Origin: Streptomyces zhihengii
GTDB lineage: Bacteria > Actinomycetota > Actinomycetes > Streptomycetales > Streptomycetaceae
Assembly: GCF_016919245.1 (NCBI RefSeq)
Contig: NZ_JAFEJA010000001.1
Coordinates: 6,225,501 to 6,289,500, forward strand
DNA length: 64,000 nt
Direction: 5' to 3'
The notes beneath the pieces were generated by a model. It was given only the letters and a program-made list of their open reading frames with translations, ran no database searches and was not told where the DNA came from. Of the stretch, positions 1-64,000 are shown in pieces. The translations under genes and the position numbers were made by a program. Positions within the stretch are counted from its first letter, which is position 1. The number at the start of each line of letters is the position of its first letter.

Positions 1-730
1 GGCGAAACTCAATCAGATCATCGCAGTGGAGAAGGGCGTCAAGTCCAAGGCGCACCAGGACCTGACGGCGGCCCACCACGGGCTCCAGAAGCCCGCGCTG
101 CTCGCCGGTATCTCGCGGACCTACCAGCCCAAGGACGAGGAGGGCGAGCAGTTGCCGCCCGAGTCCACCCGGGTCCAGGTGAAGGCCGAGGACGTGCTGC
201 GCGAGACGGCGAAGACGCTGACCAGGCTCTTCGATGTGACCGCCACCAAGGACTGGGCCAACTGCGCGGCCCGCGCGGACGTGAGCGTGGACGGCCGGGT
301 GCTGGTGGGCGACGTGCCCGTGTCGTATCTGCTCTTCCTGGAGAAGCAGCTCACCGACATCAACACCTTCGTCCGGAAGCTGCCGGTGCTCGACGCGTCC
401 GAGTCCTGGACGCAGGACCCGTCCACCGACGACTGGAAGACGGACGCGGTCCGCACGCTGCGCACCAAGAAGGTGCCCCGCAACCACGTCAAGGCCGAGG
501 CCACCGAGAAGCACCCGGCGCAGGTCGAGGTGTACTACGAGGACATCCCGGTCGGGTACTGGACGACGGTGAAGTTCTCCGGCGCGCTGCCGGCCCGACG
601 GGTCAACGAACTGCTGGAGCGGGTGGAGAAGCTCCAGCAGGCGGTGAAGTTCGCCCGCGAGGAGGCCAACGGCGCCGAGGTCACCGACCAGCGGGTGGGT
701 GACGCCGTGTTCGGCTATCTCTTCGGATAG
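1..730 (+). CDS. Conserved hypothetical protein (5' end cut by window)
   Basis: The reading frame is open to the first base of the window and reads AKLNQIIAVEKGVKSKAH at its start. The real start codon is therefore probably the codon whose last base is position 1, with only one or two bases missing. About 242 residues are visible, without signal peptide or membrane segment. The protein is charged, with a C-terminal helical stretch (LLERVEKLQQAVKFAREE). I do not recognise a characterised family. It looks like an uncharacterised protein widely conserved in Streptomyces. It lies directly upstream of two tRNA-like RNAs, which suggests (inference only) a role in RNA metabolism or the Ro/Y RNA system. 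The first RNA begins about 50 nt after the stop codon, so the gene and the RNAs could be co-transcribed. Confidence 0.75.
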   Translation, partial: AKLNQIIAVEKGVKSKAHQDLTAAHHGLQKPALLAGISRTYQPKDEEGEQLPPESTRVQVKAEDVLRETAKTLTRLFDVTATKDWANCAARADVSVDGRVLVGDVPVSYLLFLEKQLTDINTFVRKLPVLDASESWTQDPSTDDWKTDAVRTLRTKKVPRNHVKAEATEKHPAQVEVYYEDIPVGYWTTVKFSGALPARRVNELLERVEKLQQAVKFAREEANGAEVTDQRVGDAVFGYLFG

Positions 731-778
731 CCCCATGACTCCCCGGTCCGCCTGTGCGCGGGCCGGGGTGCGCGAGGA

Positions 779-926
779 GCGCAAAGCTGAAACTGAAGTT
801 CGTCGTGATCACGCGGTGGTGGTGGAGGTTCGAATCCTCCCCCCGGCACTCGTGCCGGGGTGGCCCAAGTCAGGCAGAGGCAGACCGCGTTCAATCTCAG
901 ACTATTGCTCCAGACTCAGCATTCGC
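779..926 (+). ncRNA. Y RNA-like RNA 1 with circularly permuted tRNA module
   Basis: The sequence folds as a tRNA whose halves are swapped. In order: anticodon-stem 3' strand ACGCGGT (811-817), variable loop, T stem GGAGG/CCTCC (824-828/836-840) with the canonical T loop TTCGAAT, acceptor 3' strand CCCCGGCAC (841-849), a two-base turn, acceptor 5' strand GTGCCGGGG (852-860), TG, a D arm with GCC/GGC stem (863-865/879-881) and a loop containing GG, then anticodon-stem 5' strand ACCGCGT (884-890), which pairs with 811-817. The acceptor end is closed and the anticodon end is open. Flanking bases pair as an imperfect long stem: 779-781/924-926, 786-790/916-920, 793-795/911-913 and 797-799/907-909. 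This is the layout of bacterial YrlA Y RNAs, in which the terminal stem binds Ro60. Transcript ends are estimated. Confidence 0.72.
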
Positions 927-946
927 CGCCGATCGCCGGATCGACC

Positions 947-1052
947 GGACCTGGGCTCCGGACGTCGAATTGCCGGTTCAAGTCCGGCCCGCGCAGCTCG
1001 ATGCGCGGTGGTCCAAAGGCAGGACGCGACGACATCATGCTGACCCGGGTCC
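947..1052 (+). ncRNA. Y RNA-like RNA 2 with circularly permuted tRNA module
   Basis: A second permuted tRNA fold follows directly. Order: anticodon-stem 3' strand CGTCG (963-967), 4-nt variable loop, T stem GCCGG/CCGGC (972-976/984-988) with loop TTCAAGT, acceptor 3' strand CCGCGCA (989-995), linker GCTCGA, acceptor 5' strand TGCGCGG (1002-1008), TG, D stem GTCC/GGAC (1011-1014/1022-1025) with loop AAAGGCA, one base, then anticodon-stem 5' strand CGACG (1027-1031). All helices have exact tRNA lengths (7, 4, 5 and 5 bp). Outside, GGACCTGGG (947-955) pairs with CCCGGGTCC (1044-1052), giving the basal stem expected for a Ro-binding Y RNA. Primary sequence differs from RNA 1 while the architecture is the same, which argues that the fold is selected. 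A terminator hairpin follows. Confidence 0.72.
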
Positions 1053-1088
1053 TCAAGCGTGCCGGCGTGCCGAATGGGCGGCATCACA

Positions 1089-1119
1089 GGGCTCGGGGGT
1101 CGGCTACACCCCCGGGCCC
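1089..1119. terminator. Bidirectional terminator hairpin
   Basis: A 12-bp stem (GGGCTCGGGGGT at 1089-1100 with 1108-1119, one G-T wobble) and a 7-nt loop lie between the RNA genes (plus strand) and the stop of the aminotransferase gene (minus strand). It can end both transcripts. Confidence 0.65.
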
Positions 1120-1133
1120 GCTCCGTTTCCGCG

Positions 1134-2345
1134 CTACTGGCGGTAGCCCGCGAGGAACCGGCCGATGCGGCTGATGGCCGCGTCCAGATCGTCGGCGTAC
1201 GGCAGGGTGAGGATCCGGAAGTGGTCGGTCCGGGGCCAGTTGAAGCCCGTGCCCTGCACGACCTGGATCTTCTCCCGGAGCAGCAGGTCCAGGACGAACT
1301 TCTCGTCGTCGTGGATCGGGTGCACCTTCGGGTCGAGCCGCGGGAAGGCGTACAGCGCTCCCTTCGGCTTGACGCAGGAGACGCCGGGGATCTCGTTGAG
1401 CTTCTGCCAGGCCCGTTCCCGCTGCTCGTACAGCCTGCCGCCGGGGGCGACCAGTTCCCCGATCGACTGGCGGCCGCCCAGCGCGGCCTGGATGGCGTAC
1501 TGCGCGGGCGCGTTGGCGCACAGCCGCATCGAGGCCAGCATGGTGAGGCCCTCGATGTAGTTGCGGGCGTGCCCGCGCGGACCGCTGACGACCAGCCAGC
1601 CGGAGCGGAAGCCGGCGACCCGGTACGTCTTGGACAGGCCGCCGAAGGTCAGCACGACGAGGTCGGGCGCGAGGGAGGCGGCCGGATAGTGGACCGCGTC
1701 GTCGTAGACGATCTGGTCGTAGATCTCGTCGGCGAACACCATCAGGCCGTGCCGGCGGGCGAGGTCGAGGATGCCCTCGACGATCTCGCGCGGGTAGACC
1801 GCGCCCGTGGGGTTGTTCGGGTTGATGATCACGACGGCGCGGGTCCGGTCGGTGATCTTCGAGGCCATGTCGGCCAGATCCGGGTACCAGTCCGACTCCT
1901 CGTCGCACAGGTAGTGCACCGCCTTGCCGCCGGCGAGCGTGGTCACGGCCGTCCAGAGCGGGAAGTCGGGCGCGGGGATCAGCACTTCGTCGCCGTCCTC
2001 CAGCAGCGCCTGGACGGCCATCGAGACGAGTTCGGAGACGCCGTTGCCCAGGAAGACGTCGTCGACGTCGACACCGGTCAGGCCCATCGCCTGGTAGCGC
2101 TGCGCCACGGCGCGGCGGGCGGACAGGATGCCGCGCGAGTCCGTGTAGCCGTGCGCCTGCGGCAGCATCCGGATCATGTCCTGGACGATCTCCTCCGGCG
2201 CCTCGAAGCCGAAGAGCGCGGGGTTGCCCGTGTTGAGCCGCAGGACGCTGTGACCCGCCTCCTCCAGCGCGTTGGCGTGCTCGATCACCGGACCGCGGAT
2301 CTCGTAGCAGACCTCGCTGAGTTTGCTCGACTGCCGGAACTCCAT
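1134..2345 (-). CDS. Class I/II PLP-dependent aminotransferase (AlaA-like)
   Basis: This 403-residue protein begins MEFRQSSKLSEVCYEIRGPV at an ATG preceded by a strong GGAGG site. Fold-type I aminotransferase signatures are clear: the NPNNPTG cofactor-binding segment, the ADEIYDQI segment with the pyridine-ring aspartate, the LSKTYRVAGFRSGW segment holding the lysine that forms the Schiff base, and a C-terminal arginine (RILTLPY) for the substrate carboxylate. Sequence and length match glutamate-pyruvate aminotransferases of the AlaA type, so it probably transfers amino groups between alanine or related amino acids and 2-oxoglutarate. It is divergent from an HxlR regulator, with operator-like repeats between them that may control both genes. 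Exact substrate is inferred from the family. Confidence 0.9.
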   Translation of the reverse strand: MEFRQSSKLSEVCYEIRGPVIEHANALEEAGHSVLRLNTGNPALFGFEAPEEIVQDMIRMLPQAHGYTDSRGILSARRAVAQRYQAMGLTGVDVDDVFLGNGVSELVSMAVQALLEDGDEVLIPAPDFPLWTAVTTLAGGKAVHYLCDEESDWYPDLADMASKITDRTRAVVIINPNNPTGAVYPREIVEGILDLARRHGLMVFADEIYDQIVYDDAVHYPAASLAPDLVVLTFGGLSKTYRVAGFRSGWLVVSGPRGHARNYIEGLTMLASMRLCANAPAQYAIQAALGGRQSIGELVAPGGRLYEQRERAWQKLNEIPGVSCVKPKGALYAFPRLDPKVHPIHDDEKFVLDLLLREKIQVVQGTGFNWPRTDHFRILTLPYADDLDAAISRIGRFLAGYRQ

Positions 2346-2375
2346 GCCGTGGCCTCCCCAGGACTGAATGTCGTA

Positions 2376-2410
2376 CTTGGTTTTACCAAGCATGAGCTTG
2401 GAAAGTCCAA
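2376..2410. promoter_or_regulatory. Two inverted-repeat operators between aminotransferase and HxlR genes
   Basis: CTTGG-N5-CCAAG (2376-2380/2386-2390) and TTGGA-N3-TCCAA (2398-2402/2406-2410) share a TTGG core and sit 30-65 bp from both divergent start codons. They are good candidates for binding sites of the HxlR dimer encoded at 2433, which would regulate itself and the aminotransferase gene. Confidence 0.55.
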
Positions 2411-2432
2411 CAACATGTCTACACTGCGTCGC

Positions 2433-3083
2433 ATGCCACGTGAGACCCGCCGCCGGAGCTACGACCAGTACTGCGCCGCGGCCCGCGCACTCGACGCCGT
2501 CGGCGACCGGTGGACGCTGCTCGTCGTCAGGGAGCTGCTGGCCGGTCCCCGCCGCTACACCGACCTCCACGCGGACCTCCCGGGCGTCAGCACCGACGTC
2601 CTGGCGTCGCGCCTGAAGGACATGGAGCTGACCGGCCTCGCCGAGCGCCACCGCCTGCCGCCGCCCGCCGCCGCCCACGTCTACGAACTCACCGAACGCG
2701 GCCGGGCCCTGCTGCCGGTCCTCGACGCCCTCGCCGTCTGGGGGGCGCCCGCACTCGCCGAGCGCCGCGCCACGGACGCGGTGCGCGCGCACTGGTTCGC
2801 GATCCCCCTGCTGGGCGTCCTCGGCGCGACCGCCGCGGGCCGCAGCGGGACGGTCGAGGTCCGCATCGACGAGGGCGTGTTCCATCTGCGCCTGTCCGCG
2901 GACGCCCCGCCGTCGTACGGCGACGGCCCCGCCGACGCCCCTGCCGCCGTCCTGACCCTCGCCACGGAGACCTGCACCGCACTGGCCGGCGGGGAGATCA
3001 CGCCGGCGGAAGCGGTGCGCGCCGGGCGGATCACCGTGGAGGGGGACGCGGCGCTCGTCGGCCTGCCGGACGGAGGGCCCTGA
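2433..3083 (+). CDS. HxlR-family transcriptional regulator with C-terminal SCP2-like domain
   Basis: The 216-residue protein starts at MPRETRRRSYDQYC; a second in-frame ATG lies 18 nt upstream. Residues about 10-105 form a winged helix of the HxlR (MarR-like) type: a cysteine near the N terminus (QYCAAARALDAVGDRWTLL), a recognition helix region (LPGVSTDVLASRLKDMEL) and a wing leading to YELTERG. The C-terminal half resembles the sterol-carrier-like domain often attached to actinobacterial HxlR proteins. The N-terminal cysteine could make it thiol- or aldehyde-responsive, as in HypR and related regulators, but this is inference. It is divergent from the aminotransferase, with inverted repeats in the shared promoter. 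Confidence 0.88.
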   Translation: MPRETRRRSYDQYCAAARALDAVGDRWTLLVVRELLAGPRRYTDLHADLPGVSTDVLASRLKDMELTGLAERHRLPPPAAAHVYELTERGRALLPVLDALAVWGAPALAERRATDAVRAHWFAIPLLGVLGATAAGRSGTVEVRIDEGVFHLRLSADAPPSYGDGPADAPAAVLTLATETCTALAGGEITPAEAVRAGRITVEGDAALVGLPDGGP

Positions 3084-3221
3084 CCGCACCGGGGGCCGCC
3101 GGCTCCGGTGCCATGGCCCGGCCCGACCGCACCGGGGGCCGCACCGCGCCGGGGCCCGGCCCGCCGGGTCCGGCCGCCCCCGCGTCACAGGGTCCGGCCG
3201 CTCCCGCGTCATGATGGGCGG

Positions 3222-3860
3222 GTGCGCGTCGAACCGATCACCTGGGAACTGCTGGCCGGACACCTCGCCGAGCACGTGCTCGCGTCACCGGCCGCCGACG
3301 GCAGCCCGTGGCTGCGCATCGGCGTCGACGGCGCGCCCGCCGCACGCCCGGACGAACTGGCGTCCCGCGTCGCCGACGAGCTGCGGCTGCGCGGACACGG
3401 CGTCCTCGTGGTGGGCACCGGCGGCTTCCTGCGGCCGGCCTCGCTCCGGTACGAGTACGGCCGCGAGGACCCCGACACGTATCTCAGCGGCTGGTTCGAC
3501 ACCGGCGCGCTGTGGCGGGAGGTCCTGGGGCCACTGGACGCGGGCGGGAACGGGCGGGTGCTGCCCGACCTCTGGGATCCCGCCACCGACCGGGCCACCC
3601 GCTCACCGCACGTCGAACTGCCCCACGGGGGAGTGCTGTTGCTGCACGGCCCGTTCCTGCTGGGCCACTGGTTCCCGTTCGACCTGACGGTGCATCTGCG
3701 GCTCTCCCCGGGAGCGCTGGAACGCCGGACCGCGGAGGCGGACCGCTGGACGCTGCCGGCCTTCGCCCGCTACGAGGACGAGGTGGCGCCCGGCCGCGCG
3801 GCGGACGTCGTCGTCCGCGCCGACGACCCGCGCCGTCCGGCCTGGAGCGGCCTGCCCTGA
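3222..3860 (+). CDS. Uridine kinase-like P-loop protein
   Basis: A 212-residue protein beginning VRVEPITWELLAGHLAEHV at a GTG. It resembles actinobacterial proteins annotated as uridine kinases: an N-terminal region where the P-loop would be (LRIGVDGAPAARPDELA), followed by a segment on substrate binding (GTGGFLRPASLRYEYGREDPDTYLSGWFDT) and a lid-like region (HLRLSPGALERRTAEADRW). The Walker A motif is degenerate: the usual GKS/T is replaced by APAARP. Catalytic activity is therefore doubtful and the protein could be a non-enzymatic homologue. It lies next to, and convergent with, the pseudouridine catabolism genes, which makes a role in nucleoside metabolism plausible. The start is chosen because upstream sequence is low-complexity and lacks family similarity. 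Confidence 0.65.
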   Translation: MRVEPITWELLAGHLAEHVLASPAADGSPWLRIGVDGAPAARPDELASRVADELRLRGHGVLVVGTGGFLRPASLRYEYGREDPDTYLSGWFDTGALWREVLGPLDAGGNGRVLPDLWDPATDRATRSPHVELPHGGVLLLHGPFLLGHWFPFDLTVHLRLSPGALERRTAEADRWTLPAFARYEDEVAPGRAADVVVRADDPRRPAWSGLP

Positions 3861-3977
3861 CCGGCCCCGGGTGCGGCGCCGCCCGCCCCCGCGCAAGGGC
3901 CCGGACGCCCAGGACCGCGGCGCACGGCCGGCCGCTGGATGCGTCGTGCGGACCGGTCCCGGTCCGGTCTGCCCGTG

Positions 3978-4922
3978 TCAGGGGCGGCCGCCGACGAGGG
4001 TGACCGCCTGGGCGCCCGCCCGGCAGCCCGCCTCCGCGGCGGCCGGCGCGTCCGCCCCGCAGAGGCGCGCCGCGAGGAACGCGCCGGTGAACGCGTCCCC
4101 GGCGCCCGTCGAGTCCACCGGCTCGGCCGGGAGCGCCGGGACCCGCGCCGTGACCCGGCCCGACTCCGCGATCACGGCCCCCTCGGCGCCGAGGGTGACC
4201 ACGGTGAGCGGCGCCAGCCGGCTGAGCTCGGCCGCCGCGTCCGCCGGATCCTCGGCGCCGGTGAGCAGCCGCGCCTCGTCCGCGTTCGGGAGGAGGATGT
4301 CCACGCCGTCGAGGGCCGACAGCGTCCTGTCCACGCCCTGGGCGGTGATGAAGCCCGCGGACGCGGGATCCACGCTCACCGGCACACCCCGCGCCCGCGC
4401 CGCGTCCATCGCCAGCCGGGCGACCTCCCTGCTGGAGTCGGCGAAGAACAGGTAGCCGGACAGATGGAGATGCCCCACCCCGTCCAGCAGTTCCGGCGAC
4501 CAGTCCTCCGGTGCCAGCCGCAGCACCGCTCCGCTGTCCGTGAGGAACGTGCGCTCGGCCGAGGTGTCGACGAGCGCGATGACCGTGGCGGTCCGCAGCT
4601 CGGCGTCGGTCACCAGCATCGGCCGGACCCCCGCCGCCCGCAGCCGCTCCGCGTGCCAGGCCACGTCGTCCTCGCCCACCCGGGCCAGGATCCGGACGTC
4701 GCCGCAGCCCCGGTCGGCGGCCCAGCAGCAGACGTTGGCCCCCGCGCCGCCCGGCACGATCCGGATGTCGGCGTCGGTGTCGGTGCCCCGGGCGAGCGGT
4801 GCCGAGTGGCGGGCCACCACGTCCGTGACCACGTCGCCGACGACGAGCAGCCCGGGCGGCTCCTGACCGCGGGCGTCGTGCGGCCACGGCGCCCGGTGCG
4901 CCTTCCTGGTCCAGGACGTCAT
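3978..4922 (-). CDS. psuK: PfkB-family pseudouridine kinase
   Basis: This 314-residue ribokinase-fold protein has the two PfkB signatures: an N-terminal glycine-rich substrate site (IVPGGAGANVCCWAADRG) and the C-terminal DSTGAGDAFTGAFLA motif with the catalytic aspartate and the anion hole. NADEARLLTG is the usual family segment. Its ATG overlaps the stop of psuG by four bases (ATGA), so translation is coupled. PsuK phosphorylates pseudouridine at the 5' position and PsuG then cleaves the C-C glycosidic bond, giving uracil and ribose 5-phosphate. Function is inferred from the pairing, because PfkB kinases alone do not reveal their substrate. Confidence 0.85.
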   Translation of the reverse strand: MTSWTRKAHRAPWPHDARGQEPPGLLVVGDVVTDVVARHSAPLARGTDTDADIRIVPGGAGANVCCWAADRGCGDVRILARVGEDDVAWHAERLRAAGVRPMLVTDAELRTATVIALVDTSAERTFLTDSGAVLRLAPEDWSPELLDGVGHLHLSGYLFFADSSREVARLAMDAARARGVPVSVDPASAGFITAQGVDRTLSALDGVDILLPNADEARLLTGAEDPADAAAELSRLAPLTVVTLGAEGAVIAESGRVTARVPALPAEPVDSTGAGDAFTGAFLAARLCGADAPAAAEAGCRAGAQAVTLVGGRP

Positions 4923-5842
4923 GCCCGGGCCGCCGCGTACGCCGCCGCCACCCGCGCCGCCAGCGTCACGTTCCCGCGCACGGCCGCCAGGTTGGCCTCC
5001 AGCGAGGCCCCCTCCGTGTACCGGGTGAGGCGTTCGAGGAGGAAGGGGGTGACGGCCTGGCCGGTGACGCCCTCGTGCTCCGCCTCCTGGAGGGCGCGGG
5101 CCAGCACCCGGTCGTGCAGGGCCGGTTCGAGCTGCTCCGCCTCGGGCACGGGGTTGGCCACCACCAGCGAGGTGCACGGCGGACCGAGCCGGTCCTGCGC
5201 GCGCATCACGGCGGCGACCTCCTCGGGCGTGTCCACGCTCCAGTCCACCGGCTCGCCCGACGAGGACAGGTAGAAGCCGGGGAAGTGGGCGGTCCCGTAG
5301 CCGACGACCCCCACGCCGAGCGTCTCCAGACGCTGGAGCGTGGCCGGTACGTCGAGGATGGACTTGACGCCCGCGCAGACCACGGCGACACCGCACTCCG
5401 CGAGCAGACGCAGATCGGCGGACTCGTCCTGGGTCTCCGTCCAGCCCCGGTGGACGCCGCCGAGACCGCCGGTGGCGAAGACCCGGATGCCCGCCTTCTC
5501 CGCGGCGAGCGCGGTCCCGGACACGGTGGTCGCCCCGCTGGCGCCCGTAGCGAGCGCGGGCGCGAGGTCGCGGTGCCCCAGCTTCCGGATCGCGGGGTCG
5601 CCGGCGATCCGTTCCAGCCCCTCCTTGTCGAGGCCCACACACAGCCGCCCGTCGAGGACGGCGACGGTGGCGGGCACGGCGCCCTGCTCCCGTACCAGGT
5701 CCTCCAGTTCGCGGGCGACGGCGAGATTGCGCGGGCGCGGCAACCCGTGCGCGATGATCGTCGACTCCAGGGCCACCACCGGGGCGCCGGAGTCGAGGGC
5801 GCTGCGTACCTCTGCGGACACTTCCACGGCACTGTTCGGCAT
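4919..5842 (-). CDS. psuG: Pseudouridine-5'-phosphate glycosidase
   Basis: A 307-residue protein that matches the PsuG family along its whole length. It shows the segments VVALESTIIAHGLPRPRNL, the glutamate/lysine-rich catalytic core (GLDKEGLERIA, HRDLAPALATGASGATTVSGT), FATGGLGGVHRG, the catalytic CAGVKSILD lysine region, and GYGTAHFPGFY. PsuG is a lyase-like enzyme using a Schiff base to break the C1'-C5 bond of pseudouridine 5'-phosphate in the cytoplasm. A GAGG ribosome site precedes the ATG. It is the first gene of a two-gene operon with psuK, a salvage path for pseudouridine from RNA turnover. Confidence 0.95.
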   Translation of the reverse strand: MPNSAVEVSAEVRSALDSGAPVVALESTIIAHGLPRPRNLAVARELEDLVREQGAVPATVAVLDGRLCVGLDKEGLERIAGDPAIRKLGHRDLAPALATGASGATTVSGTALAAEKAGIRVFATGGLGGVHRGWTETQDESADLRLLAECGVAVVCAGVKSILDVPATLQRLETLGVGVVGYGTAHFPGFYLSSSGEPVDWSVDTPEEVAAVMRAQDRLGPPCTSLVVANPVPEAEQLEPALHDRVLARALQEAEHEGVTGQAVTPFLLERLTRYTEGASLEANLAAVRGNVTLAARVAAAYAAARA

Positions 5843-5972
5843 GTCCTCATCCCTGGCGCGGTGGCGGGAGCCGCAAACACCGGCGTGCTCCGGGCGTCCG
5901 TCGGCGGCCCGCGGCGACACGGGGCGTGTGACGTCTCCGGTCACCGCCGCCCGCCCGCGGGGCGGGTCCGGA

Positions 5973-7334
5973 TCAGGCGCGGTTCAGGGCCCGGCGGACG
6001 GTCAGGGCCGCCATCGGCAGCAGCAGCGCGGCGCCGAGCGCGTTCAGCCACGGGTAGCCGGCCTGCGCCACCACCAGGCCCGCCGCAGCGCCGCCGATCC
6101 CCGCCGCCGTGTTCATGGTGAGGTCCGACAGGCCCTGGACCGCCGCGCGGACCGGCTGCGGCACGGAGTCGGTGAGCAGGGCCGAGCCGGCCACCAGTCC
6201 GGCCGACCAGCCGAGGCCCAGCAGGAACAGGCCGGTCGCCGTGCGCCCGTGGCTCGCGCCGGCCGTACCGGCCAGCAGTGCCGCGACGGCGATCAGCCCG
6301 GCCGCCAGTCCGATGACCGACAGCCGGCCGAGCCGGTCCGCGAGCCTGCCCATCAGCGGGGCGAAGGCGTACATGCCCGCGATGTGGCCGCTGATCACCA
6401 GGCCGATCAGCTCGATCCCGGCGCCGTGGTGACCGAGGGCGACGGGGGTCATCGACATGATCGAGACCATCGACGTGTGCGAGACGGCGACGGTCACCAG
6501 TGCCAGCCGGGCCATGGGGGAGTCGCGTACCGCGCGGACCGCCGCCCGCAGCGAACGTCCCTCGGGGGAGCGGTCCTCCGGGGAGAGGGCGCGGGCGGTC
6601 AGCAGGGGATCCGGCCGCAGCAGGACGAGGACCAGCACGGCGGCCGCCAGGAAGACGCCCGCCGCCCACAGGAACGGCCCGGCCGCCGCCGGTATGCCCA
6701 GCCCGGACACGCTGTGCCCGGCGGGCGCGGCGATGTTCGGGCCGAGGACCGCGCCGATCGTGGTCGCCCAGACGACCAGGGAGATCGCCCGTGCCCGGTG
6801 CTCGGGCTCGGCCAGGTCCGCGGCGGCGAACCGGGCCTGGAGATTGGCGGAGGACGCCGCCCCGAAGCCCGCCATGCCGAGGAGGAGCAGCGGGAAGCTG
6901 CCGGCCACGGCGGCGACCACGACCACGCCCGCCCCGAGCGCGCCGACGGCGTAGGCGAGCACCAGCCCCGGACGCCGCCCCCTGGCGGTCATCAGGGCGG
7001 CCAGCGGCACCGAGAGCAGGGCGGTGCCCGCGACGCTCGCGGTCGGCGCGAGACCCGCCAGCGCCTCGGTGCCGCTGATCTCCTGTGCGAGCACCGTGGC
7101 GAGCGCGACGCCGGTGGCGACCCCGAGGCCGCCGAGGATCTGACTGGCGATGAGCACCGCGTTCACCCGGCGCCGCAGCGCGGGGAGTCCGGAGACGCCG
7201 GGCGCGGTGCCGGGCACGAGGGCGCCCGGCGCGGCGCCGGGCGCGGTGTCCTGCGCTTCCTGCGTGTCCTGCGTGGTGTCGGATATGCCGGGGGTGTCCG
7301 GGCCGTCGGGCGTGCCCGGCTGGAGGGTCGTCAC
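5973..7334 (-). CDS. MFS transporter
   Basis: The GTG start (VTTLQPGTPDGPDTPG) gives 453 residues: a Pro/Gly/Ala-rich cytoplasmic N-terminal tail of about 50 residues, then about twelve hydrophobic segments in two halves. Typical major facilitator features are the LMTARGRRPGLVLAY loop between helices 2 and 3, and its counterpart LMGRLADRLGRLSVIG in the second half. The family exports drugs or metabolites by proton antiport; the substrate cannot be read from the sequence. It follows psuG in the same direction with a gap of 130 nt, so a link with pseudouridine is possible but not shown. Confidence 0.85.
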   Translation of the reverse strand: MTTLQPGTPDGPDTPGISDTTQDTQEAQDTAPGAAPGALVPGTAPGVSGLPALRRRVNAVLIASQILGGLGVATGVALATVLAQEISGTEALAGLAPTASVAGTALLSVPLAALMTARGRRPGLVLAYAVGALGAGVVVVAAVAGSFPLLLLGMAGFGAASSANLQARFAAADLAEPEHRARAISLVVWATTIGAVLGPNIAAPAGHSVSGLGIPAAAGPFLWAAGVFLAAAVLVLVLLRPDPLLTARALSPEDRSPEGRSLRAAVRAVRDSPMARLALVTVAVSHTSMVSIMSMTPVALGHHGAGIELIGLVISGHIAGMYAFAPLMGRLADRLGRLSVIGLAAGLIAVAALLAGTAGASHGRTATGLFLLGLGWSAGLVAGSALLTDSVPQPVRAAVQGLSDLTMNTAAGIGGAAAGLVVAQAGYPWLNALGAALLLPMAALTVRRALNRA

Positions 7335-7425
7335 CGGGGCAGTGTGGCAGCCCCGCCCGGGCGCGCTCCCCGCTCCGGTCGCGCTCGTCCGGGCAGGGGC
7401 GGGCTCCCGGCGGACAGGCCCTCGG

Positions 7426-7956
7426 TCAGAACAGCGGCTCCGGCAGCACGCCCTCCAGGGCGAGCAGCCGGCGCTTGGTCTCCAGGCCCCCGCCGAAACC
7501 GCCGAGCCCGCCGTCCGTCTCCACCACCCGGTGGCACGGCACCACCACGGGTATCGGATTGGAGCCCATCGCCGCCCCGACGGCCTGTGCGGCACCGGGC
7601 TGCCCCACCCGGGCCGCCAGATCCCCGTACCCGACGACCGTCCCGTAGGGCACACCGGCGAGCAGTTTCCGCAGCACCTCGCGGTTGAACCCGCCGCTCA
7701 GCGACCAGTCCAGCGGCAGGTCGAACTCCCGCAGCCCGCCCCCGAAGTACGCGCGGAGCTGGCGTATCGGCTCGGCCAGGCGCACACCGGTCTCCGCGAC
7801 CGGCTCCGCGCCGAGCCGCTCGGCCAGCCGCGCCAGCGTGCGGTCGCGGACGGCGGGCCGGGCGTGGAAGGCCACCGTCACCAGACCCCGCCCGCTCGCG
7901 GCGAGCAGCAGCGGACCGATGTCCGTGTCGACCACGCCCCACTCGAAGGTGTTCAT
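7426..7956 (-). CDS. ogt: Methylated-DNA--[protein]-cysteine S-methyltransferase
   Basis: A 176-residue single-domain O6-alkylguanine-DNA alkyltransferase. The active-site motif PCHRVV (preceded by GSNPIPVVV) holds the cysteine that irreversibly accepts the alkyl group, and the helix-turn-helix (VPYGTVVGYGDLAARVG) with its arginine finger inserts into DNA to flip the base. The N-terminal domain is short, as in Ogt. It repairs O6-methylguanine and O4-methylthymine. The gene stands alone between the MFS and phosphodiesterase genes. Confidence 0.93.
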   Translation of the reverse strand: MNTFEWGVVDTDIGPLLLAASGRGLVTVAFHARPAVRDRTLARLAERLGAEPVAETGVRLAEPIRQLRAYFGGGLREFDLPLDWSLSGGFNREVLRKLLAGVPYGTVVGYGDLAARVGQPGAAQAVGAAMGSNPIPVVVPCHRVVETDGGLGGFGGGLETKRRLLALEGVLPEPLF

Positions 7957-8092
7957 GCGCCCACCGTAGGACCCGGCACCGACAACGAGGCCCGCCCGGT
8001 TCCCGGCCCGTCACCGACTCCCGGTCCCGGCCCGTCACCGAGGCCCCCCGCCCCGTCGGCCGGCCCCGTCGGCCGCCCCCGCCCCGCCGGCG

Positions 8093-8980
8093 TCAGCCGA
8101 TGGCGTCCCGCACCACGTCCGGGTTGTTGGTGATGATCCCGTCGACGCCGAAGCCGGCCACCCGGGCCGTGCCGGCCGCGTCGTTCACGGTCCAGGTGTT
8201 GACCCGCAGCGGCTTGCCGTGGGCCCCCTTGAGCGCCTGGACGGCCGCGACGTACTCCGCGGTGAGCGAGGTGTGCGTCGGGTTGATCTGGTCGGTGAAG
8301 GCCGCGTAGGCGGGGAGGTCGGCCACGGCCGGGGTGCCGAGGAAGCCGGTGGTCACGTCCGGCCGCTGCTCGTGGACGGCCCTGACGCTGTCGGCGCCGA
8401 AGCTCTGGACGACCAGGCGGCTGCGGACGTGCCGCCGGTCCAGCCAGCCCTCCTCGCCCAGGACCCGCAGGGTGTCCCGCTCGATGCCCGGGTAGAGCTC
8501 CGGCTTCTTGATCTCCAGCAGCAGCTTCTGGCCGTTGGCGTCGACCCGCCGCAGGTACTGCTGGAGCGTGGGCACCCGGGCGCCGGCCCAGCGCTCGCCG
8601 AACCAGCTCCCGGCGTCGAGCGTGGCGATCTCCGCGGCGGTGAAGTCCCTGACCTTCCAGGGCGCGCGGTCGGGGAAGCGCTGCTCCACGTCGGTGGTGC
8701 GGGCCAGCGAGTCGTCGTGGACGACGACGAGTTCGCCGTCGCTGGTGCGCTGCACGTCGTTCTCCACCCAGGCGAACCCCATCGCGTCGGCCGTGTCGAC
8801 GGCGGCCAGGGTGTTCTCGGGCGCGTAGCCGGAGGCGCCGCGGTGCGCGATCACCAGGGGCGCGTCGCGGTGCCCGGCGGCCTGGTGCGGGCCGGCCCAC
8901 GCCGGACCCGGCACGAGCAGCGCGGTGACTCCGACGGCGGTGGCGGCCAGGGCGGCGGCGGGGCGCGGGCGAAGGTGCAC
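8093..8980 (-). CDS. Secreted glycerophosphodiester phosphodiesterase
   Basis: This 295-residue protein begins with a Sec signal peptide (charged MHLRPRPAA, hydrophobic core, AWA cleavage site near residue 29), so it acts outside the membrane. The mature part is a GDPD TIM barrel: IAHRGASGYAPENT contains the catalytic histidine and metal-binding glutamate, followed by ENDVQRTSDGELVVVHDDSL with the second histidine, and KLLLEIKKPE with a metal ligand. It hydrolyses glycerophosphodiesters to glycerol 3-phosphate and an alcohol. Streptomyces homologues (GlpQ type) supply phosphate and are often under PhoP control. No clear PHO box is claimed here. Confidence 0.92.
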   Translation of the reverse strand: MHLRPRPAAALAATAVGVTALLVPGPAWAGPHQAAGHRDAPLVIAHRGASGYAPENTLAAVDTADAMGFAWVENDVQRTSDGELVVVHDDSLARTTDVEQRFPDRAPWKVRDFTAAEIATLDAGSWFGERWAGARVPTLQQYLRRVDANGQKLLLEIKKPELYPGIERDTLRVLGEEGWLDRRHVRSRLVVQSFGADSVRAVHEQRPDVTTGFLGTPAVADLPAYAAFTDQINPTHTSLTAEYVAAVQALKGAHGKPLRVNTWTVNDAAGTARVAGFGVDGIITNNPDVVRDAIG

Positions 8981-9329
8981 AGAAACTCCTCATGTCGTGG
9001 CGGTGATGCGCGGACGGGCCGACGCTCGCAGCGCTCGGAGAACGCGGGACAGGAGAAATATGGCCACAACGTGAACACGGTCGCCCGCAGCCGGTCATCA
9101 CCGGTCTCCCGTGTCGACAAATGGCTCCCCCGCCGTTTGCAGGGACCGCCGCGGCCCGTACGCTCGCCGGGAAACGGACGTTCCATCAGGCGGCACCGGA
9201 ATGGCGTGAAATCATCGGTGCCCCAGACCCCCGCACCCGCGGGGAGCCGGCCCCGGGCCGGATGACCGAGGGCGGCGGGACCGGCTTGACCAGGGGACAC
9301 CGGGACTCACACGGGGCGGAAGGTACGCG
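8981..9329. other. Intergenic region between phosphodiesterase and MHYT genes
   Basis: This 349-bp non-coding stretch separates divergent genes and must hold both promoters. It is somewhat less GC-rich in its centre (about 9050-9130). I see no strong hairpin, repeat or convincing promoter hexamer pair. Confidence 0.5.
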
Positions 9330-10202
9330 ATGCAGGGCACGGTGGACGGATTCGGCTACGGCCTCGTCACGCCCGTGGCGGCCTATCTCATGGCTTGTCT
9401 CGGGGGTGCGCTCGGTCTGCGCTGCACCACCAGATCCGTGCGCAACGGCGGCCGTTCCCGGCCCGGCTGGCTCGCCCTCGGCAGTGCCGCGATCGGCTCC
9501 GGCATCTGGACCATGCACTTCATCGCGATGATGGGCTTCACCGTCGCCGAGGCGCCGATCGGCTACGACCGCACCGTGACGTTCGCCTCGCTGGCGGTGG
9601 CCGTCGTCATGGTGGGGGTGGGGGTCTTCATCGTCGGGTACCGGGGGGCCACCGTGATGGCCCTGGTCACCGGCGGCACGCTGATGGGCCTCGGCATCGC
9701 GTCGATGCACTACCTGGGAATGGCCGGAATGCGGCTGCGGGGGACGATCGAGTACGACACCCTCACGGTCGCGCTGTCCGTCGTCATCGCGGTCGTCGCG
9801 GCGACCGCCGCCCTGTGGGCGGCCGTCTCCGTCCACCGGTTCTCGGCGAGTCTCCTCGCGAGCCTGGTCATGGGCATCGCCGTGAGCGGCATGCACTACG
9901 TGGGGATGGCCGCCGTCAGCGTCCATCTCCACCCGACGGCCGGGGTGCCGGACCCGGGGGAGTCTCCGGCCACCCTGCTCGCCCCCGTGCTCATCGGGCC
10001 GCTGGTCTTCCTGCTGCTGGCCGCCGCCGTGGTGATGTTCGACCCGCTGCTGGTGCTCGGCGAGCCGGAGCGCGGCGCGGCCGACGAACGCCGGCGCCCG
10101 GGCATCCCCGCCCAGCGGGCGACCGCGCCGCCCCGGCGGACCGCGGCCTGGGCGGCGGAGCCCGGCCGCCGGCGCGGCCTCGCGGAGCGCGACGGCCGCT
10201 GA
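9330..10202 (+). CDS. MHYT-domain integral membrane sensor
   Basis: A 290-residue protein with seven predicted membrane helices and the diagnostic motifs of the MHYT domain: M-H-F-x-A-M (WTMHFIAMMGF), M-H-Y-L-G-M and M-H-Y-V-G-M, each at a helix end facing the same side. The methionine and histidine residues are proposed to bind a metal, probably copper, and to sense oxygen, CO or NO. In many bacteria the domain is joined to GGDEF/EAL or kinase modules. Here it is stand-alone, ending in an Arg/Pro/Ala-rich cytoplasmic tail of about 55 residues, so any signalling partner must be separate. Confidence 0.9.
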   Translation: MQGTVDGFGYGLVTPVAAYLMACLGGALGLRCTTRSVRNGGRSRPGWLALGSAAIGSGIWTMHFIAMMGFTVAEAPIGYDRTVTFASLAVAVVMVGVGVFIVGYRGATVMALVTGGTLMGLGIASMHYLGMAGMRLRGTIEYDTLTVALSVVIAVVAATAALWAAVSVHRFSASLLASLVMGIAVSGMHYVGMAAVSVHLHPTAGVPDPGESPATLLAPVLIGPLVFLLLAAAVVMFDPLLVLGEPERGAADERRRPGIPAQRATAPPRRTAAWAAEPGRRRGLAERDGR

Positions 10203-10210
10203 CCCGCCCG

Positions 10211-10378
10211 GGCCCCGTCGGCAACGGCCGCTGACCCGCCCCGGCCACCCGTCGGCACGGCGGCCGAACCTCAGGCCCCGTCGGCAACGGCGGTGAACCC
10301 CCGGCCACCCGTCGGCACGGCGGCGAGCCGCCAAGCGGCACGTCCGCTCCCGCCACCCCGTCGGCACGGCCGCTGAGC
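10211..10378 (+). repeat. Degenerate tandem repeat array (CCCGTCGGCA(A)CGGC core)
   Basis: Five copies of the core CCCGTCGGCA(A)CGGC occur at about 10214, 10248, 10277, 10308 and 10356, separated by 29-48 bp of GC-rich sequence. The core is itself close to an inverted repeat (GCCG...CGGC). The array fills most of the gap between the MHYT gene and uvrB. It is too degenerate and GC-rich for CRISPR. Confidence 0.55.
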
Positions 10379-10534
10379 CGCCCCCGCCGCCCGGCAGGAC
10401 GGCCCCTCCCGCGGCCCGTCAGCCGCGGCCACCGGCGGACCCGCCCGGCCTGACACGCCTCCGACCTGCGGTTTCGGGGGGCCGCCGCGGTCGGCGCGTC
10501 CCGGTTGTCGGTGGCGGGTCGTACGGTGGGATCC

Positions 10535-12661
10535 ATGCGGCCCGTTTCCAAGATCGAACGTTCGGTGGCGCCCTTCGAGGTCGTCAGCCCCTACCAGCCC
10601 AGCGGCGACCAGCCGACGGCCATCGCCGACCTGGAGCGCCGCGTGCGCGCGGGCGAGAAGGATGTCGTCCTCCTCGGCGCCACGGGCACGGGCAAGTCCG
10701 CGACCACCGCGTGGATGATCGAGAAGCTCCAGCGCCCGACCTTGGTGATGGCGCCCAACAAGACCCTCGCCGCCCAGCTCGCCAACGAGTTCCGCGAGCT
10801 CCTCCCGAACAACGCGGTCGAGTACTTCGTCTCGTACTACGACTACTACCAGCCCGAGGCGTACGTCCCGCAGTCGGACACCTACATCGAGAAGGACTCC
10901 TCGATCAACGAGGAGGTCGAGCGGCTGCGCCACTCGGCGACCAACTCGCTGCTCACCCGGCGCGACGTGATCGTGGTCGCCTCCGTCTCCTGCATCTACG
11001 GCCTCGGCACCCCGCAGGAGTACGTGGACCGCATGGTCCAGCTCAAGGTCGGCGACGAGATCGACCGCGACCAGCTCCTCCGCCGCTTCGTCGACATCCA
11101 GTACACCCGCAACGACATGGCCTTCCAGCGGGGCACCTTCCGGGTCCGCGGCGACACCATCGAGATCTTCCCGGTCTACGAGGAGCTCGCCGTCCGGATC
11201 GAGATGTTCGGCGACGAGATCGAGGCGCTGTCCACGCTCCACCCCCTCACGGGCGAGATCATCAGCGAGGACAGCTCGCTCTACGTCTTCCCCGCCAGCC
11301 ACTACGTCGCCGGCCCCGAGCGCATGGAGCGCGCGGTCAACGACATCGAGACGGAGCTGGAGCAGCGCCTGGCCGAGCTGGACAAGCAGGGCAAGCTGCT
11401 GGAGTCCCAGCGGCTGCGCATGCGCACCACCTACGACATCGAGATGATGCGCCAGATCGGCTCCTGCTCCGGCATCGAGAACTACTCGATGCACTTCGAC
11501 GGCCGTGAGCCAGGCTCCCCGCCGAACACCCTCCTCGACTACTTCCCCGAGGACTTCCTGCTCGTCATCGACGAGTCCCATGTCACCGTGCCCCAGATCG
11601 GCGCGATGTACGAGGGCGACGCCTCCCGCAAGCGGACCCTGGTCGACCACGGCTTCCGGCTGCCCTCCGCGCTGGACAACCGCCCGCTGAAGTGGGAGGA
11701 GTTCCAGAAGCGGATCGGCCAGACCGTGTATCTGTCCGCCACCCCCGGCACCTACGAGCTGTCGCGCGGCGACGGGTTCGTGGAGCAGATCATCCGCCCC
11801 ACCGGCCTGGTCGACCCGGAGGTCGTGGTCAAGCCCACCGAGGGCCAGATCGACGACCTCGTCCACGAGATCCGGCTGCGCACCGACCGGGACGAGCGGG
11901 TCCTGGTGACCACCCTCACCAAGAAGATGGCCGAGGACCTCACCGACTACTTCCTCGAACTGGGCATCCAGGTCCGCTACCTCCACAGCGACGTCGACAC
12001 CCTGCGCAGGATCGAGCTGCTGCGCGAGCTGCGGGCCGGCGAGTACGACGTGCTCGTGGGCATCAACCTCCTCCGGGAGGGGCTGGACCTGCCGGAGGTG
12101 TCCCTGGTGGCCATCCTCGACGCCGACAAGGAGGGCTTCCTGCGGTCGGGTACCTCCCTCATCCAGACCATCGGCCGCGCGGCCCGCAACGTCTCCGGCC
12201 AGGTCCACATGTACGCGGACAAGATCACCCCGGCGATGGAGAAGGCCATCGAGGAGACCAACCGCCGCCGCGAGAAGCAGATCGCGTACAACACCGAGAA
12301 GGGCATCGACCCGCAGCCGCTGCGCAAGAAGATCAACGACATCGTCGCGACCATCGCGCGTGAGGAGATCGACACCGAGGAACTGCTCGGCACCGGCTAC
12401 CGGCAGGCGAAGGCGGAGAAGCCCGGCAAGGGAGCGCGGACCCCGGTGCCCTCGCTCGGCGGAGCGGGCGGTCCCGGGAAGAAGGACGGCGGCCTCACCG
12501 ACCGCCCCGCGGCCGAACTCGCGGGCATCATCGAGGAGATGACCGACCGCATGCGGGCGGCCGCCGCGGAGCTCCAGTTCGAGGTCGCCGCGCGACTGCG
12601 CGACGAGGTGGGCGAGTTGAAGAAGGAGCTGCGCCAGATGAGGGAGGCGGGGCTCGCGTGA
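10535..12661 (+). CDS. uvrB: Excinuclease ABC subunit B
   Basis: The 708-residue UvrB starts at [20 protein letters not shown]. The motor is complete: Walker [11 protein letters not shown] (about residue 48), the beta-hairpin [12 protein letters not shown] that clamps DNA strands, DESHVT (Walker B), and helicase motifs V and VI ([26 protein letters not shown]). The C-terminal UVR motif ([24 protein letters not shown]) binds UvrC. UvrB receives damaged DNA from UvrA and positions UvrC for dual incision. uvrA and uvrC are also in this window but in separate transcription units. A strong terminator follows. Confidence 0.98.
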
Positions 12662-12665
12662 TGCA

Positions 12666-12713
12666 CACCGGGCGCCTGTGTTGCAAGACCGACACAAAAT
12701 CGGGCGCCCGGTG
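12666..12713 (+). terminator. Terminator of uvrB
   Basis: An 11-bp arm CACCGGGCGCC (12666-12676) pairs with GGCGCCCGGTG (12703-12713). An inner TGTGT/ACACA helix extends it. It starts five bases after the uvrB stop. Confidence 0.75.
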
Positions 12714-12795
12714 CTGCACGGCACCAATCACTGCGTAGGGTGCAGCTCAACCGTGCGAAAGAGCGGTTGAGGAATTTCGAAGAAGGGGACAGCGC

Positions 12796-13374
12796 GTGAC
12801 GGTCAACATGACCAAGGGGCAGGCGATCAGCCTGCAGAAGAGCGACGGGGGCACCCTCACGGCTGTGCGGATGGGGCTCGGCTGGCAGGCCGCTCCTCGC
12901 CGCGGTCTGTTCGGCTCCCGGACCCGCGAGATCGACCTGGACGCGTCGGCCGTGCTCTTCGCCGACAAGCAGCCGGTGGACGTGGTCTTCTTCCGCCACC
13001 TCGTCAGCGACGACGGTTCGGTCAAGCACACCGGTGACAACCTCGTGGGCGGCGCCGGTTCCGGCGGCGACGACGAGGCGATCCTCGTGGACCTCCAGCG
13101 GGTCCCGGTCCACATCGACCAGATCGTCTTCACGGTGAACTCCTTCACCGGCCAGACGTTCCAGGAGGTGCAGAACGCCTTCTGCCGCATCGTCGACGAG
13201 ACCAACGGCCAGGAGCTGGCCCGCTACACGCTCGACGGCGGCGGCCAGTACACGGCGCAGATCATGGCCAAGGTGCACCGGGCCGGCAGCGGCTGGCAGA
13301 TGACCGCCCTGGGCAACCCGGCCAACGGCCGTACCTTCCAGGACCTGATGCCGGCGATCCTGCCGCACCTGTAG
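12796..13374 (+). CDS. TerD-family protein
   Basis: This 192-residue TerD-domain protein starts at GTG after GAAGGGGA. It has the family features MTKGQAISL, GLGW and an acidic calcium-binding segment (EIDLDASAVLF, DDEAILVDLQRVP). The domain is a calcium-binding beta-sandwich; TerD proteins act in tellurite, colicin and phage resistance and in calcium-dependent development in Streptomyces. The aspartates that would bind calcium are present. It is followed by a second TerD-domain protein and by TerC, forming a small ter cluster, but hairpins between the genes suggest separate transcripts. Confidence 0.92.
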   Translation: MTVNMTKGQAISLQKSDGGTLTAVRMGLGWQAAPRRGLFGSRTREIDLDASAVLFADKQPVDVVFFRHLVSDDGSVKHTGDNLVGGAGSGGDDEAILVDLQRVPVHIDQIVFTVNSFTGQTFQEVQNAFCRIVDETNGQELARYTLDGGGQYTAQIMAKVHRAGSGWQMTALGNPANGRTFQDLMPAILPHL

Positions 13375-13385
13375 GACCCGCCCGC

Positions 13386-13419
13386 GGGTGCGGGACCGGC
13401 CACGGCCGGTCCCGCACCC
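13386..13419 (+). terminator. Terminator after the TerD gene
   Basis: A perfect 16-bp stem (13386-13401 with 13404-13419) around a two-base turn starts 11 bases after the stop codon. A second weaker hairpin (CTCCCGG with CCGGGAG) lies around 13433-13456. Confidence 0.7.
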
Positions 13420-13544
13420 GGCGGACCGCAGCTCCCGGAGGCGCAGCCCCCGGGAGCTGCACCGATTCGGGCGCGCACGGCACCACCGCATCACCAGCGA
13501 CACCACCAGCACCGCACAGCACAGGACCGAGGGGAAAGAGAGCG

Positions 13545-15488
13545 ATGACGGCCGAGCTGGTCCGGGGGCAGAACCACCCCTTGCCCCACACCCGACTGGA
13601 CATACGGGTGTCGGCCGGACACCCGGTCGTGGCCTGTGCCACCTTCGTGGACGACCGCGGCACCGCCCGCGAGGAGTGGATCGCCCGCCCCGGCGCACCG
13701 GTGCTGCCCGGTGTCGAGGTTCCCCCGGGTGCCGAGAGCGCCCCCCGTTTCCGGCTCGACCTGGACGCCGTCCCCGCAGAGGCCCACCAGATCAGCGTGC
13801 TGCTCGCGCTGGCGGGCCCGCCGGAGCGCTTCGGCGCCACGGCCGCGCCGTTCGTCGCCGTCGTCGCGGACAGCGGCGAGGAGATCGCCAGCTTCACCGT
13901 CACCGGGCTGGAGAGCGAGACCGCCGTCGTCGCCCTGGAGGTGTACCGGCGGCAGGGCGCCTGGAAGGTCCGCGCCGTCGGCCAGGGCTACGCGGGCGGC
14001 CTCGGCGACCTGCTGGCCGACCAGGGCGTGGCCCGGGCCCGGGAGATCGCCGACGCGGTCCGCGCCGTCGTCGCGCCCGCCGTGCCGCGCACCGAGCCCG
14101 CCCGGCTGTCCACCCGCACCGACGGCGGCGTCCCCGCCGCACCGGGACCGGACCAGAGCCCCGCGCCGGACGCCGCCCTGGCCGGCGGCCGCACGATCCC
14201 CGACGGCCCCTCGGCGCCCGTCGGCCCCCCGCAGACCCCGGTCCCCGACGGGCCCCAGGTGCCCGCGGGGCCGATCAACTACTCCCACCCGCGCCGCAGG
14301 CCCGCTGCCCCGCCCCCGCCGGTGGCCGCGCCCGCCGGCGAGCCGGGCCGCCCCGCGGGCCCCGTGGCCGGCGACGCCACCGGCTGGTCCATGGACGAGC
14401 GCCTCTACAACCAGGTCTGGGGGATGTTCGAGGACCTCGCCCGCGCCGTGGCCGCCTACCGCAGCGCGGTGGAGTTCGCCGAGTCCCGGATGGACAAGGA
14501 GCTCGACCAGGTCCTCTCCGACCCCCGCAGCCGGATCGGCAGCGGCGGGGACGCGGCCCGTGCCGCCGCCCGTGCCAAGTTCGAGCAGCTCCGCGACCAG
14601 GCGCGCCAGGTGCTCGACCGCGACCTGGCGCAGCTCACCGCGGAGTCCGAGGTCGTGGAGCCCGCGCTGCCCGCCTCCTACGCCCGCTGGGACAACCCGG
14701 TCTGGCACGCCTACCGGGTGCCCATGGAGATCCCCATGGCGCTGCGGATCGGCGACATCCACCTGCCCGAGAGCCCCGAGCTGCGGATCCCGCTGCTGGT
14801 GCGCCTGCCGCTGGAGCGGGGCCTGTGGGTCGACAGCGGCCGGTCCAGCTCGGACGCCGCGCTCGCCATGGACGAGGGCGCGCTGCGCAGGCAGGCCGCC
14901 GACACGGCGGTGGCCCTCGCGGCCCGGCTGATCGCGGTCTACCCGCCGGGGGAGTTCACCGTCCATGTGATCGACCCGGCGGGCTCGGCCGCCGGCCCCC
15001 TCGCGCCGCTCGTCGAGACCGGTGTGCTGGCCACGCCCCCGGCCCCCGGCGCCCAGGGCGTGCACAGCGTGCTCTCCCGGCTCACCGAGCGCGTCGACCT
15101 GGTCTCCATGGCCATGCGCGGCGGCGCCGCCGACGCCCTGCCGCCGGACCTCGACCGCGCCGAGCAGCTGCTGATCGTCAACGACTTCCCGCACGGTTTC
15201 GACGACCGCGCCGTCACCCAGCTCCGCTACCTGGCCGACGAGGGCCCCGCCGTCGGCGTCCATCTGCTGATGGTCGCGGACCGTGAGGACGCCAGCGCCT
15301 ACGGCCCGGTGCTGGACCCGCTGTGGCGTTCACTCCTGAGGATCACTCCCGTCCCCGACGACCATCTGGCCGACCCCTGGGTGCGGCACGCCTGGACGTA
15401 CGAACCGGCGACCGTTCCGCCGGGCAGCGCGATCCTGCGGCAGGTTCTCGAACAGGTTGCCGCCGCCCGGCGCTCCTGGGGTCGCTGA
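13545..15488 (+). CDS. TerD domain fused to degenerate FtsK/HerA-like domain
   Basis: A 647-residue protein with an N-terminal TerD domain (about residues 1-175), a Pro/Ala-rich linker (about 180-280), a charged helical region (about 285-370) and a C-terminal domain (about 375-640). That last domain reads like the FtsK/HerA ATPase core: VPMEIPMALRIGDIHL, LRIPLLVRLPLERGLWVDSG, QAADTAVALAARLIAVYPPGEFTVHVIDPAG, a Walker B-like EQLLIVNDFPHG, and VGVHLLMVAD. Where Walker A should be the sequence is DSGRSSSDAA, with no GKS/T, so nucleotide hydrolysis is unlikely. TerD-linked ATPase-like domains are known in Ter-type stress systems. A role in membrane-associated stress response is inferred. Confidence 0.75.
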   Translation: MTAELVRGQNHPLPHTRLDIRVSAGHPVVACATFVDDRGTAREEWIARPGAPVLPGVEVPPGAESAPRFRLDLDAVPAEAHQISVLLALAGPPERFGATAAPFVAVVADSGEEIASFTVTGLESETAVVALEVYRRQGAWKVRAVGQGYAGGLGDLLADQGVARAREIADAVRAVVAPAVPRTEPARLSTRTDGGVPAAPGPDQSPAPDAALAGGRTIPDGPSAPVGPPQTPVPDGPQVPAGPINYSHPRRRPAAPPPPVAAPAGEPGRPAGPVAGDATGWSMDERLYNQVWGMFEDLARAVAAYRSAVEFAESRMDKELDQVLSDPRSRIGSGGDAARAAARAKFEQLRDQARQVLDRDLAQLTAESEVVEPALPASYARWDNPVWHAYRVPMEIPMALRIGDIHLPESPELRIPLLVRLPLERGLWVDSGRSSSDAALAMDEGALRRQAADTAVALAARLIAVYPPGEFTVHVIDPAGSAAGPLAPLVETGVLATPPAPGAQGVHSVLSRLTERVDLVSMAMRGGAADALPPDLDRAEQLLIVNDFPHGFDDRAVTQLRYLADEGPAVGVHLLMVADREDASAYGPVLDPLWRSLLRITPVPDDHLADPWVRHAWTYEPATVPPGSAILRQVLEQVAAARRSWGR

Positions 15489-15579
15489 CCTGGCCTTTCG
15501 ACAGGCGCTGTTCGATATCCGGGCAGCGCCTTTGGTCTCGGCTTTACCTTTTCTTGGTCCTCCCTGTACTGTTCCTTGA

Positions 15580-15700
15580 GCGGAGGGGAGTACTCCCGAC
15601 TTGCGGCGTGCCCGTCAATACGGACCGAAAGAGAGGTCCCGGGGCGCCGGCCCGTGGTGCGGTGGGACGCCGCCCGGGTGGAGGAGACCTCCGGCAGCGA
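15580..15700 (+). promoter_or_regulatory. yybP-ykoY (manganese) riboswitch
   Basis: The leader of the TerC gene contains the conserved aptamer elements in the right order: CGGAGGGGAGTA (15581-15592), the GTCAATAC segment near 15614, a GGACC-x-GGTCC hairpin around 15622-15639, and GGAGACCTCCGG (15683-15694). P1 pairs CGGAGG (15581-15586) with CCTCCG (15688-15693). This class binds Mn2+ and often precedes TerC/Alx-type or cation-efflux genes. The gene starts 38 nt after the aptamer, so control is probably by translation start or termination. Confidence 0.78.
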
Positions 15701-15737
15701 CGACGCTGATCAGTAGCCGTACGACGCCGGAGGCGCA

Positions 15738-16757
15738 GTGGACGTTTCAATGACTCTCTGGGTGCTGACCATTCTCGGTCTCAGCGCCCTGATCGCCGTC
15801 GACTTCTTCATCGGGCGCAAGCCCCATGACGTGTCGATCAAGGAAGCCGGAATCTGGACCATCGTCTGGGTCGTCCTCGCCGTGCTCTTCGGCATCGGAC
15901 TTCTCGTCGCGGGCGAGAGCCAGGCATCGGGCGAGTTCTTCGCGGGCTTCATCACCGAGAAGTCCTTGAGTGTGGACAACCTCTTCGTCTTCGTCCTGAT
16001 CATGGCGAAGTTCGCGGTGCCGTCCCACCTCCAGCAGCGGGTGCTGCTCATCGGTGTGCTGATCGCCCTGGTGCTCCGCGCGATCTTCATCGCGGCCGGT
16101 GCCGCGATCATCGCCAGCTTCTCCTGGGTCTTCTACATCTTCGGCGCGTTCCTGATCTACACGGCCTGGAAGCTCATCCAGGAGGCGCGTGCCGACGACG
16201 AGGAGGAGGAGTTCGAGGAGAACAGGCTCCTCAAGTCGGTCGAGAAGAAGTTCGGCGTCGCGGACAAGTACCACGGCACCAAGCTCTTCATCAAGGTCAA
16301 CGGCAAGCGCGTGATGACCCCGCTGATGGTGGTCATGCTCGCCATCGGCACCACCGACGTGCTCTTCGCGCTCGACTCGATCCCCGCGATCTTCGGCCTC
16401 ACCCAGGACCCGTACATCGTGTTCACGGCGAACGCCTTCGCCCTGATGGGTCTGCGCCAGCTCTACTTCCTCATCGGCGGTCTGCTCAAGAAGCTGGTCC
16501 ACCTCAGCTACGGCCTCTCGGTGATCCTCGGCTTCATCGGCGTCAAACTCGTGCTGCACGCGCTGCACGAGAGCGGCGTGCACGTGCCGGAGATCTCCAT
16601 CCCGTTCTCCCTGGCCGTCATCTGCGGTGTGCTGATCATCACGACGATCACCAGCCTGATCGCGTCCAAGAAGCAGTCGGAGAGGGAGGCGGCCGAGGCC
16701 GCCGCCGCGGGCCCGGCGGACGACTCGGGCAAGGACAAGGACAGCGTCGAGGCCTGA
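15738..16757 (+). CDS. TerC/Alx-family integral membrane protein
   Basis: The 339-residue protein starts at GTG after GGAGG. It has about nine hydrophobic segments and the family motifs SLSVDNLFVFVLIMAKFAVP and TTDVLFALDSIPAIFGLT, in which the acidic residues within membrane helices are invariant. A charged loop (EEEEFEEN) separates the halves and the C-terminal tail is charged. TerC/Alx proteins export manganese, or load it onto secreted enzymes. The yybP-ykoY element in its leader supports a manganese role. Start choice is by ribosome site; an ATG (MTLWVLT) lies 12 nt downstream. Confidence 0.92.
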   Translation: MDVSMTLWVLTILGLSALIAVDFFIGRKPHDVSIKEAGIWTIVWVVLAVLFGIGLLVAGESQASGEFFAGFITEKSLSVDNLFVFVLIMAKFAVPSHLQQRVLLIGVLIALVLRAIFIAAGAAIIASFSWVFYIFGAFLIYTAWKLIQEARADDEEEEFEENRLLKSVEKKFGVADKYHGTKLFIKVNGKRVMTPLMVVMLAIGTTDVLFALDSIPAIFGLTQDPYIVFTANAFALMGLRQLYFLIGGLLKKLVHLSYGLSVILGFIGVKLVLHALHESGVHVPEISIPFSLAVICGVLIITTITSLIASKKQSEREAAEAAAAGPADDSGKDKDSVEA

Positions 16758-16783
16758 CCGGCCACCGGCGGGCAACGACCTGA

Positions 16784-16833
16784 GGCCCCGGCCGGGAGCG
16801 GACGCGAGAGCGTCACGCCCCCCGGCCGGGGCC
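16784..16833 (+). terminator. Terminator of the TerC gene
   Basis: GGCCCCGGCCGGG (16784-16796) pairs with CCCGGCCGGGGCC (16821-16833), with a smaller GACGC/GCGTC helix inside. Confidence 0.72.
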
Positions 16834-16879
16834 TTCGCCGTGCGCGGACCGATCCGCGGCGGCCGCGGCTGCGAATACC

Positions 16880-17671
16880 GTGACAGGACCGCATCGCCGG
16901 CCCCGTGGCAAGGGGCCGGCCGCACCGAGGGACGTGACCGTCATCGCCGTACGCCCGCAGCCGCACACCGCACCGCCCGCCCTTGTGCTCGACCGCATGC
17001 CGGACCGCCCGGCGGCGGCCGTGCTGGTGCTCCACGGGGGCCGCGCCGACGGGCTCGCCCCGCCGTCCGCCCTGAGCCTGGCCGGCGCCCGGATGCGGCC
17101 CTTCACGGCCGCGATCACCCGGGCGACGGCGGGCCGGGACATCGCCGTGGGCCGCGTCCGCTACGTCCACCGCGGCTGGAACGGGGAGCGGGCCGACGCC
17201 GCCCGGGACGCCTCGCGCGCGCTCGGCGAACTGGCCGCCGTCTGCGGAAGCGTCCCCGTCGTCCTCGTCGGCCACTCGATGGGCGGCCGGGCCGCGCTGA
17301 GCGCCGCGGCGGATCCCCTGGTGCGGGGGGTGGTCGCCCTGGCCCCCTGGTGCCCCGAGGACGAGCCCGTGGACCATCTCGCCGGTACCGACGTCGTGCT
17401 CGTCCACGGCGACCGCGACCGGGTGACGGACCCACGGGGCTCCTGGAGCGTGGCCCGCCGCGCCCGCGCCGCCGGTGCCAGGACCTGCGCCCTGCGGATG
17501 CCGGGCGGCGACCACGCGATGCTCCGCGGGGCGACCGCCTGGCACGCGCTCACCGCCCGCCTGGTGACGGGCCTGCTCGGTCTCGGCCCCCTGCCGCCCG
17601 GGGTGGTCCGTGCCTTCACCGGAGCCGGCGACGCCGGACCCGTGGACGCCACCGCGCTCGACCGGGCCTGA
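16880..17671 (+). CDS. Alpha/beta hydrolase
   Basis: A protein of up to 263 residues with the alpha/beta-hydrolase core: AAAVLVLHGG (oxyanion strand), the nucleophile elbow GHSMGG, the acid strand DVVLVHGDRDRVTDP and the histidine GGDHAML. The catalytic Ser-Asp-His triad is therefore complete. The substrate is not evident; the family includes esterases and dienelactone hydrolase-like proteins. A GTG at 16934 with AGGGA just upstream is an alternative start giving 245 residues. The gene ends 35 bp before the displaced tail of the metallo-hydrolase gene. Confidence 0.8.
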   Translation: MTGPHRRPRGKGPAAPRDVTVIAVRPQPHTAPPALVLDRMPDRPAAAVLVLHGGRADGLAPPSALSLAGARMRPFTAAITRATAGRDIAVGRVRYVHRGWNGERADAARDASRALGELAAVCGSVPVVLVGHSMGGRAALSAAADPLVRGVVALAPWCPEDEPVDHLAGTDVVLVHGDRDRVTDPRGSWSVARRARAAGARTCALRMPGGDHAMLRGATAWHALTARLVTGLLGLGPLPPGVVRAFTGAGDAGPVDATALDRA

Positions 17672-17706
17672 CCCGGGCGCCGCGGGGCGCCTGCCGTGCG
17701 GGCGGC

Positions 17707-17896
17707 CTACCAGCCGCGGCTGCGCCACTCGGGGAGCTGGGGGCGCTCCGCGCCGAGCGTGGTGTCCCGGCCGTGGCCCGGGTAGACCCAGGTCTCGTCG
17801 GGCAGCGCGCCGAAGAGCTTCTCCTCGACGCCGTCCAGCAGCGAGGCGAAGGCCGCCGGGTCGTCGTGGGTGTTGCCCACGCCGCCCGGGAATCCG
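17707..17896 (-). pseudogene. Displaced 3' end of the metallo-beta-lactamase-fold hydrolase gene
   Basis: Reading minus from about 17896 to the TAG at 17707 gives FPGGVGNTHDDPAAF...DALPDETWVYPGHG-type sequence ending PEWRSRGW. It matches the last 60 residues of the complete hydrolase at 32628-33281 (FPGGPGRTTQPDDF... ending GEWWARGW). It has no start and only element DNA upstream. This is the original C-terminal coding end, cut off when the mobile element integrated. Confidence 0.88.
17882..17892. other. Left attachment junction (attL)
   Basis: CCGCCCGGGAA at 17882-17892 differs in one base from CCGCCGGGGAA at 32800-32810. Similarity of the left flank to the native hydrolase coding sequence stops here. 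The exchange point lies inside this 11-bp block. The integrase start codon is 19 bp away, as is common for phage-type serine integrases. Confidence 0.6.
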
Positions 17897-17910
17897 TAGG
17901 GTTCTCTACC

Positions 17911-19455
17911 GTGAACACCAAGACGCTCCCTCGCCGTACGGTCGTCCTCCTCTACGCCCGGATCTCCGAGGATCCCCGCGACCGCCGGCGAGGCGTCAAC
18001 CGGCAGATGGCCGACTTGCGCGGGTTCGCCGAGGAGAACGGTTGGGAGGTCGGCGGCGAGTACATCGAGAACGACGTCTCGGCCCACTCGGGAGAGGAGC
18101 GGCCCGAGTACGACCGGTTCATGGCCGCTGCCATCGGGGTCGCCCGCGAGCCCGGCGTCCGCGTCGTCGTCGCGGGTTATCACCCGTCGCGCGTCTGGCG
18201 TCGCCGCGTCGAACGGGCGCAGGCGATCGAAGATCTGCGGCACGCGGGGTGCTGGGTCGCCTTCGAGACCGGAGGCCTGTTCAACATGGCGAAGGCGTCG
18301 GATCGCTCGCAGCTCGCCAACCTCGGAGAGTCGGACACCGCCGAGTCCGAGGTGAAGAGCGAGCGCGTCGCTCGTGCGGCCCTGGAGCGGGCACAGGAGG
18401 GGCGCGCCAACGGTGCCGTGGCGTACGGGTGGAGGCGTCAGTACGAGTACGACGCTCGGGGTCAGGTCGACGGATTCCACGACGTGGAGGACCCGGAGCA
18501 AGCGGCCGTGGTGCGCGACATCGTGACCCGGCTCCTCGCGGGGGAGTCGCTTCTCGGGGTCACCGCCGACCTGAATGCCCGGGGCGTCCCGAGCCCCGGG
18601 GCAGGCCGCGTCCTGAAGCGGCGCGCCGTCGGGCAGACCGACGACGGTTCACTCTGGAACAAGACCAGCGTGAAGAAGCTCGCGCTGCGGCCCGCCAACG
18701 TCGGTATCCGCGTTCACCAGGGCGTGGAGTACAAGGCGGCATGGCCGGCACTGATCACGGACGAGCAGCATGCCCAGCTCCGGAACATGTTCGCCGGACG
18801 CGCCGTGGTGCGCGAACTCCCGGGGGCGCGAAAGTACCTCCTTACCTGGGGCGAAGTCGCCACCTGCGGGCCGTGTGGGGCGGTCCTCCGGGTGGCGACG
18901 CGGGGGAACGCGAAGCGGGGGAAGAAGCAGCCCACGTACGTCTGCGACGGAGCCGGGTGTGTAGGCAGGAATGTGGAGGCCCTGGATCGGTACGTGGGCC
19001 GTGTCGTGGTCGGAGTGCTGTCCCGGCCGGACGCGGCCGACGTCTTCCGGGGCGACAGCACGGCGGCCCTAACGGCCCTGGAGCGGGCCGAGGGGCTGAA
19101 GGCGAGGCAGGCTACGGCGGCCGACGACTACGCAGCGGGGCTCATCACGCGTGAACAACTCCTCCGCATCACGAGCACACTGGCGGGTCAGATCACCGAG
19201 GCGCAGAGCGAGGCGCGCCGACTGCGCCCCTCATTCGACCTGGACGCGTTCGACGGTCTCGTAGGCGAGCGGGCGGCCGATTCGTGGGAGGCGCTGGGGG
19301 TGGCGCAGAAGCGGCGGGTGCTCGACGGGCTCGGACTCCGTGTCCGCGTCGATCGGGTATCCCGTCGGGGTCCGGGATTCGATGAGTCCACCATCGCCCT
19401 GCGGTGGGCGCGCACGGATGGTTGGCCGGGGACGCGACAAGAGACCCTCGGGTAA
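17911..19455 (+). CDS. int: Large serine recombinase (integrase)
   Basis: A 514-residue protein with GTG start (VNTKTLPRRTVVLLYARISED). The N-terminal resolvase domain (about 10-160) has the catalytic serine in YARIS (residue 19) and the arginine segment HPSRVWRR. A Recombinase domain follows (about 185-300; VAYGWRRQYEYD, TADLNARGVPSP, KTSVKKLALRPANVG). A zinc ribbon comes next (CGPCG...CDGAGC, about 325-350), then a coiled coil and C-terminal region. Such integrases join attP and attB without host factors and need a directionality factor for excision. It lies at the very edge of the element beside attL and reads inward. A strong hairpin separates it from the convergent resolvase gene. Confidence 0.95.
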   Translation: MNTKTLPRRTVVLLYARISEDPRDRRRGVNRQMADLRGFAEENGWEVGGEYIENDVSAHSGEERPEYDRFMAAAIGVAREPGVRVVVAGYHPSRVWRRRVERAQAIEDLRHAGCWVAFETGGLFNMAKASDRSQLANLGESDTAESEVKSERVARAALERAQEGRANGAVAYGWRRQYEYDARGQVDGFHDVEDPEQAAVVRDIVTRLLAGESLLGVTADLNARGVPSPGAGRVLKRRAVGQTDDGSLWNKTSVKKLALRPANVGIRVHQGVEYKAAWPALITDEQHAQLRNMFAGRAVVRELPGARKYLLTWGEVATCGPCGAVLRVATRGNAKRGKKQPTYVCDGAGCVGRNVEALDRYVGRVVVGVLSRPDAADVFRGDSTAALTALERAEGLKARQATAADDYAAGLITREQLLRITSTLAGQITEAQSEARRLRPSFDLDAFDGLVGERAADSWEALGVAQKRRVLDGLGLRVRVDRVSRRGPGFDESTIALRWARTDGWPGTRQETLG

Positions 19456-19476
19456 ATGGGCGGCCATGCAGACGAG

Positions 19477-19510
19477 AGCGCCCCTCTCCCGCAATCGGGA
19501 GAGGGGCGCT
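19477..19510. terminator. Bidirectional terminator between integrase and resolvase genes
   Basis: A perfect 14-bp stem (AGCGCCCCTCTCCC at 19477-19490 with 19497-19510) with a 6-nt loop lies between two convergent genes. Confidence 0.8.
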
Positions 19511-19526
19511 TCGCCGTGCTCGTCGG

Positions 19527-20105
19527 TCAACCGACCCGGTCCGGATCGAGCGCCCGGTAGATCGTGGCGCGTCCGACCCCCAGTTCGTCGGCGATCTCCT
19601 GGACGGTGTGCCGAGGCCGACCATCCTCGTCCCGCTCGTCGCGCATGAACCGGGCATGCCGGACCTGCGCCGGGGTGAGCGCGTTCTTCCGGCCGCCCAC
19701 CTTCCCCTTGGCCCGAGCGGAGGCGAGCCCGTCCATGGTCCGCTCCACGTTCAAGCTGCGCTCGAACTCGGCAACGGCTCCGAGGATTTGGAACATGAAC
19801 CGCCCCACCGGGGTGGAGGTGTCCAAGCCCTGATCCAGGACGACGAGGTCCACGGCGCGCGCCTCCAGCTCGGCGGACACCTCCAACAGGTGCTTCAGGG
19901 AGCGCCCGAGCCGGTCAAGCTTCGTGATCACGAGGGTGTCCCCGGCGCGCAGCCGGGTCATGACCTTGTCCAGCTCGGGGCGGTTCGTCAGCTTGCCGCT
20001 GATCTTGTCGAGGTAGATCTCCTCGCAGCCAGCCGCTTCCAGGGCGGCGCGCTGCACGTCAAGGTTCTGATCCGTGGTGGACACGCGTCCGTAGCCGATC
20101 CTCAT
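19527..20105 (-). CDS. Resolvase/invertase-type small serine recombinase
   Basis: This 192-residue protein begins MRIGYGRVSTTDQNLDVQ, with the catalytic serine at position 9. It has the family motifs TKLDRLGRS and GRFMFQILGAVAEFERS, and a C-terminal helix-turn-helix (HTVQEIADELGVGRATIYRAL) for DNA binding. Length and layout are those of Tn3-type resolvases and Pin invertases. In this element it could resolve multimers, control excision or invert a segment. No invertible segment with paired sites was recognised. A 12-bp palindrome AAACGATCGTTT (20211-20222) upstream of its start could be its operator or crossover site. Confidence 0.92.
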   Translation of the reverse strand: MRIGYGRVSTTDQNLDVQRAALEAAGCEEIYLDKISGKLTNRPELDKVMTRLRAGDTLVITKLDRLGRSLKHLLEVSAELEARAVDLVVLDQGLDTSTPVGRFMFQILGAVAEFERSLNVERTMDGLASARAKGKVGGRKNALTPAQVRHARFMRDERDEDGRPRHTVQEIADELGVGRATIYRALDPDRVG

Positions 20106-20275
20106 GCCAACTACTCTATCAAAAACGGGGGTTAGCGATACATTGATTCGGACACGGGTTGTGAGACGCGAAAACCCTGGAGTCATCGTCCAGCGCGGGA
20201 GCGTCTCGCAAACGATCGTTTACGGACGGAGCCCCAATCGGGTTCCACTGCAAGGGAGTTGACCACCACACTTGC

Positions 20276-20315
20276 ACCAGAGCCCCGCCAGCACGATGGC
20301 TGGCGGGGCTCTGGT
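20276..20315. terminator. Strong terminator hairpin
   Basis: ACCAGAGCCCCGCCAGC (20276-20292) pairs perfectly with 20299-20315 over 17 bp. It lies downstream of the minus-strand gene at 20344-20712 and upstream of the resolvase. Confidence 0.8.
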
Positions 20316-20343
20316 GTCGCAGGCAGCTACGCCTGTCGCAGTC

Positions 20344-20712
20344 TCAGGCGGTACGCAGAGACTGCGGACTGACGCCGATGGGCGGGTTCAGGCCGTCGAG
20401 CTTCACCGGGACGCCCACCAGGAGCGCCGCCGCGATGAGCGCCCCGTTCGTCACGTACCGCCCCGTCGCCTCCTCCATCACGTGCTTCAGGTGGTAGCTG
20501 GACGGAGAGTCGTCGGATGTGGCACTGGTCCAACCCAGTTCGCCGATCCAGTCAGCGGCCTGCTGGACAGAGGTCAAATCGGAGGCCAGGTCGGCGCGAA
20601 GGTCAGGCTCTTTGTCGGCAGGGACGAGCGTGGAGCGACCGTACCCCTCGGAAGTGAGCGTGGGGTGGGCGGTCATGAGCTGGTCGAGGTCTGACTGCGT
20701 GATGGCGGGCAT
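20344..20712 (-). CDS. Hypothetical element protein
   Basis: A 122-residue protein (MPAITQSDLDQLMTAHPTL...) with a GGAG site 6-9 nt before its ATG. It is acidic in the N-terminal half and predicted largely helical, with one more hydrophobic helix (NGALIAAALLVGVPVKLDG) that looks soluble rather than membrane-spanning. The segment SSYHLKHVMEEATGRYVTNGALIAAAL resembles short proteins found in other actinobacterial phages and integrative elements, but I cannot assign a function. It sits alone between the resolvase and the candidate origin, with its own terminator. Confidence 0.7.
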   Translation of the reverse strand: MPAITQSDLDQLMTAHPTLTSEGYGRSTLVPADKEPDLRADLASDLTSVQQAADWIGELGWTSATSDDSPSSYHLKHVMEEATGRYVTNGALIAAALLVGVPVKLDGLNPPIGVSPQSLRTA

Positions 20713-20829
20713 GCGTACTCCTTCGGACGGGCCGGCCGGATGCCCCATGATCCCGGAAGCGGGGGGCTGTGTCCGGCGAAAGGGAACGGCAGGGGCGAGG
20801 CTCCGGGGCGGTCACGAGAACCGAGGGCG

Positions 20830-20873
20830 GCCACGGCCACCCCGGGGCGTCGGCCCCCCGGGGTGGCCGTGGC
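20830..20873. repeat. Perfect 18-bp inverted repeat in the origin-side intergenic region
   Basis: GCCACGGCCACCCCGGGG (20830-20847) is exactly complementary to 20856-20873, with an 8-nt loop. It is not directly downstream of any gene: the minus gene at 20712 starts on one side and the helicase gene ends at 21389 on the other. A cruciform or protein-binding site linked with replication is as likely as a terminator. Confidence 0.6.
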
Positions 20874-21043
20874 GGGGCCCCACGACCCGCTCTCCGTCCG
20901 TACGGCCCCTCGGGGTCCGGGGATTGCCATGGGGGCGGGAATGGGGCGCAGCGGGCGACGTGTGGCACCGGTGTCAGCGTCGACCCTCTCTCTGCGGCTC
21001 CCCACCACGGGCCGCCACGGCGACGAGGGCGGAACCAAGTGGA

Positions 21044-21319
21044 TGTGCAGGGCTGTGCAGGGGGCTGTGCAGGGGGTGTGCAGGGGGAGGGTGCACGGAA
21101 ATGATCTCTATCGCCCCATGCCAGAAGGGGTTCCGACTCCGCTGTGCAGGGCGTGCAAGGCATTTCGAAGAAACTACGCGCTATAAGAGATGAGGGGATG
21201 TCTAGTGGCTCCTAAGGGCTGCAATGGAGATTTGCCCTGCACACCCTGCACAGCGGGGCCCTAGATGCCTCCTGAACTGCGGAAACGCTGTGCAGGGTAC
21301 CCCTGCACGGCCCCTGCAT
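21044..21319. other. Candidate replication origin: TGTGCAGGG iterons
   Basis: Four direct copies of TGTGCAGGG start at 21044, 21054, 21066 and 21077 (10-12 bp steps, one helical turn each). A further copy is at 21143, two inverted copies CCCTGCACA at 21235 and 21244, one direct copy at 21289, and inverted partial copies at 21301 and 21312. Between the arrays (about 21155-21205) is the most AT-rich stretch of the region, suitable for unwinding. The whole 20713-21388 gap holds no convincing gene. Position next to the replicative helicase gene supports an origin. Confidence 0.65.
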
Positions 21320-21348
21320 AGCGGCCGATGCCTGCCCGGAACGCAAGA

Positions 21349-21377
21349 AAGCCCCCTGCCGCATCGGCAGGGGGCTT
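21349..21377 (-). terminator. Terminator of the helicase operon
   Basis: AAGCCCCCTGCC (21349-21360) pairs with GGCAGGGGGCTT (21366-21377), 12 bp with a 5-nt loop, 11 bases beyond the helicase stop codon. Confidence 0.8.
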
Positions 21378-21388
21378 CCGGGTGACTG

Positions 21389-23044
21389 CTAGCCGGTGGA
21401 TGACCACGCGTCGGGGTCCGGGGCCGGCGCGGCCGTAGGGTCAAGGTGTACGCCTACGTAGTACTGCTGCTGTTTCCCTCCGTCGCGCATCCTCTTGGCG
21501 ACGATCCCTGGGTACGCGGCGTAGAGATCCTGAGCGAACGTCGGCTCGGTACCCACCTTGTCGCGGCCGACCTCGTCGGTGCACCACGCCTGCCACGCCC
21601 TGAAAAGATCAGCCTTCAGGATGCGTGACTCCGGGCTGAGAATGCAGCGCTCCTCGATGAACGCGCGCACCGGCTGCGCCTTGGCCCGGTACAGGTCCCA
21701 TGCGTTCTGCGCGGAACCGGGCGCCGTGAACCGCAGCCCGTTGGCTACGAGCCGGTCGTATCCCTCCAAGGCCCACCGGAGCACCCCCGGGAGTTCGCTG
21801 GCGAGGATGCGGGGCTCGATCGTGCGGTCCTCGGCGCCCTGGAAGCTCTGAGTCGTGGTCGCCACCAGCATGCGGGCGGCGAGCGCACCTGACTCGTCGG
21901 CAAACGTCGGGATGTTGTTGGACAGGATCGCGAGCCGGACCGGCAGGCGCCCGTTCCACGGATCCTTGTGCTTCACGTCGACCTGGACCGTGTCCTCACC
22001 CGTGATCATGAGGAGCTTTTCGAGGATCTGATCCTTGTCGCGAGTGGGCACGCGAGCGTCGGCGATGACCGCGAGCGACTTGCCGATGAGCTGCGACATG
22101 CCGAAGTTGGACGCGAACGCCCCCATGGTCGGGCCGGCCGTGGCCGCCGCGCCGATCATCGCGGTGAGGATCCGCATCATGAGTCCCTTGCCGGACCGGG
22201 GCGGACCGAGGAGTACGAGCATCTTCTGAAGGTCGGTACGTCCCGACAGGACGTAGCCGAACCACTCCTGGATCAGGGCAATGGAATCGGGGTCGTCACC
22301 CCAGACGCTGGCCAGGAACCCGAGCCACACGGTCGGCTCGCGTGCGTCCACCACGTAGTCGTACGGCACCGAATGCAGGTTGAACAGCTTGGGCGTGCAC
22401 GGACGCATCTCCCGCGTCTCCAGGTTCAACAGCCCGTTCGCGCAGGGGAGGTACGTGCGCGCCGGCACCTCGCTCGGGTGCCCGCGCCGCCACATGGGCG
22501 CGTCGCCCCGGTCGCTCTCCTTGACCTTCGCCTGAAGGGCCTCGTTCAGGTCGGCGATCCGGCTGCGGTTGGGCGTCCACGCCACGGGGACTAACACCTC
22601 ACCCTTCGCGGTGCGCACGATGTCTGGCCGGCCCACCTCAGCGTCCTTGGCCGGACGCAGGTACAGCGCATCCTCGGTGCGCTCGTACAGCCGAGCCCGC
22701 ATGTCGTCGTCCGACACCGCCTCCCAGTGCGCGCCCGTCCACTCCCAGTACTGCCCGAGCCGGTAGACCAGCGTGGTCACGGCATTCCGGGAGTGCTCGA
22801 TCGCGATTCTCGTCGCGACCCGGGAGGGGTACACGGGTGACGGGAGATACGGGCCGAGGTCGTCGCCGTCCCGGGACGCCATCCACGCCGTGAGGGTGTC
22901 CAGGGAGTCGTCATCGTTCGGAAGGATCGCGACCGGCGCCGACACCTCGGCCGGGGTGAACTCGTGCCCGCTGCCCGGAAGGTGGAACGGCGCGGGCTCG
23001 CCGCAGGTGGCGCACGCCTGAGGCGCCTCGTCCATGACGGTCAT
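21389..23044 (-). CDS. P4-family phage/plasmid replicative helicase (primase-helicase type)
   Basis: A 551-residue protein starting MTVMDEAPQACATCG. An N-terminal CxxC...H segment may bind zinc. The middle part (about 60-260) matches the D5_N/P4 region (GQYWEWTGAHWEAV, LPCANGLLNLETREM, YDYVVDAREPTVWLGFL). The helicase core has Walker A GPPRSGKG (about 275-285), ARVPTRDKDQILEKLLMITGED and the arginine-containing RLAILSNNIPTFADESGALAARM (superfamily 3 type). I do not see a complete primase active site, so it may be helicase only. It would unwind the iteron origin that lies directly downstream. Its ATG overlaps the stop of the preceding gene (TGATG). Confidence 0.88.
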   Translation of the reverse strand: MTVMDEAPQACATCGEPAPFHLPGSGHEFTPAEVSAPVAILPNDDDSLDTLTAWMASRDGDDLGPYLPSPVYPSRVATRIAIEHSRNAVTTLVYRLGQYWEWTGAHWEAVSDDDMRARLYERTEDALYLRPAKDAEVGRPDIVRTAKGEVLVPVAWTPNRSRIADLNEALQAKVKESDRGDAPMWRRGHPSEVPARTYLPCANGLLNLETREMRPCTPKLFNLHSVPYDYVVDAREPTVWLGFLASVWGDDPDSIALIQEWFGYVLSGRTDLQKMLVLLGPPRSGKGLMMRILTAMIGAAATAGPTMGAFASNFGMSQLIGKSLAVIADARVPTRDKDQILEKLLMITGEDTVQVDVKHKDPWNGRLPVRLAILSNNIPTFADESGALAARMLVATTTQSFQGAEDRTIEPRILASELPGVLRWALEGYDRLVANGLRFTAPGSAQNAWDLYRAKAQPVRAFIEERCILSPESRILKADLFRAWQAWCTDEVGRDKVGTEPTFAQDLYAAYPGIVAKRMRDGGKQQQYYVGVHLDPTAAPAPDPDAWSSTG

Positions 23045-23448
23045 CAGGCGGCCCACCGCATCTCGTCGCGCTCGGCGGTCAGGTAGACCCCGGGCCGTCC
23101 GGGCACCGCGATCGGCGGCCACCCCGGAGTCGCGCGCAGCGCGTGCGCCGGGCGCGGGCGGTACGGGGCGGGCGTCTCCTTCGCGAAGGTGTGGACCCGG
23201 GAGACGTCGGCGAGCATCTGTACGAGACCCTCCTCGTCGCCGAATCGTCGCCACATCTCCGCCGCGTGCAGCGCGCTCGCGAGTCGGCGAGGGTCGTCCG
23301 GGCCGAGGGCGGCCCACTCAGGCGTCCCGTACGTCGGGAGGTCTTCGTCCGTCCATGCGATACGGGCGCCAGCCCACAGTTCCGTCAGGGCGTGCGCACT
23401 GACACGCGCCTCTGGGCTTGACTTGCGATCACTCAGGTAACCGGGCAT
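23044..23448 (-). CDS. Hypothetical protein coupled to the helicase gene
   Basis: A 134-residue soluble protein (MPGYLSDRKSSPEARVSAHALTEL...). No domain is recognised. Features are a tryptophan-containing central part (ELWAGARIAWTDEDLPTYGTPEWAALG) and a Pro/Arg-rich C-terminal third. Its stop overlaps the helicase start by one base, which couples their translation and suggests a joint role in replication. Two stable hairpins lie just upstream of its promoter side. Confidence 0.7.
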   Translation of the reverse strand: MPGYLSDRKSSPEARVSAHALTELWAGARIAWTDEDLPTYGTPEWAALGPDDPRRLASALHAAEMWRRFGDEEGLVQMLADVSRVHTFAKETPAPYRPRPAHALRATPGWPPIAVPGRPGVYLTAERDEMRWAA

Positions 23449-23499
23449 TCTGGCTCCGTCGAGTAACTGATCTAGCCGCTGTGAACGGCTTGGTCTACG

Positions 23500-23575
23500 A
23501 AAAGCCCCGGTTCCCGCCGGGGCTTTCGTCTTTCACCACCACAGCCCCGGTCGCCGAGTTCGGCGCCGGGGCTGT
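23500..23575 (-). terminator. Two consecutive terminator-like hairpins
   Basis: AAAGCCCCGG with CCGGGGCTTT (about 23500-23527) and ACAGCCCCGG with CCGGGGCTGT (23541-23550/23566-23575). They lie between the minus-strand genes at 23596 and 23448, so they end transcription from the Xre side before the helicase pair. Loop sequences differ but stems are nearly the same. Confidence 0.72.
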
Positions 23576-23595
23576 TCGGCTGTGGAGGGGCTGGT

Positions 23596-23769
23596 CTAGG
23601 CGGCCTGCGAGACCGTGTCCTCATCCACCGGCGGGGCGACGGTCACCGTCCTGAAGAGGGCCCGCAGCTCGGTGATCTCGCCCCCGGTGAGCGGGGGGCG
23701 AGCGGCGACGAACGCGGCAATGAAGTCGTCCGTGGACTGCCCGGGGCTCGGGGTGTGCCAGCCGTCCAT
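23596..23769 (-). CDS. Small hypothetical protein
   Basis: A 57-residue acidic protein (MDGWHTPSPGQSTDDFIAAF...). Its ATG overlaps the TGA of the Xre gene (TGATG), which supports that it is real and translationally coupled. The segment TDDFIAAFVAARPPLTGGEITELRAL looks like two short amphipathic helices. No family is recognised. Small proteins of this kind directly after an Xre-type regulator are frequent in actinobacterial integrative elements. Confidence 0.65.
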   Translation of the reverse strand: MDGWHTPSPGQSTDDFIAAFVAARPPLTGGEITELRALFRTVTVAPPVDEDTVSQAA

Positions 23770-24035
23770 CAGGCGGCACCCCGCTTCTGGGCGGTGTCGT
23801 TCTTCGCCGTCCGCCCGTTGCGGGGGAAGGTGGCGACGAGCGGGGCGAGCGCGTCGGCGAGGGTGGTCATGCCGACCGCCTTGGCGTAGTTGTGCAGCAC
23901 GCTGACAGACGGGGTGGAACGGCCGGTTTTGTACAGCGTGATCGCCGTGGAGTGCAGGCCGATCCGGCGACTGACCTCGGCGGCGGAGAGGCCGGCCGCG
24001 AGCCGGGCGGCGCGCATGGGCGTGACGTCGGGCAT
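23769..24035 (-). CDS. Xre-family helix-turn-helix regulator
   Basis: An 88-residue Cro/C1-type DNA-binding protein, chosen to start at MPDVTPMRAARLAAGLSAAE. The five-helix domain covers residues 5-62: LAAGLSAAEVSRRIGLHSTAITLYKTGRSTPSVSVLHNYAKAVG, with the recognition helix around HSTAITLYKTG. A basic tail follows. It probably represses the replication or maintenance genes of the element. The 155-bp region upstream (24036-24190) holds its promoter and an AT-rich segment with CACCTAGGT. Confidence 0.88.
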   Translation of the reverse strand: MPDVTPMRAARLAAGLSAAEVSRRIGLHSTAITLYKTGRSTPSVSVLHNYAKAVGMTTLADALAPLVATFPRNGRTAKNDTAQKRGAA

Positions 24036-24190
24036 GGGTTCCCCCTGGTGGATTGGTGCCGAACTCGGCGGCGATGAACTCGCCCTGACCGGCCATAAGT
24101 GATCAGTTCCACTAGAAACGGCCGTAACTTGAGTGCAGGGCCGTGAGCTGTGAGAACGCGTGAAATCACCTAGGTAAAACGGGGGGCGGC

Positions 24191-25123
24191 TCAGACCAGC
24201 GCCCCGAGGAGCGGCCCCGCGAGGGCCGGCGGGCACGCGTTGCCGATCTGCTGCCCGATGTCCTTCCCAGACCATGGCCAGTCGCCGGGGAAGGACTGGA
24301 GGGTCCCCGCCTCGCCGGGCGTGAACCGGGACTGCTCCACCCCGTCCAGGCCCACCACGCGGTTCCGGAAGATCTTCCCCGTCACCGTGAACGCGGGCTC
24401 GGAGGAGTGTCGACGCCCCCGATTCCTCGGGTCGCCGCCGGTGCCGTAGTTGGACACCACCTCGAACTCGCCCCGGCGCGGCATGACGTCGCCCATGGTC
24501 CGCGTGGCCAGGCGCCCGAGCACGGGGTGCGTACGGTGCCGGTCGTGCGTCGGCGAGGGGAGCGTCACGGAGCCGTCCAGGCGAGCCAGGAGCACTGCCC
24601 GGCGGCGTGTCTGCGGCACGCCGAACTCCTCCGTGTTCAGCACCCCGTATGCCGTGCTGTAGCCGAGCCCGGTGAGCACTTCGGCGTACGCCTCCCACAC
24701 GGGGAGCACGGTGGGCACCTGTTCCAGGAGGATCGCCCGGTACGGGGCCCCGTCGCCGTGTGCCTCCAGGGCCCAACGCAGCGGTTCCAGGACGAGGGAG
24801 GTGCGCTCGTCCAGCTCGCCCGCGGCGGCCACCCTGCCTCGTACGCTCGCGTCTCGGACGGCGGCGAGCACGGTGGTGAGTACCCGACGTCCGGCGCCGT
24901 TCCCGGTGACGCTGAAGGTCTGGCACGGCGGGCCGCCCGCGAGGACGTCCTCGCCCGGCGCGTCCTCGGGGCCGTAGTCGCGAACATCGCCGTGGACCGT
25001 GGGGAGCCCGGCGGCCCGGCGGGTGGCGACCGCACCGGCGTCCCACTCGAACCCGGTCAGGTTGACGCCCAACTCTCGGGCCGCACAGTCGATTCCGCCG
25101 GGGCCGGCGAACAGGTCGGGCAT
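24191..25123 (-). CDS. DNA (cytosine-5-)-methyltransferase
   Basis: This 310-residue C5-methyltransferase has motif I DLFAGPGGID (AdoMet binding), motif IV GGPPCQTFS with the catalytic cysteine at residue 67, motif VI in the variant form LLEQVP (instead of ENV), motif VIII QTRRRAVLLARL, a target recognition region around residues 190-265, and motif X IGNACPPALA. No restriction endonuclease gene is next to it, so it is an orphan. It may protect element DNA from host restriction upon transfer or influence gene expression. It lies between the Xre gene and the transfer genes, on the same strand. Confidence 0.93.
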   Translation of the reverse strand: MPDLFAGPGGIDCAARELGVNLTGFEWDAGAVATRRAAGLPTVHGDVRDYGPEDAPGEDVLAGGPPCQTFSVTGNGAGRRVLTTVLAAVRDASVRGRVAAAGELDERTSLVLEPLRWALEAHGDGAPYRAILLEQVPTVLPVWEAYAEVLTGLGYSTAYGVLNTEEFGVPQTRRRAVLLARLDGSVTLPSPTHDRHRTHPVLGRLATRTMGDVMPRRGEFEVVSNYGTGGDPRNRGRRHSSEPAFTVTGKIFRNRVVGLDGVEQSRFTPGEAGTLQSFPGDWPWSGKDIGQQIGNACPPALAGPLLGALV

Positions 25124-25130
25124 CGGTCCT

Positions 25131-25607
25131 TCACCGCCCCGTCTTGCTCGTGCTCGCGGCCCGGCCGAACACCGTGCGGCTCGTGTTGGTCGCCGTGTTG
25201 GTCGTCTGCGAGACGGGCCCGGCGTAGTTGTTGGTCACCGTGGTCACGGCCGTGCCCGCGTCCTTCGCGGCGCGTCCGGCGGTCCGGAGGAGTCCGCCGA
25301 GGGCGAGCGCGAACACCGAGGGTGCGCCCGCCGCGACGGCGAGGGTCACGGGGTCCACGGTGCTGAGCGCGAGGAGCACGGCGGAGATGCCCGCACCGGC
25401 GAGTGCCGTGCCGCCGCCGGCAGCGAGCATCACGGTGGCCAGCTCGGTCGTGCGGGCCGACTGCGGCGCCCGGCCCGGCTGCGCCACGGGGAGCGCCCCG
25501 GTCGGCTGTGGCGGGGAGCCGTCGCGATACGACGTCGGGACCGCCGTCCCGAGGAGGTAGGCCGACGCGTCGCGCTCGGCCGGGGAGAGGTCCACGGAGT
25601 CGTTCAC
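25131..25607 (-). CDS. Small membrane protein, possibly conjugative spread (Spd-like)
   Basis: GTG start (VNDSVDLSPAERDASAYLLG) with an excellent GGAGGG site, 158 residues. A soluble N-terminal part of about 60 residues is followed by two hydrophobic segments (ATVMLAAGGGTALAGAGISAV and VTLAVAAGAPSVFALALGGL) and a Thr/Asn/Ser-rich polar tail. No named family is recognised. Position beside the TraB-type translocase and its repeats suggests a role like the Spd proteins of Streptomyces plasmids, which help intramycelial plasmid spread. That role is inference from context. Confidence 0.65.
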   Translation of the reverse strand: MNDSVDLSPAERDASAYLLGTAVPTSYRDGSPPQPTGALPVAQPGRAPQSARTTELATVMLAAGGGTALAGAGISAVLLALSTVDPVTLAVAAGAPSVFALALGGLLRTAGRAAKDAGTAVTTVTNNYAGPVSQTTNTATNTSRTVFGRAASTSKTGR

Positions 25608-25693
25608 GATGCCCTCCAGGGCGTGAGAGAGGGCCCGACGGGAGTGCCGGGCCCTCGGGTGATCTGCGGTGGTTTGTACGTCGGCCAGCACCC

Positions 25694-25820
25694 CGGCCAG
25701 ACCTCGGCCGGACCTCGGACGACGTCCTAGGTCTGGCCGAGGTGCGGGGCGGGTCCGTCCTAGGTGCGTCCTAGGGCGTGACCTGCGGTTTCTTTCGGTC
25801 GTCCTGGGTGGTGTCCTAGG
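25694..25820. repeat. Helically phased GTCCTAGG repeats, candidate clt/TraB recognition site
   Basis: GTCCTAGG occurs at 25724, 25757, 25768 and 25813, with the variant GTCCTGGG at 25801. Steps are 33, 11, 33 and 12 bp, that is, close to multiples of one DNA turn. An 11-bp inverted repeat CGGCCAGACCT/AGGTCTGGCCG (25694-25704/25729-25739) covers the first copy. The region lies just after the translocase gene. Conjugative Streptomyces elements need only a TraB-type protein and a clt locus of 8-bp repeats bound by its C-terminal winged helix; these repeats fit that description. Confidence 0.62.
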
Positions 25821-25833
25821 TGCAAACCGTGAT

Positions 25834-28005
25834 CTAACGGACCTCGGACAGGTCATCCAGTCGGTACCCGAGCGACCGCTTCCCGTCGGGGCCGTCGACC
25901 TTCGGCGTCGGCACCTCCAGGCCCTCGGCGTCCAGCCACTCGGCGAGGAGCTTCCCCGCCCGCGAGCGGAACTGTGCCTCGCTCTCCCCGTCCTCCGGGG
26001 CGTACTGCGGATCGACACCAGCGAGGTAGGCGAGCACCTCGCCCTTCGTCGCCACGCCCCGGCCCGTTGCGGTCACGGCCGCGATCAGGTGGTCCAGGAG
26101 CCGGGGCGCCGCCGGGGCGGCGGTGGCGCCGAGCGGAGCCATGCCCGGCATGGTGCCCGCCTCGGCGCGCAGCTCGGTCGCCCGCCCGATGATCTGCTCC
26201 ACCTCGTCGTCCTTGTAGAAATACCCCCGGACCAGCTCCGGCTCCGCCGACTCACCGGACATCAGGATCCCCACACCACGCTGGGACTTGAGGATCGTCT
26301 GAGCGTTCTGACCGGCCGACGCGTACCCCTTGCCGAGGATGGTGTCTGACGCCTCCGGGGTCATGCACCGCATGGCCCACCGGACCGAGAGGAGGTCTCG
26401 CACCGACGTCGGCACCGAGTCGGACGAGGGCTTCTGCGTGGCCGCGAGAGACGCGATACCCAGCGCCCGGCCCTGCGAGACGATGAGCTGGAACAGGCGG
26501 TTCAGTTCCTCGCGCAGCTTCGCCGGCGCCCCGGCCACGTAGGACGCCCACTCGTCCACGAAGAGGATCGCGAGCGCGAGTCGCCGATCCTTGACGGCCA
26601 GCTCGGCGGACACCTTGCGGGCCCCGTGCTCGCGCAGCGCCGCCCGGCGGGCGGGGACCTCCATCTCCCACACGTGGGTCAGGATCGAGAGGAGCGCCTC
26701 CGGGTCGCCCGCCGTGTCGATCATCTCCGCGATCGACTCGAACGGGACGAGGTCGAACCCGGCCTTCCCGTCCGCGAGGTACAGCCGCGTGTACGGGTCG
26801 AGCGCCGCCGCGAGAAGGACGTTGTTCACGGCCGCCGACTTGCCCGCACCGGGCTCGCCGCCGAACAGACCGGAGCGCTCCACCCAATCGGTCTCGATGG
26901 GCTTGCCCCGCATGGAGACGCCCATCGGCACGGGCTTGAACAGGTCCATGCGGCCCGCCGTGAGGAGCGGCCCGGGGGAGGGCTTCCCGGTGAACGGGAT
27001 GCGCAGGTTCACCCGGAGATGGATCCGTCCCTCGCGCTCGCCGCGACCCTGGTGTACCTGCGTGATCGAGACGCCCATCGCGGAGGCGAGACCCTTCACG
27101 GCCGACAGCGCCTTGTCGGTCGGCATCCCCGAGGGAAGGTCGAACACCACCTCGTACGCGTCGCCGTCCCGGGTCAGCGCCACGGGGGACAGGAGCTTCA
27201 GGATCTGATCGTCCTTCAGGACCCCCGCGTCCCGGTACGCCGCGTTCAGCGTCTCGTCGGTGAGCTTCCCGCCGTCCCCGAGGGCCACGGAGTCGGACGT
27301 CCACGTCTCGCCCGCGTCGGTGCGCCGACCGATCAGAGCCAGGACGAACGACGTGGCGGCGCAGGCCACCAGGGACCCGTTCGTGACGTCCCCGAGGGCG
27401 AGCACCGAACCGACCTCGGCGGCGACCAGCGGGGCGGCCACCGCCGACGCCCGCCACGCCCGCCGAGCCCGCGTCGCCTTGCGCACCTTGGCCAGGGCGG
27501 TCATGGCGGCGGCCGAGTCCTTCGACGCGTCGTCCATGACCTTGGCCAGCTTGTTCTTCTTGTCACCCGGGATCAGCTTGTGGGCGTGAGCCCGGCGGGC
27601 GGCCCGATACGCCTCCTGCGCCCGACGCGCCTCGTGCTTGGACCGGTCGATGTCAGCGCCCTCCACGCCCTTGACCCACCGGGTCGTCCGGGCGAGCCCC
27701 CGCCAGACCTGCGCCGCGTGCCCGTGCTCACCGCCCTGGCGGCGCACCCAGCGCCGGAACCCGTGAACGGAGTTGACTCGGGCGACGCGGCCCCGGCCCT
27801 TCCACCCGGCGCCGTTCTTCACCCATGCGGGCGTCAGCGGGGTGGTGCCCGCCGGGTCGGCGGATACCTCGGGGAGCGGGTTGGCGGCCACGGTGGCGGC
27901 GGCGGTCGGGCGGAACCCGTCGCCGCCCCACACGGACGCGTTGGCGACCAGGGCGTCCCACTCGGGGTCGGGGGCGCCCGCGGGGGTGGTCTCGTGCGTG
28001 CTCAT
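25834..28005 (-). CDS. FtsK/SpoIIIE-type conjugative DNA translocase (TraB/TraSA-like)
   Basis: A 723-residue protein (MSTHETTPAGAPDPEWDALV...). After a basic N-terminal half (about 50-170) come two membrane helices (about 180-225). The ATPase core has Walker A GGEPGAGKSAAVNN (about 385-395), Walker B LAILFVDEWASYV and the downstream sensor region SQGRALGIASLAATQKPS. The C-terminal 90 residues (LLDHLIAAVTATGRGVATKGEVLAYLAG...) form a winged-helix-like domain. This is the layout of TraB of pSVH1 and TraSA of pSAM2, which form a hexameric pore and move double-stranded DNA between mycelia. Phased 8-bp repeats lie directly downstream of its stop. Confidence 0.93.
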   Translation of the reverse strand: MSTHETTPAGAPDPEWDALVANASVWGGDGFRPTAAATVAANPLPEVSADPAGTTPLTPAWVKNGAGWKGRGRVARVNSVHGFRRWVRRQGGEHGHAAQVWRGLARTTRWVKGVEGADIDRSKHEARRAQEAYRAARRAHAHKLIPGDKKNKLAKVMDDASKDSAAAMTALAKVRKATRARRAWRASAVAAPLVAAEVGSVLALGDVTNGSLVACAATSFVLALIGRRTDAGETWTSDSVALGDGGKLTDETLNAAYRDAGVLKDDQILKLLSPVALTRDGDAYEVVFDLPSGMPTDKALSAVKGLASAMGVSITQVHQGRGEREGRIHLRVNLRIPFTGKPSPGPLLTAGRMDLFKPVPMGVSMRGKPIETDWVERSGLFGGEPGAGKSAAVNNVLLAAALDPYTRLYLADGKAGFDLVPFESIAEMIDTAGDPEALLSILTHVWEMEVPARRAALREHGARKVSAELAVKDRRLALAILFVDEWASYVAGAPAKLREELNRLFQLIVSQGRALGIASLAATQKPSSDSVPTSVRDLLSVRWAMRCMTPEASDTILGKGYASAGQNAQTILKSQRGVGILMSGESAEPELVRGYFYKDDEVEQIIGRATELRAEAGTMPGMAPLGATAAPAAPRLLDHLIAAVTATGRGVATKGEVLAYLAGVDPQYAPEDGESEAQFRSRAGKLLAEWLDAEGLEVPTPKVDGPDGKRSLGYRLDDLSEVR

Positions 28006-28076
28006 CGTTCGTTCCCTCCATGGGAAGGGCCCGGCGGGGGTGGCCGCCGGGCCCGAGTTGGTCGTGTACGTTCGTG

Positions 28077-28115
28077 GCGCCCCGCCCCCTCACTAGTCCT
28101 GAGGGGGCGGGGCGC
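28077..28115 (-). terminator. Terminator hairpin between DUF2637-like and translocase genes
   Basis: A perfect 16-bp stem (28077-28092 with 28100-28115) with loop CTAGTCC. A second hairpin, GGGCCCGGCGG with CCGCCGGGCCC (28027-28053), lies nearer the translocase start and may attenuate its expression. Confidence 0.72.
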
Positions 28116-28130
28116 TCTGCCTGGTGCGGG

Positions 28131-29282
28131 TCAGTGGCTCTCGCGCTCGTCCTTCACCGCGTCGCGGATCCGCTTTGCGTACTGGTTCGAGCGACCGAGG
28201 AGCTTGGCGACCGCCGGGGTAGAGAACCGGGCCGGAGCCGCGTCGTAGAGCTTCCGCGCCGCGTCCAGGTCGGCCCCCGCGAGAGGCTCCACGTCGTCCT
28301 TCCGGGCCGTCCTCCCGGGCCGCGACAGCCCAATCCCCCCAAGGGGCCCACGCTTCTTCGCGGGGCCGCCAGAGGGGCGCTGAGAGCCATCGCTCTCGCC
28401 CTCCGGGAAGAGGTCCGAGAGGAGCGCGTCCACGGCCAGCGCCTCCGGCGAGAACCCGTCGCCGTCCTCGCCCGCGTCGCGGAACCGACGGCCCGAGTCG
28501 ACCGACCGGGCGCGCAGTGCCGGCGTCATGCCGAGTACGTCCGTGCCGTGCTCGATCCGCCACGCCCGGCGCCACGCCTCCGACTCGGTCAGCGCCCCGT
28601 CGTAGTCGGCGAGCACGAGAGAGCGGGCGATGCTGGCGACCGCCTTATGGGCGCTCTCCCGGTCCCTCGTCCGGCGCTTCGCGGCCCCGTCGCGCTTCCG
28701 GTCCTCACGGGTCCGGGTGCTCGGGTGCGTCCGCCGGTCCCAGAGGATCGCGGCGAGCGGGGCGAGCACCCCGAACGCGACACCGAGGACGCCACCCCAG
28801 TGCAGGAAGTTCAACACCCCCGCGAACGCGGCCAGCGTGAACGCGCCTGCGCGCAGGGCCCCGGTCGGCCGGTGGTCCCTCTCCGCCCTCGCGGCCAGCG
28901 CCGTGAACGCCCACGTGGCCGCCTCGATCGCGAACGCCCCAAGGGTCGCCTCCAGGGTGTTCGCGCCGTGGTCCCGGAAGTAGCCGAGCTGCGAGCTGTA
29001 CGACGCGACCAGCGCGGCGCCCATGACCGAGAAGACGAACAGCGTGGCCGCCTCGGACGCGGCCTTCGCGACCAGCGCCGAGCGGCGGGCACGGGCCGCC
29101 GCCCTCTTCGCGGCGCGCTCCTTCGCATCGGCCGCGTCCTGCGACCGGCGCCGCTTGTCCTCGGCCTCGGCGTCCTTCCGGCGCTCCTCGGCCCGGAGCC
29201 GCTCGGTCTCGATCTTCGCCTTCAGCTTCAGTTCAGCGTCGGCGGCCCGGTCGGCCCGCCGTTCTGCGCGATAGTCGCTCAT
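28131..29282 (-). CDS. Membrane protein of the DUF2637/SpdB type
   Basis: A 383-residue protein. An N-terminal charged coiled coil (about 1-70, rich in Arg, Ala, Glu, Lys) is followed by a membrane domain with about four helices (about 75-190: EAATLFVFSVMGAALVAS, LGAFAIEAATWAFTALAA, FTLAAFAGVLNFLHWGG, VLGVAFGVLAPLAAIL). A long cytoplasmic region follows, ending in a helix-turn-helix-like segment (STPAVAKLLGRSNQYAKRIRDAV). This resembles DUF2637/SpdB2-like proteins that accompany TraB translocases in Streptomyces conjugative elements, with the C-terminal part able to bind DNA. It would help spread of the element through septa (inference from context). Confidence 0.75.
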   Translation of the reverse strand: MSDYRAERRADRAADAELKLKAKIETERLRAEERRKDAEAEDKRRRSQDAADAKERAAKRAAARARRSALVAKAASEAATLFVFSVMGAALVASYSSQLGYFRDHGANTLEATLGAFAIEAATWAFTALAARAERDHRPTGALRAGAFTLAAFAGVLNFLHWGGVLGVAFGVLAPLAAILWDRRTHPSTRTREDRKRDGAAKRRTRDRESAHKAVASIARSLVLADYDGALTESEAWRRAWRIEHGTDVLGMTPALRARSVDSGRRFRDAGEDGDGFSPEALAVDALLSDLFPEGESDGSQRPSGGPAKKRGPLGGIGLSRPGRTARKDDVEPLAGADLDAARKLYDAAPARFSTPAVAKLLGRSNQYAKRIRDAVKDERESH

Positions 29283-29295
29283 GTCGTCCGTCCTC

Positions 29296-29499
29296 TCAGG
29301 ACTCGTTCACGGGGATGCCGGCATGCCGTAGCTCGGTCATCCGGTTCGCCTTCCAGCGGGAGCCGGAAGGGGTACTGGCCAGGAACACCAGCCGGTTCGC
29401 CTGCGGGTGACTGACCCGCCAGTGACCGCCGGGGGTCCGCTCGATGTGCGCCCCGGCCCGGCGCAGTTCGCGCAGGAGCCGGGAGACCTCGCCCGCCAT
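29296..29499 (-). CDS. HicA-like small protein without HicB partner
   Basis: A 67-residue protein (MAGEVSRLLRELRRAGAHIERT...). The order helix, strand with GGHWRVSHP, strand RLVFLASTPSG, then a basic helix (SRWKANRMTELRHAGI) matches the dsRBD-like HicA/YcfA fold, including the histidine used by HicA mRNA-cleaving toxins. No HicB antitoxin gene adjoins it. The neighbours are a two-helix membrane protein upstream, whose stop overlaps this start (TGATG), and the DUF2637-like gene downstream. It may be a nucleic-acid-binding protein of the transfer operon rather than a toxin. Confidence 0.6.
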   Translation of the reverse strand: MAGEVSRLLRELRRAGAHIERTPGGHWRVSHPQANRLVFLASTPSGSRWKANRMTELRHAGIPVNES

Positions 29500-29786
29500 C
29501 ACGCGGTACGCGGGGCCGGGCGCTTGGGCTTGGTCCGCTTCGGCGCCGGGGCGGTGGTGGTGGGCACGGCCGCCGGCGGGAACTTCCGGTTCAGCGTCCA
29601 GCCGAGGACCAGGACCAGGACCAGGAGGGCCGGTCCGGGGATCGTCCCCAGAATCGTGGCGCCGCCCTGGACGATCAGGGCGGCCGGGGCGGCGGCGGCC
29701 GGGGCGATGCCGGTCAGCAGCAGCCATGCGACGAGCACGATCAGGAGCGCGACGGCGGGGCGGATACGGAGTTTGGGCGCCTTCAT
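29499..29786 (-). CDS. Small two-helix membrane protein
   Basis: A 95-residue protein with a basic N terminus (MKAPKLRIRPAV), two hydrophobic helices (ALLIVLVAWLLLTGIAPAAAA and ILGTIPGPALLVLVLVLGW) and a Pro/Lys/Thr-rich basic tail. No enzymatic motif. Its stop overlaps the start of the HicA-like gene. The pattern fits accessory membrane proteins of conjugative elements. Confidence 0.65.
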   Translation of the reverse strand: MKAPKLRIRPAVALLIVLVAWLLLTGIAPAAAAPAALIVQGGATILGTIPGPALLVLVLVLGWTLNRKFPPAAVPTTTAPAPKRTKPKRPAPRTA

Positions 29787-29861
29787 GGCGGGGTCCTCTC
29801 GGGTGGGCGTGAGAGGGGCGCAGCCGTGCGCTGCGCCCGAGGGTGGTGCGGGTGGCGCTGG

Positions 29862-30287
29862 TCAGACGGAGGCGAGAGCCAGGGTGGCGAGTCCGAGCGC
29901 GAGCACGTGGGCGGTCTGGTCGACGTGGGCGGCCCCGCCGTGCTCGGCCCATGACGTCTGCCGCATGCGGGTCATCCACCAGCGGACGGGCCACCGGCGG
30001 TCGATGAAGGCATGCGTCCCGCCGATCCACGTCAGAGCGGCGAGCGCGACCGGCAGGGAGATGGTGGCGCCAAGCACAGTGACGGCGACCGCGAGGGCGA
30101 TGCCGCAGGAGGCCACGTGGGTCGCGGCGTGAGCGAGGTTCGCCCGCCACCCCTCGGCCCCGGCGTCCGCCTTGTGCGCCGCCTGGTGGTCGGTCTGGAA
30201 CGGGTAGTCGGCCGCGAGATGGCCGAGGTAGAGCAACACGAACACGGTCGCGAACACGACGGTCCCCTCAGAGATCGAAAAGCGCAC
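29862..30287 (-). CDS. DUF3307-family membrane protein
   Basis: A 141-residue membrane protein. HLAADYPFQTDHQAAHKA near the N terminus, NLAHAATHVASC, THAFIDRRWPVRWWM and HVDQTAHVLALGLA are typical of DUF3307: four or five helices with histidine and aspartate residues that may bind a metal. The family occurs in phages and integrative elements; its function is unknown. It overlaps the next upstream gene by 20 nt (30268-30287), so they are translationally linked. Confidence 0.78.
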   Translation of the reverse strand: MRFSISEGTVVFATVFVLLYLGHLAADYPFQTDHQAAHKADAGAEGWRANLAHAATHVASCGIALAVAVTVLGATISLPVALAALTWIGGTHAFIDRRWPVRWWMTRMRQTSWAEHGGAAHVDQTAHVLALGLATLALASV

Positions 30288-30537
30288 CCGCCTCGGCGGG
30301 CACCGAGGCGGCGCCGAGCTTGCGCGCGGTGCGGGTGACCGCGTCGAAACAGGCGACGCAGAGCGCGCGCCCGTCGGCGGTCACGTACAGGCGACCCGAG
30401 CCCTGGCACGGCTCGGAGTTGCGGGCCCCGGAGTGCCGGGCACCGCAGCGGCCGGGGCAGGCGCAGTGCCCGCCCGCGGCCGCCACGGCCCGCTCCCACT
30501 GCGCCGTCACGACGAGCGGGCGACGCATGGTGCTCAC
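30268..30537 (-). CDS. Small zinc-binding-type protein
   Basis: An 89-residue protein with GTG start (VSTMRRPLVVTAQWERAVAAAGG). It has cysteines arranged as HCACPGRCGARH, then C after about nine residues and CVAC further on, which suggests a zinc knuckle or treble-clef fold. Similar HNH-like or Zn-ribbon small proteins occur in actinobacterial elements, but no nuclease histidine motif is complete. The GTG overlaps the stop of the preceding gene (GTGA), and its own end overlaps the DUF3307 gene. Confidence 0.65.
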   Translation of the reverse strand: MSTMRRPLVVTAQWERAVAAAGGHCACPGRCGARHSGARNSEPCQGSGRLYVTADGRALCVACFDAVTRTARKLGAASVPAEAGALFDL

Positions 30538-30869
30538 GCCGGAACCGCCATCAAGGCGGCGCGCGCCCGGCGGAAGTCGTCACGGCGCGGCCGGTAGGTG
30601 CTCGCGGCCACGGCCACCTCGGCGGGGGTGTAGCGGGTGCAGGCCCTCGCCGGGCGGCGGCCCGCGTGGCTCGTGCCCGCCCGGCCCTCGCACCCGGCCT
30701 TCACCGCGTTGCGGCGCAGGCTCGCCGCCATGGACCGGGCGTCCGAGGGGCGCAGCCCGGCGGCGATGCAGTGGCCGGCCGCAGTGGCCACGCCCCGGCG
30801 CCGCAGCTTGGCGGCGGCCCGGTTGGTGCGCCGCCGGTCGGCGAGCACGCGGTGTGCAGTGCGTTTCAT
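30534..30869 (-). CDS. Small basic hypothetical protein, first gene of the transfer operon
   Basis: A 111-residue, very basic protein (MKRTAHRVLADRRRTNRAAAKL...). The composition suggests nucleic acid binding. Two predicted helices (NRAAAKLRRRGVATAAGHCIAA and DARSMAASLRRNAVKAGC) precede an Arg/Thr-rich part. No family is recognised. It is the first gene after the regulatory region shared with the GntR gene, so it heads the minus-strand operon. Confidence 0.62.
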   Translation of the reverse strand: MKRTAHRVLADRRRTNRAAAKLRRRGVATAAGHCIAAGLRPSDARSMAASLRRNAVKAGCEGRAGTSHAGRRPARACTRYTPAEVAVAASTYRPRRDDFRRARAALMAVPA

Positions 30870-31158
30870 GGGTGCTCCTCACAGGTAGCGGAGGGGCGTC
30901 TGCCGTTCGGCGGCCCCAGCGCCCCTCGGTGGCTTCGTGCCGTACCGCCGTGATCGCGGTCCGAGGGGCTCCATCACCGGTGCTCCGCAGTCGCCCGCGA
31001 AGCCTTGGACTGGTGATCCGTCCCGGCCGCCCTGCCCAGGTAGCGCTTGCGCGCTGGCGGCTCGACACCCTCGCCCCGATCTGTCCCGGGACCCTTCCGC
31101 CCACGGCGATGCCCGGGGCTTTTGGGCCCCGTGCCGTTGGCGACGAGAACGAAGCTAG

Positions 31159-31200
31159 ACCGGTTGACAACCGGATGTCAACCGGTTGACGACCGGTTGG
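31159..31200. promoter_or_regulatory. GntR operator array with overlapping promoter
   Basis: ACCGGTTGACAACCGG (31159-31174), the perfect 14-bp palindrome GTCAACCGGTTGAC (31177-31190) and GACCGGTTGG (31191-31200) lie 45-85 bp before the GntR start. TTGACA inside the first copy could be a -35 box. The 375-bp intergenic region 30870-31244 separates the GntR gene from the divergent transfer operon, so one regulator could repress both. The rest of that gap shows no other clear signal. Confidence 0.72.
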
Positions 31201-31244
31201 TCCGCGCGTAACGTCAGGGCGACCAGCGAGCACAGGAGGCAGGG

Positions 31245-31970
31245 ATGAGCGGATACGCGGAAATCGCAGCTCACTACAGGGATGCGATCGTCAACGGCGA
31301 CTTGAGCCCGGGTGACTCGATGCCCTCGTATGCGGCCGTCGCGGAGGAGCACGACGCCAACCGGACCACCGTGATCCGGGCGTTCGACGTCCTCCGGTCC
31401 GAGGGTCTGATCGTCACCAAGCCGAGCAAGGGCAGCGTCGTGGCGACCCCGCCCGTGGCCGTGACGGGCGCCGGCCGGGTCGACCGGATCCGCCGCAACG
31501 GTCAGCAGTACGCGCGGGGCGAGGTGTCGAGCGGGCACCGGACCGTGCGTCGATCCATCGACGACCCCGAGGTCTGCCAGGCGTTGGACCTGGAGCCCGG
31601 CGACGAGTGCGTCATCCGGATCCGAGTGTTCGAGCGGGACGGCAAGCCGACCAGTGTCGGCCTTTCGGTCTACCCGCCGCGAACCACGGCCGTGGTGCCC
31701 GAGCTGTCCGAGGAGGCCCAGATGAACGGGTTCTTCGGCGGCCTGTACACCGAGCGGACCGGCCGGGAGGTCGTGGCCGGTCAGCGGACCGTCGGGGCCA
31801 GGCAGGCTTCACAGAACGAGCTGAACGACCTCGCGATCGACGCGCCCCCGCACGCGGCCGTGGCGGTGCTGGTGGAGCGGGTGACCTACCACGACGAGGG
31901 CGGCCCGCTCGCGTACTGGGAGGACGTCCATGCGCCCGGTTCCCGGATCGCGATCACCCCCGCCAAGTAG
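31245..31970 (+). CDS. GntR/HutC-family regulator with UTRA domain (KorSA-like)
   Basis: This 241-residue protein has a GntR winged helix at residues 4-72 (YAEIAAHYRDAIVNGDLSPGDSMPSYAAVAEE, then NRTTVIRAFDVLRSEGLI) and a UTRA ligand-binding domain at about 95-235 (VSSGHRTVRRSIDDPEVCQAL, ERDGKPTSVGLSVYPP, VERVTYHDEGGPLAYWEDVH). GntR/UTRA proteins such as KorSA of pSAM2 repress transfer and integrase-activator genes until a signal appears. A three-copy operator just upstream supports autoregulation. It is the only long plus-strand regulator of the element. Confidence 0.9.
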   Translation: MSGYAEIAAHYRDAIVNGDLSPGDSMPSYAAVAEEHDANRTTVIRAFDVLRSEGLIVTKPSKGSVVATPPVAVTGAGRVDRIRRNGQQYARGEVSSGHRTVRRSIDDPEVCQALDLEPGDECVIRIRVFERDGKPTSVGLSVYPPRTTAVVPELSEEAQMNGFFGGLYTERTGREVVAGQRTVGARQASQNELNDLAIDAPPHAAVAVLVERVTYHDEGGPLAYWEDVHAPGSRIAITPAK

Positions 31971-32010
31971 TCGCCCGTGCCCGCCCGTCCGCGAGCATGC
32001 CGACGCAGAA

Positions 32011-32084
32011 AGCCCCGGACCGCATATGGCGGTACCGGGGCTGTGGCAGTGAGAGACCCCGTCGCGGTGGTGTGCGACGGGGTC
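32011..32084 (+). terminator. Two hairpins after the GntR gene
   Basis: AGCCCCGG with CCGGGGCT (32011-32018/32035-32042) and GACCCCGTCGC with GCGACGGGGTC (32055-32065/32074-32084). The first is a likely terminator of the GntR gene. The second lies 30 nt before the start of the next gene. Confidence 0.68.
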
Positions 32085-32113
32085 CGTGTCAGAACCTGGT
32101 GAGAGGAAATGAC

Positions 32114-32548
32114 GTGATCGACCCTACTCCGGGCGGGACGGTCGTCTACGTGCTCGGACTGAAGGGCATGGACCCCGTGAAGATCGGCGTGTCCCGGAAC
32201 CTCCCCGAGCGAATCAGGTCCCTACAGACGGGGGCCCCAGCTCAGCTTGAGATTCTGTGGACCACCCCCGGGGGTCAGTCGCTTGAGACGCGGCTCCACT
32301 CCGCGTTCCAGCGATACCGAACGCACGGGGAATGGTTCAACCTGGCGCAGCTCGGTGACCCCGTGACGATCGTTCGAGAGGCTGTACGCGCCATCCACGG
32401 GGGAGAGCCTGCGTCGATTCCCGTAGGGGCTCAACGGTGTCTGCCTTCGGCGGCGAGCGGCTCGGACGACTGGGACCCCGACTGGTGGAGGCACCGCTTC
32501 CCCGGCTCTCGGACGTATTCCCTGGACTCGCCGTGGGGTGACGACTGA
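32114..32548 (+). CDS. GIY-YIG nuclease-like protein (T5orf172/Mug113 type)
   Basis: A 144-residue protein with GTG start after GAGAGGAAA (VIDPTPGGTVVYVLGLKG). Residues 10-90 match the T5orf172/GIY-YIG branch: VVYVLGL (the GIY-like strand), VKIGVSRNLPERIRSLQTGAP (the YIG-like strand with catalytic arginine), LEILWTTPGG, and ETRLHSAFQRYRTHGEWFNL with the catalytic glutamate. The C-terminal 55 residues are acidic and tryptophan-rich with no known domain. It is the last gene before attR, on the opposite strand from the transfer genes. It could be a DNA-damage, defence or mobility nuclease; no target is evident. Confidence 0.75.
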   Translation: MIDPTPGGTVVYVLGLKGMDPVKIGVSRNLPERIRSLQTGAPAQLEILWTTPGGQSLETRLHSAFQRYRTHGEWFNLAQLGDPVTIVREAVRAIHGGEPASIPVGAQRCLPSAASGSDDWDPDWWRHRFPGSRTYSLDSPWGDD

Positions 32549-32560
32549 CCGTCCGCGAGC

Positions 32561-32606
32561 ACGACAAAGAGCCCCGCCCGGATCGCCGGGCAGGGGCTCT
32601 GTCGTG
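32561..32606. terminator. Terminator between GIY-YIG gene and MBL gene
   Basis: AGAGCCCC with GGGGCTCT plus an inner CCCGG/CCGGG helix and an outer ACGACA/GTCGT extension. It lies between two convergent genes, inside the right end of the element. Confidence 0.75.
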
Positions 32607-32627
32607 TCTGCGCAGGCCGGGGCGGTG

Positions 32628-33281
32628 CTACCAGCCTCGCGCCCACCACTCGCCGAGGTGGGGGCGCTCGTCGCCGAGTGTGGTGTCCTTGCCGTGTCCC
32701 GGGTATACCCACGACTCGTCCGGCAGGGTGGCGAAGAGCTTGGTCTCCAGGCCCTCCATCAGGGAACGGAAGTCGTCTGGCTGTGTTGTCCGTCCAGGAC
32801 CGCCGGGGAAGAGGCAGTCGCCGGTGAAGACGTGCGGATGGCCGTGCGGGTCGTCGTAGACGAGCGCGATCGAGCCCGGCGTGTGCCCGACCAGGTGGCG
32901 GGCGGTGAGCTCGACGCGTCCCACCCGCACGGTGTCCCCGTCGTCGACCGGTACGTCGGTCGGGACGGGGATGCCCTCGGCGTCGTCCCGGCCCGCGTAG
33001 GTGCGCGCCCCGGTCGCGGCGACGACCTCGGCGAGCGCGCCCCAGTGGTCGCCGTGCCGGTGGGTGGTGACGACCGCGGTGACCGAGTCGTCGCCGATCA
33101 GGCCGAGCAGGGTCGCGGGCTCGGCCGCGGCGTCGATCAGGATCTGCTCGCCGGTCGCCCGGCAGCGCAGCAGATAGGCGTTGTTGTCCATCGGGCCGAC
33201 CGCGACCTTGGAGATCATCAGGTCCGTGAGCTCGTGCACGTCCGCCGGGCCGCCGACCTTCACCACACCGCTGTATGTCAT
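32628..33281 (-). CDS. Metallo-beta-lactamase-fold hydrolase, 3' end replaced by element
   Basis: A complete 217-residue glyoxalase II-like hydrolase (MTYSGVVKVGGPADVHEL...). Metal ligands are THRHGDHWG, GHTPGS and the aspartate in FTGDCLFPGG, and the family C-terminal motif WVYPGHGKDTTLG is present. The N-terminal two thirds are chromosomal. From the FPGG codons (about 32800-32810) to the stop, the sequence comes from the mobile element and differs clearly from the native tail left at 17707-17896, yet encodes the same motifs. The gene therefore stays functional after integration. Its role is likely thioester or glutathione-analogue (mycothiol) hydrolysis, not antibiotic resistance. Confidence 0.9.
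   Translation of the reverse strand: MTYSGVVKVGGPADVHELTDLMISKVAVGPMDNNAYLLRCRATGEQILIDAAAEPATLLGLIGDDSVTAVVTTHRHGDHWGALAEVVAATGARTYAGRDDAEGIPVPTDVPVDDGDTVRVGRVELTARHLVGHTPGSIALVYDDPHGHPHVFTGDCLFPGGPGRTTQPDDFRSLMEGLETKLFATLPDESWVYPGHGKDTTLGDERPHLGEWWARGW
32800..32810. other. Right attachment junction (attR)
   Basis: CCGCCGGGGAA matches the attL block CCGCCCGGGAA at 10 of 11 bases and occupies the same codons (FPGG) of the hydrolase gene. To its right the sequence is chromosomal; to its left is element DNA. Confidence 0.6.
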
Positions 33282-33319
33282 ACCGCTCAGCCTAGCCAAG
33301 CACCCCGTCCCCCAGGCCC

Positions 33320-34003
33320 TCAGAGGGGCGGCAGGGCGGGCAGGGGGCCGCCCGTCGTGCGCAGGGCCGTGCCGTCGCGGCGGCCCGCGAGCCAGCCGAC
33401 GACGTCCGCGGGCGTGCCCGTCACCGTGACCGGCGCACCCGTGTCACCGCCGGTGGTCCACTCGCCCGCGTCGGTCACGATCCGCGTCGGGGGCACGGTC
33501 GCCAGGCCGCTGAAGCGCCGCGCGAGGAAGTCGGTCTCGCGCCCGGTGAACTCCTCCGGCAGGTCCTCCAGCTCGTAGCCGACGGCCAGGTCCACGTGGT
33601 GCAGCTCGACCTCGACGAGCCGGCGGAACGGCACCCGCGCCGCCCGGTCGGTGACCCCGTTGCGCAGCTCGACCGTGCGCTCCCAGTCGGCCGGGACGGC
33701 GCCCTGGGCGTCGAAGCGGGCGGCGCTCTCGCGCAGGTCGGCGAGGTGGGCTTGCAGCGGGCGGGGGGCGTCGCGCGCGATGTCGGCGTCGCGTGCGTCA
33801 CCGCTCACGTACATCGGCAGGCCCCGGAGAACATTTACGAGCGCGTCGGCGTTACGGGAGATGTGGGCCAGCACGTGTCCCCGGCTCCACCCGGGAAGCC
33901 GTGACGGCTCGGCCGCTGCCGCGTTGTCGAGGTGGGCGGCTGCGTTCAGCAGCCGCTCGGTCGCCTCACGTACAGAGGCCAGGTCATGCGCGTGATCGAT
34001 CAT
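33320..34003 (-). CDS. Maleylpyruvate isomerase-family (MDMPI/DinB-fold) mycothiol-dependent protein
   Basis: A 227-residue protein (MIDHAHDLASVREATERLL...). The DinB-like four-helix bundle has histidines in GWSRGHVLAHISRNADAL and a glutamate and histidines in LVEVELHHVDLAVGY, which together form the metal site, followed by a C-terminal domain (VTVTGTPADVVGWLAGRRDG). Such proteins use mycothiol, the actinobacterial thiol, as a cofactor. The adjoining metallo-hydrolase could act on mycothiol conjugates, so the two may work together (inference). Confidence 0.87.
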   Translation of the reverse strand: MIDHAHDLASVREATERLLNAAAHLDNAAAAEPSRLPGWSRGHVLAHISRNADALVNVLRGLPMYVSGDARDADIARDAPRPLQAHLADLRESAARFDAQGAVPADWERTVELRNGVTDRAARVPFRRLVEVELHHVDLAVGYELEDLPEEFTGRETDFLARRFSGLATVPPTRIVTDAGEWTTGGDTGAPVTVTGTPADVVGWLAGRRDGTALRTTGGPLPALPPL

Positions 34004-34198
34004 GCGCCTGACGATAGCTCCGCCACACGATCGGGTGAAGCGGGCTGAAGAGGTCCGTAAATCGAATGCGCGTGCTATACGCTCGGTGGAGGCATTCTTG
34101 TAAGTCAGGCATCCATCGTTCTGGCGGCCCCCCACAGGCAGGCATCAGCCGCGGCGGGGGCTGTGCCCCCGCTTCTCTCTAGAAAGGTGCGGACCGGC

Positions 34199-37198
34199 GT
34201 GGCCGACCGTCTCATCGTCCGTGGCGCGCGCGAGCACAATCTGAAGAACGTCTCGCTCGACCTCCCGCGCGACTCCCTCATCGTCTTCACCGGGCTCTCG
34301 GGGTCGGGCAAGTCGTCCCTCGCGTTCGACACGATCTTCGCCGAGGGGCAGCGCCGCTACGTCGAGTCGCTCTCCTCCTACGCCCGGCAGTTCCTCGGGC
34401 AGATGGACAAGCCCGACGTCGACTTCATCGAGGGCCTCTCCCCGGCCGTCTCCATCGACCAGAAGTCCACCTCGCGCAACCCGCGCTCCACGGTCGGCAC
34501 CATCACGGAGGTCTACGACTACCTCCGGCTGCTCTTCGCGCGCATCGGCAAGCCGCACTGCCCCGAGTGCTCCCGGCCGATCTCGCGGCAGTCGCCGCAG
34601 GCCATCGTCGACAAGGTGCTCGCCCTCCCGGAGGGCAGCCGCTTCCAGGTGCTCTCCCCGCTGGTGCGGGAGCGCAAGGGAGAGTTCGTCGACCTCTTCT
34701 CCGACCTCCAGACCAAGGGCTACAGCCGTGCCCGGGTGGACGGGAAGACCGTCCAGCTCGCCGAGCCGCCGGTCCTGAAGAAGCAGGAGAAGCACACCAT
34801 CGAGGTGGTCATCGACCGTCTCACCGTGAAGGACAGCGCCAAGCGCCGGCTGACGGACTCCGTGGAGACCGCCCTCGGCCTGTCCGGCGGCATGGTCGTG
34901 CTCGACTTCGTCGACCTCCCCGAGGACGACCCCGAGCGCGAGCGGATGTACTCGGAGCACCTGTACTGCCCGTACGACGACCTCTCCTTCGAGGAGCTGG
35001 AGCCGCGCTCCTTCTCCTTCAACTCGCCCTTCGGCGCCTGCCCCGACTGCACCGGCATCGGCACCCGCATGGAGGTCGACCCGGAGCTGATCGTCCCCGA
35101 CGAGGACAAGTCCCTCGACGAGGGCGCCATCCACCCCTGGTCGCACGGCCACACCAAGGAGTACTTCGGCCGCCTGATCAACGGGCTCGCGCAGGCGCTC
35201 GGCTTCTCCACCGACATGCCCTGGGCCGGGCTGCCCGCCCGCGCCAAGAAGGCGCTGCTGTACGGCCACAAGACCCAGCTCGAGGTCCGCTACCGCAACC
35301 GCTACGGCCGCGAGCGCGCCTGGACCACCCCCGCCTTCGAGGGCGCCGTGCAGTTCGTCAAGCGGCGGCACTCCGAGGCGGAGAGCGACTCCAGCAGGGA
35401 GCGCTTCGAGGGGTACATGCGCGAGGTGCCGTGCCCCACCTGCGAGGGCACCCGCCTCAAGCCGATCGTGCTCGCCGTCACCGTGATGGAGAAGTCCATC
35501 GCCGACGTCGCGGCGATGTCGATCAGCGAGTGCGCCGACTTCCTCGGCCGCCTCAAGCTCGGCGCCCGTGACAAGAAGATCGCCGAGCGGGTCCTCAAGG
35601 AGGTCAACGAGCGGCTGCGCTTCCTCGTCGACGTCGGCCTGGACTACCTCTCGCTCAACCGCGCGGCCGGCACCCTCTCCGGCGGCGAGGCCCAGCGCAT
35701 CCGGCTCGCCACCCAGATCGGCTCCGGTCTCGTCGGCGTGCTCTACGTGCTGGACGAGCCCTCCATCGGCCTCCACCAGCGCGACAACCACCGCCTGATC
35801 GAGACCCTGGTCAGGCTGCGCGACATGGGCAACACCCTGATCGTCGTCGAGCACGACGAGGACACGATCAAGGTCGCGGACTGGGTGGTCGACATCGGCC
35901 CCGGCGCCGGCGAGCACGGCGGCAAGGTCGTGCACTCCGGTTCGCTGAAGGAGCTGCTGAAGAACGCCGAGTCGATGACCGGGCAGTACCTGTCCGGCAA
36001 GCGGTCGATCCCCACGCCCGACGTGCGGCGCCCGGTCGACCCGGGCCGCCGGCTCACCGTGCACGGCGCCCGGGAGAACAACCTCCGGGACATCGACGTC
36101 TCGTTCCCGCTCGGCGTGCTCACGGCCGTCACCGGCGTCTCCGGCTCCGGCAAGTCGACCCTGGTCAACGACATCCTCTACACCCACCTCGCCCGCGAGC
36201 TGAACGGCGCGAAGTCGGTCCCGGGCCGTCACACCCGGGTCGACGGCGACGACCTCGTCGACAAGGTGGTGCACGTCGACCAGTCGCCGATCGGCCGCAC
36301 CCCGCGCTCGAACCCGGCGACGTACACCGGTGTCTTCGACCATGTCCGCAAGCTGTTCGCGGAGACGATGGAGGCCAAGGTCCGGGGCTACCTGCCCGGC
36401 CGCTTCTCCTTCAACGTCAAGGGCGGCCGCTGCGAGAACTGCTCCGGCGACGGCACCATCAAGATCGAGATGAACTTCCTGCCGGACGTGTACGTCCCCT
36501 GCGAGGTCTGCCACGGGGCGCGCTACAACCGGGAGACGCTGGAGGTCCACTACAAGGGCAAGTCCATCGCCGAGGTGCTGGACATGCCGATCGAGGAGGC
36601 GCTCGACTTCTTCGAGGCGGTCCCCACGATCTCCCGCCACCTGCGCACGCTCAACGAGGTGGGCCTCGGATACGTCCGGCTCGGACAGTCGGCGCCCACC
36701 CTCTCCGGCGGCGAGGCGCAGCGGGTGAAGCTGGCGTCCGAGCTCCAGAAGCGCTCCACCGGCCGCACGGTCTACGTCCTGGACGAGCCGACCACCGGTC
36801 TGCACTTCGAGGACATCAGCAAGCTGATCAAGGTGCTGTCCGGGCTCGTCGACAAGGGGAACTCGGTCATCGTGATCGAGCACAACCTCGACGTGATCAA
36901 GGTCGCCGACTGGGTCGTCGACATGGGCCCCGAAGGCGGCAGCGGCGGCGGTCTGGTGATCGCCGAGGGCACCCCGGAGCAGGTCGCGGGCGTCCCGGCC
37001 AGCCACACCGGCAAGTTCCTCCGCGAGATCCTGGACGCGGAGCGGATCAGCGACGCGACCCCGGTGCCCGCGGCGCGCAAGCCGGCCCGGAAGACGGCGG
37101 CCAAGAAGACCGCGGCGAAGACGACGGCCGCCAAGACCACCGCCGCGAAGAAGACGGCGGCGGCAGCGGGGCGCACCCCGCGCCCGCGCAAGGCGTGA
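34199..37198 (+). CDS. uvrA: Excinuclease ABC subunit A with Lys/Ala-rich tail
   Basis: The GTG start ([20 protein letters not shown]) after AAAGG gives 999 residues. Both ABC ATPase halves are present: Walker [10 protein letters not shown] (about 31) and GVSGSGKST (about 646), signature motifs [10 protein letters not shown] and [10 protein letters not shown], and Walker B LDEPS/LDEPT. Zinc modules are [32 protein letters not shown] and CENCSGDG...CEVCHG; the first zinc finger is CPEC-type near residue 120. UvrA detects bulky DNA lesions and loads UvrB. The last 40 residues are Lys-Thr-Ala repeats like those of bacterial histone H1-like proteins, beyond the usual UvrA end. Confidence 0.98.
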
Positions 37199-37204
37199 GC
37201 GTCC

Positions 37205-37242
37205 GGGCCGGGCGCGGGGGCAGACGCCCCCGCGCCCGGCCC
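37205..37242 (+). terminator. Terminator of uvrA
   Basis: A perfect 17-bp stem (37205-37221 with 37226-37242) closed by the loop AGAC, seven bases after the uvrA stop. Confidence 0.82.
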
Positions 37243-37316
37243 GCGTCGTTCCCCGCGCATCGCAGGCGGGGACCGGCCCGCGTCGTCCCCGCACACCGTC
37301 GGTCGCGCCCGGCCGG

Positions 37317-38225
37317 TCAGAGCGGGGGCAGCTCGGCGGCGTACGGGGGCTCGGCGCCCGTGCGGGAGCAGGTCACGGCCGCGGCGCGGGCCGCGAAGGA
37401 GAGGACGTCGTGCCAGGCGTCCGGTCCGAGGCTCCGCAGCGCCCCGGGGGACAGGGCGTCCCGCGCGGCCAGCGCGTGCAGCAGCGCCGCGTTCACCGTG
37501 TCGCCCGCGCCGATGGTGTCGGCGACGGTCACCGGGGCCGCGGGCACCGAGACCTCCCGTCCCGACGCGGTCCGTACGGACAGGCCCGCGCCCGCCCGCG
37601 TCAGCACCACCGCCTCCGGCCCGTCGGGGCCTCCGGGGACGCCGCCCAGCCAGCCGGCGTCGTCCTCGGACAGCTTCAGCAGCGTGACGTGCGGGAGCCA
37701 GCCGGCGAAGCGCGCGCGGTAGGCGTCCGCGTCCGGGATCAGACCGGGCCTGATGTTCGGGTCGAGCAGGGTGAACAGCCCGCGCCCCGCCTCCCGCAGC
37801 AGCAGCGCCTCGTAGGCGCTCGCCCCCGGCTCCAGCACCAGCGAGCAGGTGCCCAGCGCCAGGGCGCGCGCCCCGGCGGGCAGGGCGGCGGGCAGCGTGA
37901 ACAGCCGGTCCGCGGTGCCCTCGGCGTAGAAGCCGTAGCCGGCCGAACCGTCCGCGCCGATCGCGGCGACCGCCAGCGTGGTCGGCTCCGGCCCCCGCTG
38001 CACCGGCGAGACGTCCACCCCCGCGGCGCGCAGCCCGCCGAGCAGGGCCTCCCCGAAGCCGTCGTCCGACACCCGGGAGCAGAAGGCGACGTCCGCCCCG
38101 AGCCGGCCGAGGGCCAGCGCCGTGTTGTACGGCCCCCCGCCCGGCCGCGGCAGCAGCGCGGGCAGCGGTGCCCCGGCCCCGTGCGGGACCAGGTCGATCA
38201 GGGCTTCACCGGCGACGACGATCAC
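37317..38225 (-). CDS. PfkB-family carbohydrate kinase (fructokinase-like)
   Basis: A 302-residue ribokinase-fold kinase, chosen to start at GTG (VIVVAGEALIDLVPHG). It has GGGPYNTALALGRLGADVAF (sugar-binding glycine motif), DPNIRPGLIPDADAYR, KLSEDDAGWL, and the C-terminal ATP/catalytic motif DTIGAGDTVNAALLHAL. NIRPGL and the GEALID start are typical of fructokinases (ScrK-like), so fructose or a related ketose is the likely substrate. It stands alone, convergent to uvrA. Confidence 0.85.
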   Translation of the reverse strand: MIVVAGEALIDLVPHGAGAPLPALLPRPGGGPYNTALALGRLGADVAFCSRVSDDGFGEALLGGLRAAGVDVSPVQRGPEPTTLAVAAIGADGSAGYGFYAEGTADRLFTLPAALPAGARALALGTCSLVLEPGASAYEALLLREAGRGLFTLLDPNIRPGLIPDADAYRARFAGWLPHVTLLKLSEDDAGWLGGVPGGPDGPEAVVLTRAGAGLSVRTASGREVSVPAAPVTVADTIGAGDTVNAALLHALAARDALSPGALRSLGPDAWHDVLSFAARAAAVTCSRTGAEPPYAAELPPL

Positions 38226-38451
38226 GGGCCAGAACGTAACCCATGGCCCGGCGGGCCGACAGGGAGCCCGCCCCCGGGGCCCCGGCCGGCCGCCGGTATC
38301 GTCGGGTACGTCACCGAGGTCCCCGGACACCCGGCCCGCAGGGGCCGCGCAGGTCATGGACGTCGTGCGGGTCGCCGAGGTGTGTCACCCGCGGCGTACC
38401 CCCGGCTCCCGCCCCGGTCGCGCCACGACGAACCGACCCGTGGAGTCCCCC

Positions 38452-38880
38452 ATGCCCGGCCGCCCGACCGCCCGCCGTACCGTCCTGAAGGGCGCGGCCC
38501 TCGCCGGCGCCGCCGGGCTCGGCGCCGCCGCCTGCTCCACGGACTCCAAGCTGGGCCACGCCGAGGTCCCGACGCCGACCGCGCCCGTCGACCTCGGCGC
38601 CGCCGACGCGGTGCCGGTGGGCGGGGCGAAGCTCTACCGCGAGCAGCGCCTGGTGGTGCACTGCCCGGCCGTCGGCCAGTACAAGGCGTTCAGCGCCCAG
38701 TGCACCCACGCCGGGTGCGTCCTGGACAAGGTGGAGGGCACCGAGGGCAACTGCCCCTGCCACGGCAGCCGCTTCGACGTCACCACCGGCAAGGCACTGA
38801 AGGGCCCGGCGACGGTGCCCCTGCCCGAGGTGCCCGTCCGAGCGGAGAACGGCACGCTGGTGGCCGGCCCGGAGGCCTGA
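38452..38880 (+). CDS. TAT-exported Rieske [2Fe-2S] protein
   Basis: A 142-residue protein beginning MPGRPTARRTVLKGAALAG. The twin arginine followed by a hydrophobic stretch and AAAC marks a TAT signal with a lipobox, so it is probably an exported lipoprotein. The Rieske fold binds a 2Fe-2S cluster through C-T-H-A-G-C and C-P-C-H-G-S, two cysteines and two histidines in total. Cluster potential and partner are unknown; it could serve as an electron carrier at the outer membrane face. Upstream ATGs exist but would place the signal internally. Confidence 0.9.
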   Translation: MPGRPTARRTVLKGAALAGAAGLGAAACSTDSKLGHAEVPTPTAPVDLGAADAVPVGGAKLYREQRLVVHCPAVGQYKAFSAQCTHAGCVLDKVEGTEGNCPCHGSRFDVTTGKALKGPATVPLPEVPVRAENGTLVAGPEA

Positions 38881-38929
38881 GCCCACCCCGAGCGCCCCGC
38901 CCCCGGGGCCCACGCCCGCCCCGGCGCGC

Positions 38930-39856
38930 TCACTCCCACTCCCACTCGATCCCCAGCACCCCCGGCCGCACGCTCTGCTCCAGCAGGTGCACCGTGCGGT
39001 GCCGGGGGCTGACGGCGAGTTCCGTGCGGACGCCGCGCGGGGTGCCGTCCGCCGCCCCGGCGAAGCGTCGGCAGCGCAGCGGCAGCGCCCCCGGGCCGAA
39101 GCGCACCTGGAGCAGGTACTGCCCGCCCCGGCCGCCGAAGGCGCGCACCGAGGCGCCGCTGGGCCCGCCGGTGCCGTCCTCGAACCCGTAGCCGAAGACG
39201 TACGTCTCACCCACCCGCAGCGCCGCGTCGAAGAGCAGCTCGGCCGCCACCGTGCCGGTGGCCCGGTCCCGGCGGATCCGGCCGGGACGGCAGTTCTCCA
39301 GCGCGCTGACCTCCACCCGGTCCGGGTCGCACCCGCTGTCCCCGCGGTGCACGGCGAGGAAGCGGTCGACCCCGTCCCGCCGGGCCCGCACCACGTGCAG
39401 CGCGTCCCGCCCCAGCAGCCGCCGGTCGGCGCCGATGCGCACGTGTTCCTGGAGCACCAGGGTCTCCAGCCCGCCGCGCGGCGGGCCGTCCCGGGCGAGC
39501 AGGCGCTCCGCCTCGCCCGTGAGCCCGGCGAGCCCGCGGTGGGACCCGGGGGCGGGCGGCCGGTGCCCCCGGGCGCCGGCCGCGTCCGCGCCGAGCAGCC
39601 GGATCAGCGACTGGGCGGGCAGCTCCAGCACCTCCTCCAGGGCGCGCACGGCCCGCAGCGACTCGGGGCGCCGCGGCCTGCGGGCGCCCTGCTGCCAGTA
39701 GCAGAGACTGGTCACGCCGACCTTGATGCCGCGGTGCGCCAGATGGTGCTGGACCCGCTGGAGCGGCAGTCCGCGCACCGAGAGGGCAGCGCGCAGCGCC
39801 TGGTGGAAGGGGCCCGTGTTCAGCACCCGCGCCAGGTCGGCCTCGGTGTGGCCCAT
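38930..39856 (-). CDS. Hypothetical protein with N-terminal helix-turn-helix-like region
   Basis: A 308-residue protein starting [21 protein letters not shown] after GGAGGAAGC. Residues 15-75 resemble a Cro/C1-type fold ([51 protein letters not shown]). The C-terminal 180 residues have many strands and no motif I recognise ([34 protein letters not shown]). Such proteins are common in Streptomyces and their function is unknown. It could be a regulator with a sensory beta-domain. It is divergent from uvrC. Confidence 0.75.
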
Positions 39857-40103
39857 GCTTCCTCCGGCTCGCTCGCTGCGGTGGGGGGTGCGCCGTGGTG
39901 CGACCGCCGGGGGTGGGCGGGGGCGGCCCGCCGTGCGGGGGACGGAGGTCCTCACGTCCCGGCCGCGTCGCCGACGGCGCCGTGCCCCTGGCATTGAAGC
40001 GTGCCGGCCCCGCGCCGACAAGAATTCCGACGGCCTTGGACCATGGTCATGTCCCTGCCCGCGGGCGACCGGGGTGTCACCGCCCGCCAGTAGGGTGGGC
40101 GGC

Positions 40104-42113
40104 ATGGCCGACCCCTCCAGCTACCGCCCCAAGCCGGGACAGATCCCCGACTCGCCGGGGGTCTACAAGTTCCGGGACGATCACCGCCGGGTGATCTACG
40201 TCGGCAAGGCGAAGAGCCTGCGCCAGCGCCTCGCCAGCTACTTCCAGGACCTGGCGAACCTCCACCCGCGCACCCGCACCATGGTCACCACGGCCGCCTC
40301 CGTGGAGTGGACGGTGGTGTCCACCGAGGTCGAGGCGCTCCAGCTCGAGTACTCATGGATCAAGGAGTTCGACCCGCGGTTCAACGTCAAGTACCGCGAC
40401 GACAAGAGCTACCCCTACCTCGCCGTCACGCTGAACGAGGAATTCCCCCGCGTCCAGGTGATGCGCGGCGCCAAGCGCAAGGGCGTCCGCTACTTCGGGC
40501 CGTACGGGCACGCCTGGGCGATCCGCGAGACGGTCGACCTGATGCTGCGGGTCTTCCCCGTGCGCACCTGCTCCGCGGGCGTGTTCAAGAACCATGTGCA
40601 GCGCGGCCGCCCCTGTCTGCTCGGCTACATCGGCAAGTGCTCCGCGCCCTGCGTGGGCCGGGTCACCCCCGAGGAGCACCGTGAACTGGCCGAGGAGTTC
40701 TGCGACTTCATGGCCGGCCGCACCGGCACCTACATCCGCCGCCTGGAGAAGCAGATGGCCGAGGCGGCCGAGGAGATGGAGTACGAGCGGGCCGCCCGGC
40801 TGCGCGACGACATAGGCGCCCTCAAGCGCGCCCTGGAGAAGAACGCGGTGGTGCTCGCCGACGCCACCGACGCCGATCTCATCGCCCTCGCCGAGGACGA
40901 ACTGGAGGCCGCCGTCCAGATCTTCCACGTCCGCGGCGGCCGGGTGCGCGGCCAGCGCGGCTGGGTCACCGACAAGGTCGAGGCCGTCGACACGGCGGGC
41001 CTGGTCGAGCACGCCCTCCAGCAGCTCTACGGCGAGGAGCGCGGCGACGCCGTGCCCAAGGAGGTCCTCGTCCCGGCGCTGCCCGAGGACGTCGACGCCG
41101 TCTCCGCCTGGCTCGGCGGGCGCCGGGGGGCGAACGTCTCGCTGCGCGTGCCCCAGCGCGGCGACAAGAAGGACCTGATGGAGACGGTGCAGCGCAACGC
41201 GCAGCAGGCCCTGGCCCTCCACAAGACCAAGCGCGCGGGCGATCTGACCACCCGCTCCCGCGCCCTGGAGGAGATCGCCGAGGCCCTCGGCCTGGACTCG
41301 GCGCCGCTGCGCATCGAGTGCTTCGACATCTCCCACTTCCAGGGCGACGACGTGGTGGCGTCCATGGTCGTCTTCGAGGACGGCCTCGCCCGCAAGAGCG
41401 AGTACCGCCGCTTCCAGATCAAGGGGCGGGTCGGGGACACCCAGGTCTGGCACGGCGAGGGCCAGGACGACGTCCGCTCGATGCACGAGGTGATCAGCCG
41501 GCGCTTCCGGCGCTACCTCGCGGAGAAGGACCGCACGGGGGAGTGGATCGGCGAGGACGCGCCCGAGGGCGAGGAGGCCGACGACGGGCGCCCGAAGAAG
41601 TTCGCGTACCCGCCCCAGCTCGTCGTCGTCGACGGCGGCCGCCCGCAGGTCGCGGCCGCCCAGCGGGCCCTGGACGAGCTCGGCATCGACGACGTCGCGG
41701 TCTGCGGCCTGGCCAAGCGCCTGGAGGAGGTCTGGCTGCCCGGCGACGACGACCCGGTCGTGCTGCCGCGCTCCAGCGAGGGCCTGTACCTGCTGCAGCG
41801 GATCCGTGACACCGCGCACGACTTCGCCATCCGCTACCAGCGCTCGAAGCGGACCAAGCGGATCCGCACCAGTCCGCTCGATACGATCCCGGGTCTCGGG
41901 GAGACCCGCAAGCAGGCCCTGATCAAGCATTTCGGCTCGGTCAAGCGCTTGCGGCAGGCGACAATCGAGCAGATCTGCGAGGTCCCGGGCATGGGCCGCA
42001 AGACGGCCGAGTCCGTCGTCGTGGCCCTCGCCGGGGCGGCTCCGGCCGCACCCGCCGTGAACACGGCGACAGGAGAGATCATTGAAGAGAACGACGGGGG
42101 CAGCACGCCATGA
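40104..42113 (+). CDS. uvrC: Excinuclease ABC subunit C
   Basis: A 669-residue UvrC ([20 protein letters not shown]). The GIY-YIG domain at the N terminus ([20 protein letters not shown]) makes the 3' incision. A UVR motif ([19 protein letters not shown]) binds UvrB, the RNase H-like endonuclease domain ([21 protein letters not shown] and VVDGGRPQ) makes the 5' incision, and two HhH motifs ([34 protein letters not shown]) bind DNA. It is the first gene of the uvrC-rapZ-yvcK-whiA operon: its stop overlaps the rapZ start by four bases. Confidence 0.98.
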
Positions 42114-43051
42114 CTGAGCACGACCGAGACGGAGCAGCAGACGTGAGTACGGGCAACGCCCATGAGCCCGCCGACAGCGCAGCGGACGTGGCCATCCCCG
42201 AGCTGGTGATCATCTCGGGCATGTCCGGCGCCGGGCGCAGTACGGCGGCGAAGTGTCTGGAGGACCTCGGCTGGTTCGTCGTCGACAACCTGCCGCCCGC
42301 CCTGATCCCCACCATGGTGGAACTCGGCGCCCGGTCGCAGGGCAACGTCGCCCGCATCGCCGTCGTCGTCGACGTCCGGGGCCGGCGCTTCTTCGACAAC
42401 CTCCGCGAGTCCCTCGCCGACCTCGACGCCAAGCAGGTCACCCGCCGGATCGTCTTCCTGGAGTCGTCCGACGACGCCCTGGTGCGCCGCTTCGAGTCGG
42501 TCCGCCGGCCCCACCCGCTCCAGGGCGACGGCCGGATCGTCGACGGCATCGCCGCCGAGCGCGACCTGCTGCGCGAGCTGCGCGGCGACGCCGACCTGGT
42601 CATCGACACCTCCAGCCTCAACGTCCACGAACTGCGCGCCAAGATGGACGCCCAGTTCGCCGGCGACGAGGAGCCGGAGCTCCGCGCGACGGTGATGTCG
42701 TTCGGCTTCAAGTACGGGCTGCCGGTCGACGCCGACCTCGTCGTCGACATGCGCTTCCTGCCGAACCCGCACTGGGTCCCCGAGCTGCGCCCGTTCACCG
42801 GCCTGAACGAAGAGGTGTCCAACTACGTCTTCAACCAGCCCGGGGCCAAGGAGTTCCTCGACCGGTACACCGAGCTGCTCCAGCTCATCGCGTCGGGCTA
42901 CCGCCGCGAGGGCAAGCGCTACGTGACCGTCGCCGTCGGCTGCACGGGCGGCAAGCACCGCTCGGTGGCCACCTCCGAGAAGCTGGCGGCCCGCCTCTCC
43001 GCCGCCGGCGTCGAGACCGTGGTCGTGCACCGGGACATGGGGCGCGAGTGA
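42110..43051 (+). CDS. rapZ: RapZ-family nucleotide-binding protein (YvcJ type)
   Basis: A 313-residue protein with Walker [11 protein letters not shown] near residue 37, DVRGRRFF, and the conserved C-terminal domain ending with [16 protein letters not shown]. In E. coli RapZ controls GlmZ RNA and so amino-sugar synthesis; in Gram-positives YvcJ binds and hydrolyses GTP/ATP. Walker A has arginine in place of the lysine found in many P-loops (GAGRS instead of GAGKS), as is usual in many RapZ proteins. An N-terminal extension of about 28 residues is specific to this group. The order uvrC-rapZ-yvcK-whiA is conserved in Actinobacteria. Confidence 0.95.
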
Positions 43052-44082
43052 CCGGACGCACCCTCCGGCTGCGACGGCTGCGCAGGACCACGCGCACGCC
43101 GGCGGCCCGGAAGCGCGGCGCGCAGCCCAAGGTCGTCGCCCTCGGCGGCGGCATGGGCCTGTCCGCGTCGCTCGCGGCCCTGCGCCGCATCACCGGCGAC
43201 CTGACCGCGGTCGTCACGGTCGCCGACGACGGGGGATCCAGCGGCCGGCTCCGGGAGGAGCTCGGCGTGCTGCCGCCCGGCGACCTGCGCAAGGCGCTCG
43301 CGGCGCTGTGCGGCGATGACGACTGGGGCCAGACCTGGGCCCGCGTCATCCAGCACCGCTTCCAGTCCCAGGGCGACCTCCACGAGCACGCGGTCGGCAA
43401 TCTGCTGATCGTCGCCCTGTGGGAGCAGCTCGGCGACCACGTCCAGGCCCTGGACCTGGTCGGCAGGCTGCTCGGCGCCCAGGGCCGGGTGTTGCCGATG
43501 TCCGCGGTGCCGCTGGAGCTCCAGGCGCTGGTCCGGGGCCACGACCCGGCCCGTCCGGACGACGTCGACACCGTGCGCGGCCAGGCCACCGTGGCGCTCA
43601 CGCCCGGCGAGGTGCAGTCCGTCCACCTCGTGCCGCACGACCCGCCCGCCGTCCCGGAGGCCGTCGAGGCCGTGCTGGACGCCGACTGGGTGGTTCTCGG
43701 GCCCGGATCCTGGTTCTCCTCGGTGATTCCGCACCTCCTGGTGCCGGAGCTGCTGGACGCGCTGGTGGAGACGAGGGCGCGCCGGGTCCTCTCCCTCAAC
43801 CTCGCCCCGCAGCCCGGCGAAACAGATGGCTTCTCACCGCAGCGTCATTTGGAGGTTTTGGGACGACACGCGCCTAAACTCGCCCTGGACGTGGTGCTGG
43901 CCGACGAGGCCGCAGTGCCCGACCGCGAGTCCCTCGACGACGCCGCCAAGCGGCTCGGAGCCGCGGTCGAGCTGGCTCCGGTGGCCTCTCCCGACGGTGT
44001 TCCGAAGCACGACCCGGAGCTGTTGGCCGCCGCGTACGACCGTATTTTTCGGATGCATGGAAGGATCGGCCCATGGCGATGA
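43048..44082 (+). CDS. yvcK: Gluconeogenesis factor YvcK-type protein (2-phospho-L-lactate transferase fold)
   Basis: The GTG overlaps the rapZ stop (GTGA). 344 residues: a basic N-terminal extension, then [19 protein letters not shown] (nucleotide-binding loop), [36 protein letters not shown] and [17 protein letters not shown]. The CofD/YvcK family binds UDP-sugars. YvcK/CuvA is needed for cell-wall homeostasis and growth on gluconeogenic carbon sources in Gram-positives. It overlaps whiA by ten bases, so expression of the four genes is coupled. Confidence 0.95.
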
Positions 44083-45062
44083 CGGCAGCGGTGAAGGACG
44101 AGATCTCCCGGCTCCCCGTCACCCGGACCTGCTGCAGAAAGGCGGAGGTCTCGGCGATCCTGCGGTTCGCGGGCGGCCTGCACCTGGTCAGCGGACGCAT
44201 CGTGATCGAGGCCGAGCTGGACACGGGCATCGCCGCGCGCCGTCTGAAGCGGGACATCCTGGAGATCTTCGGCCACAGCTCGGAGCTGATGGTGATGGCA
44301 CCGGGCGGTCTGCGCCGCGGGTCGCGCTTCGTCGTCCGGGTGGTCGCCGGCGGTGACCAGCTCGCCCGGCAGACCGGTCTCGTCGACGGCCGGGGCCGGC
44401 CGATCCGCGGCCTGCCGCCGCAGGTCGTCTCCGGCGCCACCTGCGACGCGGAGGCCGCCTGGCGCGGCGCGTTCCTGGCGCACGGCTCCCTCACCGAGCC
44501 CGGCCGGTCCTCCTCGCTGGAGGTCACCTGCCCCGGCCCGGAGGCCGCGCTGGCGCTGGTCGGCGCGGCCCGCAGGCTGTCCATCGCCGCCAAGGCCCGT
44601 GAGGTCCGCGGCGTCGACCGGGTGGTCGTCCGCGACGGGGACGCGATCGGCGCGCTGCTGACCAGGCTCGGGGCGCACGAGTCGGTGCTGGCCTGGGAGG
44701 AGCGGCGGATGCGCCGCGAGGTCCGCGCCACCGCCAACCGGCTGGCCAACTTCGACGACGCGAACCTGCGCCGCAGCGCCCGTGCCGCGGTCGCCGCGGG
44801 TGCCCGGGTGCAGCGCGCCCTGGAGATCCTCGGCGAGGAGGTCCCCGAGCACCTCGCCGCCGCGGGACGGCTGCGCATGGAGCACAAGCAGGCGTCCCTG
44901 GAGGAGCTCGGCGCGCTCGCGGACCCGCCGCTGACCAAGGACGCGGTGGCCGGCCGGATCCGCCGTCTGCTGGCCATGGCCGACAAGCGCGCCCAGGATC
45001 TGGGCATTCCCGGGACGGAGTCCAATCTGACCGAGGAGATGGCCGACGGCCTCGTCGGCTGA
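44073..45062 (+). CDS. whiA: Sporulation transcription regulator WhiA
   Basis: A 329-residue WhiA ([21 protein letters not shown]). The N-terminal two thirds form a LAGLIDADG homing-endonuclease-like fold that has lost nuclease activity ([36 protein letters not shown]), and the C-terminal helix-turn-helix ([31 protein letters not shown]) binds DNA. With WhiB it controls the switch from aerial growth to sporulation septation in Streptomyces, activating ftsZ and ftsW among others. Its presence strongly supports an actinobacterial spore-former or close relative. Confidence 0.98.
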
Positions 45063-45096
45063 CGGCCCTCGGCCGCGTCCCGCGTCAACCGCCCTG

Positions 45097-45126
45097 CTGC
45101 CGACGCCCTTTCGGGTGTCGGCAGCG
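45097..45126 (+). terminator. Terminator of the uvrC-whiA operon
   Basis: A 13-bp stem, GCTGCCGACgCCC (45097-45109) with 45114-45126, including one G-T pair, and a short TTTC-type loop. A promoter region for gap follows (about 45130-45327). Confidence 0.75.
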
Positions 45127-45312
45127 GTGTGTCCGGGGCCCGGCGCCCGCGCGCGGCCGTCGGCGGGCGGCGTTCCTTACTGGCCAGTACGCGACGCCGC
45201 AAGACATACGGGCTGTTCCTGATGTCACTCGGCAGCCTCCGGAGAGGTAGGGTCGGAGGCGGTCGGGGACATCCCTATAAAACTCGCCGGCGTCGAAAAC
45301 CGGCGTACCTAA

Positions 45313-46335
<1,023 letters not shown>

Positions 46336-46386
46336 CCAGCGGCAGGGTCTGATTCCGATCCTGCACGAGAGCACCAAGACGTGAGT

Positions 46387-46430
46387 GGCAGGGCCCGGAC
46401 GGCGCAACGCGGCGCCGGTCGGGCCCTGCC
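46387..46430 (+). terminator. Hairpin between gap and pgk
   Basis: GGCAGGGCCCG (46387-46397) pairs with CGGGCCCTGCC (46420-46430). It can end or attenuate gap transcripts before pgk. Confidence 0.7.
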
Positions 46431-46462
46431 GCGTGTGCAGCCTTCCGAGGAGCCGTAGAACC

Positions 46463-47674
46463 ATGAAGACCATCGACCAGATGCTGGCCGAGGGGGTCGC
46501 GGGCAAGCGGGTGTTCGTCCGCGCCGACCTCAACGTGCCGCTCGACGGCACGACCATCACCGACGACGGCCGTATCCGCGCCGTGCAGCCCACCGTCGCG
46601 CGCCTGGCCGAGGCCGGCGCCCGTGTGGTGGTCGCCTCGCACCTGGGCCGCCCGAAGGGCGCCCCGGACCCCGCCTTCTCCCTCGCCCCCGCCGCCGCGC
46701 GGCTCGGCGAACTGCTGGGCACCGACGTCGCCTTCGCCACCGACACGGTGGGCGAGTCGGCGCGGGGCGTCGTCGACGCACTGGCCGACGGGCAGGTCGC
46801 CGTCCTGGAGAACCTGCGCTTCAACCCGGGCGAGACCGCCAAGGACGACGCCGAGCGCGGCGCCTTCGCCGACGCGCTGGCGGGCCTCGCCGACCTCTAC
46901 GTCGGCGACGGCTTCGGTGCCGTGCACCGCAAGCACGCCTCCGTCTACGACCTCCCCGCCAGGCTGCCGCACGCGGCCGGCCTGCTGATCGCGACCGAGG
47001 TCGGGGTCCTCAGGAAGCTCACCGAGGACGTCCGGCGCCCGTACGCCGTCGTGCTCGGCGGCTCCAAGGTCTCCGACAAGCTCGGCGTGATCGACCACCT
47101 CCTGGAGAAGGCCGACCGGATCCTCGTCGGCGGCGGCATGGTGTTCACCTTCCTCAAGGCCCAGGGCCACGAGGTCGGCTCCTCGCTGCTCCAGGAGGAC
47201 CAGATCCCCGTGGTCCAGGAGTACCTGAAGCGGGCCGAGGCGCTCGGCGTGGAGTTCGTGCTCCCCGTCGACGTGCGGGTCGCCGAGCGGTTCCCGGACC
47301 TGAAGACCAAGGCGCCCTCCGACCCGGAGACCGTCGCCGCGGACGCCATGCCCGCCGGCCGGATGGGCCTCGACATCGGTCCCCGGACCAGCGAGCTCTA
47401 CGCCGCGAAGCTCGCCGACGCGGGCACCGTCTTCTGGAACGGCCCGATGGGTGTCTTCGAGCACCCCGACTACGCGGAGGGCACCGCCGCCGTCGCGCAG
47501 GCGCTCATCGACTCCCCGGCGTTCACCGTGGTCGGCGGCGGGGACTCGGCCGCCGCCGTGCGGATCCTGGGCTTCGACGAGAATGCGTTCGGACACATTT
47601 CGACCGGCGGCGGCGCGAGCCTCGAATACCTCGAGGGCAAGACGCTCCCCGGCCTCGCCGCACTGGAGGACTGA
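46463..47674 (+). CDS. pgk: Phosphoglycerate kinase
   Basis: A 403-residue enzyme ([20 protein letters not shown]). Substrate site [10 protein letters not shown] and the basic patch ASHLGRPKG bind 3-phosphoglycerate. [18 protein letters not shown] and the C-terminal GGGDSAAAV bind ATP, with [10 protein letters not shown] in the hinge region. It transfers phosphate from 1,3-bisphosphoglycerate to ADP. The next gene tpiA starts 7 nt after its stop, so pgk-tpiA form an operon. Confidence 0.98.
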
Positions 47675-47680
47675 CCCTCG

Positions 47681-48469
47681 ATGACTGCTGTTGACAACGG
47701 CCGCACCCCGCTGATGGCGGGCAACTGGAAGATGAACCTCAACCACCTCGAGGCCATCGCCCACACCCAGAAGCTCGCCTTCGCCCTCTCGGAGAAGGAC
47801 TTCGCGGCCGTCGAGGTCGCCGTGCTTCCCCCCTTCACCGACCTGCGCTCCGTCCAGACCCTGATCGAGGGCGACAAGCTCGCCATCAGGTTCGGCGCCC
47901 AGGACATCTCCGCGCACGACTCCGGCGCCTACACCGGTGAGATCTCCGGCTCGATGCTGGCCAAGCTGAAGTGCGCCTACGTCGCCGTGGGCCACTCCGA
48001 GCGCCGTCAGTACCACGCGGAGACCGACGAGATCTGCAACGCCAAGGTGAAGGCCGCCTTCAAGCACGGCATCACGCCGATCCTGTGCGTCGGCGAGGGC
48101 CTGGAGATCCGCAAGGCGGGCGACCAGGTCGCGTACACCCTGGCGCAGCTCGACGGCGGGCTGAAGGACGTCCCGGCCGAGCAGGCCGGGACGATCGTCA
48201 TCGCCTACGAGCCGGTCTGGGCCATCGGCACCGGCGAGGTCGCCACCCCCGAGGACGCCCAGGAGGTCTGCGGCGCGATCCGCGGGCGTCTCGCCGAGCT
48301 GTACTCGCAGGAACTGGCCGACAAGGTCCGCATCCAGTACGGCGGCTCGGTCAAGGCCGGCAACGTCGCCGCGATCATGGCCCAGCCGGACGTCGACGGA
48401 GCCCTGGTGGGCGGCGCCGCGCTGGACGCCGACGAGTTCGTGAAGATCGTCCGCTTCCGCGACCAGTGA
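47681..48469 (+). CDS. tpiA: Triose-phosphate isomerase
   Basis: A 262-residue TIM barrel ([19 protein letters not shown]). The catalytic lysine is in GNWKMN, the histidine in VGHSERR, the glutamate in [14 protein letters not shown] (with flexible loop 6), and the phosphate loop in YGGSVKAGN. It interconverts dihydroxyacetone phosphate and glyceraldehyde 3-phosphate. It is translated together with pgk. secG begins about 160 nt downstream. Confidence 0.98.
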
Positions 48470-48629
48470 GTATGCGGTAGCGCCGATCCGGCGTACCCTT
48501 GCGGGGGCCGAGGCTCACGTGTGCTGTGCGGTTTCACCCGCACGGCGGGCCCCGGTCCCCGCTTTTCCTTGCATTTCGTTGCTTTTCCTTCATTACCGTC
48601 CTGATCAGTCCGAGGAAGTTGGTCCAGCC

Positions 48630-48866
48630 GTGGTTATGGGGTTCTCGATCGCCCTGATCGTCTTCAGTCTGCTGCTGATGCTGCTGGTGCTGATGCACAA
48701 GGGAAAGGGCGGCGGCCTCTCCGACATGTTCGGCGGTGGCATGCAGTCCTCCGTCGGCGGTTCCTCGGTGGCCGAGCGCAACCTCGACCGCATCACCATC
48801 GTGGTCGGTCTGCTCTGGTTCGCGTGCATTGTCGTACTGGGTCTGCTGATGAAGCTGGACAGCTGA
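48630..48866 (+). CDS. secG: Preprotein translocase subunit SecG
   Basis: A 78-residue protein with two membrane helices (GFSIALIVFSLLLMLLVLMHKGKG and RITIVVGLLWFACIVVLGLLMKL) joined by a Gly/Met/Ser-rich loop (LSDMFGGGMQSSVGGSSVAERNLD), which is the family hallmark. SecG supports SecYE and SecA during protein export. GTG at 48630 is taken as start, with GAGGAAG upstream; an ATG (MGFSIAL) lies six bases further. The gene order gap-pgk-tpiA-secG is common in Gram-positives. Confidence 0.95.
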   Translation: MVMGFSIALIVFSLLLMLLVLMHKGKGGGLSDMFGGGMQSSVGGSSVAERNLDRITIVVGLLWFACIVVLGLLMKLDS

Positions 48867-49001
48867 GCGGACTCCTGGCCGTACCGCGCCGGGCTGTAAC
48901 TCCAATCACTGGACGCGCGTTGGGCCTTACGTAGACTGGGGCACTCGCGGCGCAGCCGCTGTGAAACGCTGTGCAGCACCATCACGCAGGGAGTTACGAC
49001 C

Positions 49002-49337
49002 GTGGCAAGTGGCAACGCGATCCGGGGAAGCCGGGTCGGAGCGGGGCCGATGGGCGAGGCAGAGCGAGGCGAGTCCGCCCCGCGCCTCCGCATCTCCTTC
49101 TGGTGCTCGAACGGGCACGAGACGCAGCCGAGCTTCGCCAGTGACGCACAGGTCCCCGACACCTGGGACTGCCCGCGATGCGGGTTCCCGGCCGGACAGG
49201 ACCGGGACAACCCGCCGGACCCGCCGCGCACCGAGCCGTACAAGACGCACCTGGCGTACGTACGGGAGCGGCGCAGCGACGCGGACGGCGAGGCGATCCT
49301 CGCCGAGGCGCTCGCCAAACTGCGGGGCGAGATCTAG
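49002..49337 (+). CDS. RbpA-family RNA polymerase-binding protein (paralogue, RbpB type)
   Basis: A 111-residue protein with GTG start (VASGNAIRGSRVGAGPMGEAE). It has the RbpA layout: a flexible N-terminal tail, a zinc-binding core with FWCSNGHETQPSFA and WDCPRCGFPAG (Cys/His ligands), a basic linker (GQDRDNPPDPPRTEPYKTH) and a C-terminal helix that binds sigma region 2 (YVRERRSDADGEAILAEALAKLRG). RbpA stabilises the RNA polymerase holoenzyme with HrdB. Sequence differs from the classic RbpA, and this genomic position downstream of secG fits the paralogue. A terminator hairpin follows. Confidence 0.9.
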   Translation: MASGNAIRGSRVGAGPMGEAERGESAPRLRISFWCSNGHETQPSFASDAQVPDTWDCPRCGFPAGQDRDNPPDPPRTEPYKTHLAYVRERRSDADGEAILAEALAKLRGEI

Positions 49338-49345
49338 ACACAGAG

Positions 49346-49378
49346 GTCCGGCCGGGCACCGAGAGGTGCCGGCCGGAC
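49346..49378 (+). terminator. Terminator of the RbpA-like gene, followed by direct repeats
   Basis: GTCCGGCCGG-g-CACC pairs with GGTG-c-CGGCCGGAC (49346-49378), then a T-rich tail. Three copies of a CTTTTCGGAC/CTTTCGGACGTGCCC-like repeat follow to 49437. Confidence 0.78.
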
Positions 49379-49522
49379 TTTTCCTTTCGGACACGTTCCG
49401 TCCTTTCGGACGTGCCCGTCTTTTCGGACGTGCCCGCGGCGCTGCCGCCTCACCGGCCCTCCTGATCAATTAGGTTGGAGGCGCAGCGGGGCATGCACGC
49501 ACGTACGAGAAGAAGTGGGCTG

Positions 49523-51184
49523 ATGTCCGAGATGAACGCAGAACGTCCTACGAGGCTCGACCAGATGTCGCAATGGGCCGCTCTGGGCAAGCACCGCGAG
49601 CAGTTGGGCGGGACCCATCTGCGCGAGCTGTTCGAGGCGGACCCGCGGCGCGGCGGCGCATACGTCCTGCGGGTCGGCGATCTGTACCTGGACTACTCCA
49701 AGCACCTGGTGACGGACGAGACGCTGGCCCTGCTGCGCGACCTCGCGGGCGCGACCGGCGTCGCCGCCCTGCGCGACGCGATGTTCCGCGGCGAGAAGAT
49801 CAACACCACCGAGGACCGGGCCGTCCTCCACACCGCGCTGCGCGCCCCGCGCGACGCGGTGATCGAGGTCGACGGCGAGAACGTCGTCCCCGCGGTCCAC
49901 GCCGTGCTCGACAGGATGGCGGCCTTCTCGGAGCGGATCCGCTCGGGCGAGTGGACCGGTCACACCGGCCGCCGCATCCGCAACGTCGTCAACATCGGTA
50001 TCGGCGGCTCCGACCTCGGGCCGGCCATGGCTTACGAGGTGCTGCGCTCCTACACCGACCGGGAACTGACGTTCCGGTTCGTCTCCAACGTGGACGGCGC
50101 CGATCTGCACGAGGCCGTCCGCGACCTCGACCCGGCCGAGACGCTGTTCATCGTCGCCTCGAAGACGTTCACCACGATCGAGACGATCACCAACGCCACC
50201 TCCGCCCGCCAGTGGCTGCTCGGCGGGCTGGACGCCGGTCCCGAGGCCGTGGCCAAGCACTTCGTGGCCCTGTCGACCAACGCGGAGAAGGTCTCCGGCT
50301 TCGGCATCGACACGGCCAACATGTTCGAGTTCTGGGACTGGGTCGGCGGCCGCTACTCCTACGACTCCGCCATCGGCCTCTCGCTGATGATCGCCATCGG
50401 CCCGGAGCGGTTCCGGGAGATGCTCGACGGCTTCCACCTCGTCGACGAGCACTTCCGCACCGCCCCCGCGGAGGAGAACGCGCCGCTGCTGATGGGTCTG
50501 CTGGGCGTCTGGTACGGGGCGTTCTTCGACGCGCAGTCGCACGCCGTGCTGCCCTACTCCCACTACCTGTCCAAGTTCACCGCCTACCTCCAGCAGCTCG
50601 ACATGGAGTCCAACGGCAAGTCGGTGGACCGCGACGGAAACCCCGTCAGCTGGCAGACCGGCCCCGTGGTCTGGGGCACCCCCGGCACCAACGGGCAGCA
50701 CGCCTACTACCAGTTGATCCACCAGGGCACGAAGGTCATCCCGGCCGACTTCATCGGCTTCGCCCGGCCCGTGCCCGGGCTGCTCGACTCCCTGGTGCCC
50801 CAGCACGACTTGCTGATGGCGAACTTCTTCGCCCAGACCCAGGCCCTCGCCTTCGGCAAGACGCCCGAGGAGGTCCGCGCCGAGGGCGTGCCCGAGGAGC
50901 TGGTCGCGCACAAGACCTTCCGCGGCAACCACCCGACCACGACGATCCTCGCCGAGGACCTGACCCCGTCGGTGCTCGGCCAGTTGATCGCCCTGTACGA
51001 GCACAAGGTCTTCGTCCAGGGCGCGATCTGGAACATCGACTCCTTCGACCAGTGGGGCGTCGAACTGGGCAAGGTCCTCGCCAAGCGGATCGAGCCCGTG
51101 CTCACCGGCCAGGAGGGCGGGGAGCGGCTCGACAGCTCGACCGCGACCCTGGCGGCCGCGTACCGCGCACTGCGCGGGAGGTGA
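49523..51184 (+). CDS. pgi: Glucose-6-phosphate isomerase
   Basis: A 553-residue enzyme, start chosen at [18 protein letters not shown] with AGAAG 7 nt upstream; an ATG nine bases later is possible. Phosphosugar-binding segments are [39 protein letters not shown], and the signature [14 protein letters not shown]. The catalytic glutamate is in [15 protein letters not shown] and its histidine partner in the same region. It interconverts glucose 6-phosphate and fructose 6-phosphate, linking glycolysis with the pentose phosphate operon encoded a few kb away. Confidence 0.97.
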
Positions 51185-51188
51185 CCCG

Positions 51189-51689
51189 GTGAGGGGGGAG
51201 GACGTGGTGCGGCTGCGGCCGCCCGCCAACCGGCTGAACGAGCGCGCCGTCCTGTGGTGGCGCGTCCGGTGCCTGCTGACGACCGCCGTGCCGGTGGGCG
51301 TCCTGGCGATCCTGGGGGCGTTCATCGAGCCCGCGCGGGCCTGGCTGTGGGGACCGGCCGCGGTACTCGCCGCGGCCGGGCTGGCCGGCACCGCGTTCCT
51401 CCCCTCGTGGTGGTACCGGGTGCACCGCTGGGAGGTCACCGACGAGGCGGTGTACGTCCGCACCGGGGCGCTGTGGCAGGAGTGGCGGATCGGGCCCATG
51501 TCCCGGATCCAGACGGTCGACACCGTCCGGGGGCCGCTGGAGCAGGCGTTCCGGCTGGCGACCGTCACCGTCACGACGGCCTCGGCCAAGGGCGAGATCC
51601 GCATCCAGGGCCTGGACCACGAACTGGCCGCGGACCTCGCCGAACGGCTCACCCGCATCACCCGGGCGACGCCCGGGGACGCGACATGA
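51189..51689 (+). CDS. PH-domain (bPH2/YdbS-like) membrane protein
   Basis: A 166-residue protein with two membrane helices (LLTTAVPVGVLAILGAFI and WGPAAVLAAAGLAGTAFL) followed by a bacterial PH domain (YRVHRWEVTDEAVYVRTGALWQEWRIGPMSRIQTVDTVRGPLEQAFRLATVTVTTA), which is the typical YdbS layout. GTG at 51189 has GGGAGG 7 nt before it; GTG at 51204 or 51207 are alternatives after GGGGAGG. It overlaps the next gene (ATGA), which encodes the longer YdbT-like partner. The pair probably forms a membrane complex; its function is unknown, although B. subtilis YdbS/YdbT influence bacteriocin resistance. Confidence 0.85.
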   Translation: MRGEDVVRLRPPANRLNERAVLWWRVRCLLTTAVPVGVLAILGAFIEPARAWLWGPAAVLAAAGLAGTAFLPSWWYRVHRWEVTDEAVYVRTGALWQEWRIGPMSRIQTVDTVRGPLEQAFRLATVTVTTASAKGEIRIQGLDHELAADLAERLTRITRATPGDAT

Positions 51690-53245
51690 GCGAGCGGACG
51701 GCACCCGGCCTGCTCGCGGCGGGGGCCGGCGACGCCACCCCGCCCGAGGGGGAGTGGCGGCGCCTGGACCGCCGCACGGTCCTCGCCCGGTGCCTCGTCA
51801 TGCTGGGCGTGGCCGGCAGCGCGGGCCTGCCCGCGCTGCTCGGCCTCCTCGGCGGGCGCCCGTTCTGGCAGGCGCTCGCCTGGGTGCTCGCGGGCGCTGC
51901 GGTGCTCGTCGGCGGCGTCACGGCCGCCGACGGCATCCGGGTGCACCGGACGGGCTACCGCCTCGGCCCCGAGCGGGTCGAGCTCCGCAGCGGCCTGCTG
52001 CTGGTCAAGAGGCGCTCGCTGCCCCGTGAGCGCATCCGCAGCGTCGACCTGACCGCCAACGTGCTGCTGCGCCTGCTCGGGCTCGTGCAGGTGCGCATCG
52101 GCACCGGCGAGCAGACCGGCAGCGGCGAGTCCACCCTGCTGCTGGACGCGGTGTCCCGCGCCGAGGCCGAGCGGCTGCGCGGCGAACTCCTGGCCCGTCC
52201 GGCCGCCGGAGCGCCTCGGGCGGACGGCGACGGGACGATCGCCTCGCTCGACCCCGCGTGGATCGCCTACGCGCCGGTCTCCTTCGTCGCCCCGCTGCTC
52301 GGCGGCGCGGCGGCCGGGGCCGTGATGCAGGTCAGCGAGTGGTTCGGAGCCCAGGCCGAGGTCATCGAATGGATCGGCGACCGCTTCGCCGAGACCCCCC
52401 TCGTCTGGGCGGTCCTCGTCATGGCCGGGACCGCGCTCGTCGCCGGGGCCGTCGGAGCGCTCGGCCTGTGGGTCGAGATGTGGTGGAACTACCGCCTGGA
52501 GCGGGAGCACGGCGGCACGCTGCGGATACGGCGCGGGCTCCTCACCTCCCGCTCGACCTCGATCGAGGAGCGGCGGCTGCGGGGGATCGACCTGGTGGAA
52601 CCCCTCGGCGTGCGGCTGTTCGGCGCGGCCCGGCTGGACGCGGTCGCCACCGGCCTCGTCAAGGAGACCGAGAACGAGCACACCGACCGCAAGACCCTGC
52701 TGCCGGTGGCGCCCCGGGCCGTCGTGGACCGGGTCGCCGCCCAGGTGCTGCGGGAACCGGCCGCGCCGACGGACCCCTCGCTGCTCACCGGCCACCCGCG
52801 CGCGGCCCGCGGCCGCAGACTGCGATGGGCCCTGGCGACGGCGCTCGCGCCCGCGGCGGTCCTCGCCGTGCTCGGCGCGCTCCTGACCCCGGTACTGCTG
52901 TGGACCGCCCTCGCCTGCGCGGCCGTCGCCGTCCCGGTCGCCGTGGCGCTGGCCCTGGACGCCTACCGCAACCTCGGCCACGGCATCTCCGGCGCCTATC
53001 TGCTGACCCGCTCGGGCACCGTGCGCCGCAGCACCGTGGCCCTCCAGCGCACCGGGGTGATCGGCTGGACGGTCCGCCGTTCGCTCTTCCAGCGCCGCGC
53101 CGGGCTGCTCACCCTGACCGCCACGACGGCGGCGGGCGCGGGCGCGTACCACGTCCACGACGCGGACGCCTGCGAGGCCCTCGCCTTCGCCGCGGACGCC
53201 GTACCGGGCCTGCTGGAGCCGTTCCTGGAGCGCGACCACCCCTGA
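51686..53245 (+). CDS. PH-domain (bPH2/YdbT-like) membrane protein
   Basis: A 519-residue protein with three bPH2 units, each preceded by paired membrane helices: about 30-170 (RTGYRLGPERVELRSGLLLVKRRSLPRERIRSVDLT), about 195-345 (WNYRLEREHGGTLRIRRGLLTSRSTSIEERRLRGIDLV) and about 370-510 (GAYLLTRSGTVRRSTVALQRTGVIGWTVRRS). This matches YdbT. The start codon lies inside the end of the preceding YdbS-like gene (four-base overlap), so the two proteins are made together. The pair follows pgi at 4 nt, probably in one transcript, without an obvious metabolic link. Confidence 0.87.
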   Translation: MSERTAPGLLAAGAGDATPPEGEWRRLDRRTVLARCLVMLGVAGSAGLPALLGLLGGRPFWQALAWVLAGAAVLVGGVTAADGIRVHRTGYRLGPERVELRSGLLLVKRRSLPRERIRSVDLTANVLLRLLGLVQVRIGTGEQTGSGESTLLLDAVSRAEAERLRGELLARPAAGAPRADGDGTIASLDPAWIAYAPVSFVAPLLGGAAAGAVMQVSEWFGAQAEVIEWIGDRFAETPLVWAVLVMAGTALVAGAVGALGLWVEMWWNYRLEREHGGTLRIRRGLLTSRSTSIEERRLRGIDLVEPLGVRLFGAARLDAVATGLVKETENEHTDRKTLLPVAPRAVVDRVAAQVLREPAAPTDPSLLTGHPRAARGRRLRWALATALAPAAVLAVLGALLTPVLLWTALACAAVAVPVAVALALDAYRNLGHGISGAYLLTRSGTVRRSTVALQRTGVIGWTVRRSLFQRRAGLLTLTATTAAGAGAYHVHDADACEALAFAADAVPGLLEPFLERDHP

Positions 53246-53270
53246 CCCCGGCTTTGCCGGGACACGCGAA

Positions 53271-53305
53271 CGGCCCCCGTCCGGCTGAGCGCCGGTCGGG
53301 GGCCG
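53271..53305. terminator. Bidirectional terminator between PH-domain operon and pgl
   Basis: CGGCCCCCG-t-CCGGC pairs with GCCGG-t-CGGGGGCCG (53271-53285/53291-53305). It separates convergent transcripts. Confidence 0.8.
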
Positions 53306-53318
53306 AGGTGCGCGCGGG

Positions 53319-54101
53319 CTACGCCGAGTGCGGGGGCAGCAGGTCCCGGGGGAGCCCGGAGGCCGCCGCGGCGTCCAGCAGCCACAGGGTGCGGGCGCGT
53401 CCGCGGGCGCCCGCCGCCGGTGCCTGCACCTCGCCCGCTCCCGAGAGCGCGATCTGGACCGCCTCCGCCTTGTCCTCGCCCGCCGCGAGCAGCCACACCT
53501 CACGGGCGGCGCGGATCGCGGGCAGGGTCAGCGAGATCCGGGTCGGCGGCGGCTTCGGCGCGCCGTGCACACCGACCACCGTCCGCTCCGTCTCACGGAC
53601 CGCCGGCAGCTCCGGGAAGAGCGACGCCACATGGGTGTCCGGCCCGACGCCCAGCATCAGCACGTCGAACACGGGCACCGGCCCGTGGTCCTCGGGCCGC
53701 GCCGCCGCCGCGAGTTCGGCCGCGTAGGCCGCCGCCGCGGCGTCCGCGTCGGCGCCCTGCGGGCCGTCCGACGCGGGCATCGCGTGCACCCGGGCCGGGT
53801 CCAGCGGGACCCGGTCCAGCAGGGCCTCACGGGCCTGGGTGACATTGCGCTCGGGGTCGCCGTCCGGCAGGAAGCGCTCGTCGCCCCACCAGAGGTCGAG
53901 CCGCGACCAGTCGACGGCGTCCCTCGCCGGGGCCGAACCCAGCGCCGCCAGCAGGCCGTTGCCGTTGCGGCCGCCCGTCAGCACCACCGAGGCGGTGCCG
54001 CGGGCCGCCTGCGCGTCCACGATCCTGGTGATCAGGCGCGCCGCGGCGGCCTGGGCCATCAGTTCCTTGTCGCGGTGGACGACCAGCTCCGGGGCGCTCA
54101 C
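53319..54101 (-). CDS. pgl: 6-phosphogluconolactonase
   Basis: A 260-residue DevB/Pgl-type enzyme with GTG start (VSAPELVVHRDKELMAQAAA). Family motifs are LTGGRNGNGLLAAL, WWGDERFLPDGDPERN (active-site region) and LGVGPDTHVASLFPE, with the histidine and arginine used for hydrolysis. It opens 6-phosphogluconolactone to 6-phosphogluconate in the oxidative pentose phosphate pathway. Its start overlaps the opcA stop by four bases. Last gene of the tkt-tal-zwf-opcA-pgl operon. Confidence 0.95.
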   Translation of the reverse strand: MSAPELVVHRDKELMAQAAAARLITRIVDAQAARGTASVVLTGGRNGNGLLAALGSAPARDAVDWSRLDLWWGDERFLPDGDPERNVTQAREALLDRVPLDPARVHAMPASDGPQGADADAAAAAYAAELAAAARPEDHGPVPVFDVLMLGVGPDTHVASLFPELPAVRETERTVVGVHGAPKPPPTRISLTLPAIRAAREVWLLAAGEDKAEAVQIALSGAGEVQAPAAGARGRARTLWLLDAAAASGLPRDLLPPHSA

Positions 54102-55147
54102 TCGGCCGCCTTCCGGGCCGCGGTGGTCTTCTTCGCCGCCGTCTTCCGCTTCGGGGCCGCGGGTGCCTCCTCCGGCGCCCGCTCCCCGTCCGACGGCTTC
54201 GCCTCCCCGGCCGGCTCCGCGCCGTCGCCGAGCCGGTCCACGCCGAAGCGCAGGGCGGAGGCGTAGGTGTCGTCCGGGTCGAGGCGCCGCAGCTCCTCGG
54301 CGATCAGTTCGGACGTCTCACGCCGCTTGAGCGCCACCGCGCGGTCCGGCTGGCCCTGGATCGACAGGGTCGCGAGGGACCCGTCGGGCCGGTCCAGCAC
54401 GATCGGGCCGCAGGTGGACTCCATCCGGACGGAGGTGAGGCCGGGCCCCTTGGACGGCAGCCGCCGCACCGGGACGTCCAGCCGGTCCGCCAGCCACATG
54501 GCCAGCAGCTCGCAGCTCGGGTTGAACTCCTCGCCCTCCACCTCGACCCCGGTGACCTCGCAGGTCACCTGGTCCAGGGCGGCGGCGAGCATGGAGCGCC
54601 ACGGGGTGATCCGCGTCCACGAGAGGTCGGTGTCGCCCGGCGTGTACGCCTCGGCGCGGGAGACCAGCTCGCGGACCGGCTGCTCGGCGGAGTAGGTGTC
54701 GGTGACCCGCCGCTGGGCGAGCGCGCCCAGCGGGTCGGACGCCGGGTCGGTGGGGGCGTTCACCGGCCACCAGACGACGACGGGCGCGTCCGGGAGCAGC
54801 AGCGGGAGCACCACCGACTGGGCGTGGTCGGCGACCTCGCCGTACAGCCGCAGCACCACCGTCTCGCCCGTACCGGCGTCGGCGCCGACCCGCACCTCCG
54901 CGTCGAGCCGGGCCTTGGCCCGGTCGCGCGGGGAGCGGGAGACCCGCTTGATGACGACGAGGGTGCGCGAGGGGTGCTCGCGCGAGGCGTCGTTCGCCGC
55001 CCTGAGGGCGTCGTAGGCGTTCTCCTCGTCGGTCACGATGACCAGGGTGAGGACCATGCCGACGGCCGGGGTGCCGATCGCCCGGCGGCCCTTGACCAGC
55101 GCCTTGTTGATCTTGCTGGCCGTGGTGTCCGTAAGGTCGATCTTCAT
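54098..55147 (-). CDS. opcA: Glucose-6-phosphate dehydrogenase assembly protein OpcA
   Basis: A 349-residue protein (MKIDLTDTTASKINKALVKG). OpcA proteins associate with G6PDH (Zwf) and regulate its activity. Family segments seen are VLTLVIVTDEENAYDALRAAN, LLLPDAPVVVWWPVNAP, ITPWRSMLAAALDQ, and NPSCELLAMWLADRLDVP. The last 45 residues form an acidic then Lys/Ala-rich tail ([17 protein letters not shown]), similar in style to the UvrA tail in this window. It overlaps zwf upstream and pgl downstream by four bases each, indicating tight coupling with its partner. Confidence 0.95.
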   Translation of the reverse strand: MKIDLTDTTASKINKALVKGRRAIGTPAVGMVLTLVIVTDEENAYDALRAANDASREHPSRTLVVIKRVSRSPRDRAKARLDAEVRVGADAGTGETVVLRLYGEVADHAQSVVLPLLLPDAPVVVWWPVNAPTDPASDPLGALAQRRVTDTYSAEQPVRELVSRAEAYTPGDTDLSWTRITPWRSMLAAALDQVTCEVTGVEVEGEEFNPSCELLAMWLADRLDVPVRRLPSKGPGLTSVRMESTCGPIVLDRPDGSLATLSIQGQPDRAVALKRRETSELIAEELRRLDPDDTYASALRFGVDRLGDGAEPAGEAKPSDGERAPEEAPAAPKRKTAAKKTTAARKAAE

Positions 55148-56676
55148 GGCCGGCGCCAGCTCCGTCCGTCTCGTGCGAGCATCTCGTCGGCCTCCACCGG
55201 GCCCCAGGTGCCCGCCGGGTACTGCGCGGGCTTGCCGTTGCCGTCCCAGAACTCCTCGATCGGGTCGAGGATCTTCCACGACAGCTCGACCTCCTCCACC
55301 CGCGGGAAGAGGTTCGAGTCGCCGAGCAGGACGTCGAGGATGAGCCGCTCGTACGCCTCGGGGCTGGACTCGGTGAACGACTCGCCGTAGGCGAAGTCCA
55401 TCGAGACGTCCCGCACCTCCATGGAGGTGCCGGGCACCTTGGAGCCGAAGCGCATCGTCACGCCCTCGTCCGGCTGCACCCGGATGACCAGGGCGTTCTG
55501 CCCCAGCTCCTCCGTGGCGGTGGAGTCGAACGGGGAGTGCGGGGCGCGCTGGAAGACCACCGCGATCTCGGTGACCCGGCGCCCCAGCCGCTTGCCGGTG
55601 CGCAGGTAGAACGGCACCCCGGCCCAGCGGCGGTTGTCGATCTCCAGCTTGATCGCGGCGTAGGTGTCGGTCTTCGACCGCGGGTCGATGCCCTCCTCCT
55701 GGAGGTAGCCGACCGCCTTCTCGCCGCCCTGCCAGCCCGCCGCGTACTGCGCGCGCACGGTGTTCTCTGCCAGATTCCCCGGCAGCTTCACCGCGCCCAG
55801 GACCTTGGTCTTCTCCGCCGCCAGCGCGTCGGCGTCGAAGGAGGAGGGCTCCTCCATCGCGGTCAGCGCGAGCAGCTGGAGCAGGTGGTTCTGGATGACG
55901 TCGCGGGCGGCGCCGATGCCGTCGTAGTACCCGGCGCGGCCGCCGATGCCGATGTCCTCGGCCATGGTGATCTGCACGTGGTCGACGTACGACCGGTTCC
56001 AGATCGGCTCGAAGAGGGTGTTGGCGAAGCGCAGCGCCAGGATGTTCTGGACGGTCTCCTTGCCCAGGTAGTGGTCGATCCTGAAGACCTCGTTGGGCGG
56101 GAAGACCTCGTGCACCACCTGGTTGAGCTGCTCGGCGCTGCGGAGGTTGTGCCCGAACGGCTTCTCGATGACCGCGCGGCGCCAGGAGCCCTCCTTCTGG
56201 TCGGCCAGCCCGTGCTTCTTGAGCTGCTGGACGACCTTGGGGAAGAACTTGGGCGGCACCGAGAGGTAGAAGGCGAAGTTGCCACCGGTGCCCTGGGCCT
56301 TGTCCAGGTCCTCGATGGTGGCCTTGAGCTCCTCGAAGGCGGCGTCGTCGTCGAAGGTGCCCTGGACGAACCGCATCCCCTGGATGAGCTGCTGCCACAC
56401 CTCCTCGCGGAACGGGGTGCGCGCGTGCTCCTTGACCGCGTCGTGGACCTCCTGTGCGAAGTCCTCGTGCTGCCACTCACGGCGGGCGAAGCCGATGAGG
56501 GAGAAGCCCGGCGGCAGCAGCCCCCGGTTCGCCAGGTCGTACACGGCGGGCATCAGCTTCTTGCGGGACAGGTCGCCCGTGACACCGAAGATCACCAGGC
56601 CCGACGGCCCCGCGATACGCGGGAGCCGTCGGTCGGCGGCGTCACGGAGCGGGTTCGCTCCGTCCATACCGGACAA
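55144..56676 (-). CDS. zwf: Glucose-6-phosphate 1-dehydrogenase
   Basis: A 510-residue enzyme. NADP-binding VIFGVTGDLSRKKLMPAVYDL lies at the N terminus, the active site is RIDHYLGKETVQN with the catalytic histidine and lysine, and EKPFGHNLRSA binds substrate. It oxidises glucose 6-phosphate with NADP, the main NADPH source in Streptomyces. A TTG at 56676 lies 10 nt after GGAGGG and 6 nt after the tal stop. The ATG at 56667 (MDGANPLRD) is a possible alternative start. The enzyme works with OpcA encoded next to it. Confidence 0.96.
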   Translation of the reverse strand: MSGMDGANPLRDAADRRLPRIAGPSGLVIFGVTGDLSRKKLMPAVYDLANRGLLPPGFSLIGFARREWQHEDFAQEVHDAVKEHARTPFREEVWQQLIQGMRFVQGTFDDDAAFEELKATIEDLDKAQGTGGNFAFYLSVPPKFFPKVVQQLKKHGLADQKEGSWRRAVIEKPFGHNLRSAEQLNQVVHEVFPPNEVFRIDHYLGKETVQNILALRFANTLFEPIWNRSYVDHVQITMAEDIGIGGRAGYYDGIGAARDVIQNHLLQLLALTAMEEPSSFDADALAAEKTKVLGAVKLPGNLAENTVRAQYAAGWQGGEKAVGYLQEEGIDPRSKTDTYAAIKLEIDNRRWAGVPFYLRTGKRLGRRVTEIAVVFQRAPHSPFDSTATEELGQNALVIRVQPDEGVTMRFGSKVPGTSMEVRDVSMDFAYGESFTESSPEAYERLILDVLLGDSNLFPRVEEVELSWKILDPIEEFWDGNGKPAQYPAGTWGPVEADEMLARDGRSWRRP

Positions 56677-56682
56677 GGTGGG

Positions 56683-57801
56683 TCAGCCCTCCGAGGGTGC
56701 GAGGCGCTTGAGCTCCGCCTCGGTCGAGGCGAGCAGGTCGTTCCAGGAGGACTCGAACTTCTCCACGCCCTCGTCCTCCAGCAGCTGGACGACCTCGTCG
56801 TAGGAGATGCCGAGCTTCTCGACCGCGTCGAGGTCGGCGCGGGCCTGCTCGTAGGTGCCGCGCACCGTGTCACCGGTGATCGCGCCGTGGTCGGCGGTGG
56901 CGTCGAGGGTGGCCTCCGGCATGGTGTTGACCGTGCCCGGGGCGACCAGCTCGTCGACGTACAGCGTGTCCTTGTACGCCTTGTCCTTGACGCCGGTCGA
57001 GGCCCACAGCGGACGCTGCTTGTTGGCCTGGGCCTTGTCGAGGGCGGCCCAGCGGTCCGAGGAGAAGACCTCCTCGAACGCCTCGTACGCCAGGCGGGCG
57101 TTGGCCAGGGCCGCCTTGCCGCGGGCCTTCCCGGCCTCCGGGGTGCCCAGCGCGTCCAGGCGCTTGTCGATCTCGGTGTCCACCCGGGACACGAAGAAGG
57201 ACGCCACCGAGTGGATCTTCGACAGGTCCAGGCCGCGCTCCTTGGCCTTCTCCAGACCGGCCAGGTAGGCGTCCATGACCTTGCGGTAGCGATCCAGCGA
57301 GAAGATCAGCGTCACGTTGACGCTGATGCCGAGGCCGATGACCTCGGTGATCGCCGGCAGACCCGCCTCGGTGGCCGGGATCTTGATGAGCGTGTTGGGG
57401 CGGTCGACCAGCCAGGCGAGCTGCTTGGCCTCGGCGACCGTCGCGTGGGTGTTGTGCGCCAGGCGCGGGTCGACCTCGATCGAGACCCGGCCGTCCTGGC
57501 CGTCGGTCGCGTCGAAGACCGGCCGCAGGATGTCGGCGGCGTCGCGCACGTCGGCCGTCGTGATCATGCGGATGGCTTCCTCGACGGTCACCCTGCGGGC
57601 CGCGAGGTCCGCGAGCTGCTGGTCGTAGCCGTGGCCGTCCGAGATCGCCTTCTGGAAGATCGACGGGTTCGTGGTGACGCCGACGACGTGCTGCTGGTCG
57701 ATCAGCTCGGCGAGGTTGCCGGAGGTGATCCGGGTGCGGGACAGGTCGTCCAGCCAGATCGCGACGCCTTCGTCGGAGAGGCGCTTGAGTGCGTCTGTCA
57801 T
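56683..57801 (-). CDS. tal: Transaldolase
   Basis: A 372-residue transaldolase of the actinobacterial type. [11 protein letters not shown] marks the N-terminal signature, [13 protein letters not shown] the substrate-binding strand, [18 protein letters not shown] a helical region, and the catalytic lysine that forms a Schiff base is in [11 protein letters not shown]. It moves a dihydroxyacetone unit between sedoheptulose 7-phosphate and glyceraldehyde 3-phosphate. It sits between tkt (34 nt upstream) and zwf (6 nt downstream). Confidence 0.97.
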
Positions 57802-57835
57802 GAGAGTTGCATCTCCTGTTTGTCGTGTACCGGCG

Positions 57836-59923
<2,088 letters not shown>

Positions 59924-60386
59924 CCTGAGTCAGGGCTCCTCTCCACATGTCGAATCCCGGTGACGAGGGGTGTACCGGGCGCTGCCGAGCCTACCCTCGC
60001 AAAGGTGCCCGTCCTTTCGAGCGGGCGTCATATCGGTGGCCCGGTTCTTGCGATCGCCGCGACCCGGGGGAACCCTCCGGGGGTGTTACGGGGCCCCGTC
60101 GGGGCACCCGGCCGCGGACACTGCCAGCGTGCCGCCGCGGGACCCGTTCCGCCTCCCGGGCCCCCGGCCGTCCGGGGCCGCCGGCGGAACGCCGGTGCGC
60201 ACGTATATACGGACGGCTTCCCCTGACGGCTCAACACGAGCCGACCCCCGCGAAGATCGGCGTCCGGGCAACGTCTAGAGTGGCGTGGTACGCGCAAGTC
60301 CTCACCGGGTTCTCACAGCTCCCCAGCCCTTCGGGCATGGGAGAGCGCCCGCCGGGCTTGCTGGGATTTCTCTGTCAGGGGTGTGC
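59924..60386. promoter_or_regulatory. Divergent promoter region tkt / ctaB
   Basis: This 463-bp non-coding gap holds promoters of both operons. A TAGAGT (60276-60281) about 105 bp before ctaB is a plausible -10 box for that gene. An AT-rich patch with GTATATAC occurs near 60203. A moderate hairpin (CCCAGCCCTTCGGGCATGGG) around 60323 lies in the ctaB leader. No further gene seen. Confidence 0.5.
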
Positions 60387-61334
60387 GTGACGGCCGTCGA
60401 GTCCCGACCCGCAGGGGTCGTCTTGGCTTCCGGCCCGGGGGGCCGTCGGCCGTTCGGGGCCCGCGTCAGGGCGTTCGTGGCGCTGACGAAGCCGCGGATC
60501 ATCGAGCTGCTGCTGATCACCACCGTGCCGGTGATGTTCCTGGCCGAGCAGGGTGTGCCCGACCTCTGGCTGGTGGTCACGACCTGCGTCGGCGGATACC
60601 TCTCCGCCGGTGGCGCCAACGCGCTCAACATGTACATCGACCGCGACATCGACGCGCTGATGGACCGCACGGCGCAGCGCCCGCTGGTCACCGGCATGGT
60701 CTCGCCGCGCGAGGGGCTGGTCTTCGGCCTCGTCCTCGCGGTCGTGTCCACGCTCTGGTTCGGCCTGCTGGTCAACTGGCTCTCCGCGGCCCTCGCGCTC
60801 GGCGCGCTGCTGTTCTACGTCGTCGTCTACACGATGCTCCTCAAGCGCCGCACGGCGCAGAACATCGTCTGGGGCGGCATCGCGGGCTGCATGCCGGTGC
60901 TCATCGGCTGGTCCGCGGTGACGAACTCGATGTCGTGGGCCGCCGTCATCCTCTTCCTCGTCATCTTCTTCTGGACGCCGCCGCACTACTGGCCGCTGTC
61001 GATGAAGGTGAAGGAGGACTACGCCCGCGTCGGTGTGCCGATGCTGCCCGTCGTCGCCGGCAACACGGTCGTCGCCCGCCAGATCGTCCTCTACAGCTGG
61101 GTGATGGTGGCCGTCTCGCTGCTGCTGACCCCGCTCGGCTACACCGGCTGGTTCTACACGGCCGTGGCCCTCGCCGCAGGCGGCTGGTGGCTCTGGGAGG
61201 CGCACGCGCTCCAGAGCCGCGCCCGGAGCGGCGCGACCGGGGCGAAGCTGAAGGAGATGCGGCTGTTCCACTGGTCCATCACCTATGTCTCGCTGCTCTT
61301 CGTCGCCGTCGCGGTGGACCCCTTCCTGCGCTGA
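60387..61334 (+). CDS. ctaB: Protoheme IX farnesyltransferase (heme O synthase)
   Basis: A 315-residue integral membrane prenyltransferase with GTG start ([19 protein letters not shown]). Nine helices; the aspartate-rich motif [15 protein letters not shown] and the second motif in [23 protein letters not shown] bind farnesyl diphosphate and magnesium. It converts heme B to heme O, which CtaA (encoded at 62550 on the opposite strand) turns into heme A for cytochrome aa3 oxidase. An in-frame GTG six bases upstream is an alternative start. Confidence 0.96.
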
Positions 61335-61347
61335 GCGGCAGCCGGGA

Positions 61348-61365
61348 GGGTGGCTCATGCCACCC
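61348..61365 (+). terminator. Short hairpin after ctaB
   Basis: GGGTGGC-TCAT-GCCACCC, 13 bases beyond the ctaB stop. Confidence 0.55.
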
Positions 61366-61411
61366 GCCCCCGCCGTGGCCAGGGCCACTACCCGCCGGTA
61401 GCATCCTGGCC

Positions 61412-61768
61412 ATGGCAGACACCCAGGTTGAGACGAGCGCGCACGAGGCCGAGCCGGACGCGAAGGCGGCGCGCAAGGCGGCGAAGCTCGCCAAGCAGAT
61501 CCAGGCGTTCTCCGCGGCACACGGCGGTGCCGAGGGCCAGCTCGCGTACCTCGGCCAGATGGGCACCCGCATCGTCCTCGTCGGCGAGGACGGCGGCTGG
61601 GGCGACCTCGTCGCGCCGAGCCACGCCGTCGCCGTCAGCGCCGCCGAGAAGTCCGGGATCACCCTCCACGAGTCCTTCGACGGCGACTTCGCCGCCAAGG
61701 TCCGCACCGGCCCCTACGAGTGGACCCGCATGGCGGGCATCCAGGTCGGCGGCCCGTCCAACGGCTGA
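61412..61768 (+). CDS. Small conserved hypothetical protein
   Basis: A 118-residue protein (MADTQVETSAHEAEPDAKAARK...). An acidic/lysine-rich helix of about 40 residues is followed by a compact region (GQLAYLGQMGTRIVLVGEDGGWGDLVAPSHAVAVSAAEKSGI) and a C-terminal TGPYEWTRMAGIQVGG. It looks like a conserved actinobacterial protein of unknown function, not membrane-bound. A short distance to ctaB suggests possible co-expression; no role in heme synthesis is known to me. Confidence 0.75.
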   Translation: MADTQVETSAHEAEPDAKAARKAAKLAKQIQAFSAAHGGAEGQLAYLGQMGTRIVLVGEDGGWGDLVAPSHAVAVSAAEKSGITLHESFDGDFAAKVRTGPYEWTRMAGIQVGGPSNG

Positions 61769-61835
61769 GCAACACCTCGCACCGGGGTCGCCCGTCAGGT
61801 CCTGTGGAAGCACGGTCCTGGACAGGGAGCTCCCG

Positions 61836-62528
61836 ATGATCGACGCCGCGTCCTCGGTGCGTCTGGTCGACCAGTACTGCCACGGGGTGCTCCGCACGGA
61901 ACTGGAACTGGGCCTCGGCACCTTCGAGGCCCGGACCGACCCCTCCCCGGGGCCGCCGGCGGCCGGCACCACCCTCTTCGACACCCGGACCGGCTTCGCC
62001 GTCAGGCGCTGGTGCCCTCCGCTGCTCGGTCTCGAAGCCCACTGCCCGCCCGCCCGCTAGCTGGCCCGCCGACGCGAGCTGGGTGCGGTCGAGGCGGGCA
62101 GACGGCTGCTCAGGGGCACCGGCATCGACGCCTACCTCGTCGACACCGGGCTGCCGGGCGACCTCGCGGGGCCCGGCGAGCTCGCGGCCGCGGGCGCCGC
62201 CGACGCCCGCGAGATCGTCCGCCTCGAACTCCTCGCCGAGCAGGCCGCCGACATCGGCCCGGCGCTCGCGCGCACCGGGGCGCGGGCGGCCGGGGCGCCG
62301 GCGCAGACGCTGGAGCCGGCGCCCTTCGGCAAGCTGCTGTTCTCCAGCGGGGCGCGCGGTCTGCCGGAGTCCCATGTGGTGGGCGCCGGAGTCTTCCGCG
62401 AGGCGGTGAGCCGGGTGCTCGGCGGCCGGGTCGGCGACGGGGCCTGGTCCCGGGCGGACGCCGAACGCGTCACGGGCATGCTCGCCTCGGGGAACGCGCG
62501 GCGGGTGTACGGCCTGCCCGGCCCCTGA
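61836..62528 (+). pseudogene. Amidohydrolase pseudogene (in-frame stop and internal deletion)
   Basis: From ATG at 61836 the frame reads SSVRLVDQYCHGVLRTELE, then FDTRTGFAVRRWCPPLLGL, a TAG at 62058-62060 (between PPAR and LARRRELGA), then AGRRLLRGTGIDAYLVDTG and EIVRLELLAEQAAD. It jumps directly to LARTGARAAG...LEPAPFGKLLFSSGARGLPE and ends with GNARRVYGLPGP. The ends match actinobacterial amidohydrolases of about 360-370 residues. About 130 residues in the middle, including the second metal-binding histidines and the lysine/histidine catalytic part, are missing. Both the stop and the deletion abolish function. Confidence 0.82.
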
Positions 62529-62549
62529 AGGGCCGGGCGCGGCCGGAGA

Positions 62550-63509
62550 TCAGACGGCCGAGAGGGCGTCCGCGGGACGGCCGGGGGAGGGGACCTCGAC
62601 CACGGGCCGCTCGCGCAGGCTCAGGGCGAGACGGACCACGGCGATCCACATCAGCGCCGAGCCGAACATGTGCACGCCCACCAGGATCTCCGGGACGTGG
62701 GTGAAGTACTGCACGTAGCCGATCACGCCCTGCGCCAGCACCACCAGCAGCAGGTCCCGGGCGCGGGCCCGGGTGTCGTCCGGGGCGTCCACCACCCGGA
62801 GCACCAGCCACATGGCCACGGCCAGCGCGCAGACCACCCAGGCGGCGATGGCGTGGATGTGCGCGGCGGCGGTCCAGTCCCACGGCATCCGCGCCACGTC
62901 GCTGCTGTCGCCCGCGTGCTTGCCCGACCCCGTCACCGAGGTGCCCAGCACGATCAGCAGGGCGGTGACGCCGACGATCGCCCAGGACAGCCGGCGCACC
63001 GGGCGCGGCACCCGCGGGCGCGGCGCCCCGTCGCCCTCGCCGGTGCGCACCCAGGTGACCGTCGCCACCGTCAGCAGACCGGTCGCCAGCAGGAAGTGCC
63101 CGGCCACGCTCCAGGGGTTGAGCCCCGCCCAGACGGTGATCCCGCCGATCACGGCGTTGGCGCACACGATCCAGAACTGCAGCCAGGTCAGCCGGCCGAG
63201 CCCCCGGCGGCGCGGCTTGGTGGCGCGCACCGCGATGATCGCCCAGCCGACGGCCGCGGAGAGCACGTACGTCAGCATCCGGTTGCCGAACTCGATCGCG
63301 CCGTGGAGGCCCTGCTCGGGCGTCGCGAACAGGCTGTCGTCCGTGCACTTGGGCCAGGTGTCGCAGCCGAGGCCGGAACCGGTCAGCCGGACGGCGCCGC
63401 CCGTGACGATGATGAGCACGCTCATCAGGACGGCGGAGAGCGCCGCCCGCCGCAGGATCCGGGGCGACGGGGTCCAGCGCTGGGCGATGTAGGCGAGGGG
63501 GGTCTGCAC
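62550..63509 (-). CDS. ctaA: Heme A synthase
   Basis: A 319-residue membrane protein from the GTG reading VQTPLAYIAQRWTPSPRILR; an ATG 30 nt upstream (MHKPPPTIGP) is the alternative start. Eight helices; conserved heme-ligand histidines in LHGAIEFGNRMLTYVL, VAGHFLLAT, AHIHAIAAWVV and VGVHMFGSALMW, and a CDTWPKC cysteine pair in the first extracytoplasmic loop as in Gram-positive CtaA. It oxidises the C8 methyl of heme O to a formyl group. It acts after CtaB, which is encoded 1.2 kb away. Confidence 0.94.
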   Translation of the reverse strand: MQTPLAYIAQRWTPSPRILRRAALSAVLMSVLIIVTGGAVRLTGSGLGCDTWPKCTDDSLFATPEQGLHGAIEFGNRMLTYVLSAAVGWAIIAVRATKPRRRGLGRLTWLQFWIVCANAVIGGITVWAGLNPWSVAGHFLLATGLLTVATVTWVRTGEGDGAPRPRVPRPVRRLSWAIVGVTALLIVLGTSVTGSGKHAGDSSDVARMPWDWTAAAHIHAIAAWVVCALAVAMWLVLRVVDAPDDTRARARDLLLVVLAQGVIGYVQYFTHVPEILVGVHMFGSALMWIAVVRLALSLRERPVVEVPSPGRPADALSAV

Positions 63510-63543
63510 GGGCCCTATCGTAGGCGGGGGCTTGTGCATCCGT

Positions 63544-64000
63544 TCACGAGGGGTCGGTTCCGGGCGGAAACGTCATGCGGAAGCGCGAACCGTCCCAGTG
63601 GTCCTCCTCGTCCCACCACAGGGCGAACCGCCAGCGTGCGGCCTCGCCCGGCCGGTCCGGGGAGCGCAGGAACGCGTCCGTCAGATCGGCCGCCACCGCC
63701 GCCGCCGTGCGGTCCGTCACCGCGTCCATGCCGCGCCACGGGAACGCCATCGGCCGCCAGGAGCCGTCGCCCGCGCACACGTCGAACCGCCACACCGCCC
63801 GCCAGCACCGCGCCCGCAGGATGCGGTGCACCTCGGCGCGTTCCAGGGCGAGCCCCTCGGCGATCACGTCGGGCGCCAGGCCCTCGATGCGGCCCGCGAT
63901 CACGGCGAGCGGCAGCAGCCGGTGCGGCAGCAGCTCCCGCTTGTGGAGCTGGGTGAGGCCGCCGTCGAAGGGGCAGCGCCGCAGCCTGCGTTCGAGCTGG
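63544..64000 (-). CDS. Hypothetical protein (N-terminal end beyond window)
   Basis: The frame is open to the last base of the window, so at least 152 residues at the C-terminal end are visible. RRLRRCPFDGGLTQLHKRELLPHRLL and IAGRIEGLAPDVIAEGLALERAEVHRILRARCWRAVW form helical segments, the second possibly a helix-turn-helix. The C-terminal part (WWDEEDHWDGSRFRMTFPPG) is rich in tryptophan. I do not recognise a named family. Confidence 0.65.
   Translation of the reverse strand, partial: QLERRLRRCPFDGGLTQLHKRELLPHRLLPLAVIAGRIEGLAPDVIAEGLALERAEVHRILRARCWRAVWRFDVCAGDGSWRPMAFPWRGMDAVTDRTAAAVAADLTDAFLRSPDRPGEAARWRFALWWDEEDHWDGSRFRMTFPPGTDPS

Follow-up and report, generated by a model that had tools for sequence, protein, structure and literature searches.

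A tandem pair of permuted tRNA-like RNA arms downstream of the DUF7873 gene in Streptomyces zhihengii, other bacteria and phages

The window, that is, the whole 64,000-nucleotide stretch of the Streptomyces zhihengii genome that was analysed, opens with a gene on its forward strand (2..730) that encodes a protein of about 242 residues. Reading of the full open reading frame and the Pfam search indicated that this protein belongs to DUF7873 (PF25283), the match of 402.9 bits exceeding the curated cut-off of 27, and that its start lies 2 bases upstream of the window (L002:9999-10730). A single promoter-like site was detected in the promoter scan, upstream of DUF7873. On the same strand, a structured region begins 55 bases after the end of the gene (730) and reaches about position 1120. 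This region includes two units, 786-920 and 934-1067, each of which corresponds to a tRNA with its 3' half ahead of its 5' half. The order within each unit is T arm, acceptor hairpin, U8-R9 and D arm, and the unit is closed by an equivalent of the anticodon stem and by a basal stem. Tandem permuted tRNA-like segments had been proposed in a sequence-only reading of this DNA; the helices were found at the places given there, the letters were verified and the folds covary. The extent given in that reading was 779..1052, but the basal stem of the second arm reaches at least 1067. After arm 2, a conserved hairpin without U tract (1090..1118; columns 387-417 of the whole-element consensus fold) may represent the 3' end, and the terminator scan gave 0 terminator-like sites. 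Another hairpin without U tract, rich in GC, was noted at 741-768, directly after the DUF7873 stop codon and before arm 1, and by eye a similar hairpin is located at the same place in some relatives and phages.

The segments 812-889 and 963-1031 run from the 3' strand of the anticodon stem through the variable loop, T arm, acceptor hairpin, U8 plus purine and GG-bearing D arm to the 5' strand of the anticodon stem. Arm 1 as a whole (784..927) was matched at 136.7 bits by model R2, which represents this arm and includes it as a training sequence (L002:10784-10927). When 21 elements were folded de novo into a consensus, the 5' strand of its basal stem (786..790) paired with 916-920, and the next basal helix is formed between 793-795 and 911-913. 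The anticodon-stem equivalent (812..817 with 884-889) was given by the minimum-energy fold and supported by a swapped-partner control over many arms, and its letters were checked. Next come the T arm of 5 bp with the loop UUCGAAU (824..840), in which two of the five pairs changed on both sides and three are invariant, and the acceptor hairpin of 8 bp (841..860; 841-848, loop CUCG, 853-860), in which all seven tested pairs changed on both sides. U8 and G9 (861-862) and the D arm (863-865/879-881), with GG in its loop and invariant stem pairs, complete the domain (861..881).

Arm 2 (929..1070) was matched at 135 bits by model R1, which represents arm 2 and likewise includes this sequence in its training set (L002:10929-11070). 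Both its outer basal stem (934..939 with 1062-1067) and its inner basal stem (947..955 with 1044-1052) are covarying helices, and they are separated by an internal loop AUCGACC (940..946, facing 1053-1061), which is conserved in two alignments and is a candidate for the protein-binding site. The anticodon-stem equivalent (963..967 with 1027-1031) was supported in the same three ways as that of arm 1. The T arm of 5 bp with the loop UUCAAGU (972..988) changed on both sides at four of five pairs, the acceptor hairpin of 7 bp with the loop GCUCGA (989..1008) at all seven, and the D arm (1011-1014/1022-1025, loop AAAGGCA), which follows U8 and G9 (1009-1010), at three of four (1009..1025). In both arms the anticodon loop is absent and the anticodon stem is left open, continuing as a basal stem with internal loops; the open stem and its continuation had been described correctly from the sequence, as had the tRNA-like character of the T loops (here TTCGAAT and TTCAAGT) and the GG in both D loops.

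The element differs from a tRNA gene in lacking the standard order and the anticodon, and ARAGORN called 0 genes there. No ordinary tRNA was detected by ARAGORN in the window; with no tRNA at the element, two tandem tRNA genes were ruled out as the source of the fold. Permuted tRNA genes, as found in algae and archaea, likewise have the 3' half ahead of the 5' half. The element is different from these in that it carries no anticodon loop and its anticodon stem extends into the basal stem. The two-piece tmRNA also contains a permuted tRNA domain with a loop linking the acceptor strands, but the present element has two tRNA-like domains; no tmRNA was detected by ARAGORN in the window or by Rfam within 1-6000 (up to E 10) or 900-1130, and no Rfam 15 family matched the element at its gathering score. 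The closest likeness is to YrlA (RF02553; partner Ro60/Rsr), in which T arm, acceptor hairpin, UR and D arm are carried on an end-paired basal stem. Differences from YrlA are the partner gene, DUF7873, the presence of two arms whose order and spacing are fixed, and other basal sequences. The RNA core is the YrlA kind of tRNA mimic, and the pair of gene and RNA is little described or not described: among the papers searched we found none on the element and none on DUF7873, and such RNAs may be mentioned in Chen 2014 or in other key Y RNA papers and reviews.

The folding energy of a single arm is no proof of its fold. For arm 1 the z value was −1.38, with 20 of 200 shuffled sequences as stable, and for arm 2 it was −0.73 (47 of 200). 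For the whole region the z value was −3.47, and none of 100 shuffled sequences was as stable. Covariation was tested on MAFFT alignments, which are blind to structure, with shuffled and slid controls, and the arm alignments consisted of copies found by the detector, viral ones included. For arm 1 (31 sequences, 30 distinct; 15 pairs), 99.8% of cells were paired and the score was 0.464 against 0.131 after shuffling; for arm 2 (37 sequences; 16 pairs), all cells were paired and the score was 0.768 against 0.235. Without any structure supplied, RNAalifold recovered all three tRNA-like helices (T, acceptor and D) in arm 1; in arm 2 it recovered the same three together with the basal helices, with 30 of 33 pairs changed on both sides. 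In its fold of the whole element (21 elements), 39 of 69 pairs had changes on both sides. The T arm, acceptor hairpin and basal stem were obtained there for both arms and the D arm for arm 2, but the D-arm region of arm 1 was paired differently. Compensatory base changes, which the sequence-only reading had proposed to look for among homologues, are therefore present in both arms, and covariation proves the T arm and acceptor hairpin in each of them and, in arm 2, also the D arm. For the basal stem of arm 1 the proof is weaker, because its conservation is mainly sequence identity with few compensatory changes. The anticodon-stem equivalents are absent from the RNAalifold consensus folds. A perfect 5-bp equivalent was nevertheless found in 55 of 107 type-1 arms (mean 15.5 and maximum 23 with swapped partners) and in 91 of 123 type-2 arms (mean 28.7, maximum 40), indicating a clear enrichment, though about half of the type-1 arms have no perfect one.

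Likeness to tRNA was examined in 219 arms; since the detector that chose them requires the fold, counts of conserved positions are partly built into the selection. With this reservation, U8 was present in 215, a purine at position 9 in 208, GG in the D loop in 214 and A58 in 217, and U8, R9, A14, GG, TTC and A58 are nearly always conserved. When the tRNA order was restored by script, with ACCA and an artificial anticodon loop added, ARAGORN called 214 of the 219 arms as tRNA, compared with 0 of 1095 shuffled sequences and 0 of 219 arms in native order. In 69 of the 219 arms, CCA is located at tRNA positions 74-76, NCCA spanning exactly 73-76 as counted from the end of the T stem, and no other offset between 0 and 15 gave more than 9. 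This placement suggests that the ends derive from those of real tRNAs and perhaps have a function. The loop between the acceptor strands ranges from 3 to more than 30 bases. These three features, the near-constant tRNA positions (partly a matter of selection), the placement of NCCA and the variable loop, would agree with a processed RNA, from which the acceptor loop is excised as in two-piece tmRNA or permuted tRNA and the CCA-bearing body is charged or modified as a donor or signal. Such processing is rather improbable, given that 150 of the 219 arms, the two of the window among them, carry no CCA at positions 74-76, that many loops are only 3-8 bases long, and that the arms have no anticodon and the window gave no Rfam tmRNA match.

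The two arms are not equally constant in composition. The tRNA-like domain of arm 2 was found in all 30 loci compared, that of arm 1 in 26 of 30, the window's own included. In the remaining four (L013, L014, L019 and L023) the domain of arm 1 is lost or swapped for a short hairpin, and the basal stem stays. YrlA is described as modular in PMC8394870, its basal stem binding Ro60 and its tRNA-like effector domain binding PNPase. By analogy with this organization, the basal stem of the present element is the likely protein site.

Coupling of the RNA to DUF7873 was analysed among related genomes. Matches to the 406-base DNA sequence were obtained in 32 of 61 genomes, and in all 30 loci fetched, the window's own included, DUF7873 was located directly upstream on the same strand. 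G002 and G006 gave short DNA matches only and contain no DUF7873; G010 and G045 contain the DUF7873 gene and gave no DNA match. Model R1 and Pfam PF25283 were then run on the same 61 genomes, stricter filters, by which weak matches may be lost, applying to R1 searches over more than 40 genomes. A total of 33 copies of DUF7873 were detected in 32 genomes, and each of the 33 is adjoined by an R1 match of at least 55 bits (that of G051 being cut by the contig end); 27 of these matches are R1 training sequences, and the other six are those of G010, G017, G033, G038 (second copy), G045 and G051. For the 29 genomes without DUF7873, the best R1 score was 53.1 bits. In the window's own genome, an R1 match of 53.1 bits at G000:C1:5644880-5645016 was identified as a false positive, consisting of two adjacent tRNA genes (L035). 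The uncharacterised protein gene noted next to the RNA in the sequence-only reading is thus DUF7873, and it is a constant neighbour. The longest open reading frame on each side, not necessarily the adjacent gene, was taken for 12 loci; of the 20 of these 24 that were scanned, from 11 loci, 11 matched Pfam and no family recurred in two loci, and the pair of gene and RNA therefore seems to stand alone.

The pair is not confined to Streptomyces and its relatives. From the named genome contigs, the best 80 of 530 DUF7873 loci were examined with both models; as judged from record titles, these include Acidobacteriota, Myxococcota, Planctomycetota, Cyanobacteria, Chloroflexi, Armatimonadetes and many Actinomycetota. 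Both R1 and R2 matched 76 of the 80 loci at E 0.1 or better, with the arms at two neighbouring places. Weak cases among the 76 are L120, with a second match of 21.2 bits, and L170, with a short arm 1, and three of the 80 (L121, L124 and L129) are training loci. The element had been taken for a feature of Streptomyces that is undescribed or little described; the latter part stands, but several bacterial phyla and phages also carry it. In the four exceptions, three Herpetosiphon genomes and one Chloroflexi MAG (L176-L179), R1 matched elsewhere in the genome with 88-95 bits, and no DUF7873 was found within 1.5 kb of the displaced RNA. In L178, the flanks of the RNA resemble by eye chloride-channel and glycosyltransferase genes. 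In the loci with both arms detected, the gap between the D arm of arm 1 and the T arm of arm 2 had a median of 89 bases (91 of 152 loci; spacing limited to 40-140 by the script), and the DUF7873 stop codon was a median of 91 bases away from the first T arm (91 of 152). The latter spacing, together with the location on the same strand in nearly all loci, might point to a cis-acting element in the 3' UTR of the DUF7873 mRNA, which would bind its own protein or a tRNA enzyme and control expression. The separation of RNA and gene in the four genomes, and the orientation of both arms opposite to DUF7873 in L060 and L116, make such a role highly improbable.

In a search for members of the DUF7873 family, at least 7,535 passed E 0.001 among the 8,000 candidates scored, and invariant residues are located along the whole length of the protein. 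The named close relatives of the window's protein are from Streptomyces and its kin. Among 198 sampled genomes of the phylum, only six carry the gene, all belonging to the genus of the window, indicating a patchy distribution. A Deinobacterium control genome was also found to encode DUF7873. With a confidently predicted structure as the query, no convincing structural relative was found. The best lead is a weak one: in Foldseek, a protein of the uncultured phage cr118_1 (BFVD A0A7M1RW91) matched the DUF7873 model with a probability of 0.99, TM 0.54 of the target and E 0.03, and might be a structural relative. Since no confident structural relative is at hand, the argument for RNA binding is drawn from the genetic linkage, by which DUF7873 very probably binds this RNA.

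In the sequence-only reading, the arms were assigned to the YrlA class of Y RNAs bound by Ro60, and a look for an Ro60/TROVE gene upstream of the window was proposed. The only TROVE match in the genome was located about 89 kb downstream (G000:C1:6315136-6316719), where it is preceded by a YrlA-like RNA of its own (G000:C1:6314860-6314955). Against Rfam YrlA, arm 1 scored 18.0 bits and arm 2 scored 27.5 bits, both below the gathering score of 69; this cut-off discriminates poorly here, because the Ro60-linked RNA, with 42.8 bits, also misses it. The Ro60-linked RNA of the same genome shares the permuted core with the element, but differs from it in its location beside TROVE and in its scores, 42.8 bits to YrlA and only 31.5 to R1. 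The basal stems of both arms align poorly to the Rfam YrlA consensus. Among the 61 relatives, 23 carry both TROVE and DUF7873, nine DUF7873 only, 11 TROVE only and 18 neither; four of the nine genomes with DUF7873 only are assembled in 1 to 5 contigs, and the absence of TROVE is not certain, as a short part of the domain was used for detection. The distance of about 89 kb and the genomes without detectable TROVE weaken the candidacy of Ro60 as the fixed partner. The YrlA label is apt for the permuted order and the basal stem, and membership in the Ro60-bound class is not supported: the scores fall short of 69, TROVE is far off and nine of 32 DUF7873-bearing relatives lack it within the limits of detection.

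Ro60 is linked to the pair in some phages. TROVE was matched in four of 23 viral DUF7873 records, and the 19 without a match include some fragments. In an IMG/VR contig, DUF7873, arm 1, arm 2, small ORFs, three YrlA-like matches (one of them overlapping a tRNA gene) and TROVE are arranged in a row (L056:2995-6735). The distance to TROVE is about 1.1 kb in L061, where it is located upstream, about 5 kb in Rhizobium phage TM39, where it is located downstream, and about 18 kb in one further contig. At least five Rhizobium phage records contain both DUF7873 and TROVE, among the 40 of 73 DUF7873 records and 40 of 89 TROVE records listed. The occurrence of TROVE in only four of 23 viral records and 23 of 32 relatives indicates that Ro60 and the pair are linked in some phages, but that the pair does not depend on Ro60. 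The arms could still act as Ro60 Y RNAs in trans, with their basal stems bound by a distantly encoded Ro60 and DUF7873 as an accessory. The YrlA order of the tRNA-like core, the neighbourhood in L056 and L061, the Rhizobium phages and the 23 relatives carrying both genes would agree with this, but it is unlikely in view of the relatives and viral records in which TROVE was not detected, the separate YrlA-like RNA of the window genome's own Ro60 and the poorly aligned basal stems. Within about 1.5 kb of TROVE, the relatives G012, G013, G016, G021, G024, G033, G034 and G045 also have two R1 core matches each, separated by about 160-270 bases, so that the tRNA-like RNAs linked to Ro60 may likewise occur as pairs.

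With the folds, their conservation and their co-inheritance with the DUF7873 gene established, we favour on balance a Y-RNA-like scaffold that would work without Ro60, carries two tRNA-mimic arms and has DUF7873 as its putative partner. Both arms would be located on one transcript and form a single noncoding RNA unit. The tip of each arm would present a permuted tRNA body, composed of elbow and acceptor stem without anticodon and closed by the basal stem with its conserved internal loop. DUF7873 would bind the RNA either at its conserved basal stems or at the junction; the tRNA-like ends may plausibly dock a protein that recognises the elbow or acceptor stem, such as an RNase, a modification enzyme, the CCA enzyme or a translation factor. 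The RNA would then tether DUF7873 to the machinery of tRNA or RNA metabolism without Ro60, in the way that YrlA tethers Ro60 to PNPase, as given in PMC8394870. The role of a scaffold or tether like that of YrlA, with another protein in place of Ro60, is the most likely one. Among the points against it, the 69 of 219 arms with CCA hint at a function of the tRNA end that a plain tether need not have, and gene and RNA are unlinked in the three Herpetosiphon genomes and the Chloroflexi MAG. In a wider sense, DUF7873 and the double-arm RNA probably represent a second, Ro60-independent class of tRNA-mimic RNP, which may either play a Y-RNA-like role or feed a processed, CCA-ended tRNA body into a reaction. 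A widespread and conserved RNA-protein pair without described function is rare; the orphan DUF7873 family gains a concrete candidate for its RNA partner, and tRNA mimicry by Y-like RNAs is separated from Ro60.

Among phage records, 73 of 50,697 encode DUF7873, all with less than 60% identity, and 33 IMG/VR loci, close relatives only, also encode it. Eight of ten fetched phage records contain 410-697 unannotated bases after DUF7873, and no such RNA is listed in the annotation of the ten fetched stretches. In nine of the ten, R1 or R2 matched with E 0.01 or better no farther than about 2.2 kb from the gene; the match in a Vibrio phage (L086) was weak (E 0.012), and in the Pseudanabaena and Microcoleus phages (L083 and L088) the matches are located about 0.6 to 2.2 kb downstream, beyond the gap adjacent to the gene. 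At least one match was obtained for each of the 27 IMG/VR loci (of 33) run through the models, several of these viral sequences having been included in the training set. An annotated tRNA is present within about 1.5 kb of the DUF7873 gene in seven of the ten fetched phage records. This proximity and the lack of an anticodon in the tRNA body would fit a decoy that draws off nucleases or other tRNA-attacking proteins, with DUF7873 stabilising or presenting the RNA and phages shielding their own tRNAs; a decoy role has been suggested for YrlA in PMC7790460. We regard a decoy as quite improbable: no PADLOC family matched the three DUF7873 proteins tested, a tRNA gene was found in only one (L107) of eight bacterial loci scanned, and conservation of the arm 1 basal stem without its tRNA-like domain suggests more than a decoy. 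On the scaffold reading, phages would carry the pair, often near their own tRNA genes, to alter the handling of RNA or tRNA during infection, and phages with tRNA genes of their own offer a tractable setting for its study. In Gordonia phage Phendrix, where the fetched annotation shows no tmRNA, the segment L080:2063-2591 within the phage tRNA cluster was found to match Rfam tmRNA with 89 bits (gathering 47).
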